The position numbers and the translations under genes were made by a program. From Sphingobacterium composti (GTDB lineage: Bacteria; Bacteroidota; Bacteroidia; Sphingobacteriales; Sphingobacteriaceae), in NCBI RefSeq assembly GCF_009829075.1, contig NZ_WUQZ01000007.1, forward strand, positions 102,792 to 166,791: a stretch of 64,000 bases of DNA. The letters run 5' to 3'. The notes below the pieces were generated by a model, which was given only the letters and a program-made list of their open reading frames with translations, was not told where the DNA came from and searched no databases. Positions 1-64,000 of the stretch are shown in pieces (position 1 is the first letter of the stretch; every line of letters starts with the position of its first letter).

Positions 1-194
1 TTACCTGATTTATCTGTTGCCGTCCCAACATTTTCTGCATTCGCCTTTATACTAGCCGTCACAATCGCCTCTTTCGTGGCAGCATCGATAACTTTACCGC
101 GAATACGCACTTGTCCCTGTACAGTTATTACTGAAAGTAGCAAAACGAGAATAGCATATATAAATCGTATCTGACTGTAATCCGCTCTTTTCAT
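1..194 (-). CDS. N-terminal part of an exported carboxypeptidase-regulatory-like domain protein (cut by window edge)
   Basis: The first 64 codons of a leftward gene can be read from an ATG at 194 to the window edge, with no stop. The protein starts with a basic then hydrophobic stretch (residues 8-26) ending in VQGQ, a likely signal peptide. It is followed by VRIRGKVIDAATKEAI, typical of the carboxypeptidase-regulatory-like beta-sandwich that opens many Bacteroidota outer-membrane receptors and DUF5686-type proteins. The rest, which would tell a TonB-dependent receptor from another surface protein, lies outside the window. Confidence 0.6.
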   Translation of the reverse strand, partial: MKRADYSQIRFIYAILVLLLSVITVQGQVRIRGKVIDAATKEAIVTASIKANAENVGTATDKSG

Positions 195-253
195 ATACCT
201 TAAGGCTCAATTATAAAGATACAATTTGTGCTTAAAGTTCAAAATTATTCTAA

Positions 254-282
254 ACAAAAAAGCTCTTCAAAATGAAGAGCTT
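254..282 (-). terminator. Rho-independent terminator of the nuo operon
   Basis: Perfect 9-bp stem (260-268 with 274-282), 5-nt loop, followed in leftward reading by a T-run at 254-260. It lies 22 bp beyond the nuoN stop and closes the complex I operon. Confidence 0.8.
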
Positions 283-303
283 GTCGCTTAAAATTTATAT
301 ATC

Positions 304-1689
304 TTATAATAATGATATGACGCAATTTGGATATATACCTATCAAAACTGTTAGCAAAAGCGTAAGAATTAAAACCACATTAAAACTTGTCGGAACAGCA
401 ACAGTATCTTCTCCAGTAATACTCGGATAGAAGTACATATGTACAACAACGCGTAAATAGTAATATACACCAATTGCTGCATTTACCACAGCCAATGCTA
501 GCAAGATAATATGGTAATCTGCCATTGCACTTCTAAATAACATAAACTTACCGATAAATCCTGCTGTCAATGGAATACCTGCCAAAGACAACATCGATAC
601 AGTAATAACTAGAGCTAATAATGGATTCGTCTTTCCTAAACCATCAAACGCTACAAACTGATCAGAACCATGACTTCTTTTCACTAAAATCAACCCTGCA
701 AATGCGGCTACAGATGCTAACGAATACGCAAAACCGTAAGTCAAAATACTTGAGTTTGCATTCGCTCCCAACGAAATAATAGCAAAAAGCATATAACCTG
801 CATGTGAAATACTTGAATATGCCAACATTCGCTTGAAGCTGGATTGCATTAATGCCGTTATATTTCCTACAAATAATGTAATGACTATTATCAACAATAA
901 TATAGGTGTCCAGAAATCTTGTAATGGAGAAAAGACATAACTAAATAGCTTGATAAAACCCGCGAATGAAGCCACTTTTACTACTGTACTCATGTAAGAA
1001 GTAATCAAGATTGGCGCCCCATCATACACATCTGGTGTCCAAAAATGGAATGGCGCTGCACCGACTTTGAATAACAATCCTACTAACAACAATAGTATTC
1101 CACCATAGAATAATGGAGATAGAGCTGTTGGATTATCTATCAAATAATTTTTTATACCCGTAATATCAAATGTGCCTGTTGCTCCGTATAATAACGTAAT
1201 ACCGAATAGTAAAAATCCTGTCGAGAACGCTCCCATTAAGAAGTACTTCAATGCTGCTTCATTCGATGCAAAATCTGTCTTACGAATACCTACCAAAATA
1301 TATAACGCTACTGACATTACTTCTATACCAATAAAAAGCATAGCAAGATTGTGGTATGAACATACCATCAATGCACCAGTTAGCGAGAACAGTATCAAGC
1401 AATAATATTCAGCGACATTATTACTTATCGCACGAAAATATTCTTTGCTCAGAAATAAAATAAGCCCAGTAATAACGATACAAAGAATGGAAAAGGCTAA
1501 GGCAAAATTATCAAATAAGACCATGCCATTATAAATAGGACTTACGCCCTTATTCCAAGCCGAGATTTCGAATCCCAATGCGACTACCAATCCCAACATG
1601 GTAACAGGCAACAGCAAAGATTTCGCTTTATATAAGCCTAAATATAAAACCAGAATTCCCAAAAGTGACAGTGTAATAATCGCACCCAT
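304..1689 (-). CDS. nuoN: NADH-quinone oxidoreductase subunit N
   Basis: Antiporter-like membrane subunit of respiratory complex I; it contributes one proton channel of the membrane arm. The 461-residue protein is almost wholly hydrophobic (about 14 helices). It carries the proton-antiporter signature, including a lysine helix (LLFKVGAAPFHFWTPDVYDG, about residues 204-223) and the conserved SISHAGYMLF loop. Length is normal for NuoN. It is the last gene of the nuoA-N operon, 25 bp after nuoM, and is followed by a terminator. ATG start at 1689. Confidence 0.96.
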   Translation of the reverse strand: MGAIITLSLLGILVLYLGLYKAKSLLLPVTMLGLVVALGFEISAWNKGVSPIYNGMVLFDNFALAFSILCIVITGLILFLSKEYFRAISNNVAEYYCLILFSLTGALMVCSYHNLAMLFIGIEVMSVALYILVGIRKTDFASNEAALKYFLMGAFSTGFLLFGITLLYGATGTFDITGIKNYLIDNPTALSPLFYGGILLLLVGLLFKVGAAPFHFWTPDVYDGAPILITSYMSTVVKVASFAGFIKLFSYVFSPLQDFWTPILLLIIVITLFVGNITALMQSSFKRMLAYSSISHAGYMLFAIISLGANANSSILTYGFAYSLASVAAFAGLILVKRSHGSDQFVAFDGLGKTNPLLALVITVSMLSLAGIPLTAGFIGKFMLFRSAMADYHIILLALAVVNAAIGVYYYLRVVVHMYFYPSITGEDTVAVPTSFNVVLILTLLLTVLIGIYPNCVISLL

Positions 1690-1714
1690 AAATGATTGTG
1701 TATTTTGACTTATT

Positions 1715-3160
1715 TTAAAACTTAACTGATTGAACTAATTGTGTGACCGATGCCTCTGATAATTTCAAGATACTATTTGGAAATATTCCTAAAGCTATTA
1801 TCAAAGCACAAATGATTACTAATACAAGTACTTCTACACCTTTTACGTCTGTTACTTTTACATAACTACTATCCACCGTACCTAACATTGACTTTTGGAA
1901 TAATCGTAGCATATATACAGCCCCAAAAATTAATGTAAGACCTGCAAATGCAGCATACCAAATATTGATGCTGTACAATGATTTCAACAACAAGAATTCC
2001 CCAATAAAACCATTAGTCAGAGGCAATCCTACAGCCCCCATCATAATGATAACAAACAAAGTTGCCAACACTGGCATATTGTACGCAAGGCCACCTAACT
2101 CATTTAATGTATTGGTTCCAGTTCGTGATTTGATAATATCTAATACCAAGAATAATCCAATTACACTTATACCATGATTCACCATTTGTAAAATAGCCCC
2201 TTGCAGTCCCTCTTGATTCCAAGCGAAAATACCTGCCGTAATCAAACCTACGTGAGCAATAGAAGAATATGCGATAAGACGTTTTGCATTTTGTTGCTTA
2301 AAAGCAATTATGGAGGCATACACAATACCGATAATACACAATATTAAAGCTACAGTTCCATACGTGCTAGCTCCAAAAGGAACAACCGGAATTAACCAAC
2401 GAATAACACCATAAGTACCCATTTTCAACATAATACCCGCCAACAGCATCGTTCCTGCTGTAGGTGCATTTGTATATGTATCGGGTTGCCAAGTGTGAAA
2501 TGGGAAAATCGGAATTTTTATCGCAAAAGCAATAAAGAAAGCCCAGAACAACCAGCGTTGTGCATATTCACTTAAGTCTAATGCCACGAATGATGTCCAT
2601 TCGTAGTCTTTATTTGGTGTTTGCTGACCTAGATATAGAATCGCAATCAACATAAATAAACTTCCGAAGAATGTATAAATAAAGAATTTTAGGTTTACTT
2701 TGATTCTATCTCCATCTCCCCACAGCGCACAGATAAAATAGATTGGAATTAATGCCGCTTCCCAGCCTACATAGAATGTAAACGCATCCAAAGCCATAAA
2801 CACCAACAGCAATCCTGCTTGCATAAAACTAGCCAATGCGTAGAAACTATGTTTTATCTCCTTGCTAAATGTGGACAAGATAATCAAAGGAAATAATCCA
2901 TTGGTTAATAATACCAAAGGAAAACTAATGCCATCTAATCCAATATGGAAATGAATATTTAAACTTGAAATCCATGCAAAAGATTGTTCAAATTGAACTG
3001 AAGCATCAGGTACAAAAGCACATACAAAAGGTATGGTTAATGCAACTTGAACGAGAGACAATACAAGAGCTATCCACTTCGCCGTAGAAGAGGATTTTGC
3101 GAATGCCAATAAAACAGCACTTGCAACAGGTAGTAATAGCAGTATAAAAAGGTTATTCAT
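1715..3160 (-). CDS. nuoM: NADH-quinone oxidoreductase subunit M
   Basis: Second antiporter-like, proton-pumping membrane subunit of complex I (481 aa, about 14 helices). Visible family marks are the glutamate helix GWEAALIPIYFICALWG (about residues 132-148), the lysine-containing KIPIFPFHTWQPDTYTNAP and the following GTMLLAGIMLKMG segment. It lies 25 bp downstream of nuoL and 25 bp upstream of nuoN, in the canonical order, and is expected to be translated from the same polycistronic message. Confidence 0.96.
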   Translation of the reverse strand: MNNLFILLLLPVASAVLLAFAKSSSTAKWIALVLSLVQVALTIPFVCAFVPDASVQFEQSFAWISSLNIHFHIGLDGISFPLVLLTNGLFPLIILSTFSKEIKHSFYALASFMQAGLLLVFMALDAFTFYVGWEAALIPIYFICALWGDGDRIKVNLKFFIYTFFGSLFMLIAILYLGQQTPNKDYEWTSFVALDLSEYAQRWLFWAFFIAFAIKIPIFPFHTWQPDTYTNAPTAGTMLLAGIMLKMGTYGVIRWLIPVVPFGASTYGTVALILCIIGIVYASIIAFKQQNAKRLIAYSSIAHVGLITAGIFAWNQEGLQGAILQMVNHGISVIGLFLVLDIIKSRTGTNTLNELGGLAYNMPVLATLFVIIMMGAVGLPLTNGFIGEFLLLKSLYSINIWYAAFAGLTLIFGAVYMLRLFQKSMLGTVDSSYVKVTDVKGVEVLVLVIICALIIALGIFPNSILKLSEASVTQLVQSVKF

Positions 3161-3185
3161 TGATTATCTTCTATTTCAAATCTAT

Positions 3186-5105
3186 TTAAATATTCAAAAG
3201 ACCATACAATAATATGGCAGCCGCTCCGATGACCATCATGATGATATAAAATCCAACATAGCCACTTTGTAATTGGCGGATACCTCGTCCTGACGCATTG
3301 ATCAAATCGGCTACACCATGTACCAAACCATCGATACCTGCCTTATCCACTACTTTGTAGAAAAATTTAGATAATCCATTGAGTGGTTTTACAAATAAAG
3401 TCGCATACAACTCGTCAACATATAATTTCTTGTAAGAAAGGTTATACAAAGTACCTTGCTCCACACCATCCTCTTGAGGCACTTCTGACTTTTTCACATA
3501 TTTTTGATAAGCTACTACAGCCATAATTATTGCTGCTAAAGCAGAAACAGCCATCAATATATATTCGGTTGTGTGGTTTAAATGTACTTCAGCTACTCTC
3601 GCATTGCTATAGCTAAATATTGGGCTAAGGAAGTTTGCCAACCAATTTCCTCCTCCAAGCGCCGAAGGCAAATTGATTATTCCTCCAAGGACAGATAAAA
3701 CTGCCAATACAATCAACGGTAAAGTCATTTGAATTGGTGACTCATGTAAGTGATGTGCCTGTTCCTCTGTTCCTCTGAACTTCCCGAAGAAAGTCAAAAA
3801 CAACATTCTGAACATATAAAATGCCGTAAACAACGCCCCCACAAACCCTAATCCCCAGAGCAATGTGCTCGATTCAAATGTAAACGCTAAAATTTCGTCT
3901 TTGGAGAAAAATCCAGATAATGGCGGAATACCAGCAATAGCAATGGTTCCTAGTAACATAGTCGCATAGGTAATAGGCATATATTTTTTCAACCCACCCA
4001 TTTTGCGCATATCTTGCTCGTGGTGCATACCATGAATCACTGATCCTGCTCCCAAGAACAACAATGCCTTGAAGAATGCATGTGTCAACACATGAAAGAA
4101 CGCAGCTGTATAAGCACCTACGCCCAAGCCTAAGAACATATATCCCAATTGTGATACTGTCGAATAAGCCAATACTTTCTTAATATCATTTTGAGTCACT
4201 GCAATAAATGCAGCCACCAAAGCAGTAACTACGCCAATTACCGCAATTATTTGCAATGTCAATGGAGATAACGTAAATAAGATATTCGAACGAATAATCA
4301 TGTATATACCAGCCGTCACCATCGTCGCTGCGTGGATTAATGCAGACACTGGAGTTGGTCCAGCCATTGCATCAGGTAACCAAGTGAACAAAGGAATTTG
4401 CGCTGATTTACCCGTTGCTGCCACAAATAATAGTAACGTGATTAACAGTAATGTAGCATCTCCTATTGGAAATTGTGAAGCCAAACCAAATACTTCAGCA
4501 TATTCAACAGTTCCGAAAGTAGCAATGATTGCAAATACGGCTATTAAAAAACCTAAATCTCCTATCCTATTCATTACAAATGCCTTTTTTGCAGCACTTG
4601 CGTATGATGAATTTTTATACCAAAAGCCTATTAACAAGTAAGAACATAGTCCTACTCCTTCCCAACCAATAAACATGATTAGATAATTTGACCCCAATAC
4701 CAACAATAACATGAAGAAGATAAATAGGTTCAAATAAGCAAAGAAGCGACCAAAAGATTCGTCTGTATGCATATACGAATACGAATACAAATGAATTAAG
4801 AAGCCAATTCCAGTTACAATAAGTAACATCAATGAGCTTAGAGGGTCTAGTAGAAAAGAGAATTTCAGATTGAAATCCCCTACCGTCAACCAATCAAATA
4901 AGTGGTAAATAGTAGTCGCATCCTCGCCTGCATTTCTAGCTTGCAATACCTGTCCAAACAAGATACAGCTTATCAAGAAAGCTCCTAAAACGGTACCACA
5001 ACCAATAAGTCCAATAACAAACTTCGAAAAATTATACTGCCCTAGTCCATTAATTATAAAACCTAATAAAGGTATCAACGGTATCAGCCAGATTAGTTCC
5101 ATCAT
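3186..5105 (-). CDS. nuoL: NADH-quinone oxidoreductase subunit L
   Basis: Distal antiporter-like subunit of complex I (639 aa). The N-terminal Proton_antipo_N region, the GWEGVGLCSYLLIGFW motif and KSAQIPLFTWLPDAMAGPTPVSALIHAATMV are clear family signatures. The C-terminal part (about residues 490-639) includes the long lateral-helix region and a final membrane segment that clamps the membrane arm. Two adjacent ATG codons (5105 and 5102) could both serve as start. Gap to nuoK is 21 bp. Confidence 0.96.
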   Translation of the reverse strand: MMELIWLIPLIPLLGFIINGLGQYNFSKFVIGLIGCGTVLGAFLISCILFGQVLQARNAGEDATTIYHLFDWLTVGDFNLKFSFLLDPLSSLMLLIVTGIGFLIHLYSYSYMHTDESFGRFFAYLNLFIFFMLLLVLGSNYLIMFIGWEGVGLCSYLLIGFWYKNSSYASAAKKAFVMNRIGDLGFLIAVFAIIATFGTVEYAEVFGLASQFPIGDATLLLITLLLFVAATGKSAQIPLFTWLPDAMAGPTPVSALIHAATMVTAGIYMIIRSNILFTLSPLTLQIIAVIGVVTALVAAFIAVTQNDIKKVLAYSTVSQLGYMFLGLGVGAYTAAFFHVLTHAFFKALLFLGAGSVIHGMHHEQDMRKMGGLKKYMPITYATMLLGTIAIAGIPPLSGFFSKDEILAFTFESSTLLWGLGFVGALFTAFYMFRMLFLTFFGKFRGTEEQAHHLHESPIQMTLPLIVLAVLSVLGGIINLPSALGGGNWLANFLSPIFSYSNARVAEVHLNHTTEYILMAVSALAAIIMAVVAYQKYVKKSEVPQEDGVEQGTLYNLSYKKLYVDELYATLFVKPLNGLSKFFYKVVDKAGIDGLVHGVADLINASGRGIRQLQSGYVGFYIIMMVIGAAAILLYGLLNI

Positions 5106-5126
5106 ATAATTTAGGTTTTACTTATT

Positions 5127-5456
5127 TTACCAACGTAATTTACTCAACGACTCAATATCCACAGACTTCGTATTTCTGTACACCATAATCACAATCGCCA
5201 AACCCACAGCGACTTCTGCCGCCGCTAATGCCATGACGAAGAATACAAATACTTGTCCACTCGCATCACCATAATATGCCGAAAATGCAGCTAACAATAA
5301 ATTCACTGAATTCAACATCAACTCTATCGACATCATAATGATAATAACATTACGACGTATCAATACACCAATAACTCCGATAGCGAATATCACACTACAG
5401 AATATCAAGTAGTGATTTAAAGGAATACCTTGTATATTTTGAATAATATCTACCAT
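5127..5456 (-). CDS. nuoK: NADH-quinone oxidoreductase subunit K
   Basis: Small three-helix membrane subunit of complex I (109 aa). Both conserved membrane glutamates are present, in MMSIELMLNSVNLLL (helix 2) and in ALAAAEVAVGLAIVIMVYR (helix 3); they form part of the proton path. Its ATG overlaps the nuoJ stop codon by one base (TAATG), indicating translational coupling. Confidence 0.96.
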   Translation of the reverse strand: MVDIIQNIQGIPLNHYLIFCSVIFAIGVIGVLIRRNVIIIMMSIELMLNSVNLLLAAFSAYYGDASGQVFVFFVMALAAAEVAVGLAIVIMVYRNTKSVDIESLSKLRW

Positions 5457-5953
5457 TATCCTTCTTTCGTTTCTTTTTTAGCTAATAATATGGCACCTAC
5501 CATTGCCGTCAACAACAAAATTGAAGACAATTCAAAAGGCAACAAAAACTCATCGAACAATACCTTTCCTAAATTCTTCACCAATCCAACATCCGTATTG
5601 CCTGTTACAAATTCATTTTGTCCTTCCAATACACGAAATGCTCCTAAGAAAGTCGCCAACAAACACATCCCTGCGATTGCCCCCATAACTTTTACAACGG
5701 TAGACTTCATTGGTTCTGTATCTTTATTGAGATTGAGCAACATCAATACAAATAAGAACAACACCATAATTGCCCCCATATAAACAATAAAGTTTACGAC
5801 AGCCAAAAATTGGGCATTCAATAAAATATAGTGAATTGTAAACGTGAAAAACGTAATGACTAAATAAAGTACGCTATGTACTGGGTTCTTTGTGAAGATG
5901 GTCATCAACGCAAAGAAAATGGACAAAAATGCTACAAAATAAAATATACCCAT
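5456..5953 (-). CDS. nuoJ: NADH-quinone oxidoreductase subunit J
   Basis: Five-helix membrane subunit of complex I next to NuoK (165 aa). The family pattern is recognisable in NPVHSVLYLVITFFTF and in VNFIVYMGAIMVLFLFVLMLL (about residues 53-73), the helix with the pi-bulge involved in proton coupling. Starts 5 bp after nuoI and overlaps nuoK by one base. Confidence 0.95.
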   Translation of the reverse strand: MGIFYFVAFLSIFFALMTIFTKNPVHSVLYLVITFFTFTIHYILLNAQFLAVVNFIVYMGAIMVLFLFVLMLLNLNKDTEPMKSTVVKVMGAIAGMCLLATFLGAFRVLEGQNEFVTGNTDVGLVKNLGKVLFDEFLLPFELSSILLLTAMVGAILLAKKETKEG

Positions 5954-5958
5954 TATGC

Positions 5959-6477
5959 TTATCCGTTTACATTTAGTTTAGTGATATCAAACTTTGGTTC
6001 GACCAATTTATCCTTACCGTAGATAAAATCCTTACGCACATACTCCGCCGTCACGTGTGGACCGTCCAAATAAATCGCTTCTTTCGGACACGCCTCTTCA
6101 CACAAACCACAGAAGATACAACGCAACATATTGATTTCATATACAGCTGCATATTTCTCTTCACGATACAAGTGCTCCTCGCCTTTCTGACGTTCGGCAG
6201 CCGTCATCGTAATCGCTTCGGCAGGACATGACAACGCACACAATCCACATGCTGTGCAGCGCTCTCTACCTTGTTCGTCACGTTTCAAAGAATGTTGACC
6301 TCTAAAGTTTTTGGAATAAGGTCTAATTTCTTCAGGATATTTTATCGTAGGAATCTTCTTGAAAAAATGTCGTATTGTAATAGAAAGTCCCTTCACGATA
6401 GCTGGAAGATACATACGTTCCCATATGTTCATTGGCTTTTGCTCGATGACTTTTTTTCGATTAGTTAATGATTGCAT
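5959..6477 (-). CDS. nuoI: NADH-quinone oxidoreductase subunit I (ferredoxin-like)
   Basis: Carries clusters N6a and N6b that pass electrons from NuoG towards NuoB in the peripheral arm. Two complete CxxCxxCxxxCP motifs are visible: CTACGLCALSCPAEAI (about residues 94-109) and CIFCGLCEEACPKEAI (about 130-145). The N-terminal part (about 1-60) contains the amphipathic membrane-surface segment. 172 aa, normal for the family. It is 8 bp downstream of nuoH. Confidence 0.96.
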   Translation of the reverse strand: MQSLTNRKKVIEQKPMNIWERMYLPAIVKGLSITIRHFFKKIPTIKYPEEIRPYSKNFRGQHSLKRDEQGRERCTACGLCALSCPAEAITMTAAERQKGEEHLYREEKYAAVYEINMLRCIFCGLCEEACPKEAIYLDGPHVTAEYVRKDFIYGKDKLVEPKFDITKLNVNG

Positions 6478-6485
6478 ATCCCGAC

Positions 6486-7526
6486 TTATTGAAAGTAAGT
6501 ATCCTTAATTAATGTTATTATACCTGTCAATACAATATTGGCAATTGCCAATGGAATCAAAATTTTCCAGCCCAAATTCATCAATTGGTCATAACGGAAG
6601 CGTGGTAATGTCCAGCGAATCCACATGAAGAAGAAGATGAAACCAAATATTTTTAAGAAGAAGACAAGTACGCCTATAATGGTTATCCAGTTTTCGGATA
6701 AACCCAAATCATACATGAATGGGAAATTGTATCCACCGAAATACAATGCAGCCATCAAAGCTGATGATACAAACATATTGATGTATTCCGAGAACATATA
6801 TAGTCCCAATTTCATGGAAGAATATTCGGTATGGTATCCACCGACTAATTCCGTCTCACATTCAGGCAGGTCAAAAGGAACACGATTACACTCTGCAAAA
6901 GCACAAGTTATGAAAATCAAAAATCCTAAAGGTTGCACAAAAATGTTCCAGTTCACGAAACCAGACTGTTGGGCTACGATTTCACCCAATTGTAATGAAC
7001 CAGTAACCATCAATAATGCGATTAAAGATAGCCCCATTCCAATTTCGTACGAAATACTTTGTGATGCCGCACGAATAGCTCCCATCAGAGAGAACTTATT
7101 ATTCGACGCCCATCCACCAAGCATAATACCGTAAACACCCAACGCTATTACACCGAATACGTACAAAACACCGATATTAACATCAGCCACTTGTAGTGGA
7201 ATACTTTTGCCATCAATAACTAGATTTTGTCCCCATGGAATCACAGCAGAACTAATACATGCCGTAATAATAGCAATGACCGGACCTAAAATAAACAAAG
7301 TCTTGTGCGCTCCTGCCGGAATAATTTCTTCTTTGAAAAAGAATTTACCACCATCACATAGCGGTTGCAAAATCCCAAAAATACCAGCTCTATCTGGACC
7401 ATGACGGTCTTGCATAAAGCCAGCAATCTTCCGCTCAGCAAGTGTAGAATACATCGCTATCACCAACGTAACAGTGAATACGATTACTACAAGTATAAGT
7501 TTCTCTAATATAAAAGCGACTTCCAT
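6486..7526 (-). CDS. nuoH: NADH-quinone oxidoreductase subunit H
   Basis: Eight-helix membrane subunit forming the quinone chamber between the two arms of complex I (346 aa). Signatures are GFMQDRHGPDRAGIFGILQP near the N-terminus and the acidic quinone-site loop CNRVPFDLPECETELVGGYH (about residues 214-233). Some loop positions differ from the usual ETNRAPFDL form (a cysteine and a valine), but the charged residues are retained. Starts 6 bp after nuoG. Confidence 0.96.
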   Translation of the reverse strand: MEVAFILEKLILVVIVFTVTLVIAMYSTLAERKIAGFMQDRHGPDRAGIFGILQPLCDGGKFFFKEEIIPAGAHKTLFILGPVIAIITACISSAVIPWGQNLVIDGKSIPLQVADVNIGVLYVFGVIALGVYGIMLGGWASNNKFSLMGAIRAASQSISYEIGMGLSLIALLMVTGSLQLGEIVAQQSGFVNWNIFVQPLGFLIFITCAFAECNRVPFDLPECETELVGGYHTEYSSMKLGLYMFSEYINMFVSSALMAALYFGGYNFPFMYDLGLSENWITIIGVLVFFLKIFGFIFFFMWIRWTLPRFRYDQLMNLGWKILIPLAIANIVLTGIITLIKDTYFQ

Positions 7527-7532
7527 CGAATA

Positions 7533-8549
7533 TTATTTTAAACGTTCTGTTCTTTGCAATTGCTCTTCATTTGCAAGTTTCAATTTTTCATCCTCTCTAA
7601 TTACTGGTGGCAGGTGGAATTGCTCATAGTGATTTGCACCAATCACAGATTCTTTCTCTACATCAGTCGGATGTTCTAGCACCCAATCAGAAGTACTTTT
7701 TGTATCAAAACGACACGTATTACAGATAAAATCTTCTACTTCACCAAATTCATCTTTACGCCCAGTTACACGCAAAACATCATCCCCTTTGTACCATAAT
7801 GTTACTTTTCCCGAACATTTAGGACAATCACGATGCGCATCAATAGGCTTGGTAAACCATACTCTATTTTTGAAACGGAAAGTTTTGTCCGTCAACGCCC
7901 CTACAGGACATACGTCAATCACATTCCCAATAAAATCATGGTCTAATGCTTTTTCGATATGTGTTGATATTTCAGAATGATCTCCACGATATAATACACC
8001 ATGCTCACGTTCCTCGGTCAGTTGATTCGCCACATAGACACATCTGTAGCATAAGATACAGCGGTTCATATGTAGTTGAATCTTATCACCTAAGTCAACG
8101 CGCTCAAACGTACGTCGCTCGAATTCATATCGCGTGCCTTCAGAACCGTGCTCATAACCCAAATCTTGAAGTTTACACTCACCAGCTTGGTCACAAATTG
8201 GACAATCCAAAGGATGATTTATCAAAAGAATCTCTACAACACCTTTACGCGCTTCTTCTACTTCAGGAGAAGTGATATTTTGCACTTCCATGCCATCCAT
8301 CACTGTCGTACGACACGAAGCGACTAGCTTTGGCATCGGACGAGGGTCTTTTTCCGAACCTTTAGAAACCTTCACTAGACAGGTACGGCATTTACCTCCA
8401 GAACCTTCTAATTTGGAATAATAACACATCGCAGGGGGAACAATATCACCTCCAATCTGACGTGCAGCATTCAATATTGTTGATCCCGGAGCTACTTCTA
8501 CCGGAATACCATCTATTGTGACTTTAAAATTTACAACTTCGTCTGCCAT
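7533..8549 (-). CDS. nuoG: NADH-quinone oxidoreductase subunit G, short form (2Fe-2S/4Fe-4S protein)
   Basis: Electron-wire subunit of the peripheral arm. At 338 aa it is far shorter than the roughly 780-910 aa of proteobacterial NuoG. The N-terminal ferredoxin domain has Cys42, 54, 57 and 79 for the 2Fe-2S cluster. The next module has the His112/Cys116/119/125 ligand set (N5), and Cys164/167/170 with Cys214 makes a 4Fe-4S site (N4). A final small domain has two CxxC pairs (242/245 and 276/279), resembling the start of the molybdopterin-oxidoreductase region, and then the protein ends. The rest of that domain is absent without a frameshift; as far as I know, a short NuoG is common in this phylum. 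Confidence 0.93.
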   Translation of the reverse strand: MADEVVNFKVTIDGIPVEVAPGSTILNAARQIGGDIVPPAMCYYSKLEGSGGKCRTCLVKVSKGSEKDPRPMPKLVASCRTTVMDGMEVQNITSPEVEEARKGVVEILLINHPLDCPICDQAGECKLQDLGYEHGSEGTRYEFERRTFERVDLGDKIQLHMNRCILCYRCVYVANQLTEEREHGVLYRGDHSEISTHIEKALDHDFIGNVIDVCPVGALTDKTFRFKNRVWFTKPIDAHRDCPKCSGKVTLWYKGDDVLRVTGRKDEFGEVEDFICNTCRFDTKSTSDWVLEHPTDVEKESVIGANHYEQFHLPPVIREDEKLKLANEEQLQRTERLK

Positions 8550-8568
8550 CGTATCTGCTTCTAAATAT

Positions 8569-9924
8569 CTATTGAACTACAGGTGCTAAAGGGTCAGCAT
8601 AATGTGCCAAACCGTAATTACGTGTCTGCGATTCTTGTGGATTAAGAACATGCCATTCAAATTCATCACGAAAATGTCTGATTGCTGCCGCAACAGGCCA
8701 TGCCGCCGCATCTCCTAATGGACAAATGGTATTTCCCTCTATCTTGCGTTGAATATCCCATAAAAGGTCTATATCTTCCATAGTACCATGACCTAGTTCT
8801 ATTTTGTGCAATACCTTTTCCATCCATCCTGTTCCTTCACGACAAGGCGAACACTGTCCGCAACTTTCATGATGGTAGAATCTCGCGAAATTCCAAGTAT
8901 TACGCACAATGCATTGGTCTTCATCATAAACGATAAAGCCACCTGAACCCAACATCGTACCTGTTTGGAAACCACCATCGGCTAATGATTCATACGTCAT
9001 CAAACGCGCATTTCCAGCAGCTGTCTTTGTTATTAAATTTGCTGGCAAAATTGGAACAGAAGAACCTCCGGCCACTAAAGCCTTTAGTCTTTTCCCATTC
9101 GCAATACCACCACAGTATTCATCTGAATAAATAAATTCTTCAACAGAAACCCCTAGCTCAATTTCATAAACACCTGGCTTATTAATGTTACCTGACGCAG
9201 AAATTAACTTAGTTCCTGTACTACGCTCAATACCAATTTTTGCATATTCTTCACCACCATCATTCACAATAGGAACGACAGAAGCTATTGACTCTACATT
9301 ATTGACTACAGTAGGGCAACCATACAAACCTGCTATAGCAGGAAATGGTGGTTTGATACGTGGATTACCACGTTTTCCCTCAAGAGATTCCAATAATGCC
9401 GTTTCTTCTCCGCAGATGTAAGCACCGCCACCCGGTTGAACGTATATTTCTAAATTATAACCTGATCCTAAAATATTATTGCCAAGAAATCCCGCTGCTT
9501 TAGCTTCTGCAATTGCTTTTTCCAAAATTCTAATTTGTGGCATCATCTCGCCACGCACGTAGATATAGGAAGTATTCGCGCCTAATGCGTAACTAGACAC
9601 AATCATTCCTTCCACCAAAGCGTGAGGAATATGCGTCATCAAAAAACGGTCTTTGAATGTACCTGGCTCCGACTCATCACCATTACATACCAAATAACGT
9701 GGCACACCTTCTGGCTTAGCCAAAAATCCCCACTTCATGCCCGTTGGAAAACCAGCCCCACCACGGCCACGCAATCCTGATTTTTTAACTTCTTCGACAA
9801 CATCATCGGGCGACATTGTTTTCAAAGCTTTTTCTACAGCACGATAACCACCCTTTTGACGATACACGTCAAAAGTGTTAATTCCCGGCTCATTGATATG
9901 CTCTAATAATAATTTACGTCCCAT
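8569..9924 (-). CDS. nuoF: NADH-quinone oxidoreductase subunit F (NADH-binding)
   Basis: Binds NADH, FMN and cluster N3, the electron entry point of complex I (451 aa). The glycine-rich NADH/FMN loop GLRGRGGAGFPTGMKWG (about residues 50-66) and the second GGGAYICGEETALLESLEG are complete. The C-terminal 4Fe-4S ligands are in ESCGQCSPCREGTGW plus a later cysteine in TICPLGDAA. It works with NuoE, encoded 5 bp upstream. Confidence 0.97.
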   Translation of the reverse strand: MGRKLLLEHINEPGINTFDVYRQKGGYRAVEKALKTMSPDDVVEEVKKSGLRGRGGAGFPTGMKWGFLAKPEGVPRYLVCNGDESEPGTFKDRFLMTHIPHALVEGMIVSSYALGANTSYIYVRGEMMPQIRILEKAIAEAKAAGFLGNNILGSGYNLEIYVQPGGGAYICGEETALLESLEGKRGNPRIKPPFPAIAGLYGCPTVVNNVESIASVVPIVNDGGEEYAKIGIERSTGTKLISASGNINKPGVYEIELGVSVEEFIYSDEYCGGIANGKRLKALVAGGSSVPILPANLITKTAAGNARLMTYESLADGGFQTGTMLGSGGFIVYDEDQCIVRNTWNFARFYHHESCGQCSPCREGTGWMEKVLHKIELGHGTMEDIDLLWDIQRKIEGNTICPLGDAAAWPVAAAIRHFRDEFEWHVLNPQESQTRNYGLAHYADPLAPVVQ

Positions 9925-9929
9925 CTTGA

Positions 9930-10454
9930 TTATGCCTCTTTAGCTTTATTACGTAAAGTCTCAATCAAATTATCGACACTTTCTTCTGTTAGATTTTCAT
10001 AAAAAGTATATTCTGGACCAATCTGCAAAACTGGACCATAACCGCAAGCTGCCAAACATTCTACACCTCTCCATGAGAATAAACCATCAGCAGTCACTTC
10101 ACCTTCCTTTACACCCAAGCGTTGCTCTATATGATTCATAATTTTCTCCGCGCCCACCAAACAACACGGTCCTGTTCTGCATATTTCTAACGCAAACTTA
10201 CCCTGTGGTTTTAAGAAGTACATGGTATAAAAAGTAGCTACTTCATAGACTTCAATAGGCTTTATTTGCAAGAAAGCAGCAACTTTATCCATCGCATCCG
10301 TACTCAACCATCCGAATTCAGCCTGTACTTCATGCAAAATAGGTAACAATGCAGATTTTTGCTTACCTGCAGGATAGCGAGTCACAATCTCAGCACATTT
10401 TGCCAAGAGTGAAGCAGAAAATTCTACTGGAAGGTTCTCTTGTACACTAAGCAT
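9930..10454 (-). CDS. nuoE: NADH-quinone oxidoreductase subunit E (thioredoxin-like 2Fe-2S)
   Basis: Peripheral subunit paired with NuoF, holding the off-path cluster N1a. The four cysteine ligands sit in CRTGPC (about residues 90-95) and CLAAC (about 131-135), with normal spacing. 174 aa, typical length. The ATG lies inside the end of nuoD (8-bp overlap), suggesting coupled translation. Confidence 0.96.
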   Translation of the reverse strand: MLSVQENLPVEFSASLLAKCAEIVTRYPAGKQKSALLPILHEVQAEFGWLSTDAMDKVAAFLQIKPIEVYEVATFYTMYFLKPQGKFALEICRTGPCCLVGAEKIMNHIEQRLGVKEGEVTADGLFSWRGVECLAACGYGPVLQIGPEYTFYENLTEESVDNLIETLRNKAKEA

Positions 10455-11682
10455 CTAATTCTCCTGCTATTACGTTTAAACTACTCATATTAATAATCGC
10501 ATCCGATATCAACATGCCAGCACTCATCGGCGCAAACATCTGATAATTAATAAATGAAGGCCTTCTGAAGTGAAGTCTATATGGAGTACGACCTCCATCA
10601 TGAATCAGGTAAAAACCCAATTCTCCATTTGCTCCTTCTACGGAATGATAAACTTCCGATTTTGGCGTTTCCCATTCACCCATTACAATTTTGAAATGGT
10701 AAATAAGAGCTTCCATATTATTGTACACTTGCTCCTTCGGAGGAAGATAAAATTCTGGAACATCAGCATGAAAAACTCCTGCCGGCTCGTTCTTAATTTT
10801 GTCTAATGCTTGACGAATAATACTCAACGATTGCCACATCTCCGCATTTCGCACCATGAACCTATCGTATACATCACCATTTGTCCCTACCGGAACTTCA
10901 AAATCAAATTCTTCATAAGAACAATAAGGTGATACAACGCGTACATCATAATCTACGCCTGTCGCTCTCAATATTGGTCCCGACCAACTATACTCTAGAG
11001 CTTCCTCTGGTGTTACAGCTGCCACTCCCGATGTTCTTTCTATAAATATTCTGTTGCGAACGAATAACTCCTCAAATTCTCTTAAAACTGGAGGGTATCG
11101 CTCTAAAAACTCTTCTATTTTCTTAAATGCTATATCGTTGAAATCTCTTTCGAAACCGCCAATACGACCAATATTAGTCGTCAGACGAGCTCCACAGATT
11201 TCTTCATAAATTTCGTATATAAATTCACGCTCTTGCATCACATACAAGAATCCCGAAAATGCTCCTGTATCCACCCCCAAAATACCATTACAGATAATAT
11301 GGTCCGCTATTCGTGCCAGCTCCATAACGATAATACGCATATATTGCACACGCTTCGGTATCTCAATATTCAGCAGTTTTTCAACCGTCATATGCCAGCC
11401 CATATTATTAATAGGCGACGAACAGTAGTTCAAACGGTCTGTCAATGGCGTGATTTGATAGAAAGGACGTCGCTCTGCTATTTTTTCAAAAGCACGATGT
11501 ATATAGCCAATAGTAGAAACACCACTGACAATACGTTCTCCATCAATCTGAATGACATTCTGAAAAACACCATGCGTAGCTGGGTGAGTAGGACCAAGAT
11601 TTAAGGTTATTAAATCATCTTGCGGGTCATTGTCCTCAAAAATGGGTTTATTAGGTGTTATTTTGGTAATCGGATTGCTCAT
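10447..11682 (-). CDS. nuoD: NADH-quinone oxidoreductase subunit D
   Basis: Quinone-site subunit of complex I, related to the large subunit of NiFe hydrogenase without the metal ligands (411 aa). LNLGPTHPATHGVFQ near residue 28 contains the quinone-head-group histidine region, and GFERDFNDIAF and the C-terminal ISDAIINMSSLNVIAGELD are standard. NuoC and NuoD are separate genes here, unlike the fused NuoCD of enterobacteria. Gap to nuoC is 15 bp. Confidence 0.97.
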   Translation of the reverse strand: MSNPITKITPNKPIFEDNDPQDDLITLNLGPTHPATHGVFQNVIQIDGERIVSGVSTIGYIHRAFEKIAERRPFYQITPLTDRLNYCSSPINNMGWHMTVEKLLNIEIPKRVQYMRIIVMELARIADHIICNGILGVDTGAFSGFLYVMQEREFIYEIYEEICGARLTTNIGRIGGFERDFNDIAFKKIEEFLERYPPVLREFEELFVRNRIFIERTSGVAAVTPEEALEYSWSGPILRATGVDYDVRVVSPYCSYEEFDFEVPVGTNGDVYDRFMVRNAEMWQSLSIIRQALDKIKNEPAGVFHADVPEFYLPPKEQVYNNMEALIYHFKIVMGEWETPKSEVYHSVEGANGELGFYLIHDGGRTPYRLHFRRPSFINYQMFAPMSAGMLISDAIINMSSLNVIAGELDA

Positions 11683-11697
11683 CTACGTAAATTCAAG

Positions 11698-12201
11698 TTA
11701 TCGGCCAAAATAAAAATCTTTCTTATCTACCTTGTTAGGGTCTTCCAATGGGTATTCTTTACGCATTGGAAACACTTCCATTTCATCCATATTCAGAATG
11801 CGTCGCAAGTCTGGATGTCCTTCGAATATAATACCATAGAAATCGTATGTTTCTCTCTCCATCCAATTTGCTCCTTTCCACAAAGTCGTCGCCGTTGGAA
11901 TAGTTGGATTTTCACCTTCTAAAAATACCTTAATACGAACCCTAAAATTTTGAAAAAGATTATGAAGATGATAAACTACAGCAAAAGGTTTAGCTTGATT
12001 CGGATAATGTACTGCCGTAATATCGGTTAGATAATTGAATCGAAAGGATTCCTCATTTTTCAAATAAGACAGCAATTCGATAATTGATTCTGCTGATGTA
12101 GAAATGGTCAACAGCCCATGAGGCTCGCCAATAATTTCCACTATCTCACCAAACTTTTCCTTTAAATTTTCTACTATATATTGGTTGGTTAATTTATCCA
12201 T
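11698..12201 (-). CDS. nuoC: NADH-quinone oxidoreductase subunit C
   Basis: Peripheral-arm subunit related to the 30-kDa mitochondrial protein (167 aa). It has the family signature [22 protein letters not shown] (about residues 130-151, shown by the key ERETYD and HPDLRR) and ends with YPLEDPNK. The start overlaps the end of nuoB by 8 bp. It is a stand-alone NuoC of normal length. Confidence 0.95.
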
Positions 12202-12748
12202 TGTCTGTCGCTATTCCATATTTCTCCAACAATGCCTTATATTCAGGTGTATTTCTTCTATTCAGTGATTCATTCTTCACAATATCTTGCAATTTCAACA
12301 CACCATCCAAAATCGCTTCAGGTCTAGGAGGACACCCTGGTACATACACATCCACTGGTATAATCTCATCTATTCCCTGCAACACCGAATATGTATCAAA
12401 AATTCCACCGCTAGAAGCACAAGCCCCAACTGCTATTACCCAACGTGGCTCTGCCATTTGCAGATAAACTTGCTTCAATACTGGAGCCATTTTCTTCGCT
12501 ATAGTCCCCATTACCAAAAGCATATCCGCTTGACGAGGAGAAAAACTTGGTCGCTCGGCACCAAATCGCGCTAAATCATATGTCGAACCCATTGTCGCCA
12601 TAAATTCAATCCCACAACAAGAAGTGGCAAAAGGTAATGGCCATAAGGAATTCGCACGAGCTAATCCAATTGCTTTATCTAAAGTAGTGGCAAAAAATCC
12701 GGCTCCTTCCACTCCTGGAGGCGCCTCCGCTAAGGTGACCTTGCTCAT
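12194..12748 (-). CDS. nuoB: NADH-quinone oxidoreductase subunit B
   Basis: Holds the terminal cluster N2 that reduces quinone (184 aa). All four ligands are visible: adjacent Cys44 and Cys45 in [10 protein letters not shown], Cys110 in VGACASSGG and Cys139 in [11 protein letters not shown]. The adjacent [12 protein letters not shown] motif is also conserved. Separated from nuoA by about 92 bp of AT-rich sequence in which I see no gene. Confidence 0.97.
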
Positions 12749-12840
12749 AATACAGTTTATTCTTTCCTCGGTTTATATAGTTCTCAATTTAATATTTTTA
12801 TTCCTTAAATTGATTAAAGGAATGCTATTTAGAATGTTTC

Positions 12841-13221
12841 TTAATCCCAATTAAGTGCTTTTTTCTTAATCACATAGATAAAACCTAAAAGCAACAAACC
12901 CATGAAAATGAACATCTCTATAAGACCTTCAAATCCAAATTCTCTAAAATTAACTGCCCAAGGATACATGAAAATAACCTCCACGTCAAAAATGACAAAT
13001 AAGATGGCAACAAGAAAATATTTAATAGAAAAGGGTTGTCTTGCATTACCTACGACTTCTACTCCAGATTCAAAAGCAGTTAGTTTACTTTCCGTACGGA
13101 CTTTTGGACCTATAAGGTGAGTGCCAATAATCGTTGTTATCCCAAAACCTGCAGCAACAATTAATTGAATTAGTATCGGCAAATAATCAACAGGCATATT
13201 TTGCCCTTGTAGATTTTCCAT
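12841..13221 (-). CDS. nuoA: NADH-quinone oxidoreductase subunit A
   Basis: Three-helix membrane subunit beside the quinone chamber (126 aa from the chosen start). SKLTAFESGVEVVGNARQPF and KYFLVAILFVIFDVEVIFMYPWA are the family hallmarks; the acidic FDVE loop is retained. A longer reading from 13287 adds 22 residues and would overlap the preceding terminator and a promoter-like element, so the ATG at 13221 (MENLQGQN) is preferred. First gene of the operon. Confidence 0.94.
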   Translation of the reverse strand: MENLQGQNMPVDYLPILIQLIVAAGFGITTIIGTHLIGPKVRTESKLTAFESGVEVVGNARQPFSIKYFLVAILFVIFDVEVIFMYPWAVNFREFGFEGLIEMFIFMGLLLLGFIYVIKKKALNWD

Positions 13222-13251
13222 AATTAACAGTTTAGTTCTTAGTTGTACTGA

Positions 13252-13259
13252 CAAATATA
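13252..13259 (-). promoter_or_regulatory. -7 element of the nuo operon promoter
   Basis: Leftward TATATTTG matches the Bacteroidota TAnnTTTG -7 box, 30 bp upstream of the nuoA start. A TTTG lies 25 bp further upstream, a longer spacing than usual and inside the preceding terminator stem, so only the -7 box is convincing. Confidence 0.5.
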
Positions 13260-13277
13260 AAACTTTTATTAAAAAAT

Positions 13278-13309
13278 AAAAGGGCAAACTGAATTCAGTT
13301 TGCCCTTTT
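13278..13309 (-). terminator. Terminator between the TPR gene and nuoA
   Basis: A perfect 32-bp palindrome (stem 16 bp) followed leftward by a T-rich tract (13263-13277). It separates the exb/tonB/TPR locus from the nuo operon. Confidence 0.82.
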
Positions 13310-13329
13310 AAAAGAAAATCTTAAATTTT

Positions 13330-15066
13330 TTAGATAACGTCTTTCAACGCCTCTAAATATTGAGATGCAACTTCATCATTTGGTGATAATGCGATCGCCT
13401 TCTTAAATAAATCACCTGCTTGTTTGTAATCTTCTTTCAAGATATAGTAATATCCAATTACATTATAAACGTCAGTTAATTTAACAATATCATCTTCTGT
13501 TAATTGCTCTCCTGCAGCTTGTTTATCCGTAAGAACTTTCGCTAATTGATTGAAAGACTCTAAATATAAACCTTTGTGCAATTCTGGTTGCTCTGGATCG
13601 ATAACATCTAAGTTATAGTTACTATATCCTTTGATATACAACGCAGGAACTTTGAAATCAGCTGCCGCAGAATCCGTAGAGTTAATAACAACATCTAAAG
13701 CTTTGATTGCATCATTGAATTCTTTTGTTGCATCTTCACCAGCTTCTTTTTTCTTATTACCTGCACGGAAGTTTGCGTCACCTACTAAGTAGTTCGCTTC
13801 GTAGTACCAAGGCTCGCCTTTTTGAGATGCTGGAACGTTGAAAATTGCTGCTGCTGCTTCAAAGTTTGAAGCATTGAACGCATTTCTACCGTAACCATCA
13901 ACTTCATTAATTAATTCTTTATCCAATTCTAAAGCTTTACCTAAATATTGTAAACCCTTAGCTTTATCACCAGCTTCGATATTTGCAAAACCACCGAATA
14001 AATAGTCAATGGCGATCAAACGATTTTCGTCCGCATTGGCAAATAATTTATCGAAATAACCAACAGCTTTAGCAGCATCCTTATCTTGGTTGATAGAAAT
14101 CAAACCTAAATAACGATATACTTTAGCATCAACACCTGGTACATTCTCTAATTGAAGAGCAACATTTTTCAACTCATCATATTTTTGACCAAATACCAAG
14201 AAATCCGCGTAACGTACTAATGCATCAGATGATTTATCTCCAGTTACTTCTAAGTACTTTTTGTAGCTATCCACTGCTTTCGCCACTTGTGCTTCGTATG
14301 CTGCTTTTTCCTCATCTGTATTATCAGGCATACGTTTTGCAATTTGCAACTCAGTTTCTGCTATCTCACGATATACTGGACCGTAAGTCGGATATTCTGC
14401 TGCAATTGAATTGTATGATTCCAAAGCTGCATCAAATGCAAATGCACGACGTGTAATTAATGCCTGTTGAACTTTAGCTTTAACTAAGTTTGGATCAATA
14501 TTCAATGCATCACGGTAGCTAATATAAGATTGACTATTTTCGCCTAAGCCTAAGTAAGCATCACCTAAAGAAACAGGAACTAATGCGTCTTTCGCATTTT
14601 TAGCTTTCGCCTGAGATAAATAATCTACTGCTTTTGCATAATCAGGCTTAGGTGCTTCCACGTAAGCTTTACCAATATAATATAGCGGTAAATAATCCTT
14701 TTTACCTAATGCAGAAGTTGCTTGTGTAAATTTTTGTTCTGCAGCAGATACATTATTCTTTTGCAAATCAACTATTCCTAATCCAACAGTATTTAATGCT
14801 TCTTTAGGCGCATTTGTAAGACCATTATTAAATGCTAACGCTGCGGAATCCAATTTATCGTTAATTAAATACACTTGCCCTAAGTAGAAGTGATTAAGAC
14901 CATCCTTAGGTTTTTTAGTTACTAAATTTTGCAAGATACCTTTAGCTTTGTCGTATTGCTCTGCATCAATAGCTGCTTGCGCATCTTTCAAACTTTGAGC
15001 ACTAGCAGTGCTCGCTAAAGCTCCTGCTGCTAATAAACTCAAAAACAATTTACTTTTTGTCATCAT
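13330..15066 (-). CDS. Exported tetratricopeptide-repeat protein
   Basis: A 578-residue protein with a clear signal peptide (residues 1-23, ending STASAQS) and TPR units through most of its length, such as AKGILQNLVTKKPKDGLNHF and YKQAGDLFKKAIALSPNDEV. TPR arrays mediate protein-protein contacts; a periplasmic scaffold role is inferred, no catalytic site is visible. The gene follows the phosphate-binding-like lipoprotein by 25 bp and ends the tonB locus. The second ATG (15063) is an equally possible start. Confidence 0.8.
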   Translation of the reverse strand: MMTKSKLFLSLLAAGALASTASAQSLKDAQAAIDAEQYDKAKGILQNLVTKKPKDGLNHFYLGQVYLINDKLDSAALAFNNGLTNAPKEALNTVGLGIVDLQKNNVSAAEQKFTQATSALGKKDYLPLYYIGKAYVEAPKPDYAKAVDYLSQAKAKNAKDALVPVSLGDAYLGLGENSQSYISYRDALNIDPNLVKAKVQQALITRRAFAFDAALESYNSIAAEYPTYGPVYREIAETELQIAKRMPDNTDEEKAAYEAQVAKAVDSYKKYLEVTGDKSSDALVRYADFLVFGQKYDELKNVALQLENVPGVDAKVYRYLGLISINQDKDAAKAVGYFDKLFANADENRLIAIDYLFGGFANIEAGDKAKGLQYLGKALELDKELINEVDGYGRNAFNASNFEAAAAIFNVPASQKGEPWYYEANYLVGDANFRAGNKKKEAGEDATKEFNDAIKALDVVINSTDSAAADFKVPALYIKGYSNYNLDVIDPEQPELHKGLYLESFNQLAKVLTDKQAAGEQLTEDDIVKLTDVYNVIGYYYILKEDYKQAGDLFKKAIALSPNDEVASQYLEALKDVI

Positions 15067-15091
15067 TCTATTTATGTTTTTTAGTTATTTA

Positions 15092-15997
15092 CTAATTAAT
15101 TTTATCTCTTATAATAATTTCTCGTCCTGGCATCTTAGCAGGTAATAAACCTGATTTTAATACAATTCGTTGACCCCTATCTCCAGTTATGAAAGCGGAG
15201 AAGCCCAAACCTAAGCCCATATTAGGCTGATAATTCAAGACTTTAACCTCTCTACGCAAAGGATATTCTCCTGTAGCTAATGAGGCTTGTGTAGCTTTCA
15301 CATACTTTGGAGTAGCCAGCGTGTCATTTAGCACGCTCAAGATACGAATTTTATCCTTTTTTGTAAAGGATCTTTGTAAAGATAAATATTGGTTCAAACT
15401 CATAACACCAATACGCTTCTCATCAGACGATACATCTTCAAGTATATACTTAACGCTATCTTTTACTTCTATATATGTATTGGCAATTTTATCCAATTTC
15501 CCTAATTCTCTAAAATATCTTATAGAACTAGAATTAGGATTATCTATTAGCAATTTCTCCCCAGAAGATTTTTTACCAGAGAGCAAGTCAATAACTTCTT
15601 GTGATTTAATTGTCGAATCACGGTTTGTATTACCAACTAAAACTACTGCATCGTAGGCAAATGAATAAATACGAGGATTGATAGATCGTTGCTCAAATGT
15701 TTTTTTCTCTTCATCTGTTAATTCTCTTGAGAGAATAATCATCCCAGCTTCACCCTTTATTAAATCATTCACAGCTTGAATCTCTGGCTTTCCAACCAAG
15801 TTTACTTTTGCATTATAATATGAACTTTCAAAGACCTCTTTTTGTTCTACAGCGATTGGTAATAAAGACTCATCGACCAACACTGTAATTTCCCCAGTCA
15901 ATATATCATCTTTCGAGTTTTTCTTTTCGCCGTCCCTACAAGACACAAGAAAAAGAAAAGCTGAAAATACGTACATAATTTTATAGAACAAATTCAT
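15092..15997 (-). CDS. PstS-like phosphate/anion-binding lipoprotein
   Basis: Lipoprotein of 301 aa: hydrophobic N-terminus with lipobox LVSC, Cys20 as lipidation site. The remainder resembles a PstS-type periplasmic binding protein (ITVLVDESLLPIAVEQKEVF, a short strand-helix start, then GMIILSRELTDEE and the late GFSAFITGDRGQRIVLKSGLLPA, which is characteristic). No pstC, pstA or pstB permease genes are near; the gene sits in the tonB locus, so a direct role in phosphate import is doubtful. The ATG at 15997 is preferred to a TTG at 16003. Confidence 0.75.
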   Translation of the reverse strand: MNLFYKIMYVFSAFLFLVSCRDGEKKNSKDDILTGEITVLVDESLLPIAVEQKEVFESSYYNAKVNLVGKPEIQAVNDLIKGEAGMIILSRELTDEEKKTFEQRSINPRIYSFAYDAVVLVGNTNRDSTIKSQEVIDLLSGKKSSGEKLLIDNPNSSSIRYFRELGKLDKIANTYIEVKDSVKYILEDVSSDEKRIGVMSLNQYLSLQRSFTKKDKIRILSVLNDTLATPKYVKATQASLATGEYPLRREVKVLNYQPNMGLGLGFSAFITGDRGQRIVLKSGLLPAKMPGREIIIRDKIN

Positions 15998-16045
15998 TAC
16001 CAATATGATTAATTATAGAATAAAAGGATTAAGCCTTAACATTAT

Positions 16046-16288
16046 TTAACGTATAAAATTATTTTGCCATAACCGCGCAAAACGCATGAAGGAATAAACT
16101 ATTAATAGTATTCCAAACATATTTTTATATGTTTTATCGATTTCAATTGGAAAATCCTTCCAAAAGATTATCAATATGCCTATTATGAAATAAAACAAAA
16201 ACATGCATAGGCCTAAAATAGACAGAAATCGCTTTGTTGGCGATTTCTGTCTAAATTTGTTTGTATTCATTTCTGAATTTCCACTCAT
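16046..16288 (-). CDS. Small two-helix membrane protein of the tonB locus
   Basis: 80-residue protein starting at an ATG that overlaps the tonB stop (TAATG). It has a basic N-terminus (KFRQKSPTKRF), a first membrane helix (FLSILGLCMFLFYFIIGILIIF), a short polar loop and a second hydrophobic segment (MFGILLIVYSFMRFARLW). I do not recognise the family. Translational coupling to tonB and its place before the lipoprotein gene support a real gene; function unknown. Confidence 0.65.
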   Translation of the reverse strand: MSGNSEMNTNKFRQKSPTKRFLSILGLCMFLFYFIIGILIIFWKDFPIEIDKTYKNMFGILLIVYSFMRFARLWQNNFIR

Positions 16289-17169
16289 TACATATTTGTT
16301 AAGTCCAAACGAATAGGTAGTGAATAAGCTACACGTACTGGACGACCATTTTGAATACCTGGACTCCATTTTTTAGCTTTCTTCAATACGTTAATCGCAG
16401 CCTGACCTGTACCGTATGATAAATCACGAGCTACTTTGATATCTGTCAAAGAACCATCTTTCTCTACTACGAAAGTAACTTGAACAGTTCCTTTTACACC
16501 AGCATCAATAGCTGATTGTGGATATTGGTAATTGTCTCCGATCCATTTACGGAAAGCGTTCAATCCACCTGGTGGTTCTGGTTGAATTTCTACGGATTGG
16601 AAGATCTCTTCTCCAGTACCCGTACCACCTTCAACTCCTTTAGTACTACCAGTTGCAGCACCAGCTACATCTTTTGTACCCCATTTACCTTCAGTAGTGA
16701 TACTACCACCTTTCATACCTTTCATAGCTACAGGACCGATAAGTTTTTTCTTATCTGTAGCTTCTTCTACAGTTGCCACTTCTTCCTCTACAGCCTTTTC
16801 TTTAGGAACAGGCTTAATTTCTGGAAGAGCTACAACATCTAGAGCGGGCTTTGATTCTGCGATCTTTGGTGCCTCTTCTTGTACAGGTGGCTTCTCTTCT
16901 TCTGGTGGAAGTTGTTCTGCCAAATCCTCAAGCGTCACCTCTTCAGTAAATGCAATCTCTTCTGTAGGTTTATCAGAACCTTTGAAAAGATCTAAATTTA
17001 ATGCTTTCGGCAAACTTAACACTGTCACTATTGAAACTACAATAGCTACTGCAGTATTGGTTGCTTTTGGACCTAACTTACGTAGCTCATATGCACCGTA
17101 AGCTTTGTTCCTATTTTCGAAGACAACATCAAGCCACTCACTTCTAAATATATTTAATTTTCCAAACAT
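16288..17169 (-). CDS. tonB: TonB energy-transducing protein
   Basis: Links the ExbB/ExbD motor to outer-membrane TonB-dependent transporters (293 aa). The N-terminus has SEWLDVVFENRNKAYGAYELRK, usual for Bacteroidota TonB, then one membrane helix (about residues 37-53). A Pro/Glu-rich periplasmic linker follows (about 75-130), and the C-terminal TonB domain (about 200-290) has GVKGTVQVTFVVEKDGSLTD and KKAKKWSPGIQNGRPVRV. Starts 33 bp after the second exbD. Confidence 0.93.
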   Translation of the reverse strand: MFGKLNIFRSEWLDVVFENRNKAYGAYELRKLGPKATNTAVAIVVSIVTVLSLPKALNLDLFKGSDKPTEEIAFTEEVTLEDLAEQLPPEEEKPPVQEEAPKIAESKPALDVVALPEIKPVPKEKAVEEEVATVEEATDKKKLIGPVAMKGMKGGSITTEGKWGTKDVAGAATGSTKGVEGGTGTGEEIFQSVEIQPEPPGGLNAFRKWIGDNYQYPQSAIDAGVKGTVQVTFVVEKDGSLTDIKVARDLSYGTGQAAINVLKKAKKWSPGIQNGRPVRVAYSLPIRLDLTNM

Positions 17170-17202
17170 ATTGTTATTAGTTTATGAGAACCTATTAAAC
17201 AA

Positions 17203-17763
17203 TTAATCGTTATATAAGTTTTCTTTTTTCAATAGCTCAATTTCTTCGCTCATGATACGGTTAGATATCATGTAACGTTTGATGTCTACAATCTTCATTT
17301 CGTCCAACGCATCGATAATGTTGCGTGTAACAGATTTTTCACTTGGTCGGATCACAACTATAATGTCTTTACCTCCAGCCTGTTGCGGAACAAGCTTTTG
17401 CATCCTCATTAATACGCTGCGTAACCCGTCTTCCGAGCTATAGTCAATCACTGTAGGACCCTGAAGAGGTTTTTTAACATCCCCTTGATACCACACTAGC
17501 TTGTCGTCAGACCCTAGTACTAGAGTCACACTTCGATGCTCATCTACGTCTACATCTGTTTGTTTATCAGTTTCAACGTTTTTGTCTGGCATCGCTACGT
17601 CCATAGCTTGTGGCTTATTCAAGGATGTAGTCAACATAAAGAATGTAATCAATAAGAACGCCAAATCTACCATGGCTGTCAGATCGACTTTACCGCCATC
17701 CTTTTTTGATCTTACTTTTCCACCTTTACCCTTATTACCGGAGTCTTGATTTAATTCTGCCAT
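17203..17763 (-). CDS. exbD: ExbD/TolR-type biopolymer transport protein (second copy)
   Basis: Proton-conducting partner of ExbB (186 aa). After a lysine/glycine-rich cytosolic head comes the single membrane helix LTAMVDLAFLLITFFMLTT, containing the conserved aspartate that carries protons. The periplasmic part is typical of the family but longer than in E. coli. It lies 13 bp after the first exbD; tandem non-identical ExbD proteins are a regular Bacteroidota arrangement. Confidence 0.93.
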   Translation of the reverse strand: MAELNQDSGNKGKGGKVRSKKDGGKVDLTAMVDLAFLLITFFMLTTSLNKPQAMDVAMPDKNVETDKQTDVDVDEHRSVTLVLGSDDKLVWYQGDVKKPLQGPTVIDYSSEDGLRSVLMRMQKLVPQQAGGKDIIVVIRPSEKSVTRNIIDALDEMKIVDIKRYMISNRIMSEEIELLKKENLYND

Positions 17764-17776
17764 TTAAGTAATATTA

Positions 17777-18433
17777 TTAATCAGTTTTAAGACCAGTCAC
17801 GAAACTGAACTTATTTTGTTTCTGATTACGTAATGTCTCAATTATTAAATTCAAACTTGGGAACTTTTCATCAGCATCTGCTTTGATCGCAACAGTCATT
17901 AATTCAATGTCATCTGGATCTTTACCCTCTTCAATTGCTTTATCTTTCAAAATTTTAGCTGACGCTAAGCGCGCTTGTTTTACCCAAGAGAATAACTCAT
18001 TCGATAGATTTTGTGTTGAATCTACCGGAATACCTCTTTGCTTTTCTGCTGTTCTTTCAGAATCGTTGGCAGCCAACAAAGTTTTCATTGTCTTTATAGA
18101 GACCCCAAAATCTTCTAGACCTTTAAATTTACCGTACTCTTCTGGAGTAAACTCTATGCCGTAAATTGCTGCCATTTGTTGCAATGTCTGCACACGTACG
18201 TTAGGGTCACTCATATTGAAGAAAACTTTACCTTCATCACCTACTGTAATCATAACCACGTTACCATCAGGTAATTTAGCTTGAGAGTATGAAGGCGCTG
18301 TATCTACGGTTAGAGTCTCAGGCTGTCTAGCAGTTGCTGTAAGAACGAAGAATGTAAGAAGCAAGAAAGACACGTCACACATCGCCGTCATGTCGATCGA
18401 TGTACTGGCTCTTTTTACTTTTGCTTTACCCAT
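17777..18433 (-). CDS. exbD: ExbD/TolR-type biopolymer transport protein (first copy)
   Basis: A 218-residue ExbD with the aspartate-containing helix IDMTAMCDVSFLLLTFFVL near the N-terminus. The periplasmic domain is enlarged by about 70 residues (about 75-150) relative to the E. coli protein and ends in the conserved AVAIKADADEKFPSLNLIIE-type strand-helix. It probably forms a heteromeric motor with the second ExbD. Starts 99 bp after exbB. Confidence 0.92.
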   Translation of the reverse strand: MGKAKVKRASTSIDMTAMCDVSFLLLTFFVLTATARQPETLTVDTAPSYSQAKLPDGNVVMITVGDEGKVFFNMSDPNVRVQTLQQMAAIYGIEFTPEEYGKFKGLEDFGVSIKTMKTLLAANDSERTAEKQRGIPVDSTQNLSNELFSWVKQARLASAKILKDKAIEEGKDPDDIELMTVAIKADADEKFPSLNLIIETLRNQKQNKFSFVTGLKTD

Positions 18434-18532
18434 TTCTTTACCTTTTTTATATTAACAACTCTATTCTTTAAACTAATGATGCTTTATTATTTCACTTTCC
18501 ATAAAAAAAGTTGAAATAATTTTGCAATCATC

Positions 18533-19363
18533 TTATTTGTGGTTTGCAGCGTACGTTTGTACGATTGAGAAACCAGCCTCGTCGATAGAATAAGTTAATT
18601 TATCAATTTTAGCAGTTAAGATATTGTAGAATACAATCGCAAAAGTAGATGTACCAATACCTGTAGCTGTACACATAAGTGCCTCAGAAATACCGTTTGC
18701 TAATTTAGCTGAATCTGGTGCACCACCTGTTGCTAACGCAGAGAAAGCTCTAATCATACCTGTTACTGTACCTAATAGACCTGTTAATGTACCAATAGAT
18801 ACTAATGTTGCGATAACATTTAAGTTTTTCTCCAACATTGGCATTTCTAATGCTGTAGTTTCTTCGATTTCTTTTTGAATTGCTAAAGCTGATTTTTCAG
18901 CATCTAATCCTGGGTTAGCCTCAACATCTTTGTATTTTAACAAACCTGCTTTGATAACGTTTGCAACAGAACCTTTTTGTTTGTCACACTCAGAGATAGC
19001 TGTATCAATACTACCTGTTTTTAATAAAGTTTGTACTTTTCTTACAAAGTTACCTACATTACCTGTACCTGAAGCTTTACCAATCACGATGAAGCGCTCA
19101 AGAGCAAAAACAAATACCATTAAAAATAATGCAAGTAGTACAGGGATTACAGGACCACCATGGTACATCATACCCATATAGTTTCCTGGCAATGGTTGAT
19201 TCGCAGGGTCATTGTCGATAAAATTTGAAGGATTTCCTAATACAAATTTATAAACCGCAATACCTACGATAAAACAAATTACGATTGCTAAACTCGCAAA
19301 TAAATTACCTGAATTGCCGCTCTCTTGTTTCGCTGGGCTAGTAGTTTTTGGTGCGTTTGCCAT
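18533..19363 (-). CDS. exbB: ExbB/TolQ/MotA family proton channel
   Basis: Pentameric proton-channel component of the TonB motor (276 aa). Three membrane segments are visible (about 22-42, 69-88 with VIPVLLALFLMVFVFALERF, and two C-terminal helices around 166-235). NLNVIATLVSIGTLTGLLGTVTGMIRAF is the MotA/TolQ/ExbB signature. First gene of the exbB-exbD-exbD-tonB unit and preceded by a good promoter. Confidence 0.94.
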   Translation of the reverse strand: MANAPKTTSPAKQESGNSGNLFASLAIVICFIVGIAVYKFVLGNPSNFIDNDPANQPLPGNYMGMMYHGGPVIPVLLALFLMVFVFALERFIVIGKASGTGNVGNFVRKVQTLLKTGSIDTAISECDKQKGSVANVIKAGLLKYKDVEANPGLDAEKSALAIQKEIEETTALEMPMLEKNLNVIATLVSIGTLTGLLGTVTGMIRAFSALATGGAPDSAKLANGISEALMCTATGIGTSTFAIVFYNILTAKIDKLTYSIDEAGFSIVQTYAANHK

Positions 19364-19461
19364 TTTTACTAAGTTTTAGATTTTTACTGTTGTTTAATTA
19401 TTATGTTTAATTCTATTGAAATAATGCAAAATTATTGACATCATTTTGACGTTAGTCAAAA

Positions 19462-19491
19462 CAAATATACTATTTTGATATAAAATTCAAA
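19462..19491 (-). promoter_or_regulatory. Promoter of the exbB-tonB operon
   Basis: Leftward TTTG (19488-19491), 18-bp spacer, TATATTTG (19462-19469): a near-ideal Bacteroidota promoter. It leaves a leader of about 90 nt before exbB. Confidence 0.65.
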
Positions 19492-19765
19492 TTTTTCAAT
19501 CTTTTTTTATCATTCTTTTTTATGGATTACGATAAGAACGATCATCGCGGCAATCCTATTCTTATGCGTGATTATAAATCAATATCCATCTACAGAATAT
19601 TATGCAATAAAAACCATTTTTTTTTGCATATCCAAATTAATAAATAGTTAATTGCAAAAAATAAGTAACCAAACACTCACTTTAAAAATAGAATCAATAT
19701 TCAAATTTCGAATGGTTGCTCTACTAAACAATCTTTATATAAACGTGTTAAACTATATTTTAGTA
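19492..19765. other. AT-rich intergenic stretch, nothing recognised
   Basis: Remainder of the 400-bp gap between exbB and the SUI1-like gene. A short T-rich stretch and one imperfect inverted repeat (ATAAGAA near 19530 with TTCTTAT near 19560) are visible. I see no convincing gene or RNA. Confidence 0.5.
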
Positions 19766-20113
19766 TTATCCACCTACAAGTTTTACTTGATAATCAAGAT
19801 TTTTCAACAGCTCGAATATCTTTTGTTTAAAATCTCCTTGTATCAGAATCTCTCCATCTTTAGCACTCCCACCAACACCACACTTCTGCTTTAATGCTTT
19901 GGCCAGGTTTTGTAAGTCTTCATCTGCACCTACAAATCCTTCCACTAATGTAACGATTTTCCCCTTCCTAGACTTTTTATCTAATAAAACTCTTAATTTT
20001 TGTTGCTTTGGCGGTAACGTCTCGATTATCTCATCTAATTCATAATCATATTCAAAATTAGAATCTGTTGAAAACACGATACCTTCAAATTTTTGTTTTT
20101 TTTGTTTAGCCAT
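19766..20113 (-). CDS. eIF1/SUI1-like translation factor (YciH family)
   Basis: Protein of 115 aa with a lysine-rich N-terminus and a C-terminal SUI1 fold (about residues 38-113): LRVLLDKKSRKGKIVTLVEGF, ALKQKCGVGGSAKDGEI and a final QGDFKQKIFELLKNLDYQVK. Bacterial homologues bind the ribosome, and a role in initiation fidelity is proposed for E. coli YciH. It is 10 bp downstream of the lipid kinase gene, so probably in one transcript with it. Confidence 0.85.
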   Translation of the reverse strand: MAKQKKQKFEGIVFSTDSNFEYDYELDEIIETLPPKQQKLRVLLDKKSRKGKIVTLVEGFVGADEDLQNLAKALKQKCGVGGSAKDGEILIQGDFKQKIFELLKNLDYQVKLVGG

Positions 20114-20123
20114 AAGTAATCTA

Positions 20124-21002
20124 TTAGCAAATTATTTTTAATGCACTTGATTTAACATTTATTTGCAAATCACCATTCATATTTATTGGCTCCCCATCCA
20201 CGTGAATAGGTCCATCATCCTTACGTTTGATCAGGATATCTCTACCTGGAATTATTTCAACATATTCTGATTGATCAGCTGAACGATTGAACAAATGAAA
20301 GACCATCATAGGCAAAATATAAAGCGGAAACTTATGTACAATACAAACATCCAATATACCATCATTTACCGAAGCATTTGGGGCTATATAGGCATTATTT
20401 CCATATTGCGGAGAGTTTGCGACAGAAATCATAAAAGCCTCACGCTCATATTCCACGCCATCTATTGTCAACTGATATTTACTGGGCTTATAATTACTAA
20501 TTACATTTATAGCAGATCGCAAATAACCAATTGGTCCACGTATAGAATCACTTGCAAATCTATCCGAAACCGAAGCGTCAAATCCCAAGCCTGCAATGTT
20601 GAAAAATGGTTTATCATTAATCACACCACAATCTACTCCAACGGTCTCAAATCTATTCAAACGATTGATAGCTGAAGTTTCATTCATTGGAATACCTAAA
20701 TAAAGCGCTAATCCATTTCCCGAACCTTCAGGAATAATTCCCATTGGTATATCCGAACCAATTAATGCTGAACCTAATTCATTTATTGTACCATCACCAC
20801 CGACTGCGACGACCGCATCATATCCTTCTTCAATTGCCATTTTACCCAATTCATATGCATGATTGGGCTTAGTCGTCTGTTGGAAAGTTGGTTTAAACTT
20901 TTGCATATCCAACGCCTCTAAAACTTTTTTGTTAAAAGCAGTTTTTTTCTTGCCTCCTGATATTGGATTAATAACGAAAAGTATCTTTTTCTGTTCTTGC
21001 AT
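20124..21002 (-). CDS. Diacylglycerol/lipid kinase of the YegS-BmrU family
   Basis: Cytosolic ATP-dependent lipid kinase (292 aa from the ATG at 21002). The catalytic domain starts LFVINPISGGKKK and has the nucleotide loop VAVGGDGTINELGSAL with the conserved GGDGT. PEGSGNGLALYLGIP, then a beta-sandwich domain ending in IHVDGEPINMNGDLQINVK, complete the family. The substrate (diacylglycerol, sphingoid or another lipid) cannot be read from sequence. A TTG at 21014 is a less likely start. Confidence 0.88.
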   Translation of the reverse strand: MQEQKKILFVINPISGGKKKTAFNKKVLEALDMQKFKPTFQQTTKPNHAYELGKMAIEEGYDAVVAVGGDGTINELGSALIGSDIPMGIIPEGSGNGLALYLGIPMNETSAINRLNRFETVGVDCGVINDKPFFNIAGLGFDASVSDRFASDSIRGPIGYLRSAINVISNYKPSKYQLTIDGVEYEREAFMISVANSPQYGNNAYIAPNASVNDGILDVCIVHKFPLYILPMMVFHLFNRSADQSEYVEIIPGRDILIKRKDDGPIHVDGEPINMNGDLQINVKSSALKIIC

Positions 21003-21074
21003 AACTAAAATCAACTGAGTAAATATAGGCTAAATTTTCAATAGGCGTAAAAATTAATATAATACCTACCAATT

Positions 21075-21106
21075 TTTGGGATAATAATAAAAGTGTTGTA
21101 ACTTTG
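21075..21106 (+). promoter_or_regulatory. metK promoter
   Basis: TTTG (21075-21078), 20-bp spacer, TAACTTTG (21099-21106): an excellent match to the Bacteroidota promoter. Transcription would start just before the riboswitch-like leader at about 21119. A leftward TATATTTG at 21110-21117 may be the -7 box of the divergent lipid kinase gene. Confidence 0.65.
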
Positions 21107-21118
21107 CGCCAAATATAA

Positions 21119-21192
21119 ATGTGGACTGATTTGCATTTTACAAATCTTAAGTAAAAAGGGAGATTGCAACCACGGAAAAAAAGTGCTAAAAA
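21119..21192 (+). ncRNA. SAM-II-like riboswitch in the metK leader
   Basis: The leader contains, in order, GTGG (21121-21124), ACTGATTTG (21125-21133), GATTGCAA directly before CCAC (21170-21173), an A-rich linker and GTGCTAAAAA (21183-21192). The same order is found in SAM-II: P1 stem, GAUUU loop, UUGCA before the P1 3' strand, an A-rich third loop and a terminal GCUAAAA pseudoknot strand. Between GATTTG and TTGCAA there is a longer insert than in the minimal aptamer, including a possible hairpin (21128-21133 with 21141-21146). The class is known from Alphaproteobacteria and Bacteroidota, and metK makes the ligand, so feedback control is expected. Not tested by covariance model. Confidence 0.7.
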
Positions 21193-21271
21193 CCATTCAT
21201 TCATTCGTTTTTCCACTTCTATCTATTGATAGCACCTCCATTTTATTAGTGTTAAAAACAAAAAAATAAAT

Positions 21272-22525
21272 ATGGCATACTTATTTACATCCGAATCCGT
21301 ATCGGAAGGCCATCCTGACAAAATTGCCGATCAAATTTCAGATGCATTAATTGACAATTTCTTAGCTTGGGACGAAGATTCACGCGTAGCAATAGAAACT
21401 TTAGTTACGACAGGACAAGTTGTATTAGCTGGAGAGGTTAAGTCTAAAATTTATCTTGATGTTCAAAAGATTACACGTTCTGTAATTGAAAAAATAGGCT
21501 ATACCAAATCAGAATATATGTTTGAGGCGAACTCTTGTGGTGTCCTTTCGGCCATACATGAGCAATCCGCTGATATCAATCAAGGTGTGGATCGTAAAAG
21601 CAAACAAGAGCAAGGTGCTGGTGACCAGGGAATCATGTTCGGCTACGCGAGCAACGAGACTGAAAATTATATGCCTTTGGCTTTAGACCTTTCTCATCGT
21701 TTGCTATACGAATTGGCAGAATTGCGTCGTGAAAATAACCAAATCACCTACCTGCGCCCTGATGCAAAGTCGCAAGTAACTTTAGAATATAGCGACGACC
21801 ATAAACCACAACGTATTGATACTATTGTAATTTCGACCCAGCACGATGAGTTCGACACGGAGCCAAATATGTTGGTCAAGATTACAGAAGATATCAAAAA
21901 TATATTGATCCCCCGTGTAAAGGCGCAATTAAAGCCTGAATTACAAACTTTATTCAACGATGATATAAAATTCCATATCAATCCTACTGGAAAATTTGTA
22001 ATCGGCGGTCCGCACGGTGATACGGGATTGACAGGGCGTAAAATCATTGTAGATACATATGGTGGCAAAGGTGCTCACGGTGGCGGTGCTTTCTCAGGAA
22101 AAGATCCATCAAAAGTTGACCGTTCAGCAGCTTATGCTACTCGTCATATTGCGAAGAATTTAGTTGCTGCTGGTGTAGCTGACGAAATATTAGTACAAAT
22201 TTCTTACGCTATCGGAGTAAAAGATCCAATGGGGATTTATGTAAATACGTATGGCACAAGTAAGGTGAATTTTACTGATGGTGAAATTGCGCAAAAGATT
22301 TCAGACTTATTTGATATGACACCTTATGGTATCGAAACAAGACTAGGTTTACGTAATCCTATTTATGCCGAAACTGCAGCTTACGGTCATATGGGAAGAA
22401 CAAATAAGAAAGTAACGAAGACTTTTGACAATACAAATGGCGAAACTAAAACCCTTGAAGTGGAATTATTCACATGGGAAAAATTAGATTACGTCGATAA
22501 AATAAAAGAAGCATTTGGCATCTAA
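21272..22525 (+). CDS. metK: S-adenosylmethionine synthetase
   Basis: Makes S-adenosylmethionine from methionine and ATP (417 aa, normal length). Signatures seen: [20 protein letters not shown] at the N-terminus, [12 protein letters not shown] (about residues 116-127), the P-loop-like [19 protein letters not shown] (about 270-288) and the catalytic lysines within it. Stand-alone gene with its own promoter, riboswitch-like leader and a 3' hairpin. Confidence 0.97.
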
Positions 22526-22562
22526 TACTAAACGCGGAATCTAAAGATTCCGCGTTTAGTAT
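22525..22562. terminator. Hairpin between convergent metK and the DUF58 gene
   Basis: Perfect 18-bp stem (22525-22542 with 22545-22562) with a 2-nt loop, between two convergent genes. The tail is AT-rich but lacks a long T-run, so it is a likely bidirectional terminator of moderate strength. Confidence 0.65.
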
Positions 22563-23891
22563 TTAAATCAATCCTCGAGCTTTAATTTCTAAGTATTTAT
22601 TAATTGATTTAATACTCAAATCCTCAGGAGCCGTATAGATCGTTTGAAGACCGTGTCTATTTAATTCTTGAATGATTAGATTCTTTTCATACACAAATTT
22701 CTCCGCAATAATCTTATTATAAATCTCCACTGAAGTCTTTGCATTTTCCTTTGACAATTGGATTAATTCCGTATTCTTAAAAACCACAGCTACGATTATG
22801 TGACTCTTAGCCATCATTTTAAGATACGGTAGTTGACGATTCAGCGAATCTAACGTTTCAAAATTACTATACAAAAAGATTAAGCTACGCTTATTAATAT
22901 GGCGGCGCATAAATGCATACAAATTTCCAAATTCGGATTCTTCAAAATTTGTCTTAATGCCATATAACTTATCTGAAATAAGCTTCATCTGCTTATTATT
23001 CCTTTCTGGAGAAATATGATTTTCACTTTTTTTACCAAATGTCAACATCCCGGCTCTATCTTGTTTTAAAATCGCAGCATTCGACAAAACTAAGGTAGAA
23101 TTGATTGCATAATCCAACAACGTCATATCATTAAAAGGCATACGCATCACTCGCCCAATATCAATAAAAGAATAAATTGGCTGCGATTTCTCTTCTTGGT
23201 ATTGATTCACCATCAAGCGCTTATGCTTTGCTGAAGCCTTCCAATTCATATGTTTATACTCATCACCTTTCACATATTCACGTATGTGATCAAACTCCAT
23301 CGTACTACCGATTCTTCTAATACGCTTTACGCCCATTTCTATCAAGCGATCTGTTGTCGCCAAAAGCTGATATTTACGCATTTGAATAAACGAAGGATAA
23401 CAAGGTATTTCCAATTGTTCTTCCAATATAAATTTACGCTCAAACAGTCCCAAATGGCTGATGAGCACATTACACTTTCCAAATCCATAAACTCCACGTT
23501 TTTTTGGATATAAGAAATATTCTACTTTATGCTCTTTGCGCGGATTCAATTCTAACTTAAATTCATTATGTCTTACTTGAAGTTGAAAAGGCATTTCTTC
23601 CAATACACGCGCTCGGACTTTTAGAGGGAAAGTGCTTTTCAAAATTATTGCAAGAGGATTTTGATCGCCATTTGATAATTTGTCCGGATATTGACGTTGA
23701 ATTTTTATTTGATGCTTGGGAAAATATAATAAAAATAAGTCCCATACACATGCCCCAATAAACAACCACAATATTATAGTAGAAAGTACCCGTAAAGGCT
23801 CCCAATAAAAGGACAATGCAAAGCATGCTCCTAACAAAAGCAGTATATAAAAGAACCTATTGGCGATATACAACCTACGCAAATGCTTCAT
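22563..23891 (-). CDS. DUF58 protein of the MoxR-associated operon
   Basis: Membrane-anchored protein of 442 aa: two adjacent N-terminal helices (about residues 10-55), a beta-rich region, then the DUF58 signature around IREYVKGDEYKHMNWKASAK (about 205-224). A von Willebrand A-like fold follows (YSFIDIGRVMRM). DUF58 proteins accompany MoxR ATPases and are thought to be their partners or substrates. The ATG overlaps the moxR stop by one base (TAATG). Last gene of the operon. Confidence 0.88.
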   Translation of the reverse strand: MKHLRRLYIANRFFYILLLLGACFALSFYWEPLRVLSTIILWLFIGACVWDLFLLYFPKHQIKIQRQYPDKLSNGDQNPLAIILKSTFPLKVRARVLEEMPFQLQVRHNEFKLELNPRKEHKVEYFLYPKKRGVYGFGKCNVLISHLGLFERKFILEEQLEIPCYPSFIQMRKYQLLATTDRLIEMGVKRIRRIGSTMEFDHIREYVKGDEYKHMNWKASAKHKRLMVNQYQEEKSQPIYSFIDIGRVMRMPFNDMTLLDYAINSTLVLSNAAILKQDRAGMLTFGKKSENHISPERNNKQMKLISDKLYGIKTNFEESEFGNLYAFMRRHINKRSLIFLYSNFETLDSLNRQLPYLKMMAKSHIIVAVVFKNTELIQLSKENAKTSVEIYNKIIAEKFVYEKNLIIQELNRHGLQTIYTAPEDLSIKSINKYLEIKARGLI

Positions 23892-24892
23892 TATCTCGGG
23901 ATTTCTACACTTTCTACAATCTGCTGTACGATGTAAGCTGGCGTAAAGCCCTCCATTTCTTTTTCTGGAGTTAGTTGAATACGATGTGAAAGAATAGCAT
24001 CAGCAACATACTTCACATCCTCAGGAGTCACAAAATCACGTCCCTGCAAAGCAGCATTTGCTTTAGAGGCTTCCAAGATAGCAAGTGATGCACGTGGTGA
24101 TGCTCCCAATGAAAGATATGGATTAGTACGTGTCTGTGAAATAATCTGTGCGATATACTTTAACACATCTTCATGCACATAAACTAATTTGACCAAATGT
24201 TGAAAATGAATAATTTCATCAACCAAAACCACTTCTTGAACTAAGTCCTCTTTATTTTTAGCCTTTTGTTCGTGATGTTCTTTCAAAATGATCAATTCAT
24301 GATCGAAATCAGGATAATTTACATCAATTTTGAAGAGAAAACGATCCAATTGTGCTTCGGGTAAGCGGTATGTACCTTCATGCTCAATGGGATTTTGCGT
24401 AGCAAAAACAATAAAAGGACTCGCCATCGGATAAGTGTGTCCATCTACCGTAACCTGACGCTCACTCATACATTCAAAAAGAGAAGATTGTGTTTTTGCA
24501 GGAGCACGATTTATCTCATCGATAAGAATCAAATTTCCGAAGATAGGTCCTTTGCGGAACTCAAACTCGTTAGTTTTGATATCCAAAATCGTGGAGCCTG
24601 TGACATCCGAAGGCATCAAATCGGGGGTAAATTGAATTCTTTTGAAATTACTCTGAATTGATTTTGCGATTAATTTTGCTGTTAACGTCTTTGCTACACC
24701 CGGCAAACCCTCAATTAGGGAGTGTCCACCAGCTAAAATAGCTAACAGTAACATGTTAATAACCTTATCTTGACCTATGATAACCTTTTTTACTTCATCA
24801 CGTACTGCATCCAATTTGGTCTGCAAAACGCTAAGATCTATTCTGTTTTCAAAATCAGGTTGATATCTTTCCATATTTTCTTGCTCCATCAT
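23891..24892 (-). CDS. MoxR family AAA+ ATPase
   Basis: Chaperone-type ATPase (333 aa). Walker A is in IEGLPGVAKTLTAKLIAK (about residues 58-75) and Walker B in GNLILIDEINRAPAKTQ. Sensor 1 is ATQNPIEHEGTYRLPEAQLDRF, and a C-terminal lid domain holds GASPRASLAILEASKA. MoxR proteins remodel or mature vWA-domain proteins; the neighbouring DUF58 protein is the obvious partner. Its start (ATGATG) overlaps the preceding gene. Confidence 0.93.
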   Translation of the reverse strand: MMEQENMERYQPDFENRIDLSVLQTKLDAVRDEVKKVIIGQDKVINMLLLAILAGGHSLIEGLPGVAKTLTAKLIAKSIQSNFKRIQFTPDLMPSDVTGSTILDIKTNEFEFRKGPIFGNLILIDEINRAPAKTQSSLFECMSERQVTVDGHTYPMASPFIVFATQNPIEHEGTYRLPEAQLDRFLFKIDVNYPDFDHELIILKEHHEQKAKNKEDLVQEVVLVDEIIHFQHLVKLVYVHEDVLKYIAQIISQTRTNPYLSLGASPRASLAILEASKANAALQGRDFVTPEDVKYVADAILSHRIQLTPEKEMEGFTPAYIVQQIVESVEIPR

Positions 24893-26094
24893 ATGAAATT
24901 GGCTTTTTGTTTAAAATCTTCAATTTTTTGATTCACTATTTTCACATCTGCAATAGATGCTTCTTTCTTATTTCTATACTGATCGATGAGCTTCAACAAA
25001 TGTTTAGTCTCATCTATATCGACTGTTGATTTAGAAGATAATTGCTTTATAAAACGGTCGTCATCTAGCTTCAGGGTATCCAATTGGTAATTGTTGCGCA
25101 CATCAAATAGGAAATACTCAATTTTCTTCTGAATAATATTTCCGGGCGATCCATTTTCGTAATACAAATTACCAATAGTTTGCGCAAATTCTTTGGATTT
25201 ATTCGGCTCAGGAATGATCACTGGCACCGCACGTTGTTCTCTTTTTGATTTAAATATCATTAACAATAGTAAGCCAATCAATAATAAATACCAAGCTTGT
25301 GCAAAACCTGGCTTTTGTAATATTACACGCAATGGAGTATTCGGTCTATCCCAATAATATCCGTAATCGGAAAGCCAAACCTCTTCACTACGCACTGTAT
25401 TTATCACTTTAGCAGCATAATTATAACTATTTTCCTGCAACATATAATAGTTGCCAAAAACCGCAGGAACTAAGTGAAGATACATTGCACCCTTTCCGCG
25501 AGAAACTTTAATAAAGTTTGGCAATGCTCTTCCTCTGCTATTCAGATAACCTAATATGGTAGTATTCTCTGGATTAAGCTTGGAGAAAATTGGTAAATTC
25601 GTGACTTTTTCCAGATATAATTTAGCAGTATCATTAACCAAAGTATAATAAACCGAACGAGGATTTGGTGTAAATTTAGCATAGTCTAACAATTCAAAAT
25701 ATAATCCTAAAGTATCTAGGAATTCATCTGAAAATGATTTACCCGACAAAAATACTTCTCCCCCATTTTCCACATATCTTAATAAACTTTTGGTATCATG
25801 CTCGTATATGCTGTGAAATTGACTAATATCAATTATTGCGCGTTTATTATATTGTAAGGAATCAAAATTTGCTAATAATTCGTAAGTAGACTCTCCATAA
25901 TTTGTATAAGATCTATCCTTGCCTAGTATATTTGGCAACTCTTCTCTAAAAACATAAGCACCAAAAGGAATCTTATCTTTGAATAAATAGGTTTCATTCC
26001 AGTCAATAGGTCGCTTGGCGCCTGCATCTATAAGCGCAATACCTAGAAAAACGGTAAATAATAATAGAATTCCTAGCCAAGTATTTCTGCTCAT
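24889..26094 (-). CDS. DUF4350-type membrane protein
   Basis: A 401-residue protein with an N-terminal helix (about 6-24), a large external domain with a glutamine-amidotransferase-like element (RYVENGGEVFLSGKSFSDE, DUF4350), a second helix near residue 275 (AWYLLLIGLLLLMIF) and a cytosolic C-terminal helix-rich tail. Such proteins are regular members of MoxR/DUF58 clusters; biochemical role unknown. The ATG at 26094 is chosen because AAAGGAGG (26100-26107) sits 5 nt upstream; a GTG at 26100 would lie inside this ribosome site. Confidence 0.75.
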   Translation of the reverse strand: MSRNTWLGILLLFTVFLGIALIDAGAKRPIDWNETYLFKDKIPFGAYVFREELPNILGKDRSYTNYGESTYELLANFDSLQYNKRAIIDISQFHSIYEHDTKSLLRYVENGGEVFLSGKSFSDEFLDTLGLYFELLDYAKFTPNPRSVYYTLVNDTAKLYLEKVTNLPIFSKLNPENTTILGYLNSRGRALPNFIKVSRGKGAMYLHLVPAVFGNYYMLQENSYNYAAKVINTVRSEEVWLSDYGYYWDRPNTPLRVILQKPGFAQAWYLLLIGLLLLMIFKSKREQRAVPVIIPEPNKSKEFAQTIGNLYYENGSPGNIIQKKIEYFLFDVRNNYQLDTLKLDDDRFIKQLSSKSTVDIDETKHLLKLIDQYRNKKEASIADVKIVNQKIEDFKQKANFI

Positions 26095-26888
26095 GACCAC
26101 CTCCTTTGAAAAGCTGTGAACTGATTGGAAATTTCCTGAAACTTTGCGTCAGAAATTGCAAAATCACCAAACCAAACGTAATCAAATAATGCCGTGCAAT
26201 TTTTAAAATCATTTCTCAAATCGCTTTGTAGAATTTCTTGCGTCAGTTCGAGATTAGTCTTGCTTCTATCCCAGTGAATCAAATTCTTTTTGGCTAAAAG
26301 CTGAATATTTAATAGCTGATGATAGCGAATTGCTAAAGCAAAGTTTTTTGAGTGCACTGCCTCATTTATATAATTATTGATATCGATATCTAACAAATTT
26401 CGCTCAACAAATTCAATTGCTTGCTCCTCATCATTAATATCCTCTTTAGGATTGACAATAAATTGTTTGCCAGATAAAAAGAATTTATACAATAAAAATA
26501 CAACCAAAACGACGCCTAATATACCCAACAAATCCACCAACCATTCTGCGGGATCAGCATTAACATCAGGAAATAGATCGCGAAAAAATTTATTTATCCA
26601 ATCTTTAATCGTCGTCCACACGCCCAATTTGTCCGATATACTTTCAATGTATTCAAACTCTTTACTTTGGTAGCGCCCAATCATTTCGTCAAAAGTTTGA
26701 TTAGTTGGGAAGGCTAAAGAGTCAATCTTGGGAATATTTTTATAATAATCCTTTTTCCAATATTCATATTTAGGTGAACTTTCTACGTGTTCAACACCTT
26801 CTATAATTGCTGTTGCAGAATCTTGTTGCGCAGCATAACTATATAGGCATAGAATAAACAAAATTAATGTCAGCAGATATCTAAACAT
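26091..26888 (-). CDS. DUF4129-like membrane protein
   Basis: 265 aa with a signal peptide (1-19, ending SYAAQ), an exported segment, one membrane helix (about 117-138, WLVDLLGILGVVLVVFLLYKFF) and a cytosolic domain with DUF4129-like features (ALAIRYHQLLNIQLLAKKN; TALFDYVWFGDFAISDAKF). DUF4129 often occurs with transglutaminase, MoxR and DUF58 proteins. Overlaps its upstream neighbour by 8 bp and downstream neighbour by 4 bp. Confidence 0.75.
   Translation of the reverse strand: MFRYLLTLILFILCLYSYAAQQDSATAIIEGVEHVESSPKYEYWKKDYYKNIPKIDSLAFPTNQTFDEMIGRYQSKEFEYIESISDKLGVWTTIKDWINKFFRDLFPDVNADPAEWLVDLLGILGVVLVVFLLYKFFLSGKQFIVNPKEDINDEEQAIEFVERNLLDIDINNYINEAVHSKNFALAIRYHQLLNIQLLAKKNLIHWDRSKTNLELTQEILQSDLRNDFKNCTALFDYVWFGDFAISDAKFQEISNQFTAFQRRWS
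26100..26107 (-). promoter_or_regulatory. Strong Shine-Dalgarno site for the DUF4350 gene
   Basis: AAAGGAGG read leftward, 5 nt before the ATG at 26094. It lies in the last codons of the DUF4129 gene (encoding Gln-Arg-Arg-Trp). Extended sites like this are uncommon in Bacteroidota, and it decides the start of the downstream gene. Confidence 0.55.
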
Positions 26889-27798
26889 CCTTACCTCCTC
26901 CTAATTTCTCAATTCTTTCGAACACATCTTCTCCAAATTTAAGTTCCTTGGCTGTCTCATAAATTATTCCATAACTAATCACCGCAAGCATATAATAGAT
27001 AATGAATAGTAGGACGATCACTAAGCTTCCAAAAGTAGCGATACCTCTTCCCCAAGCAGATTCAAAAAAATCATTACCAAAGCCAATAGCATTGTAACTT
27101 AATATAAATAGGATGACGAATGGAATAATGGTAATAATACTCAAAAGTGCCTGAAAGATGAAAGAAACAATATAAGAAGCAATACCATATTCAAATATTT
27201 TGGTGCGCAATAAAGTAAAAGCTCCTCCAAAACAATCTATCAAATCGTAATAGCCCTCTCTATAAAGCATAAAGGCAGCGAAAAACCAAAGACCGACCAT
27301 AGAAAAGATTATCCCAGTAGCAAATGATCCTACAATAGGAATGAATGCAGCAAGCAAAACAGCTATAATTAATGGGATAGCAATTAATACCGCCACAACA
27401 AGCATCACTAAAAAAAACCGTAAGTAATAGGATATATTCCAACGAAACTGCTGCCACACGTCTGTGCTGCTAAAATCAATCTTTTTTCTATTGCGAAGAA
27501 GTATGAAGTATTCTATCGTAAATCCGAAAGCAAACATAGAAATCAACAAGATAAGTAATCCCAGGCTTACAAAACTGGCTCCTATATTGAAATAATCAAC
27601 ATTAGTGAAGCTAGCATTGAATCGCATTTGTGTCGTTAGATAATATCCAATTAGTACGACAATACAAATTGGTATGAGGAGTAATCGAAACAATACCGAC
27701 ACCAAATGTCTATTAATAACTTTCAATAAGTTGATAAAATCCTGCACAAATTCACCCAACTTACGTTCTCGCTTGAATTCGAAGTCTATCTGTCCCAT
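26881..27798 (-). CDS. Polytopic membrane protein of the MoxR operon
   Basis: 305 aa with about six hydrophobic segments (around 38-52, 70-97, 133-160, 165-182, 205-235 and 250-275). I do not recognise a named domain; the fold resembles membrane domains of the DUF4013/GDPD-membrane type only by pattern. It overlaps the SpoIIM-like gene by 13 bp and the DUF4129 gene by 8 bp, so it is an integral operon member. Function unknown. Confidence 0.7.
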   Translation of the reverse strand: MGQIDFEFKRERKLGEFVQDFINLLKVINRHLVSVLFRLLLIPICIVVLIGYYLTTQMRFNASFTNVDYFNIGASFVSLGLLILLISMFAFGFTIEYFILLRNRKKIDFSSTDVWQQFRWNISYYLRFFLVMLVVAVLIAIPLIIAVLLAAFIPIVGSFATGIIFSMVGLWFFAAFMLYREGYYDLIDCFGGAFTLLRTKIFEYGIASYIVSFIFQALLSIITIIPFVILFILSYNAIGFGNDFFESAWGRGIATFGSLVIVLLFIIYYMLAVISYGIIYETAKELKFGEDVFERIEKLGGGKDV

Positions 27799-28751
27799 GC
27801 GTATTTTTGAGCCATTTGTTTAGGTTTTAAAACATATACGTACACAATAGATAGTGCCGAAAGAGCAATAATCGTTAAGCATAGCCAAATAGAAACCTGA
27901 TAATAACGTGTTACATATCCTTCAAGAGTACCTGCAATGATAAAAAATGGAATAGTACTAATCAGGACTTTTGAAGCGTGTTTTACAGCTTTTTTGAAGG
28001 ATTCCAATCGCGTATATGACTTAGGAAAAAGAATACTATTACCCATCGCTAATCCACATCCACCAGCTATGACAATAACAGAAAGCTCAATCGTTCCATG
28101 AATCCAAATGGCGGTCATAGCTTCCGTTAAAACATCATATTTGAAAAAAAGATAGTGGAATGTTCCGACCATAATACCATTCATCATAAGAATATAGCCT
28201 GTGCCAATGCTAAAAAAAATACCGTAAATAAAAGCAAAGAATGCTACCTTAACATTATTAATGGTAATGGCAAGCGCACCTCCCCAATTGGAACCTTGTT
28301 GATAAACTCCTGCAGGATTTCCCTCTTTAATATTCTGAACAGTCATATCCACATAATGTGATCCCATTATGAATTTCAGAAAGCTCTCTTCATAAATAGC
28401 AGAAATAAAACCTATTATATTTGCCAGAAGAAAGATTAGCAATGAATAAACAAGTTGCTTCCTAATCTTCCATATAGATTCAAAAATTTCGTAAGTGAAA
28501 AAATGCCTTAATTTATTACTAGAAGATTTTTGGTCTTTATATATCAATTGATGTGCGCGAATAGACAATTCATTCAAGTAATCTTTTGTCTTACTATCAG
28601 GATAAAAAGTCTGTGCATAGGCAAGGTCGTTAGTGAGTTCAATATAGTTTGAAGCTAGAATATCAGGGTCAACATGTATAATATTGAGTAAATTATTTTC
28701 AATTGACAACCATTTTTCTTTATTTCGTTCTATAAAGGACGCCTCTCGCAT
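27786..28751 (-). CDS. SpoIIM-like (stage II sporulation protein M family) membrane protein
   Basis: 321 aa: a soluble helical N-terminal part (1-110), then about five membrane helices with the SpoIIM-domain pattern (WGGALAITINNVKVAFFAFIYGIFFSIGTGY; IWIHGTIELSVIVIAGGCGLAMG; the HGTIEL motif is characteristic). The name is historical: this lineage does not sporulate. The family is regularly next to RDD proteins and MoxR operons. First gene of the leftward six-gene operon. Confidence 0.88.
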   Translation of the reverse strand: MREASFIERNKEKWLSIENNLLNIIHVDPDILASNYIELTNDLAYAQTFYPDSKTKDYLNELSIRAHQLIYKDQKSSSNKLRHFFTYEIFESIWKIRKQLVYSLLIFLLANIIGFISAIYEESFLKFIMGSHYVDMTVQNIKEGNPAGVYQQGSNWGGALAITINNVKVAFFAFIYGIFFSIGTGYILMMNGIMVGTFHYLFFKYDVLTEAMTAIWIHGTIELSVIVIAGGCGLAMGNSILFPKSYTRLESFKKAVKHASKVLISTIPFFIIAGTLEGYVTRYYQVSIWLCLTIIALSALSIVYVYVLKPKQMAQKYAWDR

Positions 28752-28776
28752 AATTTAAGTTAAATTGACTTTATCT

Positions 28777-28784
28777 CAAATATA
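28777..28784 (-). promoter_or_regulatory. -7 element of the SpoIIM-moxR operon
   Basis: Leftward TATATTTG, 25 bp before the operon start. It overlaps the first base of the divergent RDD gene, so transcription of the two units may interfere. No well-spaced -33 box was found. Confidence 0.4.
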
Positions 28785-29512
28785 TGAATAAGCTGTTAAT
28801 AAACACACCTCAAAACGTAAATTTTGAATACAAATTAGCGCCAGTAGGCACACGTATCATTGCGTTTGCAATAGATTACGGCTTTATGCTGTTGTATATT
28901 TTTGCACTTGTTCTCTTTTTTGATTCTACGAACGTCTTAGAAGGTTTGGATAACTGGTCACTTTGGGGAATATATTCTTTAGTTTCATTACCCGTATTTT
29001 TCTATACAATAGGCACCGAAGTATTGATGAATGGACAAACTTTTGGAAAAAAAATCATGAAACTCAAAGTGGTTAAAATTGACGGCACACGAGCTACATT
29101 TTATCAATACTTTATTCGCTGGGTATCGAATGCTGTAGATATATTTATGAGCATGGGAGGCATAGGCTTGATGAGTATTATTCTATCGCAGAAGGGGCAA
29201 CGATTAGGCGACATCGCTGCTGATACTACGGTTATTAGTTTAAAAGAATCGCTGAATCTCAAAGAAACTGTATTCGAAGAACTCACCGTGGAACATACAA
29301 TTGTATACCCAGAAGTCTATAAAATTTCAGATCGAGAAATCAATGAGATAAAAGATATTTACAACACCGGATATCGCCGCAAGAATTATGAAATTATAAA
29401 AGCTTTGGCTGCAAAAGTGGAAGTATTGATTGGAAAAAAGAATGAGGAGCTACCTGAAAAATTTGTCGCTCAAGTCATTCAAGATCATTATTATTCTTTC
29501 AAAAATAATTAA
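28784..29512 (+). CDS. RDD family membrane protein
   Basis: 242 aa with an RDD domain: LAPVGTRIIAFAIDYGFMLLYI (about residues 18-39) includes the Arg and first Asp. GQTFGKKIMKLKVVKIDGT and GQRLGDIAADTTVISL with the second Asp follow, plus three to four membrane helices. The C-terminal 70 residues are soluble and helical. Divergent from the SpoIIM gene with only 32 bp between; the SpoIIM/RDD pair is a recurring association. Function unknown, transport or membrane-stress roles are proposed for the family. Confidence 0.87.
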   Translation: MNKLLINTPQNVNFEYKLAPVGTRIIAFAIDYGFMLLYIFALVLFFDSTNVLEGLDNWSLWGIYSLVSLPVFFYTIGTEVLMNGQTFGKKIMKLKVVKIDGTRATFYQYFIRWVSNAVDIFMSMGGIGLMSIILSQKGQRLGDIAADTTVISLKESLNLKETVFEELTVEHTIVYPEVYKISDREINEIKDIYNTGYRRKNYEIIKALAAKVEVLIGKKNEELPEKFVAQVIQDHYYSFKNN

Positions 29513-29631
29513 ATGTTAAATATAGATATCTCTCTGCGACGATAGGGCGAGTTATATTGTGGTCATTTCGAATGAAATAAAAACGAGATGAAAATATCAT
29601 CTGCTTAAAATTAAATTTTAACTGATATTTA

Positions 29632-29667
29632 AACAAGACAAGCGACCAAATAGTCGCTTGTTTTGTT
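29632..29667. terminator. Bidirectional terminator between RDD gene and fabD
   Basis: GC-richer core stem of 9 bp (29638-29646 with 29653-29661), extended by weaker pairs and flanked by A- and T-rich tails. It serves the two convergent genes. Confidence 0.75.
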
Positions 29668-29687
29668 ATATATTTATTTACAATATT

Positions 29688-30578
29688 CTATTCTCCTACA
29701 GAAGCAGAAGATGTTTGCGCTTGACGATCTACTTTTTTCACCAAACCTTGTAGTACATTTCCTGGACCTACTTCTACAAAAGTTTCTGCGCCATCTGCCA
29801 ACATATTTTGAACAGTTTGTGTCCAACGAACAGCACCAGTTAATTGCGCAATCAAGTTTGCTTTGATTTCTTGTGGATCTGTATACGCTTTGGCGTCCAC
29901 GTTCTGATAAATCGGGCAAATTGGAGATTTGATATCAGTAGCTTCGATAGCCGCTTGCAATTCAACTTTGGCAGGTTCCATCAATGGTGAGTGAAACGCT
30001 CCACCAACGTTCAATTTCAATGCACGTTTTGCTCCAGCTTCAGTCAATAAAGCACAAGCTTTATCGACACCTTCAATTGAACCCGAAATAACTAATTGAC
30101 CTGGACAATTGTAATTTGCTGCTACAACAACTTCTTCTACTTGCGTACAGATTTTTTCTACCGTCTCATCATCCAATCCTAAAATTGCAGCCATAGTTGA
30201 TGGTTGCAATTCACATGCTTTTTGCATTGCATTTGCGCGTTGTGAAACTAATTTTAAACCGTCTTCAAAAGATAATGCTCCTGCAGAAACCAATGCAGAA
30301 AACTCACCCAAAGAGTGTCCTGCAACCATTGAAGGTTGAAATTTATCTCCTAAAGCTTTGGCTAAAATTACCGAATGCAAGAAAATAGCAGGCTGCGTAA
30401 CTTTTGTTTGTTTAAGGTCTTCGTCTGTACCATTGAACATGATATCAGTAATACGAAAACCTAAAATATCGTTAGCTTTTTCGAATAAAGTTTTCGTCTC
30501 TTCATTAAGATTGTACAAGTCCTGACCCATTCCTACGAATTGAGCCCCTTGACCTGGGAAAATGTAAGCTGTTTTCAT
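29688..30578 (-). CDS. fabD: Malonyl-CoA:ACP transacylase
   Basis: Transfers malonyl from CoA to acyl carrier protein, the entry step of fatty acid elongation (296 aa). FPGQGAQFVGMGQDL at the N-terminus, the nucleophile elbow MVAGHSLGEFSALVSAG (Ser about residue 89) and GGAFHSPLMEPAK with the catalytic histidine are all present. Stand-alone gene, about 70 bp downstream of the M16 peptidase gene; no fab cluster is nearby. Confidence 0.95.
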   Translation of the reverse strand: MKTAYIFPGQGAQFVGMGQDLYNLNEETKTLFEKANDILGFRITDIMFNGTDEDLKQTKVTQPAIFLHSVILAKALGDKFQPSMVAGHSLGEFSALVSAGALSFEDGLKLVSQRANAMQKACELQPSTMAAILGLDDETVEKICTQVEEVVVAANYNCPGQLVISGSIEGVDKACALLTEAGAKRALKLNVGGAFHSPLMEPAKVELQAAIEATDIKSPICPIYQNVDAKAYTDPQEIKANLIAQLTGAVRWTQTVQNMLADGAETFVEVGPGNVLQGLVKKVDRQAQTSSASVGE

Positions 30579-30647
30579 GACGACTTATTTTCTATGTTAA
30601 AGGTTATTATCTAATGGATCGGCAAATATACTAATAATGCCGAAAAG

Positions 30648-31883
30648 CTATTCTTCTTCCGGGACAAAGCTTAGTGATGTCAACTTCGATTCGTCAAAAA
30701 ATTCATTTGAAAGTGCAAAAATATCCTCTGGAGTCACCGCATCAATTTTGTCAAAAACTTCTTGCAATGGGATTACCTTGCCGTAATCGATGAGATTTTT
30801 TGCTTCTGCAATGATCATACTCATGCGACTTTCTTCTGCCAAAGCAATTTGACCTTTGAACTTTTGTTTCGCTTGTTTGAGTTGATAAGCCGAAATAGGC
30901 GCTTGCTTGAGCTTATCCAACTCTTTGAATACCAAAGAGACAGCTTTCTTCAATTTCTCTTCGTCCGTACCCAAATAAATATTAAAATGTCCTGTATCCG
31001 TGTACATCGTGAAATTAGACTCGATCGTATAGGCAATGCCGTATTTTTCACGAATACCTAGATTCAAAATCGAGCTCATCCCAAAACCACCCAACATATT
31101 ATTCAACAAGAGCATGCCTGTTTTGCGCTCGTCATAAATACCGAAGGTCTTTACTCCAAGCATATAATGCGCTTGATTAATAGGCTTTTCGATTACAATT
31201 TGTTGACCGATATTGTCAAAACTTACCTTATCCTGTCTCGATCTGGTATTAGACTTTAATTTTCCAAAAATCTTATTACCAAGTCGTTCAACTTGTGCTA
31301 AAGAATAATTTCCCCCGATTGCAATCACGAGCTCGTTGGTATCATAATTCATTTTCATGAATTCCAACACATCTTCTTTTTGCAAAGATTTTAAGTCTTC
31401 TTCAAGGCCCAAAATATTATGACCAAGCCCAGTTCCTTTAAACAATAAATCCTCAAAATCATCCATTATGGACTCTTCAGGACTATCCAAATACGAAGCC
31501 ATTTCATCCAAAATTACGCCTTTCTCCTTCTCTATTTCATTAGCTGGAAAAGTAGAATGAAACAATACATCTTCGAATAAATCCAAAGCACGTTCTAAAT
31601 GCGGATTGAGGAACGAAGCATGTAAGCAGGTATATTCTTTAGTCGTGTACGCATTCAAGTCGCCACCAACTTGCTCTAGACGATTAAGGATTTGATTTGT
31701 TGAGCGACGCTCTGTACGTTTAAATAATAAATGTTCGATAAAATGTGCTACGCCAAACTTTCCTTCACTTTCATCTCGTGCTCCTGCATTCACTATCATG
31801 CAGGTATGGGTGATAGGTGAGTTTTGGTAATGCAACAATATTCTGATACCATTATCCAATTGGATAAGATTGTATTCCTTCAT
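30648..31883 (-). CDS. M16 family zinc peptidase
   Basis: Processing-peptidase-like protein of 411 aa with the inverted zinc motif HFIEH (in FGVAHFIEHLLFKRTERRS, about residues 47-65) and a downstream acidic ligand region (EIEKEKGVILDEM). The second, inactive half has the usual ENRIREKYG-like LGIREKYGIAYTIES. Relatives act on peptides or misfolded proteins; no signal peptide is seen, so it is probably cytosolic. Single-gene unit. Confidence 0.9.
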   Translation of the reverse strand: MKEYNLIQLDNGIRILLHYQNSPITHTCMIVNAGARDESEGKFGVAHFIEHLLFKRTERRSTNQILNRLEQVGGDLNAYTTKEYTCLHASFLNPHLERALDLFEDVLFHSTFPANEIEKEKGVILDEMASYLDSPEESIMDDFEDLLFKGTGLGHNILGLEEDLKSLQKEDVLEFMKMNYDTNELVIAIGGNYSLAQVERLGNKIFGKLKSNTRSRQDKVSFDNIGQQIVIEKPINQAHYMLGVKTFGIYDERKTGMLLLNNMLGGFGMSSILNLGIREKYGIAYTIESNFTMYTDTGHFNIYLGTDEEKLKKAVSLVFKELDKLKQAPISAYQLKQAKQKFKGQIALAEESRMSMIIAEAKNLIDYGKVIPLQEVFDKIDAVTPEDIFALSNEFFDESKLTSLSFVPEEE

Positions 31884-31921
31884 TTATATACTAATGTAAA
31901 AGTGATTGCAAAGCTACACAA

Positions 31922-31957
31922 TAAAAACAAAACGGCTGTATGTTGATACAGCCGTTT
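31922..31957 (-). terminator. Terminator of the outer-membrane receptor gene
   Basis: Perfect 12-bp stem (31930-31941 with 31946-31957), GUUG-type 4-nt loop, followed leftward by a T-rich tail. Confidence 0.82.
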
Positions 31958-31976
31958 GATTTATAAGACGTTGATA

Positions 31977-34802
31977 TTACATTCTAGGTCTTCTGTGACC
32001 AGGGAATTGGTCTTCACTTTGCATTGGATTTATACCCGAAAATTTTTGCAACTTAAATGTAAACGTTAACATAAAGTATCTTGCAAGACGATTTGTCTGG
32101 CTATCTCTCAAAATTTCACCCACAGTACGATTAATATTCGTTTGTTGATTCAATAAGTCAAATCCTTGGAAACGAATAGTTGCGCGCTGATCTTTTAAGA
32201 ATCTTTGCTCGATGTAAGAGTTTATAATAAATGGATTAGCGTTAGTACGGTATCCTGTATTGAATTCTTTTGATACATCAGCACCAAAAATAGTACTTGG
32301 TGTTATATTAACCGAACCAATAATATTTGGAACAATTTTTTGTGTATTTGCTGCTGCAAAATCAGGTAATGTTGAACTTGTCCATGTATAATTATAACGC
32401 ACTCCTGGATTTATTTCCAAATTCTCTGATGGGTTGTATCTGAAAAATAACATTTGAGTCAATGTAGTATTGTTATTTATACCCTTATCGAATCCTGTAG
32501 CAGTTTTATTATTTACTAAACTCGCATTTTGGTCATCTGTCAAGTAAGAAATTGTACGTGCGTAGCTCACACCACCGCCATACATGATATTATATGTTTT
32601 TTCTTTGAATGCTCTTGACCAGTGATAGAAAGAGTTAATGTTATAAACAGGATCAGATTCATTGATAAATCCAACATCCTGAATTAAACCTTCGCCTGAC
32701 GCTGAATAGCGTTTGTTTAATGAAACAATCTTATCTTGAGTTAATTCAGAACGTAACATCGCGAAGAATGACTTGCCTTTTTGGAAATCACCCGTTCTGA
32801 ATCTTACATTCATGGAATGTCTAAATTCTGGATCCAAATTCGCATTACCGATCGTAGTACTTGTACGGTTTGTACTCACTTCAAATGGAATGATCTGTGA
32901 AATACCTGGCTCCGCTGATCGACCTGAATAATTGAAAGTAATATTTGATTGACGTGAAAATTTATATTCAAAACGTGCAATCGGGATAATATTAAAGTTC
33001 GAACGATCAATTTCAACTGATTCATCTACTGAACGCGCTGTACCTTTTAGTTGAGAAGGTTGAACTGCCGCTCCTAATGAATATTTGACTTTTTCATTTT
33101 CGAACATATAGCTCGCACCAATACGGTGAGTAGTAAATCCGTAATCATAATTGTAATCGTAATTCAAAAATGAGTTTGGAACCGTATTGCCATTTGCATC
33201 GACTTGATTTTGTTTGTCATCATTGTCATAATCATTGGTATTATAGTCGTACGACAATTCCAATTTACTCTTATCAGATAATGGCTCTAAGTAAGACAAA
33301 GATGCTCCAGCATTCCAGCTTTTGTTGAGCGCCTCACGAATTGTCTGCTCATAAATCTCTCCAATTGGTGTATTTTGATTTGCAGGGTCGAAAGTTAAAC
33401 GATCTAATACTTGATTATATTCATTCGTAGTAGATGCATTATCATAATTAAAATTCAAAAACAAGTTACGACCTTTATCATTTAATCTTCTATTATACAA
33501 ACCTGAGAAATTGTACCGTGGACTAGTGGATTCATTATCCGCTAACTGAAGCTGAGTATAGTCTAGTGCACTATTATTGTACAATATAGAATTCGCTGAA
33601 TTTTTAGTTGAGTTGTCGTTAAATCCAATTTGAGGCGTAATTTTGATATAATCTTTAGCAGTTATATTCCATTCCAAATTACCTTCAAAACGGTGATTTC
33701 CACGAATACTATTATTATTAGTCGTATCACCTTGTGTTAAATTTTGACCAATATACTCAGTGAATGAATTTGACAGTGTGTTGTTATCATCACGACCGTA
33801 AGAATATGAGCCGTAAGCTTTCAACGTTTCTGAGAAATCATGACGAATATTTACACCAATAGAACCTGTATTTGTAATACCTTCAGCACCACCAAACATA
33901 CCTCCGCCACGTCCGCCACCGCCACCTTGACGACCACGAGCTCCACCTCCAACTGCATTAAAGTCAAATAATGGCGCATTCATATTATTTAAGTTACCTA
34001 AAACGGATACTTGTGACTTTTCTTTAAATCCCATAAACATTCCTGTTGTTTGGAAACGTTCTTCGGTACCTCCACCTAGTCGAATTGTCGTTGCATATCC
34101 ATTATTATATTTAGGATCAATCTGAATATTTAGGACCTTAGTTGATTCTCCAGATTTATTCCCCGTCAAATTGGCCATATCTCCGAAATCATCTACAACT
34201 TGAATTTTCTGAATAATATCAGCTGGTAAATTCTGGGTTGCGGTCTTCACATCTCCACCAAAGAAATCTTTACCATTGATACGCACACGTGTCACCTGCT
34301 CACCTTGCGATGTAACATTACCATCCTTGTCGACATCCACGCCTTGTAATTTTTTCAAAGCATCTTCCGCTACCGCGCCTTGACGTAATTTTAGATTGTC
34401 CATAGCGTATTCAACCGTATCGCCCTTCACTTGTATAGTCACAACACCAGCCACTACGACCTCTTCGATCATATTTGCAACAGGTATTAGTTGAATGGTA
34501 GGCACAAGCATTCTGCTTTCTCCTGCCGGAAAAGTATATTCTTTCTCAAAAGGTTCAAAGCCTAAACTTGCAATTTTGATTTTGAATTTGTCTACTTTGA
34601 CATTGTTGAAGGTAAAAATACCTCCTACTGATGAGCTAGTACTCAATGTATCTGTCGCAGATATAAATTGAACTGTAGCTCCAGATACAATTCGCGATAG
34701 AGAATCACGTAATAATCCTTGAACTACTTTGTCGGATTGAGCTTGTAAGTTAAAATTCAAACTCAAAAAAAACACGGCTATTAAAGCGCTGTAAAACCTC
34801 AT
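31977..34802 (-). CDS. Outer-membrane beta-barrel receptor with carboxypeptidase-regulatory domain and plug
   Basis: 941 aa. Signal peptide (1-21, ending NLQAQ), a carboxypeptidase-regulatory-like domain (about 25-105), a plug-like region (about 115-215, with LRQGAVAEDALKKLQGVDV and RINGKDFFGG) and a long barrel with alternating aromatic strands to a C-terminal segment. It belongs to the OMP beta-barrel TonB-receptor-like group of Bacteroidota rather than the SusC group. No SusD partner is present. A Gly/Arg-rich loop lies at about residues 285-305. Ligand unknown; it follows the CBM9-like gene by 12 bp. Confidence 0.83.
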   Translation of the reverse strand: MRFYSALIAVFFLSLNFNLQAQSDKVVQGLLRDSLSRIVSGATVQFISATDTLSTSSSVGGIFTFNNVKVDKFKIKIASLGFEPFEKEYTFPAGESRMLVPTIQLIPVANMIEEVVVAGVVTIQVKGDTVEYAMDNLKLRQGAVAEDALKKLQGVDVDKDGNVTSQGEQVTRVRINGKDFFGGDVKTATQNLPADIIQKIQVVDDFGDMANLTGNKSGESTKVLNIQIDPKYNNGYATTIRLGGGTEERFQTTGMFMGFKEKSQVSVLGNLNNMNAPLFDFNAVGGGARGRQGGGGGRGGGMFGGAEGITNTGSIGVNIRHDFSETLKAYGSYSYGRDDNNTLSNSFTEYIGQNLTQGDTTNNNSIRGNHRFEGNLEWNITAKDYIKITPQIGFNDNSTKNSANSILYNNSALDYTQLQLADNESTSPRYNFSGLYNRRLNDKGRNLFLNFNYDNASTTNEYNQVLDRLTFDPANQNTPIGEIYEQTIREALNKSWNAGASLSYLEPLSDKSKLELSYDYNTNDYDNDDKQNQVDANGNTVPNSFLNYDYNYDYGFTTHRIGASYMFENEKVKYSLGAAVQPSQLKGTARSVDESVEIDRSNFNIIPIARFEYKFSRQSNITFNYSGRSAEPGISQIIPFEVSTNRTSTTIGNANLDPEFRHSMNVRFRTGDFQKGKSFFAMLRSELTQDKIVSLNKRYSASGEGLIQDVGFINESDPVYNINSFYHWSRAFKEKTYNIMYGGGVSYARTISYLTDDQNASLVNNKTATGFDKGINNNTTLTQMLFFRYNPSENLEINPGVRYNYTWTSSTLPDFAAANTQKIVPNIIGSVNITPSTIFGADVSKEFNTGYRTNANPFIINSYIEQRFLKDQRATIRFQGFDLLNQQTNINRTVGEILRDSQTNRLARYFMLTFTFKLQKFSGINPMQSEDQFPGHRRPRM

Positions 34803-34814
34803 AATATATTATAA

Positions 34815-35558
34815 CTACTTAATAATTTTATTGTAGACCCACACTTCAGTCTCTCCAGAATAAGGATTTTTCAATGTACTCTGCATGACTGGCCTTCCCA
34901 TCATTGGGTACATATTTCTATTTTTATTCGCATTTGAAGCTGCCTTTTTGAGCAATGCATATTGTGTGTTAATTCCTAAATTAACCGCTATTTGTTCGCT
35001 TTTCAACCCAACTAACTGCAATGGAATTTTGGCTTCATACACCAAGCACTTATTAGTATCTATTTTTACAATTCCATCTATCCCATAATCATTTTGCAAA
35101 GCCAATACACCGTCTCTCACTCTTCCAAATCCTGTAAGAAAATAGCCGTTTACATTATTCAGCAATTCCTTTTCTAGATTAGCAGTTTCTTCATGTTGGC
35201 CAAGATCTGCTAAAGCCCTTCTACGCTCTCTATCCCAATACGGAAATTGTAAACGCGCGCCTTCCTTCTTTTTACCATCATAGCTAACATCTATAAATAG
35301 CCCTCCTCTAAAAGCTTCCCTTTGCAACTGCAAATCCTTGATAACTATTGTAACATACAGATTGTTATTTTGTTCCGTGACGCTAAAAGCCCAAAGTTCA
35401 TCCCCCACATAAGTCAAGGTATTATCCCAATCTGTTATATTTGCATCTATATTTATCTCTGGTGGGTTAGAAAATAAATAGTTGACCTTTTTGTTTTTCT
35501 GAGCAAATGCAAGACAAGGCAGAAGTGAACATAATAAAAGAATAGATAGTTTATTCAT
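34815..35558 (-). CDS. Exported CBM9-like/DOMON-type beta-sandwich protein
   Basis: 247 aa with a signal peptide (1-19, ending CLAFAQK). The mature part opens with INIDANITDWDNTLTYVGDELWAF and YVTIVIKDLQLQREAF, the pattern of family-9-like carbohydrate-binding modules found alone in Bacteroidota surface proteins. Sugar binding is not demonstrated by sequence. Immediately upstream of the receptor gene (12 bp), so probably an operon and a surface partner. Confidence 0.62.
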   Translation of the reverse strand: MNKLSILLLCSLLPCLAFAQKNKKVNYLFSNPPEINIDANITDWDNTLTYVGDELWAFSVTEQNNNLYVTIVIKDLQLQREAFRGGLFIDVSYDGKKKEGARLQFPYWDRERRRALADLGQHEETANLEKELLNNVNGYFLTGFGRVRDGVLALQNDYGIDGIVKIDTNKCLVYEAKIPLQLVGLKSEQIAVNLGINTQYALLKKAASNANKNRNMYPMMGRPVMQSTLKNPYSGETEVWVYNKIIK

Positions 35559-35698
35559 TAGTTTTTCTACTTATTTTTACATTTGAATTAGACATTTCAG
35601 TCTATAAATAGTTTAATTGAATTACAAAAAAAACAATTACTAATTGTATACTCTACAATTATTTAACTTATCACAGAGAAGTTACAGATAGGTATAGC

Positions 35699-36295
35699 AT
35701 GTTATTATCACATTTTCAAGAAGATTTAATCGAAGCGGGCTGCGATGAAGCAGGAAGAGGTTGTTTGGCTGGGCCTGTATTTGCTGCCGCAGTAGTTTTT
35801 CCAAAAGGATATTATAATCCAATATTGAATGATTCCAAAAAACTTTCTGAGAAGAAAAGAATGGAGCTCAGACCTGTTATAGAGCGTGATGCTTTGGCAT
35901 TTGCTGTAAAGACCGTCAGCCCGCAAGAAATTGATAAAATCAATATTCATAATGCGTCATATAGAGCGATGCATCTCGCACTAGATGCTCTCCACGTGAA
36001 ACCCGAGCTACTGTTGATAGACGGAAACAGATTCATACCATATAAAAATATACAACACCAATGCATCATTAAAGGTGATGGTAAATATTTATCTATAGCA
36101 GCAGCATCTATATTAGCCAAAACCTATAGGGACGATTATATGGTCGAAATTGGAAAAGAATTTCCGCATTATGATTGGGCGACAAATAAAGGTTATCCTA
36201 CAGTAAAGCATCGTAATACAGTAATAGAACTCGGATTTACTCCGCACCATCGCAAAACTTTTACAGTTAGCAAACCACAACTGACTCTATTTTAA
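35699..36295 (+). CDS. rnhB: Ribonuclease HII
   Basis: Removes ribonucleotides from RNA-DNA hybrids (198 aa). Motif [16 protein letters not shown] (residues about 13-27) has the catalytic Asp-Glu pair; further acidic residues are in LLLIDGNRF and AKTYRDDYM. Length and the end of the protein are normal. Single gene with its own 3' terminator; divergent from the receptor unit. Confidence 0.95.
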
Positions 36296-36335
36296 AAGAA
36301 TGAAGGCTTTTCGATCTGAAAAGCCTTCATTCTTT
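36295..36335. terminator. Bidirectional terminator between rnhB and the YfhO-like gene
   Basis: Perfect 18-bp stem (36295-36312 with 36318-36335), 5-nt loop, with A/T tails on both sides, between convergent genes. Confidence 0.85.
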
Positions 36336-36339
36336 AATG

Positions 36340-38796
36340 CTATTTTTTCTTTCGCTTGTAGCTTATAAAAATTCCGCCTAAAATTCCCAACACCAATACT
36401 ATTGAGCCTATCAAAGATATAATACTGCTAATTTTAACGCTCTCTGGATCAAATACAAATTCTACTTTATGGTTACCACCAGGCAACTGTAAAGCACGAA
36501 GTATATAATCAGCACGCAAAATTGGCACTTCCTCACCATCAACATACGCTTTCCAACCTTTATCATAGTACACCTCTGAGAATACCGCAAACACATCATT
36601 TGGAGCTGTATACTCATACACCATTTTATCAGGATGATAAGATGTCAATTTGATTGACGCATTATTTGCTAAGCCCAACCGTTTATCATCAATTTGACTT
36701 TTGAATTCTTCATGGACGAATGCTTCTTTTGATGGATCGAAACTGCTAATAGCTTGCATTTCTTGATTATTGTCCTTTACAAATGTTACTTTATCAACAA
36801 ACCATGCATTTCCAGCAGCAGTAGAACGTCTTTGAATTCTATCTACATTATTTTGAGGATCTTTCGTGATCAAATATCGAACATTGAACATATCCAACAC
36901 ATCCTCGTTAATCGCTCCATTGAATTGGTGTTCCAAAACCTCTTGGAAACGCATCAGCTTAGCTGCTTGGTACCCTCCAAAGTTCTTATGAAAGAATGAT
37001 GCCTTCGCATCCGAAAATGGGTTTGTAGTTAAATCAAGTACACGATAACTTGGATCTTTATCCAACTTAATTAATTGATCTACTTCGCGTTCTTCAATTG
37101 GGTTTTTAAACGCATTCTTGTCAACAAAAGTATCATTGTTTAAATAACGCTTATCGACTGTCCATAAATCTACTAACGTAATCACTCCAATAGCAATGAT
37201 CAATGGGGTAGCTGATAATTTCTTCTTAATAAATGCAAAAACTAAAGCAAATATAAGCGCAACAATAAAGAACGATCGCCAAGCGTCAGCTGCTGCCAAA
37301 TCCGCTCTATCTTTTACTAAAGCTTCTGCCAATTGATTTGCCATACTTGCATCACCTGTTTGTTGACCAAGCATAGCCACAAAATTCTGATGCTGTGCTG
37401 TTCTGAAATCCAAAATAGAAGGCATCACAGCAATAATCAAACAGATAGCTGCGACAGAACCGAAGCTGTATAATATTTTTTTATCTAAATCCTTGATTTC
37501 ATCTTTACGAACAATTAACTCGTGAACCGCTAAGACAGCCAATAAAGGAATTAATATAGATGGAATAATCAAAATAGATTCCGGCGCTCTAAACTTATTG
37601 TAAAGAGGTGCATAATTGAAGAAAAGATCAGATATTAATGGGAAATTTTCTCCCAAAGCCAGCAACATTGTCAATACAATCGCCGATAGAATCCACCATT
37701 TCAACCTATCTTTAACAATAAACAATCCTAAAATAAATAACGCAATGACCCCAACACCGAAATACCATGGTCCAGAAGTAAATGTTTTGTCGCCCCAATA
37801 GGTTGGTAAATATTGTGCAAATGGTAAAGCTTGATTGGATGGAATACCAACGCTTGTTAAAAATTTGTACGTTTGAGACTTATCATCCAATACGCCGTTA
37901 GATTTACCCCCATAAGCATTAGGAATTAACAATGTTAAATTTTCACCAATACCTTGACTCCAGGCATAGGCATAATCCTTATCCAACCCATTTGATATTT
38001 TACCGTCATCAGTTTTCGCAATATTAGCTTTACCTCTAGTCGTAAGTTTACTGAACTCATAAGTTGGGAATAACACTGTAGCATTTACTGCAACCGCAAC
38101 AATAACTGCTCCCAATTGAACACTTGTATTTTTAGCAAATTCTGGCAATTTCTTATCGCGAATTGCATAATAAAGTTCGAAACCTACATATATCAATAAA
38201 GCAATGAACAGATAATAAGTCATCTGTACGTGATTCGTACGTATTTCAAGGGTTAAAAATAGAGCAAGCAATATTCCTCCCCAAAATTTATCTCCACGAT
38301 AACACATAATCACTGCACCAATAATTGGCGCCAAATAAGCAATCGCGTAAGACCTATTTAAATGTCCGGCTTCAATATAGATGAAGTTGTAAGACGAAAA
38401 AGCTATAGCTATTGCGCCTACCGCAGCAAGCCATGGCCTAATACGTAAGACACTCAACAAAAAGTACCCACCTAATAAGTAAATTAAAATAATATCTGCA
38501 GGAACTGGAAAAACTGATTTAATAGCGCGGTTTATATAGGTTGCTACGTTTGTTGTGTGTTCGTACCAAATTTGAAAAGTTGGCATTCCTCCAAACATGG
38601 AGTTTGTCCAATTAGGCGCCTTACCATCTTGAGTCCTGTAATCCATTAGCTCCTTTTGGCTTCCTATAGCTTGTACAACGTCATGTTGTGTCAATGTTTT
38701 ACCTTGCCATACGGGCGAAAAGTAAAAAAACACCAACGCAAAAAATATTGCAATAACGATTAAATGTGAGGAGTTTTCCTTAAACCAATTTTTCAT
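36340..38796 (-). CDS. YfhO-type large membrane protein
   Basis: 818 aa with about 12-13 membrane helices from residue 12 to 545, then a periplasmic beta-rich domain (about 560-780) and a final helix before a KRKKK tail. The layout and motifs (FGGMPTFQIWYE near residue 68; YHPDKMVYEYTAPNDVFAVFSE late) match the YfhO family of GT-C-like proteins, which are linked to lipid-linked sugar transfer on cell-wall polymers in Firmicutes. Role in Bacteroidota is unknown. 76 bp from the trkA-like gene. Confidence 0.83.
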   Translation of the reverse strand: MKNWFKENSSHLIVIAIFFALVFFYFSPVWQGKTLTQHDVVQAIGSQKELMDYRTQDGKAPNWTNSMFGGMPTFQIWYEHTTNVATYINRAIKSVFPVPADIILIYLLGGYFLLSVLRIRPWLAAVGAIAIAFSSYNFIYIEAGHLNRSYAIAYLAPIIGAVIMCYRGDKFWGGILLALFLTLEIRTNHVQMTYYLFIALLIYVGFELYYAIRDKKLPEFAKNTSVQLGAVIVAVAVNATVLFPTYEFSKLTTRGKANIAKTDDGKISNGLDKDYAYAWSQGIGENLTLLIPNAYGGKSNGVLDDKSQTYKFLTSVGIPSNQALPFAQYLPTYWGDKTFTSGPWYFGVGVIALFILGLFIVKDRLKWWILSAIVLTMLLALGENFPLISDLFFNYAPLYNKFRAPESILIIPSILIPLLAVLAVHELIVRKDEIKDLDKKILYSFGSVAAICLIIAVMPSILDFRTAQHQNFVAMLGQQTGDASMANQLAEALVKDRADLAAADAWRSFFIVALIFALVFAFIKKKLSATPLIIAIGVITLVDLWTVDKRYLNNDTFVDKNAFKNPIEEREVDQLIKLDKDPSYRVLDLTTNPFSDAKASFFHKNFGGYQAAKLMRFQEVLEHQFNGAINEDVLDMFNVRYLITKDPQNNVDRIQRRSTAAGNAWFVDKVTFVKDNNQEMQAISSFDPSKEAFVHEEFKSQIDDKRLGLANNASIKLTSYHPDKMVYEYTAPNDVFAVFSEVYYDKGWKAYVDGEEVPILRADYILRALQLPGGNHKVEFVFDPESVKISSIISLIGSIVLVLGILGGIFISYKRKKK

Positions 38797-38872
38797 GAAT
38801 AATTTAGCGGTTATTTTTTGTCAAAGTCCAAAAATATAGAATTGATTTTAATATTTACCTAGACTTTGTTGA

Positions 38873-39538
38873 TTAGTTTCCTTTTTCAATTAACTTTTTA
38901 ATATCGGACAATTCGCCAAAAAGTACTAATAAATCATTTTCATTCAATAAAGTATTAGACTTAGCGATCCCGGAGGCTTCTTTATGTAACCCTTCTGATA
39001 CTTTTACGGTAGTTAGAACGATAACTTTGTACTTGTTTGTAAGGTTTGCTTCCTGCAATGTCATTCCTACATATTTGCGGGGAACTTTAGTTTCAATAAT
39101 AGAATAGCGATCGGATACTTTGAACGAATCGACTATGTCAATATTGTCTAGTCGCATGGCTAGGCGTTCAGCAGCTTCCTCTTCTGGCATAATATATTCA
39201 TCAATTTGCATTGCTTCCATTACGGTTCGTTGCAAATCAGAAACTACACGTCCTATGATGCGTTTCACACCTAGTTGTTTTACTAACGCTGTTGTCATCA
39301 GGGTCGCTCCTTCATCTTCACCTATTGCCACGATCACCGCATCACAATCTTTCAGGGGTAAAGAGCTGACAGCCTCTCGGTCTGTTGTATCTAAACACAC
39401 GGTGTGTGTAATTTTATCTTTTAATTGTTCAACAATTTGAATATTGAGATCAGCACCAATTACTTCATGACCAAGCTCAGTAAGGTGTATTCCTAATGAA
39501 CGTCCAAAATGCCCCAATCCCAAAATAATATATTTCAT
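38873..39538 (-). CDS. trkA: TrkA/KtrA-type potassium uptake regulatory protein
   Basis: Cytosolic gating subunit of a K+ transporter (221 aa). The N-terminal Rossmann RCK domain has ILGLGHFGRSLGIHL and acidic D31-type end of strand 2 (GADLNIQ), and the C-terminal TrkA-C domain covers about 140-220. One RCK unit means it acts as an oligomer ring. 24 bp downstream of the trkH-like gene, forming a transport pair. Confidence 0.92.
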   Translation of the reverse strand: MKYIILGLGHFGRSLGIHLTELGHEVIGADLNIQIVEQLKDKITHTVCLDTTDREAVSSLPLKDCDAVIVAIGEDEGATLMTTALVKQLGVKRIIGRVVSDLQRTVMEAMQIDEYIMPEEEAAERLAMRLDNIDIVDSFKVSDRYSIIETKVPRKYVGMTLQEANLTNKYKVIVLTTVKVSEGLHKEASGIAKSNTLLNENDLLVLFGELSDIKKLIEKGN

Positions 39539-39562
39539 TCTTAAATTTTTTCACGTGAAAAA

Positions 39563-41350
39563 CTAGAAAAGCAACTTCTCCGTAGGGTAAATATAACTTT
39601 TGTTTTTTGTATTCTTAATAAATGCAACAAGAAGTGTAAGCATACCTACACGACCAACAAACATTGTTACTATTATAATAATTTTTCCAGCAGCACTAAG
39701 AGATTGAGTGACCCCCATACTTAAACCACATGTGGTATATGCTGATACAGCCTCAAAAAGTAAAGGAATCATTTGCTGATTTGGATCCGAGACATTTAAT
39801 AAAATAAATGATAATGTAATTGTAATAACGGACAATATAATTATCGCAAAGGCTTTATTTGTCGATTCTGCGGCTATTCTTCTTCGAAATATCTCAATAG
39901 AATCCTTACCCCTTGCTAATGCTACGATATTCATAAAGGCTAATGCCAATGTAGTCACTTTAACCCCACCACCAGTCGAACCTGGAGCAACGCCAATCCA
40001 CATCAATGTTGTTATCATGATTAATGTTGGAATATTCAAGAAACCAATATTCACACTATTGAATCCTGCAGATCGCGATGCATTAGCCATAAAAAATGAA
40101 GTCACCCATTCTCCTGCAGCTGTTTTGTCTTCTGTAAGTGTATAATTTTGTTCCATGATATAATACGATACGGTAGCCAGAAACAAGACAACCATATTAC
40201 AAAGCACTATAAATTTGGTATTAAAGGAGAATGGCTGAGCTTTATGTTTATATTTTCCCTTATATAAGATAACTTGAAAAATAGCTTGAATTTGAGATTT
40301 CACATACGTGTAAAAATTATAGACTGTTCCAAACCCCATTCCTCCTAGAACGAATATAAGCGCCAGAACAATTTGAAAGCTATAATTGAATCTATAATTG
40401 CCATTTCCAATACCTTCGGGAAGAATGGTAAAACCTGAATTACAAAATGACGATACGGAATGAAATACAGAAAAGAAAACCTGTTCTCCAACATTCGAAA
40501 AATGAGCTTGATCTAACGAAAAGAAGATAAAAGCTGCTCCAATAAATTCAAAAAGAAGTGTAATGGAAATAATAGTCAACAAGGTAGAAATAACAGAATT
40601 CAACTTATTTTCACCCAGAATCTCTCCAAACATCAGTTGATTCTTAAAAGAGAATCCTCCAGAGAAAAAGTAGCCAAAAAAACCCGTGAAGGTCATAATT
40701 CCTAGACCGCCAACTTGAATTAAAACCAGAATAACACTTTGTCCAAACAAGGAAAAATTAGTAGAAATATCCGCAACAGTCAATCCTGTAATACATACTG
40801 CGCTGGTTGCCATAAAAAAAGCATCAACAAAAGAAAGGGGCGCATGCAAAGTTGTTCTTGGCAACATCAATAACAAGGTTCCAATTAATATCAATCCCAA
40901 AAAACTTATTACAAATAATATAGTAGGATTAAAATAAAAATTATCGAAAAACAAACTGCTCTTAGACAATTCGGAGAGAAATATGACTCCAATACCAAAG
41001 TAAAGCCATTCTTCACGAGCGAAATACGAGATAAAATCTAGACCACTGAGCCTAGCAAATACAATAAAAAATAAGCTAAACAGAACTACTACTCCAGAAT
41101 ACTGAGAAACATTAATGCGCCGACTTGCATAAATAGATGATCCTGTACGGATTAATTCTAGCAAGAACAATCCATAAAACATGCAAAAAATAGATTTTCT
41201 TGTATAAATCGCCACCTCGGGATTGGTGATATAGCCAACATGAATGATTACAGTGAACGCACATATCATGCTCACATAAAACATAACCTTATCGACTAAA
41301 CCTTTTCGATAACGGAAAACAAATTTTAGAAAACTTGCAATGGATTCCAT
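39563..41350 (-). CDS. trkH: TrkH/KtrB-type potassium transporter
   Basis: K+-translocating membrane subunit (595 aa). The core starts near residue 145 and contains four pore loops each with the filter glycine: VCITGLT, SFCNSGF, SRSAGFN and YTTCGLS. The N-terminal 140 residues add about four extra helices, an arrangement common for Bacteroidota homologues. Coupled with the TrkA-like protein encoded 24 bp downstream. Uptake is driven by membrane potential and possibly Na+ or H+. Confidence 0.93.
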   Translation of the reverse strand: MESIASFLKFVFRYRKGLVDKVMFYVSMICAFTVIIHVGYITNPEVAIYTRKSIFCMFYGLFLLELIRTGSSIYASRRINVSQYSGVVVLFSLFFIVFARLSGLDFISYFAREEWLYFGIGVIFLSELSKSSLFFDNFYFNPTILFVISFLGLILIGTLLLMLPRTTLHAPLSFVDAFFMATSAVCITGLTVADISTNFSLFGQSVILVLIQVGGLGIMTFTGFFGYFFSGGFSFKNQLMFGEILGENKLNSVISTLLTIISITLLFEFIGAAFIFFSLDQAHFSNVGEQVFFSVFHSVSSFCNSGFTILPEGIGNGNYRFNYSFQIVLALIFVLGGMGFGTVYNFYTYVKSQIQAIFQVILYKGKYKHKAQPFSFNTKFIVLCNMVVLFLATVSYYIMEQNYTLTEDKTAAGEWVTSFFMANASRSAGFNSVNIGFLNIPTLIMITTLMWIGVAPGSTGGGVKVTTLALAFMNIVALARGKDSIEIFRRRIAAESTNKAFAIIILSVITITLSFILLNVSDPNQQMIPLLFEAVSAYTTCGLSMGVTQSLSAAGKIIIIVTMFVGRVGMLTLLVAFIKNTKNKSYIYPTEKLLF

Positions 41351-41387
41351 GATACAAACTTAGTAATATACTTGACTTTACAAGCAA

Positions 41388-43214
41388 TTACTGTTTAGAA
41401 TCCTCATCGGATTTATCCTTTTTCTTAAATAATCCTTTAATAAAACTACCCGTCTTTTTCCCTACATCCTTTGCGCCCTCGACTATATCCTTACCTTTTT
41501 CGACCACATCTTTTCCTGTTTCTGCTGCACCCATCAATTTCGCTTCACGCTCTTTGCTAATCCCCGCACATTGCTTGATCCCATCCAAAAGACTTTGCCA
41601 CAAAGTTTTGAAGAAAGTATGTTCTGGCACTCTTGTATAATTTACCTTACCCACAGTGTATACCCCTTTATTATCTGGATTACTATCGTTAATGAGCAAT
41701 TGGTTTATGAGATAAGAAACAACCTTTTTGGAAGACTGTTCACCATTTTCATCTTTTTTATTCAACAGACTGATTTTCAAATCATCGTAATCAAATCTAA
41801 ACTCTCCCCAATTTTTCCTATCTGTACCTTGCATATTGAAAGCAACTTTTTTAATATTTCCAGAAGCAATTTCAACATTCAATAGAGGTGCTAGGATGCG
41901 GTTAAATGCAGTTGCTTTCATAGGCCCCAACGTACCACTATACGTATGGAGTCCCGTCTTACTCAACATATCAAACCCAAACTTGGCATGCAAGTTTCCT
42001 GAGTTCATGATTTTAGCACGCAAATCCGCACGCATGTATTTATCTTTTTCTAGAGCTGAAGAATCATTCGTAACATTAGTCAAAATACCAGAGGCATTGT
42101 TAAAGCTAATAGAGCCCTCACGAAAAAATTTACCACTCATCTCATGATAGGTCACCGTAACATTATCCACGACAACAGTATCTAAGCTCAATAATTTTTT
42201 AAGCTTCAAGAGTTTTTGGTGGGGGGATTCCCCAATTTTTATAATAGGATATTTAGGGTATCGTTTATCCGCATGCAAATCCACTGTTCCATTTTTAAGT
42301 TGAACTTTTCGAGCGATGGTTTGCTGATTATCGATCAAAGCTTGAAAATTCAACTGTTCTACGCGCAACGTATCGAATTTTAGAACAGTCATTGTTACAT
42401 TTTGCTTCTTCTGTTTATAAAAAGCATTTTTATCCATTTTTGGACGAAAATCCACATCAGTAAGTAGCAAGTTCTGATCTCTTGTGTTAATTTTTAGACC
42501 ATTGAATTTTACTTTATAAAATCCGTCGGGGAGATCGTATTCAAACCCTGGCACATGCACATCAACCATTTTAGTATAGTAAAAGCGTGTCGTATCTTGT
42601 AACGAAGTTTCGTCTACTAATACATCGTGTACTTTTATAGTAACTTTATCAAGATCAATGCTACTCTGTTTGCCTTCTTCAAACTTAGAGTATTTGAACT
42701 GCACATTATCAATATCCACATTTCGAACATTTATGGAGGTAAAAATATCCTTTATACTTTCATACAATGTCTTCTTGGGAGTTGTACGCAAGGTATCATT
42801 AAAAGTATGATATTCACTCATTAAGTGGATATTAGGTTCTTCAAAGGATATAGAATTAATATGGAGTTTCTTATTTGTTAGTACATCCATCAGATTGAAG
42901 CGACGTACTTTAAGCTTTTTTAGTTTTATATGGAAACGGTTGTTAGGCGCATCTTTAGATAAGACCATTTTTCTATAAACAGCAGAATCAGGGATTAATT
43001 CTGCATTGATTAAAGTCACGTTTCCAAGACCAATATTAAGGTCTAAATCATCATAGCGCAATGAGTAAAGACCATCGGTGGAATTATGGACAACCTCCTT
43101 AAGCTTAGATTCAACTATTGGCTTCCAATTATGACCGTAATACCAAACCACAGAAATAATTATAATTAGAAGTGCGGCTATGATACCAAGTACCCATTTC
43201 CAAATTGGCCTCAT
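41388..43214 (-). CDS. AsmA-like inner-membrane-anchored envelope protein
   Basis: 608 aa from the chosen ATG: N-terminal helix (about 6-26) followed by a long beta-rich periplasmic region with repeating amphipathic strands, as in AsmA/TamB-like lipid-transport or assembly proteins. The similarity is by pattern only. The last 50 residues are a charged helix with repeated V-[EK]-x-[AG]-K-D units (VVEKGKDIVEGAKDVGKK). A GTG at 43256 would add 14 residues but would read through a terminator hairpin; the ATG lies 3 bp after that hairpin. Confidence 0.65.
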   Translation of the reverse strand: MRPIWKWVLGIIAALLIIIISVVWYYGHNWKPIVESKLKEVVHNSTDGLYSLRYDDLDLNIGLGNVTLINAELIPDSAVYRKMVLSKDAPNNRFHIKLKKLKVRRFNLMDVLTNKKLHINSISFEEPNIHLMSEYHTFNDTLRTTPKKTLYESIKDIFTSINVRNVDIDNVQFKYSKFEEGKQSSIDLDKVTIKVHDVLVDETSLQDTTRFYYTKMVDVHVPGFEYDLPDGFYKVKFNGLKINTRDQNLLLTDVDFRPKMDKNAFYKQKKQNVTMTVLKFDTLRVEQLNFQALIDNQQTIARKVQLKNGTVDLHADKRYPKYPIIKIGESPHQKLLKLKKLLSLDTVVVDNVTVTYHEMSGKFFREGSISFNNASGILTNVTNDSSALEKDKYMRADLRAKIMNSGNLHAKFGFDMLSKTGLHTYSGTLGPMKATAFNRILAPLLNVEIASGNIKKVAFNMQGTDRKNWGEFRFDYDDLKISLLNKKDENGEQSSKKVVSYLINQLLINDSNPDNKGVYTVGKVNYTRVPEHTFFKTLWQSLLDGIKQCAGISKEREAKLMGAAETGKDVVEKGKDIVEGAKDVGKKTGSFIKGLFKKKDKSDEDSKQ

Positions 43215-43217
43215 ATA

Positions 43218-43266
43218 AAAATGCTTTGTGTATTGATTTATAAAAAAACAATACACAAAGCATTTT
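43218..43266 (-). terminator. Long perfect hairpin between rsgA and the AsmA-like gene
   Basis: 18-bp perfect stem (43218-43235 with 43249-43266) with a 13-nt loop that is a T-run in leftward reading. It ends 3 nt before the next ATG, so terminator and start region coincide. Confidence 0.75.
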
Positions 43267-43293
43267 GTTTTCAGGGATTTGCCTTAATGTTAA

Positions 43294-44214
43294 TTAATTT
43301 CTATTGTCATCATTATTGTACATGCTGATATAGCTTTCGTATCGAGTGGGCTCTATTGCACCATGCTCAACAGCATCCAATACCACACAGCCCGGCTCAT
43401 TGATGTGTACGCAATTATTAAATCGACATTTATTCAAATATTTACGCATCTCTGGGAAGAAATGCGATAACTCCTGCTTTTCAATATCTACGATCCCTAA
43501 CTCTCTTATTCCAGGGGTATCAATCAATTTTCCACCAAAAGGCAAATCAATCATCTCCGCAAAAGTAGTCGTGTGCTTTCCTTTATCCGACCAATTTGAA
43601 ATTAATCCTGTTCTTAACGCAGCATTGGGCACAATACTATTTATCAATGTAGATTTACCCACACCAGAATGTCCTGAAACCAAAGTCACCTTGTCTTTCA
43701 AAAGAGCTATAATATGATCAATATTCGTTCCTTCCATCGCCGAAACTTGATAACATGGATAGCCAATATTTTCATATAATGACTTGTAGTCCTCCAAAAT
43801 CTCTAACCCTTCTTCACTAAACAAATCTAACTTATTAAAAACCAAAATAGCAGGAATATCATATGCTTCAGCTGTCACTAAAAAACGATCTATAAACCCC
43901 ATGGAAGTAGGCGGTGAAGCTAACGTCACAACCAAAATAGCTTGGTCCAAATTTGCTCCGATAATTTGAGTTTGTTTAGAAAGATTTACTGATTTTCGGA
44001 TTATATAATTCTTTCTAGGTTCTAAGTCTGTGATGACACCCGTATTTTGATCTGCTTCTAGCTCAACATTAACCCAATCGCCAACAGCAATTGGATTGGT
44101 CGTTTTGATACCTTTAGTCCTAAATTTCCCCTTTATTCGGCAGTCATACTGATTGCCTGACTCATCCTGCACCTGATACCAACTCCCAGTAGATTTTATT
44201 ACCAATCCTCTCAT
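43294..44214 (-). CDS. rsgA: Ribosome small subunit-dependent GTPase
   Basis: Circularly permuted GTPase for late 30S assembly (306 aa). An N-terminal OB domain (1-65), the G4-type NKLD motif, the P-loop TLVSGHSGVGKSTLINSI (about residues 176-193) and G3 DTPGIRELG follow in permuted order. A C-terminal zinc finger has CRFNNCVHINEPGC. All hallmarks intact. Divergent from polA, with about 118 bp between. Confidence 0.96.
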   Translation of the reverse strand: MRGLVIKSTGSWYQVQDESGNQYDCRIKGKFRTKGIKTTNPIAVGDWVNVELEADQNTGVITDLEPRKNYIIRKSVNLSKQTQIIGANLDQAILVVTLASPPTSMGFIDRFLVTAEAYDIPAILVFNKLDLFSEEGLEILEDYKSLYENIGYPCYQVSAMEGTNIDHIIALLKDKVTLVSGHSGVGKSTLINSIVPNAALRTGLISNWSDKGKHTTTFAEMIDLPFGGKLIDTPGIRELGIVDIEKQELSHFFPEMRKYLNKCRFNNCVHINEPGCVVLDAVEHGAIEPTRYESYISMYNNDDNRN

Positions 44215-44300
44215 ACGACTAATGATGCTATTCCTTTGCTTTGTATCACCATCTTACAAAAGTCGCAAAAATTTGTTAATATCAGGCTTACTGATTTTAT

Positions 44301-44308
44301 TACCTTTG
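44301..44308 (+). promoter_or_regulatory. -7 element of the polA promoter
   Basis: TACCTTTG, a TAnnTTTG match, 24 bp before the polA start. The nearest TTTG upstream is 25-26 bp away, longer than usual. Confidence 0.4.
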
Positions 44309-44332
44309 TAAGTACACATAAATTAATATTCG

Positions 44333-47122
44333 GTGAAAAAACTATTTCTTCTGGACGGAATGGCTCTCATTTATAGAGCTTACTTTGCATTAAGTAAAGC
44401 ACCTCGTTTGACATCATACGGCTTGAATACTGGGGCTATTTTGGGATTCACAAACACATTGTTAGATGTTTTGAAAAACCAAAAACCAACACATTTAGCT
44501 GTTGTGTTTGATACCGCAGCGCCTACAAACCGTCATATCGAGTTTGAAGCGTATAAGGCTCATCGTCAAGAAATGCCAGAAGATTTAGCCAAATCTATTC
44601 CTTACGTATTCAAGTTGATTGAAGGATTTAATATCCCTTTGATTACAAAAGATGGCTACGAAGCGGATGATATTATTGGCACATTAGCCAAAAAAGCAGA
44701 AAAAGAAGGATTCACCGTGTACTGTATGACTCCCGATAAAGATTTCGGACAATTGGTTTCGGATAATATTTTTATTTACAAACCTGCACGCATGGGCAAT
44801 GGCGCAGAAGTTTTGGGTGTTCCTGAAATTTTAGAGAAATGGGAAATCACCGAAGTATCGCAAGTCATTGATATTCTTGGTCTATGGGGAGATGCTGTAG
44901 ATAATATTCCTGGAATACCAGGAATCGGCGAGAAAACTGCCAAAAAACTCGTTCAAGAATTTGGTTCTGTAGAAGGCTTGATCGCGAATGCAGATAAATT
45001 AAAAGGCAAACAACAAGAAAATGTAATCAAATTCGCAGAACAAGGTATTATATCTAAAAAACTTGCCACGATTCTACTTGATGTTCCTGTAGAACTAGAA
45101 GAAGAAAAATTGATAGTTGAGGATCCAAACAAAGAAATTCTTGAGCCTTTATTTGCAGAACTTGAATTTAGAACATTAGGAAAACGAGTGTTTGGTGAAG
45201 ACTTTTCTGTGGTAGAGAACAATAAGCCAGCTACAACTCAAATGGATTTGTTTGCTAATCCAAGTTCTAATGATATTGAAGCACTAGACGAGCCTCAAGA
45301 GTCAGCCTCAAACAATATTCACAATACACCGCACGAGTATATTTTAGTAGATGAAATCAGCACTATGGAAGATTTAGCTGCTGATTTGGCGAATCAAACG
45401 ATATTTTGTTTTGATACTGAATCTACAGGTCTCGATGCCATGACAGCCGATATCGTAGGACTATCATTCTCTTACGAACAGGGAAAAGCATATTATGTAC
45501 CTACGCCTGCCGATCCTCAAAAAGCACAACAAATCGTCAATATTTTTAAACCTATTTTAGAAAATACAGCCATCAAAAAGGTAGGTCAAAACATAAAATA
45601 TGACATATTGCTTTTAACAAAATATAATGTAAAAGTACAGGGTGAATTGTTTGATACTATGTTAGCGCATTATTTGATAGACCCCGATACCCGTCACGGA
45701 ATGGATATTTTGGCCGAAACCTACTTAGGCTACACGCCTGTTTCTATTACAGAATTAATTGGCGGAAAGGGCAAAAATCAAGGTAATATGCGTGATGTCG
45801 AGATTGAAAAAATCAAGGAATACGCTTCTGAAGATGCGGATATAACTTGGCAATTGTATGAAAGATTGTCTCCGCTTTTACTTGAAACAAAAACTGATGA
45901 ATTAGCCCAAAAAGTTGAATTTCCATTAGTTTACACTTTAGCAGATATTGAAAAAAACGGCGTAAAAATAGATGTTGACACGCTGAAAACTTTTTCTGAA
46001 TCCCTACAAAAAGATATTGCTTCTTTAGAGAATAGTATTTACGAAAAAGCGGGGATCAAATTTAACATTGCGTCTCCAAAGCAATTAGGTGAAGTTTTAT
46101 TTGATAAATTACAACTTGATCCCAAAGCTAAAAAAACTAAAACAGGTCAATATAAAACGGGAGAAGATGTGCTTTTAGCACTAGCACACAAATCGGATAT
46201 AGTAAAATATATTTTGGACTTCCGTCAATTTCAAAAGTTAAAATCCACGTATGTTGATGCTCTTCCAACGCTAATAAATCCAAGTACAGGCTTAATCCAT
46301 ACATCATATAACCAAGCTGTTGCAGCTACGGGAAGATTAAGTTCTACAAATCCGAACTTACAGAACATTCCGATTCGTACCGAAAAAGGCCGTGAAGTTC
46401 GTAAGGCATTCATTCCAAGATCCCCTGATAACGTCTTGCTTTCTGCCGATTATTCGCAAATAGAATTACGCATCATGGCCGAACTGAGTCAAGACGAAAA
46501 TATGCTTGAAGCTTTCACTTTGGGGCATGATATACACAAAGCTACTGCTGCACGTGTATACGGGGTCGATATCAATGAAGTTACTTCAGATCAGCGTCGC
46601 AATGCAAAGGCTGTAAACTTCGGTATTATCTACGGTCAATCAGCTTTTGGTCTATCTCAAAGTTTGGGTATTCCACGTCGTGAGGCCGCTGAGATAATTG
46701 ATCAGTATTTTAACCAATACCAAGGCATCAAACAATACATGTCAAAAGCAGTTGAATTCGCAAAAGAACATGGTTATGTCGAAACAATTTTGAAACGACG
46801 TCGTTATTTAAGAGACATCAATTCGGCTAATATGACCGTAAGAGGATTTGCAGAGCGAAATGCAATCAATGCACCTATTCAAGGATCTGCAGCCGATATG
46901 ATCAAAGTCGCGATGATAAATATTCAAAATGATATTACGCAACAAGGTCTTACTGGCAAAATGATCATGCAAGTACATGATGAATTGGTGTTTGATGTAC
47001 CTAAAAATGAAGCAGATTCGTTTAGAAACATTATATTAGAGAGAATGAAGTCCGCAATCTCTATGCGAGTACCTATAGAAGTCGAAATTGGGGAAGGCAC
47101 AAATTGGCTTGAGGCACATTAA
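44333..47122 (+). CDS. polA: DNA polymerase I
   Basis: 929 aa with three domains: 5'-3' exonuclease (about 1-290, including KPTHLAVVFDTAAPTNRH and GIPGIGEKTAKKL), a 3'-5' proofreading exonuclease (about 340-525) and the polymerase (about 530-929). Proofreading residues are kept (FDTESTG; GQNIKYD; YASEDAD), so the domain looks active. Polymerase motifs A (DYSQIELRIMAELS), B (RRNAKAVNFGIIYG) and C (QVHDELVFDV) are present. The start is GTG at 44333, since TAA lies three codons upstream in frame. Confidence 0.97.
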   Translation: MKKLFLLDGMALIYRAYFALSKAPRLTSYGLNTGAILGFTNTLLDVLKNQKPTHLAVVFDTAAPTNRHIEFEAYKAHRQEMPEDLAKSIPYVFKLIEGFNIPLITKDGYEADDIIGTLAKKAEKEGFTVYCMTPDKDFGQLVSDNIFIYKPARMGNGAEVLGVPEILEKWEITEVSQVIDILGLWGDAVDNIPGIPGIGEKTAKKLVQEFGSVEGLIANADKLKGKQQENVIKFAEQGIISKKLATILLDVPVELEEEKLIVEDPNKEILEPLFAELEFRTLGKRVFGEDFSVVENNKPATTQMDLFANPSSNDIEALDEPQESASNNIHNTPHEYILVDEISTMEDLAADLANQTIFCFDTESTGLDAMTADIVGLSFSYEQGKAYYVPTPADPQKAQQIVNIFKPILENTAIKKVGQNIKYDILLLTKYNVKVQGELFDTMLAHYLIDPDTRHGMDILAETYLGYTPVSITELIGGKGKNQGNMRDVEIEKIKEYASEDADITWQLYERLSPLLLETKTDELAQKVEFPLVYTLADIEKNGVKIDVDTLKTFSESLQKDIASLENSIYEKAGIKFNIASPKQLGEVLFDKLQLDPKAKKTKTGQYKTGEDVLLALAHKSDIVKYILDFRQFQKLKSTYVDALPTLINPSTGLIHTSYNQAVAATGRLSSTNPNLQNIPIRTEKGREVRKAFIPRSPDNVLLSADYSQIELRIMAELSQDENMLEAFTLGHDIHKATAARVYGVDINEVTSDQRRNAKAVNFGIIYGQSAFGLSQSLGIPRREAAEIIDQYFNQYQGIKQYMSKAVEFAKEHGYVETILKRRRYLRDINSANMTVRGFAERNAINAPIQGSAADMIKVAMINIQNDITQQGLTGKMIMQVHDELVFDVPKNEADSFRNIILERMKSAISMRVPIEVEIGEGTNWLEAH

Positions 47123-47133
47123 GAAAAATTATA

Positions 47134-48252
47134 ATGGCAAAGAACCTTTTTATATTGCTTTCATTTATCTTTTTTAGCAAAATCATCCTAGGGCAGGAAA
47201 TTCGATACAAGGAAAAGGTTAATGATAAATTTACAAGATTTTTTTTCGACGACAACTACTATTTGGTTGATAAAAACTGTGAATTTAAAGCAATTGAACG
47301 TGTTGCAGAGTTTGATACGGTAAATTTTAAATTCACAGGAGAATTCCGAGATTATAATCGCCAAGGAAGATTGATTCTACACGGATTTTATAAGGATGGA
47401 ATTAGAAATGGTACTTTTAAATCTTATCACACCAACGGCCAGCTTAGATGGGAATCTTCTTATCTTAACAACAAAGAAATCGGTGAATGGAAATATTATT
47501 ATCCTGATGGAAAACCCATGTTAACGCTATCCTTTGATAATGATGATTTCATATTTGTCGACTATTGGGATACTTTTGGAAAACAGAAAATAGTACGAGG
47601 AGAAGGTCAATACGAAATGAGTTTCCCCATAAAGGGCTTTACCGAGCATGGATATACCTCCTATATAAAAAAAGGAAAAATCACAAAAGGCAAGCCGAAT
47701 GGTGTTTGGACAACCTATTTTGTTCAAAATGAAAAAAATAAAACTTATGAGACTGCATTCCAAGAAATATTTAGCGATGGGACTCAGTCTCGATTCATAG
47801 AGTCAGAATATTTTGATTATTATTTCATCTCTCAAGATGATTTCTATATCGTTCCTTCCGATTTCTTCGGCAGAGCCGAGTCGTTTTTAGTACATGGTTG
47901 TTCTTTTGATGAATACAGTAGCTTTAATAATCATATAGTCAAAAAGTTTAATGCATATTTAAGCGAAGAAAAAATAGACATAGATAATAGCATAATTTCT
48001 TTTAAGGCAAGATATTCTGTTACCAATAAAGGAATCGTCAAATCGATGGAGATAATTGAATCTCCAGAAAATCTGTCAAATCCAGCCTTCAAAACTTTTA
48101 AAGATTTGTTCGAATCTGTAACATATTTCATTCCTTCAATACAAAATGATAAGCCTATACAAGACAAAATAATTTTGCATGGAACCTTCCTTGTTTCAAA
48201 TGGAACTTCAATTTTACAACATGTAAATGTGGAAAGAGAGATCGGAGAATAG
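47134..48252 (+). CDS. Exported YwqK/MORN-repeat protein with TonB-like C-terminus
   Basis: 372 aa with signal peptide (1-20, ending KIILGQ). Residues about 75-160 hold MORN-type strands (GRLILHGFYKDGIRNGTFKSY; GQLRWESSYLNNKEIGEWKYY). The C-terminal 100 residues (ISFKARYSVTNKGIVKSMEI, then a helix and FIPSIQNDKPIQDKI) resemble the TonB C-terminal fold. Similar exported MORN proteins in Bacteroidota are often annotated as YwqK antitoxin, without evidence of a toxin. 11 bp after polA; possibly co-transcribed. Confidence 0.68.
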   Translation: MAKNLFILLSFIFFSKIILGQEIRYKEKVNDKFTRFFFDDNYYLVDKNCEFKAIERVAEFDTVNFKFTGEFRDYNRQGRLILHGFYKDGIRNGTFKSYHTNGQLRWESSYLNNKEIGEWKYYYPDGKPMLTLSFDNDDFIFVDYWDTFGKQKIVRGEGQYEMSFPIKGFTEHGYTSYIKKGKITKGKPNGVWTTYFVQNEKNKTYETAFQEIFSDGTQSRFIESEYFDYYFISQDDFYIVPSDFFGRAESFLVHGCSFDEYSSFNNHIVKKFNAYLSEEKIDIDNSIISFKARYSVTNKGIVKSMEIIESPENLSNPAFKTFKDLFESVTYFIPSIQNDKPIQDKIILHGTFLVSNGTSILQHVNVEREIGE

Positions 48253-48281
48253 TATTTTAGCGTTTATTTGACACAGTTGCT

Positions 48282-48289
48282 TATATTTG
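48282..48289 (+). promoter_or_regulatory. -7 element of the psd promoter
   Basis: TATATTTG, 16 bp upstream of the psd ATG. The upstream TTTG (48267-48270) is too close to be a -33 box, so confidence is moderate. Confidence 0.4.
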
Positions 48290-48305
48290 CACAAAACAGA
48301 GATTC

Positions 48306-48959
48306 ATGAAATTTCATAAAGAAGGATATACAAGCTTAGCTTTAGTGGTTTTATTTATTTTTATAATAAATGCTACTGCAGACTATTTTGATGCAAATCA
48401 ATATGTTAAATGGTTTTTGTACATTTTATCTGCATTCTTATTTTTAACCATTGCTCAGTTTTTCCGTAGCCCGAAAAAAATCATCACATTGGATGAAAAT
48501 GCGATTCTTTGTCCAGCGGACGGAAAAGTTGTGGTGATTGAAGAAACAGAAGAAACAGAATATTTCAAAGATAAAAGATTGCAAATTTCTATTTTCATGT
48601 CACCTACAAATGTACACGTGAATCGAAACCCAATCTCTGGTATTGTATCTTTTTTCAAATATCATCCTGGAAAATTTTTAGTGGCTTGGCACCCTAAATC
48701 TTCTACAGAAAACGAAAGAACCACTGTGGTCGTTAAAAAAGAAAGTGGCGTTGAAGTCCTTTTCCGTCAAATTGCCGGTGCATTAGCTCGTAGAATTGTA
48801 TGGTATGTTAAAGAAGGAGATAAAGTACAACAAGGTGATGAGTTTGGTTTTATTAAATTTGGGTCGCGTGTAGATGTATTCGTACCAATTGGAACCAAAG
48901 TAACTGTCAATATCGGCGATAAGGTTGTGGGTGGAAAAACAGTTATTGCACGCATTTAA
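48306..48959 (+). CDS. psd: Phosphatidylserine decarboxylase (short archaeal-type form)
   Basis: Converts phosphatidylserine to phosphatidylethanolamine at the membrane (217 aa). Two N-terminal hydrophobic segments (about 12-50), then the core with CPADGKVVVIEETEETEYF and ISIFMSPTNVHVNRNPISG. The self-cleavage site is the Gly-Ser in FGSRVDVF (about 186-187), which yields the pyruvoyl group. The short form (PSD-A) is normal in this phylum. Confidence 0.94.
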   Translation: MKFHKEGYTSLALVVLFIFIINATADYFDANQYVKWFLYILSAFLFLTIAQFFRSPKKIITLDENAILCPADGKVVVIEETEETEYFKDKRLQISIFMSPTNVHVNRNPISGIVSFFKYHPGKFLVAWHPKSSTENERTTVVVKKESGVEVLFRQIAGALARRIVWYVKEGDKVQQGDEFGFIKFGSRVDVFVPIGTKVTVNIGDKVVGGKTVIARI

Positions 48960-48987
48960 TATTATCTTAACATTAAATAATTAATTT

Positions 48988-49013
48988 AGCTTCATCTTTA
49001 TGAGGCTTTTTTT
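48988..49013 (+). terminator. Short terminator directly before the histidine kinase
   Basis: 8-bp stem with one G-U pair (48988-48995 with 49000-49007), then a T-run to 49013. The ATG of the next gene follows immediately. Confidence 0.6.
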
Positions 49014-50048
49014 ATGAACTTTAGACTGCTCGTATTTTATATTTCCGCTGTTATCGCGATTTCATTAGCGAGCTTGAGCTACTTCTATGCTCAAAACTGG
49101 CAACATTCTTTACCTATTTTAATTATTTCTTTAGTTGTTAGCTTCATTATTCTCACCAATATATTGCATCATCATATAAATAGTAGGATTAGTAATATTT
49201 ATAAGCTCATCCGGAGCCTAAAATTGGGAAAAGACATGAAAGTCGTATTAGCCGAGCATTCCAGCGAAGACCCCATTCAAAGTACAGAAAAAGAAGTGCG
49301 TGATTGGGCAATCCAAAAATCTTCGGAAATTGACCAACTCAAAGCACAAGAAAAATTTAGAAGAGACTTTCTATCCAACATTTCCCATGAATTCAAAACC
49401 CCTCTTTTCGCCATTCAAGGTTATATTGAAACGCTAAAAGATGGTATGATCGAAGAAGATGTGGAGATGGCAAACATTTTTTTGAATAAAGCTTCTCGAA
49501 ATATCGATCGTTTAACTTACCTATTAAATGATTTGGATGAAATCTCAAAGCTAGAAAGCGGCCAAATATCCATTAATCTAGAAAAGTTTGATATCGTAGA
49601 GCTAATCTTAGAAACGGTAGATCACTTAATTGATAAAGCACAAAAGCAAAATATCGAGATCGTCATTGATTTGAAAAACAATAACCCCATATATGTCAAG
49701 GCTGACAGACAACGAATTCAACAAGTATTAATCAATCTTATAGATAATTCGATCAAATACGGAAGAGATGGCGGCAAGACAAAGGTAAACTTATACCCTC
49801 TACCTGATCAGATTTTAGTGGAAGTAACGGATAATGGACAGGGTATTGAAGAAAAATATATTTCTCGTGTATTTGAGCGGTTTTTCAGAACTGAAAAAAG
49901 TAGATCTCGTGACATTGGAGGGTCAGGATTAGGTTTATCCATTGTAAAACATATAATTGAAGCACATGAGCAAACTGTTCATGCACGCAGTACAGAAAGT
50001 ATAGGAACAACTTTTGGGTTTACACTTCAAAAATCGAAATCCACCTAA
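49014..50048 (+). CDS. PhoR-like sensor histidine kinase
   Basis: 344 aa: two membrane helices (about 5-27 and 33-52) enclosing a very short periplasmic loop, then a linker and HisKA with FLSNISHEFKTPLFAIQGY (phospho-His about 126). The ATPase domain carries N box NLIDNSIKYG, G1 TDNGQGIEE, F box FERFFRTEKS and G2 GGSGLGLSIVKH. No response regulator gene is adjacent, so the partner is elsewhere. The phosphate transport genes downstream suggest phosphate sensing; this is inferred from context. Confidence 0.85.
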   Translation: MNFRLLVFYISAVIAISLASLSYFYAQNWQHSLPILIISLVVSFIILTNILHHHINSRISNIYKLIRSLKLGKDMKVVLAEHSSEDPIQSTEKEVRDWAIQKSSEIDQLKAQEKFRRDFLSNISHEFKTPLFAIQGYIETLKDGMIEEDVEMANIFLNKASRNIDRLTYLLNDLDEISKLESGQISINLEKFDIVELILETVDHLIDKAQKQNIEIVIDLKNNNPIYVKADRQRIQQVLINLIDNSIKYGRDGGKTKVNLYPLPDQILVEVTDNGQGIEEKYISRVFERFFRTEKSRSRDIGGSGLGLSIVKHIIEAHEQTVHARSTESIGTTFGFTLQKSKST

Positions 50049-50066
50049 TATAATTTCTAGCAAAAC

Positions 50067-50089
50067 TTAACATTAACTTAACATTAACA
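50067..50089 (+). promoter_or_regulatory. Tandem Pho-box-like repeat
   Basis: Two copies of the 11-bp unit TTAACATTAAC, with TTAACA hexamers at 50067, 50078 and 50084 and TTAACT at 50073. TTAACA hexamers spaced by 5 bp are the form of PhoP/PhoB-type binding sites. It lies just upstream of a -7 box and 28 bp before the PhoU-like gene. Confidence 0.55.
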
Positions 50090-50092
50090 TCA

Positions 50093-50100
50093 TACTTTTG
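50093..50100 (+). promoter_or_regulatory. -7 element of the DUF47-pit promoter
   Basis: TACTTTTG, matching TAnnTTTG. The region where a -33 box would sit is occupied by the tandem repeat, as expected for an activator-dependent promoter. Confidence 0.5.
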
Positions 50101-50116
50101 GTCAAAATATAAGTAT

Positions 50117-50764
50117 ATGTCACTAAATAGTATTTTCCAGTACTTTGTCCCAAAGGATAAAAAGTTCTTCCCATTATTTGAACAAGCGGGTGCCAATTTA
50201 ATTGAAATGGCAAAGCTTTTAAAAGAATGTGTTAACACTTCAAACATTGAAGAAAGAAAATCATTATCGAAGAAGCTTGAAGATTTAGAACATGTGGGAG
50301 ATAATATAACTCACCAGATACATTTAGAATTAGGTCGTAATTTTATCACCCCTTTTGACAGAGAAGACATTCACGCTTTAGCGAGTTCATTAGACGATGT
50401 TGCTGATTTCATCCATGGTGCATCTAACCGTATTCAATTGTATAAAGTAGAAAAACCTACAGAACCAATGATTGAATTGACGGCTTTAATATTAGAAGCA
50501 ACAGAACACGTAGCGAAAGCCTTATTCGAATTAAAAGACTTAAAAAACATTCGTAACATCACAGACTCTTGTGTTAGAATCAATAGCGTTGAAAATAAAG
50601 CAGATTACATATTTGACAGAGCTGTTGCTGATTTATTCGAATACGAAACTGACGCAATCTCATTAATCAAACAGAAAGAAGTATTATCAGCTATGGAAGA
50701 TGCTACGGATAAATGCGAAGATGTAGCAAATGTATTAGAGAGTATTCTGGTTAAGAATGCTTAA
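50117..50764 (+). CDS. DUF47/PhoU-like phosphate transport accessory protein
   Basis: 215 aa, all helical, with the DUF47 pattern: KFFPLFEQAGANLIEMAKLL, HVGDNITHQIHLELGRNFITPFDREDIHAL (the FxTPFDREDI motif is diagnostic) and VRINSVENKADYIFDRAVADLF. Members are encoded next to Pit transporters and are thought to control phosphate uptake. 33 bp upstream of pit, one transcript. Confidence 0.92.
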   Translation: MSLNSIFQYFVPKDKKFFPLFEQAGANLIEMAKLLKECVNTSNIEERKSLSKKLEDLEHVGDNITHQIHLELGRNFITPFDREDIHALASSLDDVADFIHGASNRIQLYKVEKPTEPMIELTALILEATEHVAKALFELKDLKNIRNITDSCVRINSVENKADYIFDRAVADLFEYETDAISLIKQKEVLSAMEDATDKCEDVANVLESILVKNA

Positions 50765-50797
50765 TCTTAATTTTTAACCAACGTTAATTCATTCAAT

Positions 50798-51808
50798 ATG
50801 ATAACAACATTATTAGTGGTAGTTATCGTTTTAGCAATAGCATTTGATTATATCAATGGTTTCCACGATGCAGCTAATTCAATCGCCACAATAGTTTCTA
50901 CCAAAGTATTAACACCATTCATGGCTGTACTTTGGGCTGCAATTTTCAATTTTGCAGCATATTTTTATTTCACAGATCACAAAGTAGCTAATACTATTGC
51001 CAAAACTGTAATAGAACAATATATTACATTAGAAGTAATTTTTGCTGGGCTTGTCGCAGCAATATCCTGGAACCTATTCACCTGGTACTATGGAATTCCT
51101 TCTAGTTCTTCCCACACGCTTATTGGAGGGTTTGCTGGGTCAGGAATGGCATATGCTCTATTTTTAGGTGCTAATCCCATTGATGCAATCAACATTAGCG
51201 CGACTATGAAAATCATTTCTTTCATTGTACTAGCTCCGGTTATTGGTATGACAATATCTATTATTATAACACTTGTCATAATAAATATATGTCGAAACGC
51301 TAAACCGCGTGTTGCGGAAAAATGGTTTAAAATACTACAATTAATATCTTCAGCTGGATTAAGTTTTGCTCACGGGGGTAATGATGCGCAGAAAGTAATG
51401 GGTATTATCTTCGTAGCTATGATTGCAGGTGGAGCGGCTACTGCCGGAGAACAAATGCCTGAATGGATTCCACTTTCATGTTATGCAGCTATTTCATTAG
51501 GTACGATGAGTGGTGGTTGGAAGATTGTGAAAACAATGGGTACAAAAATTACTAAAGTGACTCCATTGGAGGGAGTCAGTGCCGAAACAGCAGGAGCTGT
51601 AACTCTAGGAATTACAGAACATTTTGGAATTCCTGCCTCCACAACACATACTATCACAGGATCAATTATAGGTGTGGGAGTTGTAAAAAGAGTATCTGCT
51701 GTACGTTGGGGTGTCACCATTAGTTTATTATGGGCTTGGATACTCACTATACCAGTAAGTGCTGTACTAGGGGGTATTACCTTAGCAATTATTCACTATA
51801 TACTTTAA
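50798..51808 (+). CDS. pit: Inorganic phosphate transporter, PiT family
   Basis: Low-affinity phosphate symporter in the inner membrane (336 aa, about 10 helices). Both family repeats are visible: YINGFHDAANSIATIVSTKVL near the start and FAHGGNDAQKVMGII in the middle (GANDVANA-like motifs). The SSSHTLIGGFAGSG and PASTTHTITGSIIGVG loops are also there. Followed by a strong terminator. Confidence 0.95.
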   Translation: MITTLLVVVIVLAIAFDYINGFHDAANSIATIVSTKVLTPFMAVLWAAIFNFAAYFYFTDHKVANTIAKTVIEQYITLEVIFAGLVAAISWNLFTWYYGIPSSSSHTLIGGFAGSGMAYALFLGANPIDAINISATMKIISFIVLAPVIGMTISIIITLVIINICRNAKPRVAEKWFKILQLISSAGLSFAHGGNDAQKVMGIIFVAMIAGGAATAGEQMPEWIPLSCYAAISLGTMSGGWKIVKTMGTKITKVTPLEGVSAETAGAVTLGITEHFGIPASTTHTITGSIIGVGVVKRVSAVRWGVTISLLWAWILTIPVSAVLGGITLAIIHYIL

Positions 51809-51811
51809 TCC

Positions 51812-51855
51812 AAAACAAGGCAGATGTAGCTATAAATCCACATCTGCCTTGTTTT
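51812..51855 (+). terminator. Terminator of the phosphate transport operon
   Basis: 16-bp perfect stem (51812-51827 with 51840-51855) with a 12-nt loop and a T-run at the end. Confidence 0.85.
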
Positions 51856-51976
51856 TATCGAATTACACATAAATTTTATTAAGAAGATTTGTTAGATTAT
51901 AGGGAATTAATTACTTTTACACGTGAAATCATGTAAACTTATTTACTTAATAAAATAAAGATTCATAATTTCATTT

Positions 51977-51993
51977 TTGGCATACTTATTGTT
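51977..51993 (+). promoter_or_regulatory. Sigma-54-like -24/-12 element before the ompA-type gene
   Basis: TTGGCATACTTATTGTT has the -24 TTGGCA element and a TTG at -12; the GG to G spacing is 10 bp as in sigma-54 promoters. The -12 GC reads GT here. It would give a leader of about 50 nt or more. Confidence 0.4.
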
Positions 51994-52054
51994 AAGTAAT
52001 GTTAAATTAAAAAGAAAACAATTAAAAATTTTTATAACCTTAAAAAAAAAGAGT

Positions 52055-53434
52055 ATGAACTATTCTACAATTAAAAAAACAGCTGTTGCCGCTTCTTTAG
52101 TAGCCGCTTTAGGTTACGCTGATGTAGCTCAAGCACAAACTCCTACTGTATTCGGTGGACGTTCTCAATACAGAACTTGGTCAATTGGTTTACAAGGTGG
52201 TATTACTACTCCTAACGTATTGGTTGGTGGTTCTAATAACTTCGGTAAAAAAGTTGGTTATTTCCAAAATAAAGTTGGCGAGTACTATGGTTTGACTGTA
52301 CGTAAACAATTCTCTCACTTATTCGGTTTGGAATTAGAAGGTAACCGTGGTTCAATCAAAACTTATAACCATGAATTAGCTTCTCCTAGACAAGAAACTT
52401 CAAACGGTGCTATCGCAGCTAAAACTGATGTAAACTGGGCAGCTAGCTTAAATGGTGTGTTCCAATTAGGTACTATCGATTTCTTAAGAAGAGAAAATGC
52501 TGTTAATTTCTATGCAAAAGTTGGTTTAGGTGTTTTAGCTAACAACCCAATCCAATACGCAAACGAAGATTTCACTGGTACTCCTGTATACGATAATTCT
52601 GGTAAATGGGGTGAGGAAATTTTTGGTGATAGAAGCGCTGTTGGTGACAGAGATTACAAATTAGCAGCTTACGTTCCTGTAGGTGTTGGGGTTAAATTCA
52701 AATTATCTGAAGTTGTTGCGTTGAACTTAGGTTACACAATGAACTTCACTGATGATAACTTATTATACGGACCAGGCCGTTCAGATGTTAAAGGTAAATT
52801 CTCTAATGTATACGGTGGTTTAGAATTCACTTTAGGTTCTCGTGATAAAGAAAACTTAACTTTTGCTAACCCAGTTGCTACATTATACGACGAGTTAAAA
52901 GATCCTTCATTACGTAACGAAGTTGAAGCATTAAAACAACGTGTTTCTACTTTAGAAGGTACTGTTGATCAATTAGGTAAAGATTCTGATGGTGACGGTG
53001 TTTCTGATAAATTTGACAAATGTCCTAACACTCCTGCTGGTACAGTAGTTGATGGTTCTGGATGTCCTATCAAATTTCCTGAGCCTGCTAAAAATGAAAT
53101 CGCTACTGGCGCTTACTATGCTCCTATCGGTTTCGAGTTTGACAGTTCAGTATTGAAAACTGAATCATACGCAACTTTAGATAAATTAGCTAAAGAATTA
53201 CGTGATTCAAATGGTACAGTTACTTTGGATGGTTACGCTTCTGCTGAAGGTACTGAAGAGTACAACATGAACTTATCTAAAGACCGTGCTAATGCAGTAA
53301 AACAATACTTAGTTAACGCTGGTGTTGCTGCATCAAGCATCAATGCAAACGGATACGGTGAAGCTAATCCTATCGCTTCTAACGCTACTGAAGAAGGTCG
53401 TGTTCAAAACCGTCGCGTAGAAATCAAAAAATAA
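52055..53434 (+). CDS. OmpA family outer-membrane protein
   Basis: 459 aa from the ATG at 52055, with a signal peptide (about 1-28, ending AQAQ). An N-terminal beta-barrel-like domain (about 30-265) is followed by a short coiled stretch and a thrombospondin type-3 calcium segment with DSDGDGVSDKFDKCPNTPAGT (about 308-328). The C-terminal OmpA peptidoglycan-binding domain (about 345-459) has GYASAEGTEEYNMNLSKDRA. Uniform use of few codons suggests very high expression. A longer reading from 51977 would put the sigma-54-like element inside the gene. Confidence 0.93.
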   Translation: MNYSTIKKTAVAASLVAALGYADVAQAQTPTVFGGRSQYRTWSIGLQGGITTPNVLVGGSNNFGKKVGYFQNKVGEYYGLTVRKQFSHLFGLELEGNRGSIKTYNHELASPRQETSNGAIAAKTDVNWAASLNGVFQLGTIDFLRRENAVNFYAKVGLGVLANNPIQYANEDFTGTPVYDNSGKWGEEIFGDRSAVGDRDYKLAAYVPVGVGVKFKLSEVVALNLGYTMNFTDDNLLYGPGRSDVKGKFSNVYGGLEFTLGSRDKENLTFANPVATLYDELKDPSLRNEVEALKQRVSTLEGTVDQLGKDSDGDGVSDKFDKCPNTPAGTVVDGSGCPIKFPEPAKNEIATGAYYAPIGFEFDSSVLKTESYATLDKLAKELRDSNGTVTLDGYASAEGTEEYNMNLSKDRANAVKQYLVNAGVAASSINANGYGEANPIASNATEEGRVQNRRVEIKK

Positions 53435-53463
53435 TTATTTTAGATAATTATTATGATATATTA

Positions 53464-53491
53464 AGCCGCCACAATATGTGGCGGCTTTTTT
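53464..53491 (+). terminator. Terminator of the ompA-type gene
   Basis: GC-rich perfect 10-bp stem (53464-53473 with 53477-53486), 3-nt loop, six T residues. Confidence 0.9.
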
Positions 53492-53599
53492 GGCAATTAA
53501 ACCTTTGGCTCTTAAACCAATCCATATATGTGAATATGTGGAAAATAATTTGACATGAATTAAATTAAAAAACGTATTTTTCACTAAATTGGAAAGGTT

Positions 53600-55012
53600 A
53601 TGGAAGAGGAATTCGATTTTGAATCATCAGAAGAGCAAAAAAAATCAGTAAATCGTTTTGAAGAAATGATTCGAAACGAGGATCAATATTTTTTTGATGC
53701 TGGTACTTTTGAAAGTATTATTGACTATTATTCAGACAAGAACGATTCTGTAAAAGCACTACAAGTAATTGATTTTGCCACGAGTCAACATCCATATGAA
53801 GCTGCCTTTTATATTAAGAAAGCTCAAATACTTTCCGCAATGCGTCATTTTAGTTTGGCTATGGACGCTATTGAAAAAGCGGAAACACTAGAACCTTCTG
53901 ATCCAGATGTTTTCCTAGTAAAAGCTTCGATATATGCTTCTCAAGGCATGCTAGCGAAGTCTGAAGAGTTTCTAAATCTTGCGCTCGAAAATGCAGATAA
54001 TAAACTTGAAATATATCATCAATTAGCTACTATCTATCAATTACAAGGTGATTTCAGCAAGGCAGTCATATTCTTAAAGAAAACATTAAGAATTAAACCT
54101 AATAATCCTGACGCTTTATTGGAGATTAATTTTTGCTTTGATGTATTAGAACTAAATGAAGAGGCTCTAAAATTCTTTTCTTCATTAATTGATGAAGAGC
54201 CATATTCATATCATTGCTGGTACTATTTGGGTAATGCATATCATAAATTGGGACGATACGAAGAAGCTATCGACGCCTACGATTACGCAATTTTAGTTAA
54301 TGATTCGTTCTCTTCAGCATATTACAACAAAGGTAATGCATTAGTAAATCTCGATAGATATACGGAAGCAATTGAAAATTATAAACAAACTTTCGAATAT
54401 GAACCACCAAATGCAGATACTTATTGTGCAATTGGAGAATGCTATGAGAAGTTAGAATTAATGGATACCGCGAGAGAATATTATAAGAAAGCGGTAAAAT
54501 TGGATAGTGAATTGCCAGATGCGTGGTTTGGAATTGGCGTTACGTTAGATTTTGAAGAACGATACTTTGAATCTTTACATTTTTATAAAAAGGCTTTAGA
54601 GATAGACGATGAGAATCCTGATTATTGGTTTGCTATAGCTGATGCACGCTATAAATTGGGACAAATAGAAGAATCTGAAAAAGCATATAATAAGGTCGTT
54701 GAATTAAATCCGACAGATGTTGAAGCGTGGTTAGATTTTTCGTCTATTTATTTTGAGCAAAGTAAAATTGATGAGGCTATTGAGGTAATGTCGGAAGCTA
54801 TAAAAGTAAATACAGATGCTCCTGAGTTGTATTACCGATTGGTAGCATATTTATTTGCGAATGGTCAATACAACGAAGCTTTGAATTTCTTAGAACTTGC
54901 CTTAGCATTTGGTCCAGAAAAGCATCATATTCTGTTTGAATACTTGCCGCAATTACAAGGCAATCAAATCATTTCGGAAATTATTAAAAAGTACACAGAG
55001 AAGGATGATTAA
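53600..55012 (+). CDS. Cytosolic tetratricopeptide-repeat protein
   Basis: 470 aa with no signal peptide and about 11-12 TPR units from about residue 45 to 450, for example YHKLGRYEEAIDAYDYAILV and YKLGQIEESEKAYNKVVELN. The N-terminus is acidic (MEEEFDFESSEE). A scaffold role is inferred; its gene overlaps aroE by 8 bp, an arrangement I recall from related genomes. Confidence 0.85.
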   Translation: MEEEFDFESSEEQKKSVNRFEEMIRNEDQYFFDAGTFESIIDYYSDKNDSVKALQVIDFATSQHPYEAAFYIKKAQILSAMRHFSLAMDAIEKAETLEPSDPDVFLVKASIYASQGMLAKSEEFLNLALENADNKLEIYHQLATIYQLQGDFSKAVIFLKKTLRIKPNNPDALLEINFCFDVLELNEEALKFFSSLIDEEPYSYHCWYYLGNAYHKLGRYEEAIDAYDYAILVNDSFSSAYYNKGNALVNLDRYTEAIENYKQTFEYEPPNADTYCAIGECYEKLELMDTAREYYKKAVKLDSELPDAWFGIGVTLDFEERYFESLHFYKKALEIDDENPDYWFAIADARYKLGQIEESEKAYNKVVELNPTDVEAWLDFSSIYFEQSKIDEAIEVMSEAIKVNTDAPELYYRLVAYLFANGQYNEALNFLELALAFGPEKHHILFEYLPQLQGNQIISEIIKKYTEKDD

Positions 55013-55754
55013 ATTAGGACTCATAGGATTTCCTTTGGGACATTCCTTTTCCAAAAATTTTTATTTAGCAAAGTTCGATAAAGAAAATATAACGTCAGTA
55101 AATTATGATTTATATGCAATTGAGCATGTGAATCAATTTCCAGAACTATTCATTAATGACTCCCAATTCCGTGGATTTAATGTAACTATTCCCCACAAAC
55201 AAACCGTAATTCAATATTTGGATGAGCTTTCAGAAGAGGCTCAACAAATGAAAGCAGTTAACTGTATAACGATTAAACATATTAACGGCAAATCTATTCT
55301 TAAAGGATTTAATACGGATGCATTTGGTTTTCAGAAATCTTTAGAACCACTTTTGAAACCTCATCACGACAAAGCGTTAGTTTTGGGAAATGGTGGTGCT
55401 GCAAAAGCCGTGTTTTATTCTCTGGAGAAATTAAATATTCCTTACAAAATCATAAGCAGAAATATTGAAACAGGTGATCTGACATATACTGATTTAACAG
55501 AAGATCTAATTTCTGAATATCCAATAATTATCAATTGTTCGCCTATAGGTACCTATCCAAATGTGGATGCTTGTCCAAATATCCCTTATGAAACAATTTC
55601 TGAAAAGCATCTGTTGTATGACCTAATCTACAATCCCGAAGAGACTTTATTCTTGAAAAAAGGGAGAGACAAAGGTGCAACAACGAAAAATGGGTACGAA
55701 ATGCTAGTCTTACAAGCCGAAAAAAATTGGGAAATTTGGCAAAGCAATTTTTAG
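55005..55754 (+). CDS. aroE: Shikimate dehydrogenase
   Basis: Reduces 3-dehydroshikimate with NADPH in aromatic amino acid synthesis (249 aa from the ATG at 55005). Substrate-binding GFPLGHSFSK at residues 5-14, catalytic lysine in NVTIPHKQTV, aspartate in NTDAFGF and the NADP loop LVLGNGGAAKAVFY are all present. The start is set by the AAGG just upstream and by family alignment; a reading from 54909 would only translate the TPR gene out of frame. Confidence 0.94.
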   Translation: MIKLGLIGFPLGHSFSKNFYLAKFDKENITSVNYDLYAIEHVNQFPELFINDSQFRGFNVTIPHKQTVIQYLDELSEEAQQMKAVNCITIKHINGKSILKGFNTDAFGFQKSLEPLLKPHHDKALVLGNGGAAKAVFYSLEKLNIPYKIISRNIETGDLTYTDLTEDLISEYPIIINCSPIGTYPNVDACPNIPYETISEKHLLYDLIYNPEETLFLKKGRDKGATTKNGYEMLVLQAEKNWEIWQSNF

Positions 55755-55757
55755 TAT

Positions 55758-56336
55758 ATGTTACGTTTTTTGCTATCCTTAAGTTTCCTTTTCATACTCG
55801 TTGGATGTGACAATAACGACTATAGTCCAAAACCTCGAGCCTATCATCGTATAGAATTTCCAATCAAAAGCTTTGAAACGATAAATATCTCAGGATGCCC
55901 ATTTACTTTTGAAATCCCTACTTACAGTGTCTTAAAGGACGATCTGTCTAAAGGCGCAAAGACATGTTGGAAAAATATAGTTTTTAAAAATTACAATGCG
56001 CAATTGCATTTAAGCTATTACTCCATTAGTCCAAAGTCAACCCTTGAACAGCTGACAGAAGACGCTAGATCATTTGTATTTAAACATACAACAAAAGCTA
56101 CAGCAATAGATCAACAAAACATTTCTTATCCAGAACATAAAGTTTCAGGACTGACATACAATATTCAAGGAAATACAGCTTCCAATTTTCAATTCTACGC
56201 AACCGATTCTAATAAAAATTATTTGCGTGGAGCACTATATTTTAACGAAAAACCTAATTTAGATTCTATACAACCAGTTTTGGATTTTCTTAAATCAGAC
56301 ATTCAGCATCTAATTAGTACCATAAGATGGAAATAA
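55758..56336 (+). CDS. gldD: Gliding motility lipoprotein GldD
   Basis: 192 aa lipoprotein with lipobox LVGC (Cys17). The family pattern is seen in YSPKPRAYHRIEFP, CPFTFEIPTYS, KTCWKNIVFKNYNAQLHLSYY and a C-terminal DFLKSDIQHLISTIRWK. GldD is needed for gliding in Flavobacterium and is also kept in relatives not known to glide. 3 bp after aroE, so in one operon with it. No other gld genes lie in the window. Confidence 0.87.
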   Translation: MLRFLLSLSFLFILVGCDNNDYSPKPRAYHRIEFPIKSFETINISGCPFTFEIPTYSVLKDDLSKGAKTCWKNIVFKNYNAQLHLSYYSISPKSTLEQLTEDARSFVFKHTTKATAIDQQNISYPEHKVSGLTYNIQGNTASNFQFYATDSNKNYLRGALYFNEKPNLDSIQPVLDFLKSDIQHLISTIRWK

Positions 56337-56353
56337 ATAGTTAAATTTGATCT

Positions 56354-56998
56354 ATGTTAACTATTGAAACTTTTACATTTAATCCTTATCAGGAAAATAC
56401 ATATCTGATTATCGATAGCGCTAACAATCAGTGCATAATTGTGGATCCAGGGATGCACAATGTTCAGGAACAAGCTTATTTTAAAGAACATATAGAAAAT
56501 AATAAGCTTAAACCAACACTTCTGCTGAATACACATTGTCATATAGACCATGTTCTTGGCAACAATTTCGTATATGAAAACTGGGCGTTAGTTCCTCAAT
56601 TTCACGAAAATGAAGTTCCTGTATTAGTTTCAGTTGAAAACTATGCTCCACAAATGGGCTTCAGATATGAGACATCACCAATTCCCCAAGCTTTTATTCA
56701 CGACAAAGAGATTCTAAACTTTGGAGGCTATGAGATTGAATGTATTCTGGCTCCAGGACATTCTCCAGGTCATTTGTGTTATTATATCCCCGGATTGAAA
56801 TCCTTAATTGGCGGTGATGTATTATTTCGTAATAGCATAGGACGTTCAGATTTACCGGGTGGAGACCATCAAACATTATTGGATAGTATCACTACTCGAA
56901 TTTTTACTTTAGCAGAAGACACAGAAGTTTTTCCTGGTCATGGCCCATCTACGACTATTGGATTCGAAAAAGAAACAAACCCCTTTGTGAGAGGATGA
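56354..56998 (+). CDS. MBL-fold metallo-hydrolase (glyoxalase II-like)
   Basis: 214 aa hydrolase with the full metal-binding set: THCHIDHVLG (HxHxDH, about residues 60-69), PGHSPGHLCYY, GGDVLFRNSIGRSDLPGGD and FPGHGPSTT. Two metal ions are expected. Substrate is unknown; glyoxalase II or thioesterase activity is possible. It overlaps the permease gene by 4 bp (ATGA). Confidence 0.9.
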   Translation: MLTIETFTFNPYQENTYLIIDSANNQCIIVDPGMHNVQEQAYFKEHIENNKLKPTLLLNTHCHIDHVLGNNFVYENWALVPQFHENEVPVLVSVENYAPQMGFRYETSPIPQAFIHDKEILNFGGYEIECILAPGHSPGHLCYYIPGLKSLIGGDVLFRNSIGRSDLPGGDHQTLLDSITTRIFTLAEDTEVFPGHGPSTTIGFEKETNPFVRG

Positions 56999-58248
56999 AA
57001 AAGATAAGTGTTCCACTATTTTTTGCTTTACGGTATCTTTTCTCAAAGAAATCTGTTAATGCAATAAATATAATCTCCTTAATAAGCATAGTAGGAATAT
57101 TTGTAAGTACTGCAGCTCTTGTAATCGTCCTTTCATTTTATAATGGAATGGAGAAGTTCATCTTATCCATGAACAGCACTTTTTCGCCTGATTTACGTAT
57201 CGAGGCAACTAAGGGAAAAACTTTTGATCCTAGTACTAACAAAATATTTCAAGAAATCGCTCAAAATAATAAAATAGCTAATTACTCCGAAGCACTTGAA
57301 GATAAAGTGCTAATCCAACATGAAGGCAAACAAATTGTTGGCCAATTGAAAGGAATTACACAGGAAAGTTTATCAAAACAGTCAAAACAACATATTCTTC
57401 ATATTGGATCATTTGAGATTGAAGCCGATTCTGTTCCATACGCATTGATAGGCCCTCAAATACAAACAAACCTTCAAGTTCCTATTTCAGAATTTATCAA
57501 TACTGTTGATTTATTCTTTCCAAGAAAAGAATCATCTGTAAATAACCTTAATCCTCTGGAAGACTTTAACATTCGTCAAGTAGCAGTAAATGGTGTCTTG
57601 ACTTTTGAGCCTGAATTTCAAAATTTAGTCATTCTTCCGTTAAGCTTTGCGAGAGACATATTAGGTGAAGACAAAGCAATTTCAGCTGTAGAACTTTTTG
57701 TGAATAATCCAGCCGATTCGTATCTTTTGCAAAAAGATATTCAAAAGAAGTTAGGCGAAGAATTTAATGTTAAAAACAGAGAGCAACAAAATCCTACGCT
57801 GTACAAAACTATAAAATCCGAAAAATGGATTGTGTTCTTTATCCTAACATTCATCGGTATCATAGCCATATTTAATATCATCGGTTCCCTTACTATGTTG
57901 GTGATCGATAAAAAGGAAGATATGAAAATTCTACAGCATATCGGCGCTAACAAATCTACCATCGAAAAGATATTTTTCTATGAAGGTATTATGATTGCAT
58001 TTATTGGCAGCTCAATAGGGATTTTAATTGGTTATATTTTCTGTTTATTACAAGATACTTATGGGTTTATCCGGACTAACAATGTTAATGGTGGCTTTAT
58101 AGATGTTTACCCAGTTGATATGCGGACACAAGATTTTATATTAGTCTTCTTTACAATAACCACATTATCGATTATCGTTTCTTATTTCTCATCGAAGTTA
58201 AGTGTCAGAGAGATTGGCAATATTACAATACTAAAGAGCGAAGAGTAA
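56995..58248 (+). CDS. LolE/LolC-like ABC transporter permease
   Basis: 417 aa with the FtsX/MacB-LolC layout: one N-terminal helix (about 20-47), a large periplasmic domain (about 48-270) and three C-terminal helices (about 276-300, 324-348, 378-400). RYLFSKKSVNAINIISLISIVGI is typical of LolC/LolE lipoprotein-release permeases. No ATPase (LolD) gene is adjacent. The next gene is convergent and only 2 bp away. Confidence 0.88.
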   Translation: MKKISVPLFFALRYLFSKKSVNAINIISLISIVGIFVSTAALVIVLSFYNGMEKFILSMNSTFSPDLRIEATKGKTFDPSTNKIFQEIAQNNKIANYSEALEDKVLIQHEGKQIVGQLKGITQESLSKQSKQHILHIGSFEIEADSVPYALIGPQIQTNLQVPISEFINTVDLFFPRKESSVNNLNPLEDFNIRQVAVNGVLTFEPEFQNLVILPLSFARDILGEDKAISAVELFVNNPADSYLLQKDIQKKLGEEFNVKNREQQNPTLYKTIKSEKWIVFFILTFIGIIAIFNIIGSLTMLVIDKKEDMKILQHIGANKSTIEKIFFYEGIMIAFIGSSIGILIGYIFCLLQDTYGFIRTNNVNGGFIDVYPVDMRTQDFILVFFTITTLSIIVSYFSSKLSVREIGNITILKSEE

Positions 58249-58250
58249 AT

Positions 58251-58907
58251 CTAGTATTTAAGTTTTTCGCGACTGTAATCGCCTTTCTTAATAGAATTAA
58301 TAAATTGATACCAGTTGAATGGGTTCAAGAAAGGATTATTCATGCGTTGATTAATATTCTTATTCTGCATGTATTGATGTCTTTGTAATGAATTGAACGT
58401 TTGTATTTCCTCAGCACTACGTGGCACGACACGAGCTAATGCAGCTAAAGCATCGGGGCTCAAATTACGTCTAGCTGTAGCAATTGGATCTTCTCCACTA
58501 CCTAAGCCCATAAATTCTGCCAAATAATCTTCATAACTCGCCCAAGGAAACGGTGTCACTGCAGGTAGTTCTATTATTAACGCTCTCATTTTTACAGAAG
58601 CAGTATGTTTGTCTCCTTCCACTTCAGGAATAGTGTAAGTCACTGGATCAAAACCTACACTTGTAAATTGTATCTCATCTCCCACATGTGCTACAAAAGA
58701 AAAGTAGCCATCATTATTGGACATAAAAGTTTGATTATTAAACGAAGTATTTTTTATGGTTACGAATCCAACCGGCAAGTCAGATCCTGTAGAAGTTATT
58801 AATCCACTAAATTGAAGAATCTTTTTGCTCTGTGCAAACACCGAACTAATTGTGAGAAGCATTACTCCTACACACAGCAAAAGATATTTAGGGGATTTTA
58901 TAGACAT
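58251..58907 (-). CDS. Exported carboxypeptidase-regulatory-like domain protein
   Basis: 218 aa: signal peptide (1-25, ending SVFAQ), then a carboxypeptidase-regulatory-like beta-sandwich (about 30-110; FSGLITSTGSDLPVGFVTIKN, DGYFSFVAHVGDEIQFTSVGF), and a proline/arginine-containing tail with NPFNWYQFINSIKKGDYSREKLKY. Small stand-alone members like this are common in Bacteroidota and have no known function. It ends 2 bp from the convergent LolE-like gene, without a terminator. Confidence 0.8.
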   Translation of the reverse strand: MSIKSPKYLLLCVGVMLLTISSVFAQSKKILQFSGLITSTGSDLPVGFVTIKNTSFNNQTFMSNNDGYFSFVAHVGDEIQFTSVGFDPVTYTIPEVEGDKHTASVKMRALIIELPAVTPFPWASYEDYLAEFMGLGSGEDPIATARRNLSPDALAALARVVPRSAEEIQTFNSLQRHQYMQNKNINQRMNNPFLNPFNWYQFINSIKKGDYSREKLKY

Positions 58908-58985
58908 TTAAACAAAAATAAAATTTAAGACTATCCGATCCTGTTAAAATGTGTTAATGACCGAACAACATTTTTGTTACAAAGA

Positions 58986-59255
58986 CTATCCAGGTAATGT
59001 AGCGTTCGGATCATTCATATCCGTAATATTAACTGCCTCAACAGCGATAATTTCCGGTACAGCCTTCTTAATAGCTTGTTCAAGACCAGCCTTAAAAGTC
59101 ATAATACTCATAGAGCAACTTGCACAAGCCCCCAATAATTTCAATTTCACAACTTTATCCTCCGTAATCTCCTCAATACTTACATTGCCTCCATCAGTTT
59201 CCAAATAAGGACGAATTGTGTCTAATGCCTGTTCTACTCTCTCGTGTAAGCTCAT
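58986..59255 (-). CDS. NifU-like iron-sulfur scaffold domain protein
   Basis: 89 aa, a single NfU domain: RPYLETDGGNVSIEEI (about residues 15-30) and the CxxC in LLGACASCSMSIMTFKAGLE, which binds an Fe-S cluster between two subunits. It acts in iron-sulfur cluster delivery. Single gene, divergent from bamD with about 200 bp between that holds the bamD promoter and otherwise nothing I recognise. Confidence 0.92.
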   Translation of the reverse strand: MSLHERVEQALDTIRPYLETDGGNVSIEEITEDKVVKLKLLGACASCSMSIMTFKAGLEQAIKKAVPEIIAVEAVNITDMNDPNATLPG

Positions 59256-59428
59256 CTTTTGTATTACTTATTAATCCGTAAATATAATGAATTTTATTCC
59301 CATCTAAAATTCAGTCTTCATTATTAGCAAAATAATGACATATTAAATGAATGGTTAAAGTTTGTTAAAGCGTTTTACAAAAATATATTAGTTCCTAAAA
59401 ATCAAGTAAATTGCGGTTTAAAATTTAA

Positions 59429-59459
59429 TTGAATATTATTGTTAATTGACGTATCTTTG
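59429..59459 (+). promoter_or_regulatory. bamD promoter
   Basis: TATCTTTG (59452-59459), with a TTG 20 bp upstream (59429-59431). The ATG at 59464 follows after only 4 nt, so the message may be leaderless. Confidence 0.5.
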
Positions 59460-59463
59460 TAAA

Positions 59464-60387
59464 ATGTTTTTGAATAGACGTATCCCTATAATTTTAGCTT
59501 TATGCTTGACTACATTGTTTTTTGTAGGCTGTAAAAGCAAGTTTGAAAAACTTCGCAACAGTAACAATATTACAATGAAATATCAAGAAGCTGTCAAGCT
59601 CTATGAGAAAGGCAAATATTCTAAAGCACTCATTTTGTTTGATGATTTAGCTGGGAAATATCGCGGAAGAGCAGAAGCAGAGGATTTATTTTACCTTATT
59701 GCTAACGCAAACTATAAATTAAGAGATTACACATCAGCACGTTTTCACTTTAAAAACTTTGCCAACACGTATCCAAACAGTCCTCGAGCAGAGGAATGTA
59801 GGTATATGGCCGCGTATTGTTATTACGTAGAATCTCCTCGTTCTACATTGGATCAAGAGAATACACGTAAGGCTATTGATGAGCTGCAATTGTTTGTAAA
59901 TTATTATCCAGAGTCGGAAAGAGCTGAAAAAGCAGGTGAATTAATTCAAGATCTTCGTGAAAAATTAGAGAAAAAAGCATTTGAAAATGCTAAAATCTAT
60001 TATAATATGGGTGGTCCAGATGATTATCGTGCTTCTGTTATTTCTCTAGAGAATGTATTGAGACAATATCCCGACACGAAATATGCCGAAGAGATTGAAT
60101 TTTTGATGTTAAAATCTCAATATTTATTTGCGGATAATAGCCGTGCATATCGTCAAGAAGAACGTTTTAATGAAGCTATCGATTATTATAATAGCTTTAC
60201 AGAACACTTTCCAACTAGTAAATTCAAATCTGAAGCAGATGATTTGAAAAAAAGTGCGGACAAAAAAATTGTTGCTGCTATTCGGCTAATGAATCAGTAC
60301 AACAAAGAGGTAGAAGAAAGAAATAAAGAATTGGGTATTACTGAAACGAAAAAAGAAGAAGGTAGTGCAGACAATTCATCAAAATAA
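59464..60387 (+). CDS. bamD: Outer-membrane assembly lipoprotein BamD
   Basis: Essential TPR lipoprotein of the BAM complex for folding outer-membrane proteins (307 aa). Lipobox FVGC with Cys23, then five TPR-like units (AVKLYEKGKYSKALILFDDLAGKY; TSARFHFKNFANTYPNSPRAEEC). The C-terminal tail is charged. ATG at 59464 is chosen; a TTG at 59446 would lie within the promoter. 27 bp before rpoZ. Confidence 0.93.
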   Translation: MFLNRRIPIILALCLTTLFFVGCKSKFEKLRNSNNITMKYQEAVKLYEKGKYSKALILFDDLAGKYRGRAEAEDLFYLIANANYKLRDYTSARFHFKNFANTYPNSPRAEECRYMAAYCYYVESPRSTLDQENTRKAIDELQLFVNYYPESERAEKAGELIQDLREKLEKKAFENAKIYYNMGGPDDYRASVISLENVLRQYPDTKYAEEIEFLMLKSQYLFADNSRAYRQEERFNEAIDYYNSFTEHFPTSKFKSEADDLKKSADKKIVAAIRLMNQYNKEVEERNKELGITETKKEEGSADNSSK

Positions 60388-60414
60388 TAAGAAATAAAAT
60401 AATATTTAGTAAAT

Positions 60415-60744
60415 ATGAGTCAAGCAAAAAACAACACCATTCCAAATTCTACAGTAACAAGGGATTTGAGAGAATTGGACAAAGCTACTGACAATCTTTA
60501 CGAGTCAATCGTAATCATTAGCAAAAGAGCAAACCAAATTGGTGTAGAAGTGAAAGAGGAGCTAAATGCGAAATTGGCTGAGTTTGCAAGTAGCAATGAT
60601 AACTTAGAAGAAGTTTTTGAAAATCGCGAGCAAATCGAAATTTCAAAACACTATGAGCGTATGCCTAAGCCTTCATTAATCGCTATCGACGAATTTTTGA
60701 AAGATAAAGTTTACTTTAGAAATCCTTCTAAAGATCAAGACTAA
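60415..60744 (+). CDS. rpoZ: RNA polymerase omega subunit (Rpb6-like)
   Basis: 109 aa. The Bacteroidota form of omega is recognisable by TVTRDLRELDKATDNLYESIVIISKRANQIG near the N-terminus, then a helical ending. It assembles onto the beta' subunit. The place between bamD and coaBC is the standard arrangement in the phylum and supports the call. Confidence 0.9.
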   Translation: MSQAKNNTIPNSTVTRDLRELDKATDNLYESIVIISKRANQIGVEVKEELNAKLAEFASSNDNLEEVFENREQIEISKHYERMPKPSLIAIDEFLKDKVYFRNPSKDQD

Positions 60745-60759
60745 TACATTCGAGGAGCT

Positions 60760-61983
60760 ATGTCTTCGCTAAAAGGCAAAAATATTGTACTAGGAGTATG
60801 CGGCAGTATTGCCGCATACAAAATAGCTTCTTTAATACGACTACTCGGAAAGGAGGAGGCCTCTGTGCAAGTCATTATGACGCCCGAGTCTACTCAATTT
60901 ATTACACCTCTTACGTTATCTACACTTTCTAAAAATCCTGTATTAGTCGATTATTACGATTCTAAAACTGGTGAATGGAATAACCATGTACACTTAGGAC
61001 TGCATGCAGATTTCATGCTCATTGCACCGGCATCAGCTAATACTTTAGCTAAACTCGCAAATGGTTTTTGTGATAATTTACTAGCTGCAATATACCTATC
61101 CGCTAAATGTCCCGTTTATTTAGCTCCTGCAATGGATTTGGATATGTGGAAGCATCCTGCCACACAACATAATTTGTCTTTATTAAAGAGCTACGGGAAT
61201 ATTATTATTCCTCCTGGGAATGGAGAACTAGCGAGTGGATTAGTTGGAGAAGGTCGTTTGGCAGAACCAGAAGAAATTATAGCTTTCCTGCAAGATTCGT
61301 TATCAAAAGGTAAACCTTTACTAGGTAAAACAGCGTTAGTTACAGCTGGTCCCACTTATGAAGCTATTGATCCCGTACGTTTTATCGGGAATCACTCTTC
61401 AGGCAAAATGGGTTACGCTATAGCAGAAGAGCTAGAATCATTAGGTGCAAAAGTTACACTTGTGAGCGGACCTACTTACCTTAAAGCTTCAGAAGCCATA
61501 AAAACGATTTCAGTACGTTCTGCGCAAGAGATGTTCGACGCTTGTAATGGAGTATTCGCTGATACAGATATTATTGTCATGAGTGCAGCTGTGGCTGATT
61601 ATACACCAAAAGATCCCGCAACCGAGAAGATTAAAAAGAAAGCTGAAGACTTTACTATTGAGTTAAAGAAAACAACAGATATTCTGGGTACACTAGGACA
61701 ACGAAAAAGTAATAATCAAACACTTATTGGATTTGCTTTAGAAACAAATAATGAATTAGAAAACGCTCAAGATAAACTCAGCCGTAAAAACGCTGATTTC
61801 ATTGTCTTGAATTCAATGCAAGATGCTGGTGCGGGTTTTGGTACGGACACCAACAAAGTGACTATTCTATCACGTGACAATGCCCCAAAAAATTACGACC
61901 TCAAGTCTAAACAAGAGGTCGCTAAAGATATCTGTCAACTAATAGTTGATCATCAACAAAGCCCTATAAATTCCAAATCCTGA
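60760..61983 (+). CDS. coaBC: Bifunctional phosphopantothenoylcysteine decarboxylase/phosphopantothenate-cysteine ligase
   Basis: Two consecutive steps of coenzyme A synthesis (407 aa). The N-terminal flavoprotein CoaC (about 1-180) has GVCGSIAAYK, NHVHLG with the active-site histidine and APASANTLAKLANGFCDNLL. The C-terminal CoaB (about 188-407) has GPTYEAIDPVRFIGNHSSGKMG and SAAVADYTPK. Two usual CoaC residues are replaced: Asp126 for Asn in PAMDLDMW, and Ser159 for Cys in GELASGLVGEGR. The 3' end overlaps the convergent methyltransferase gene by 20 bp. Confidence 0.94.
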   Translation: MSSLKGKNIVLGVCGSIAAYKIASLIRLLGKEEASVQVIMTPESTQFITPLTLSTLSKNPVLVDYYDSKTGEWNNHVHLGLHADFMLIAPASANTLAKLANGFCDNLLAAIYLSAKCPVYLAPAMDLDMWKHPATQHNLSLLKSYGNIIIPPGNGELASGLVGEGRLAEPEEIIAFLQDSLSKGKPLLGKTALVTAGPTYEAIDPVRFIGNHSSGKMGYAIAEELESLGAKVTLVSGPTYLKASEAIKTISVRSAQEMFDACNGVFADTDIIVMSAAVADYTPKDPATEKIKKKAEDFTIELKKTTDILGTLGQRKSNNQTLIGFALETNNELENAQDKLSRKNADFIVLNSMQDAGAGFGTDTNKVTILSRDNAPKNYDLKSKQEVAKDICQLIVDHQQSPINSKS

Positions 61984-63331
61984 TTTCTTTCGGATAGTAA
62001 TTATTAATGCGATTTGGCATTGCTTTTATCCAACCCAGATTTACGCCTTTGTACCTAACAATAATCCAACCCTTTAAATTCTCTGTATTTATTGTAATTG
62101 GAAGCTGCTCTTTACGCAAGTAATTTTGTGCTTGCTCCAAATCTAAGTTTATAAAAGGCAAATCTATTCGAACAAGATTGCTTAAAGCTAAATCATGACT
62201 AGGTATCAAATCCTTCCCTTTAAGCTCTCCTATCTCCGTGCCAGCATTTTTTAAATACAAAACGTTCTGCAAAGCTTGTAGATCCTGTTCGTATTGTATA
62301 GGGAATATATGTAAAAAGTTATGATGTATAAAAGAGTAATGCCCAGTGTCATCGATCCAATTTTTAGCGATATTTTGAGAAGTGCCATTCTTCTCCATCT
62401 TAATTTTTTTCATAGAAAAAGTTTCTTGGTATGCCTTTTTTCTCAATATAGCACAAAAGAATCCTTCTCCTTTTAATAAATGCGGGTAAAATCTATACCC
62501 AGTAGCTTGGTGAGATTTCGATTCTGTAATTGTAATTCCCCAGCTTGAATCCACTTCTATCGCTACAGATTCCATATCAAATTCTTCGATTAACCAATCT
62601 ACAATTTCTTCATTCTCTTCATTCGAATAAGAACATGTAGAGTAGAATAAATATCCTCCTGTCTTTAGAGTTGCAATAGATTGACTTAAAATACGCTGTT
62701 GTCTTTCACTACATAATTTTACATTAGCCAACGACCATTCATTTACTACCGAATGATCTTTATGAAACATCCCTGAACCTGAACAAGGAGCATCTACTAC
62801 CATAAAATCAAAATAACCAGGCAATCTACCGTAAGCGGAAGGATCATTATTAGAAATAACGGTGTTTGAGTTGCCCCACCTCACTAAATTATCGGTCAAT
62901 ATATTTACACGTGATTTGATAATTTCATTAGCTAAAAGTAGGCTATCCTTGTGTAACGCTGAATTAATTAAAGTGGATTTTCCACCAGGAGCTGCACACA
63001 AATCTAAAGCCTTTATAGGATGAATATTTAGATTCAACTGTCGTATTACATGATCCAAAAACATAGAACTTGCCTCCTGAGAATAATAGCTACCACTATG
63101 GAATAATGGATCCAGCGTAAACACAGGGCGCATTTTTAAATAATATGCATTCTCACACCAAGGGATTGCCCTTTCAATATCATAATTTTCAATTGGAAAG
63201 TCTTTTAAAGGATTTATTCGAATTGATGTTGTCTTCTGCTCTTTATCATGAACTGCAACAAAAGCCTCATAATCAAAAGATGGATCGCCTTTCAATAGCG
63301 ACAATAAATCATTAGGAAGTATATTACTCAT
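61964..63331 (-). CDS. RsmB/RsmF-type rRNA cytosine-C5 methyltransferase
   Basis: 455 aa from the ATG at 63331. The SAM-binding core has CAAPGGKSTLINSAL, the catalytic cysteine pair is in DAPCSGSGMF and FYSTCSYSNEENE, and the C-terminal part (about 290-455) has the extra PUA-like region of RsmF-type enzymes. It modifies rRNA; the exact base is not certain. Readings extending to 63397 begin with TTG and cross the divergent promoter. Confidence 0.9.
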   Translation of the reverse strand: MSNILPNDLLSLLKGDPSFDYEAFVAVHDKEQKTTSIRINPLKDFPIENYDIERAIPWCENAYYLKMRPVFTLDPLFHSGSYYSQEASSMFLDHVIRQLNLNIHPIKALDLCAAPGGKSTLINSALHKDSLLLANEIIKSRVNILTDNLVRWGNSNTVISNNDPSAYGRLPGYFDFMVVDAPCSGSGMFHKDHSVVNEWSLANVKLCSERQQRILSQSIATLKTGGYLFYSTCSYSNEENEEIVDWLIEEFDMESVAIEVDSSWGITITESKSHQATGYRFYPHLLKGEGFFCAILRKKAYQETFSMKKIKMEKNGTSQNIAKNWIDDTGHYSFIHHNFLHIFPIQYEQDLQALQNVLYLKNAGTEIGELKGKDLIPSHDLALSNLVRIDLPFINLDLEQAQNYLRKEQLPITINTENLKGWIIVRYKGVNLGWIKAMPNRINNYYPKEIRIWNL

Positions 63332-63382
63332 TTCCAAAAGTAAAAATTCAGATCTAAAAACTGAAATCCTATTGAATTCCAT

Positions 63383-63390
63383 TATCTTTG
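63383..63390 (+). promoter_or_regulatory. -7 element before the SRPBCC gene
   Basis: TATCTTTG, ending 6 nt before the ATG at 63397, leaving almost no leader. No good -33 box. Confidence 0.4.
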
Positions 63391-63396
63391 TTATCA

Positions 63397-63777
63397 ATGA
63401 AAAACTTCAAAAAATATTATATTATTCCAGCAACACCTGAAGAAATCTACAAGGCGTTAACGACAGAAATTACGATACGTCTCTGGACAGGTGATACTGT
63501 TGAAATAGATCCCCGTGAAGGAGGTGAGTTTTCTTTATGGGACGGAAGTATTAATGGGCGCTTTATAGAACTTGTACCAGATAAAAAGATTGTGCAAGAG
63601 TGGTATTTTGGAGATGAGGAACAATCAATAGTTACTATTAAATTACACGATCATAAAAAAGGAACTTCATTTGAGGTAAATCATATTAATATTCCAGATG
63701 ATGCATTCGAAGAAATTATTGATGGATGGGATAATGAATATGTCGGAAGTCTTATAGATTTTTATACAGAAGAATAA
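63397..63777 (+). CDS. SRPBCC/START-domain protein (AHSA1-like)
   Basis: 126 aa from the ATG at 63397. The fold pattern is YYIIPATPEEIYKALTTE, then TGDTVEIDPREGGEFSLWDGSINGRF, VQEWYFGDE and a final helix WDNEYVGSLIDFYTE. AHSA1-like proteins include Hsp90 co-chaperone and lipid-binding members; no function can be assigned. Alone, divergent from the methyltransferase. Confidence 0.86.
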   Translation: MKNFKKYYIIPATPEEIYKALTTEITIRLWTGDTVEIDPREGGEFSLWDGSINGRFIELVPDKKIVQEWYFGDEEQSIVTIKLHDHKKGTSFEVNHINIPDDAFEEIIDGWDNEYVGSLIDFYTEE

Positions 63778-63784
63778 TATATAA

Positions 63785-63811
63785 AAACGGAGCTTAAATT
63801 AAGCTCCGTTT
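63785..63811 (+). terminator. Hairpin after the SRPBCC gene
   Basis: 12-bp perfect stem (63785-63796 with 63800-63811), 3-nt loop, followed by a T-containing AT-rich tail. Confidence 0.6.
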
Positions 63812-63869
63812 AAATTTCTAATCGTAATAAAATTTCAAAATAATTCAAATATCCTATAAACCCTATTAA

Positions 63870-63908
63870 ACCAAAAAAACCCCTTATCATTTTACTGATA
63901 AGGGGTTT
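63870..63908 (-). terminator. Terminator of the rRNA operon
   Basis: 13-bp perfect stem (63877-63889 with 63896-63908), 6-nt loop, followed leftward by seven T residues. It lies about 12 bp beyond the 5S rRNA. Confidence 0.88.
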
Positions 63909-63919
63909 GTATAAAAAAA

Positions 63920-64000
<81 letters not shown>

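Follow-up and report, generated by a model that had tools for sequence, protein, structure and literature searches.

The metK leader in the window, which is the whole 64,000-nucleotide stretch of DNA that was analysed, raises the question of how a SAM-II aptamer could control a gene whose start codon lies about 80 nt beyond it. Translation in Bacteroidota often starts without Shine-Dalgarno pairing. To our knowledge, riboswitch action in bacteria that largely lack Shine-Dalgarno sequences is poorly worked out.

The SAM-II aptamer of the metK leader

The covariance model of the SAM-II "long loop" family (RF01726) matches positions 21115–21199 of the forward strand with a score of 51.7 bits, relative to a gathering cut-off of 44 bits, and an E value of 5.3e-07 over 64 kb. 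It is the only one of all 4227 Rfam families to match the metK leader above its cut-off when searched at E ≤ 10; six further matches at this threshold score far under their own cut-offs. Candidates for further copies of SAM-II in the source genome were rejected, as the second-best RF01726 match genome-wide (locus L002) reaches 23.2 bits, and the difference from the 51.7 bits of the metK leader discounts a chance resemblance. The pseudoknot core of SAM-V, which is also reported from Bacteroidetes, is described as nearly superimposable on that of SAM-II, and SAM-V acts via an adjacent Shine-Dalgarno sequence (PMC6061858). However, the SAM-V model has no match in the metK leader at E ≤ 10 in the search with the 4227 families. 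The original prediction had placed a SAM-II element before metK and proposed the comparison with the Rfam covariance model as a check; its outcome, together with sequence conservation and gene context, bears the prediction out and supports the assignment of the leader to the SAM-II long-loop class, which is already known. Table 1 of a 2010 publication lists SAM-II long loops of Bacteroidetes (PMC2864571), and the predicted metK aptamer, which belongs to the same phylum and is matched by the covariance model itself, does not differ from the class as presented in the passages of that publication.

All of the predicted parts of the aptamer are on the forward strand. The 5′ strand of the stem P1, GTGG (21121–21124), has its partner in CCAC (21170–21173), and is followed by the conserved L1 block GATTTG (21128–21133), identified from the covariance model and the alignment. 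The long-loop insert (21134–21161) includes a hairpin, as judged from fold statistics, and has GGGA at its 3′ end. The block GATTGCAA (21162–21169) provides the 5′ strand of the pseudoknot and continues directly into the 3′ strand of P1, so that GATTGCAA and CCAC together span 21162–21173. An A-rich linker (21174–21182), recognizable in the sequence and the covariance model, leads to the 3′ strand of the pseudoknot, formed by GTGCTAAA and the subsequent AACC (21183–21194), in which GTGCTAAAAA occupies 21183–21192. The blocks GTGG, GATTTG, GATTGCAA with CCAC, the A-rich linker, and GTGCTAAAAA had all been recognized beforehand and lie where they were predicted. The formation of the pseudoknot upon the addition of SAM and the binding of SAM by the metK aptamer are predicted.

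The alignment of Sphingobacterium leaders contains 42 of 49 segments, after the prior removal of repeated segments and the exclusion of L070 and six segments from other genera. The sequences GATTT, GATTGCAA, and GTGCTAAA are invariant in all 42 leaders, which was the second check proposed with the original prediction. Similarly, GATTGCAACCAC and GTGCTAAA are unchanged in 42 of 42 leaders, whereas the insert and loop vary. P1 varies on both sides: among 190 loci, 134 have GTGG/CCAC, 48 have GAGG/CCTC, and eight have other or unresolved combinations, some of these unfit readings perhaps because the script picked a G-rich stretch of the insert. By visual inspection, the GG of the GGGA at the end of the insert can pair with the CC at 21193–21194 to form P2a, which seems to vary in step, with GG/CC in Sphingobacterium and CUG/CAG in Flavobacteriaceae. 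For the source sequence taken by itself, the hairpin that had been suggested within the insert is weak (−1.6 kcal/mol, p 0.21); across the genus, it is evident (mean z −2.04 for 37 distinct inserts). GATTTG and CAAATC (21141–21146) constitute an inverted repeat at 21128–21146 that extends into the insert. It is confined to the closest relatives and was set aside.

At E ≤ 0.001, 288 of the 301 family genomes have a match to RF01726, one in each, with 223 scoring above the cut-off and 65 below it. The gene downstream of the match is metK in 111 of the 111 loci that were read out of the 288; these comprise the source locus, 30 listed loci, and 80 loci picked from stronger rows, and weak matches are therefore under-represented among them. 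Three of the 111 loci (L090, L092, and L094), which have AATTTG and failed the motif rule, are omitted from the set of 108 family leaders used below. Across the wider class, a match is present in 61 of 395 genomes, and metK is positioned downstream in 28 of the 30 matches listed, the other two stopping at a contig edge. Conversely, the aptamer was found in 57 of the best 80 of at least 591 metK loci, and in 25 of the 28 class loci with metK, where the three failures have variant cores. GCTAA and the start codon are separated by a median of 77 nt, with distances between 50 and 110 nt in 104 of the 108 family leaders. The long insert and the gap of about 80 nt, previously considered unusual, are thus the norm of this lineage and its long-loop family, and the metK SAM-II element is ordinary for its lineage.

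The metK gene (21272–22525, forward strand, ATG at 21272) encodes an S-adenosylmethionine synthetase of 417 amino acids with Pfam domains PF00438, PF02772, and PF02773, and was found as a single copy in the genome. Among the best 80 of at least 591 loci, the closest named relative of this MetK is that of Sphingobacterium allocomposti, with 93% identity, and the source genome probably belongs to Sphingobacterium. The divergent neighbour of metK (20124–21014, reverse strand) encodes a YegS-like lipid kinase (DAGK_cat, YegS_C), and a 5S rRNA (RF00001, 50.3 bits) at 63916–64000 of the reverse strand is clipped by the end of the window. The predicted metK promoter (21075–21106, forward strand) consists of TTTG at 21075–21078, a 20 nt spacer, and TAACTTTG at 21099–21106, and was assigned from the sequence and the consensus of Bacteroidota promoters. 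A TAnnTTTG-like element, with one extra base allowed, is located directly upstream in 98 of 108 leaders, compared to 8.65 in shuffles, which agrees with the promoter proposed earlier for this leader; a TTG 17–28 nt farther upstream is present in just 20 of 108. The position of the element directly upstream indicates that the aptamer starts near the predicted transcript start. The predicted metK leader has a length of about 160 nt.

Candidate outputs of the riboswitch

In the 20 nt next to the start codon, none of the 108 family leaders contains a Shine-Dalgarno-like motif. A terminator-like site, defined as a G+C-rich hairpin with a T run after it, is absent from the source tail and present in one of the 108 family leaders, and an intrinsic terminator was rejected as the output. 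The masking of the start codon by a freed strand was also rejected: the folding of 77 leader clusters in free and bound-like states predicted no consistent shift in the accessibility of the start site. In the bound-like state, the accessibility of the region from −20 to +15 is lower in seven and higher in eight of the 23 Sphingobacterium clusters, and lower in 12 and higher in 19 of the 54 other clusters. The absence of Shine-Dalgarno-like motifs and of a consistent change in accessibility upholds the argument, made from the length of the gap, against direct masking of the ribosome site. The SAM-II riboswitches of metA and metZ of S. meliloti (Alphaproteobacteria) share with the metK element the pseudoknot aptamer class and regulation at a distance; however, as described in passages of PMC9373788, their platform is a Shine-Dalgarno sequence or an intrinsic terminator, neither of which was found here, and the gene controlled here is metK.

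We propose, as a reading to which we give an even chance, that the SAM-II aptamer, when binding SAM, would release a downstream strand that is otherwise paired with the pseudoknot strand, and that this is likely to lower the expression of metK. Without SAM, GUUUUUCCACUU (21207–21218) would pair with AAGUGCUAAAAAC (21181–21193) and sequester the pseudoknot strand, and metK would be made. With SAM, the pseudoknot would hold GUGCUAAA, the anti-strand would be left single-stranded within a C/U-rich, G-poor tail, and metK would be turned down. In a further step, of which we are less confident, the freed tail would load Rho, transcription would stop before metK, and SAM synthetase would be lowered by its own product. 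The OFF direction of the switch was chosen because SAM-II riboswitches are reported to act as OFF switches (PMC9373788; PMC6061858) and in view of feedback logic, and by this analogy metK is probably repressed by SAM.

Rho-dependent termination is our best guess for the favoured output, because the tail has a bias of C over G and rho is present in the genome. The proposed Rho-loading region (21195–21247, forward strand) was delimited by its composition and has 53 nt, of which 13 are C, 3 G, 26 T, and 11 A. C exceeds G in the tails of 76 of 77 clusters. When compared to 108 control leaders of the same genome, which are regions upstream of predicted ORFs rather than mapped 5′ UTRs, the source tail is exceeded in pyrimidine content by just three, its excess of C over G is reached by seven, and its low G content by 19.

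It is possible, if rather unlikely, that the same aptamer and strand exchange have a translational output, in which the refolding induced by SAM hinders the loading of ribosomes at the A-rich start without masking a Shine-Dalgarno sequence. Such an output would suit bacteria that often initiate without Shine-Dalgarno pairing. It also has a parallel in the SAM-II riboswitch of S. meliloti metA, reported to control translation from a start 74 nt off (PMC9373788). However, control of S. meliloti metA depends on a Shine-Dalgarno sequence, whereas the family leaders have none, and the similar accessibility of the −20 to +15 region in the free and bound-like folds argues against a translational effect.

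The putative anti-aptamer strand

The original prediction named no platform for the switch, for which a downstream anti-aptamer strand is a good candidate. In the source leader, this strand is predicted to be GTTTTTCCACTT (21207–21218, forward strand), identified by motif enrichment and predicted folding, which starts 13 nt past the pseudoknot strand and is a complement of 21181–21193 with a 2 × 2 internal loop. It is followed by a small predicted hairpin, CTATC-TATT-GATAG (21219–21232, forward strand), and by another stretch complementary to the pseudoknot strand, TAGCAC (21230–21235, forward strand), facing GTGCTA (21183–21188). The latter is the best duplex of the window. The predicted fold of the source tail is modestly better than those of shuffled sequences (z −1.67, 11/200), and the hairpin with the anti-strand is part of the best structure.

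In Sphingobacterium, the block GUUUUUCCAC comes after the aptamer, separated from it by a loop of variable length. The pattern UUUU-N0-3-CAC, which is a complement of the pseudoknot strand, is present in 19 of the 23 Sphingobacterium clusters, compared to 1.85 (sd 1.29) in shuffles, and in its strict form in 37 of the 46 loci. A looser pattern of UUU-N0-3 followed by CAC, UAC, or CGC fits all 46 loci, but was dropped as evidence because in other clades it also fits 79 of 141 loci. The best partner of GUUUUUCCAC is AAGUG-CU-AAAAC of the pseudoknot strand, with 78.4% of cells pairing, compared to 33–50% in slid registers. In three loci (L050, L051, and L054), the block is replaced by UUUAGCAC, a perfect complement of GUGCUAAA, so the fit is kept while the sequence is changed; UUUAACAC in L066 and L067 is a near-perfect complement of GUGCUAAA. 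L120 and L121, two named Sphingobacterium leaders that do not belong to the 46 loci, lack U3-N-CAC and carry GCGCAAATC, the complement of GATTTGCG. The block contains TCCAC, which could alternatively pair with P1, in 27 of the 46 loci, and does not in 19. The sequence GTGTTAAAAAC (21249–21259) lies shortly upstream of the start codon and is similar to the pseudoknot strand GTGCTAAAAAC, with which it could compete for the anti-strand; it is limited to the closest relatives and was set aside.

No pair of the Sphingobacterium hairpin varies on both sides, as its partner strand is nearly invariant, and 500 of 500 shuffles of the 3′ letters reach the observed pairing. Coevolution of the two arms was rejected, since own and swapped arms pair alike (P 0.65). 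In terms of duplex energy, just seven of the 23 Sphingobacterium clusters perform better than shuffled tails (p ≤ 0.05), and the source sequence is not one of them (p 0.11).

The tails of other clades contain different complements. In the other Sphingobacteriaceae, GCAATC, the complement of GATTGC, is present in 15 of 54 clusters, compared to 0.90 expected, with a combined duplex Z of −9.3. By visual inspection, CTTTAG(C) faces GCTAAAG in Flavobacteriaceae, and GTCAAATC faces GATTTGAC in Algibacter-like genera. The two bases beside CAAATC match those beside GATTTG in eight of 16 clusters, several of which are related, compared to 2.93 after permutation (P 0.0011). Complementarity to the joined core exceeds that of dinucleotide shuffles for three of the four clade groups (P 1.2e-4, 4.2e-4, and 8.5e-12), and is not enriched in the fourth (P 0.23). 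In the last 60 bases of Flavobacteriaceae metK leaders such as L149, L158, and L162, a small hairpin of the GACG-loop-CGTC type overlaps the GTCAAATC anti-strand; hairpins of this type recur with changes in several genera of the Flavobacteriaceae.

The conserved tail blocks could also be sites for a protein, for example a ribosomal or RNA-binding protein, next to a real aptamer, instead of competing strands. The main Sphingobacterium block is indeed kept as sequence, without two-sided covariation, and no coevolution of its arms with their own partner was observed. However, clades differ in their blocks, yet each block complements a strand of the aptamer core, while a decoy with a reversed core is significant in none of the four clade groups, and the complement is preserved in variants such as UUUAGCAC, in which the sequence is lost. 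We consider protein sites improbable.

Natural losses and co-occurring SAM-I riboswitches

Thirteen genomes of the family do not have an RF01726 match, and metK is present in the assembly of ten of them. None of these ten metK loci has a match to any SAM riboswitch, so the replacement of SAM-II by SAM-I before metK was rejected. Both aptamer and tail are gone in eight of the ten (L260, L261, L263, L264, and L266–L269), where the promoter element ends 21–44 nt before the metK start; a shortened leader of 66 nt remains at L265, and a decayed copy at L262. The joint loss of tail and aptamer is expected if the tail serves the switch. It is very improbable that the leader resembles RF01726 only by chance or as a decayed relic and does not sense SAM. 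Although the leader is dispensable and has left no trace at eight of the ten loci, the core blocks stay invariant in 42 aligned leaders in spite of variation in the insert and loop, P1 changes are compensatory, and 288 of 301 genomes have a single match.

The source genome contains three SAM-I riboswitches (RF00162), which respond to SAM and belong to the same pathway, but have an unrelated fold and precede genes other than metK. They are positioned before metF (L253:2282–2380, forward strand), before a metZ-like gene for a Cys/Met-metabolism PLP enzyme, with a homoserine dehydrogenase gene behind it (L254:2145–2258, forward strand), and before metE (L255:7237–7338, reverse strand). SAM-I was found in 298 of 301 family genomes, and SAM-I and SAM-II together in 285 of 301 (E ≤ 0.001). 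A survey from 2007 reports no species with both SAM-I and SAM-II; a limited literature search found no later correction, which is weak evidence of absence.

As a tentative and somewhat doubtful generalization, metK SAM-II riboswitches throughout Bacteroidia may use a tail of about 75 nt with a complement of the core that is re-aimed from clade to clade and freed by SAM within a Rho-loading tail, while SAM-I would govern methionine synthesis, so that two unrelated sensors would divide the pathway. The targets, proposed with the same reserve, would be the 3′ strand of the pseudoknot in Sphingobacterium and Flavobacterium, its 5′ strand in other Sphingobacteriaceae, and L1 in Algibacter-like genera. 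The anti-aptamer platform and the division of labour between SAM-I and SAM-II seem to be new: the main-text passages of PMC2864571 contain no description of an anti-aptamer tail downstream of the aptamer, and titles and abstract openings retrieved in a literature search include no paper on a SAM-II platform in Bacteroidota.

For bacteria largely without Shine-Dalgarno sequences, the metK leaders offer a testable answer to how a riboswitch may act, namely by a short anti-aptamer strand whose sequence varies between clades, together with natural relatives that lack both aptamer and tail and in which the promoter adjoins metK.
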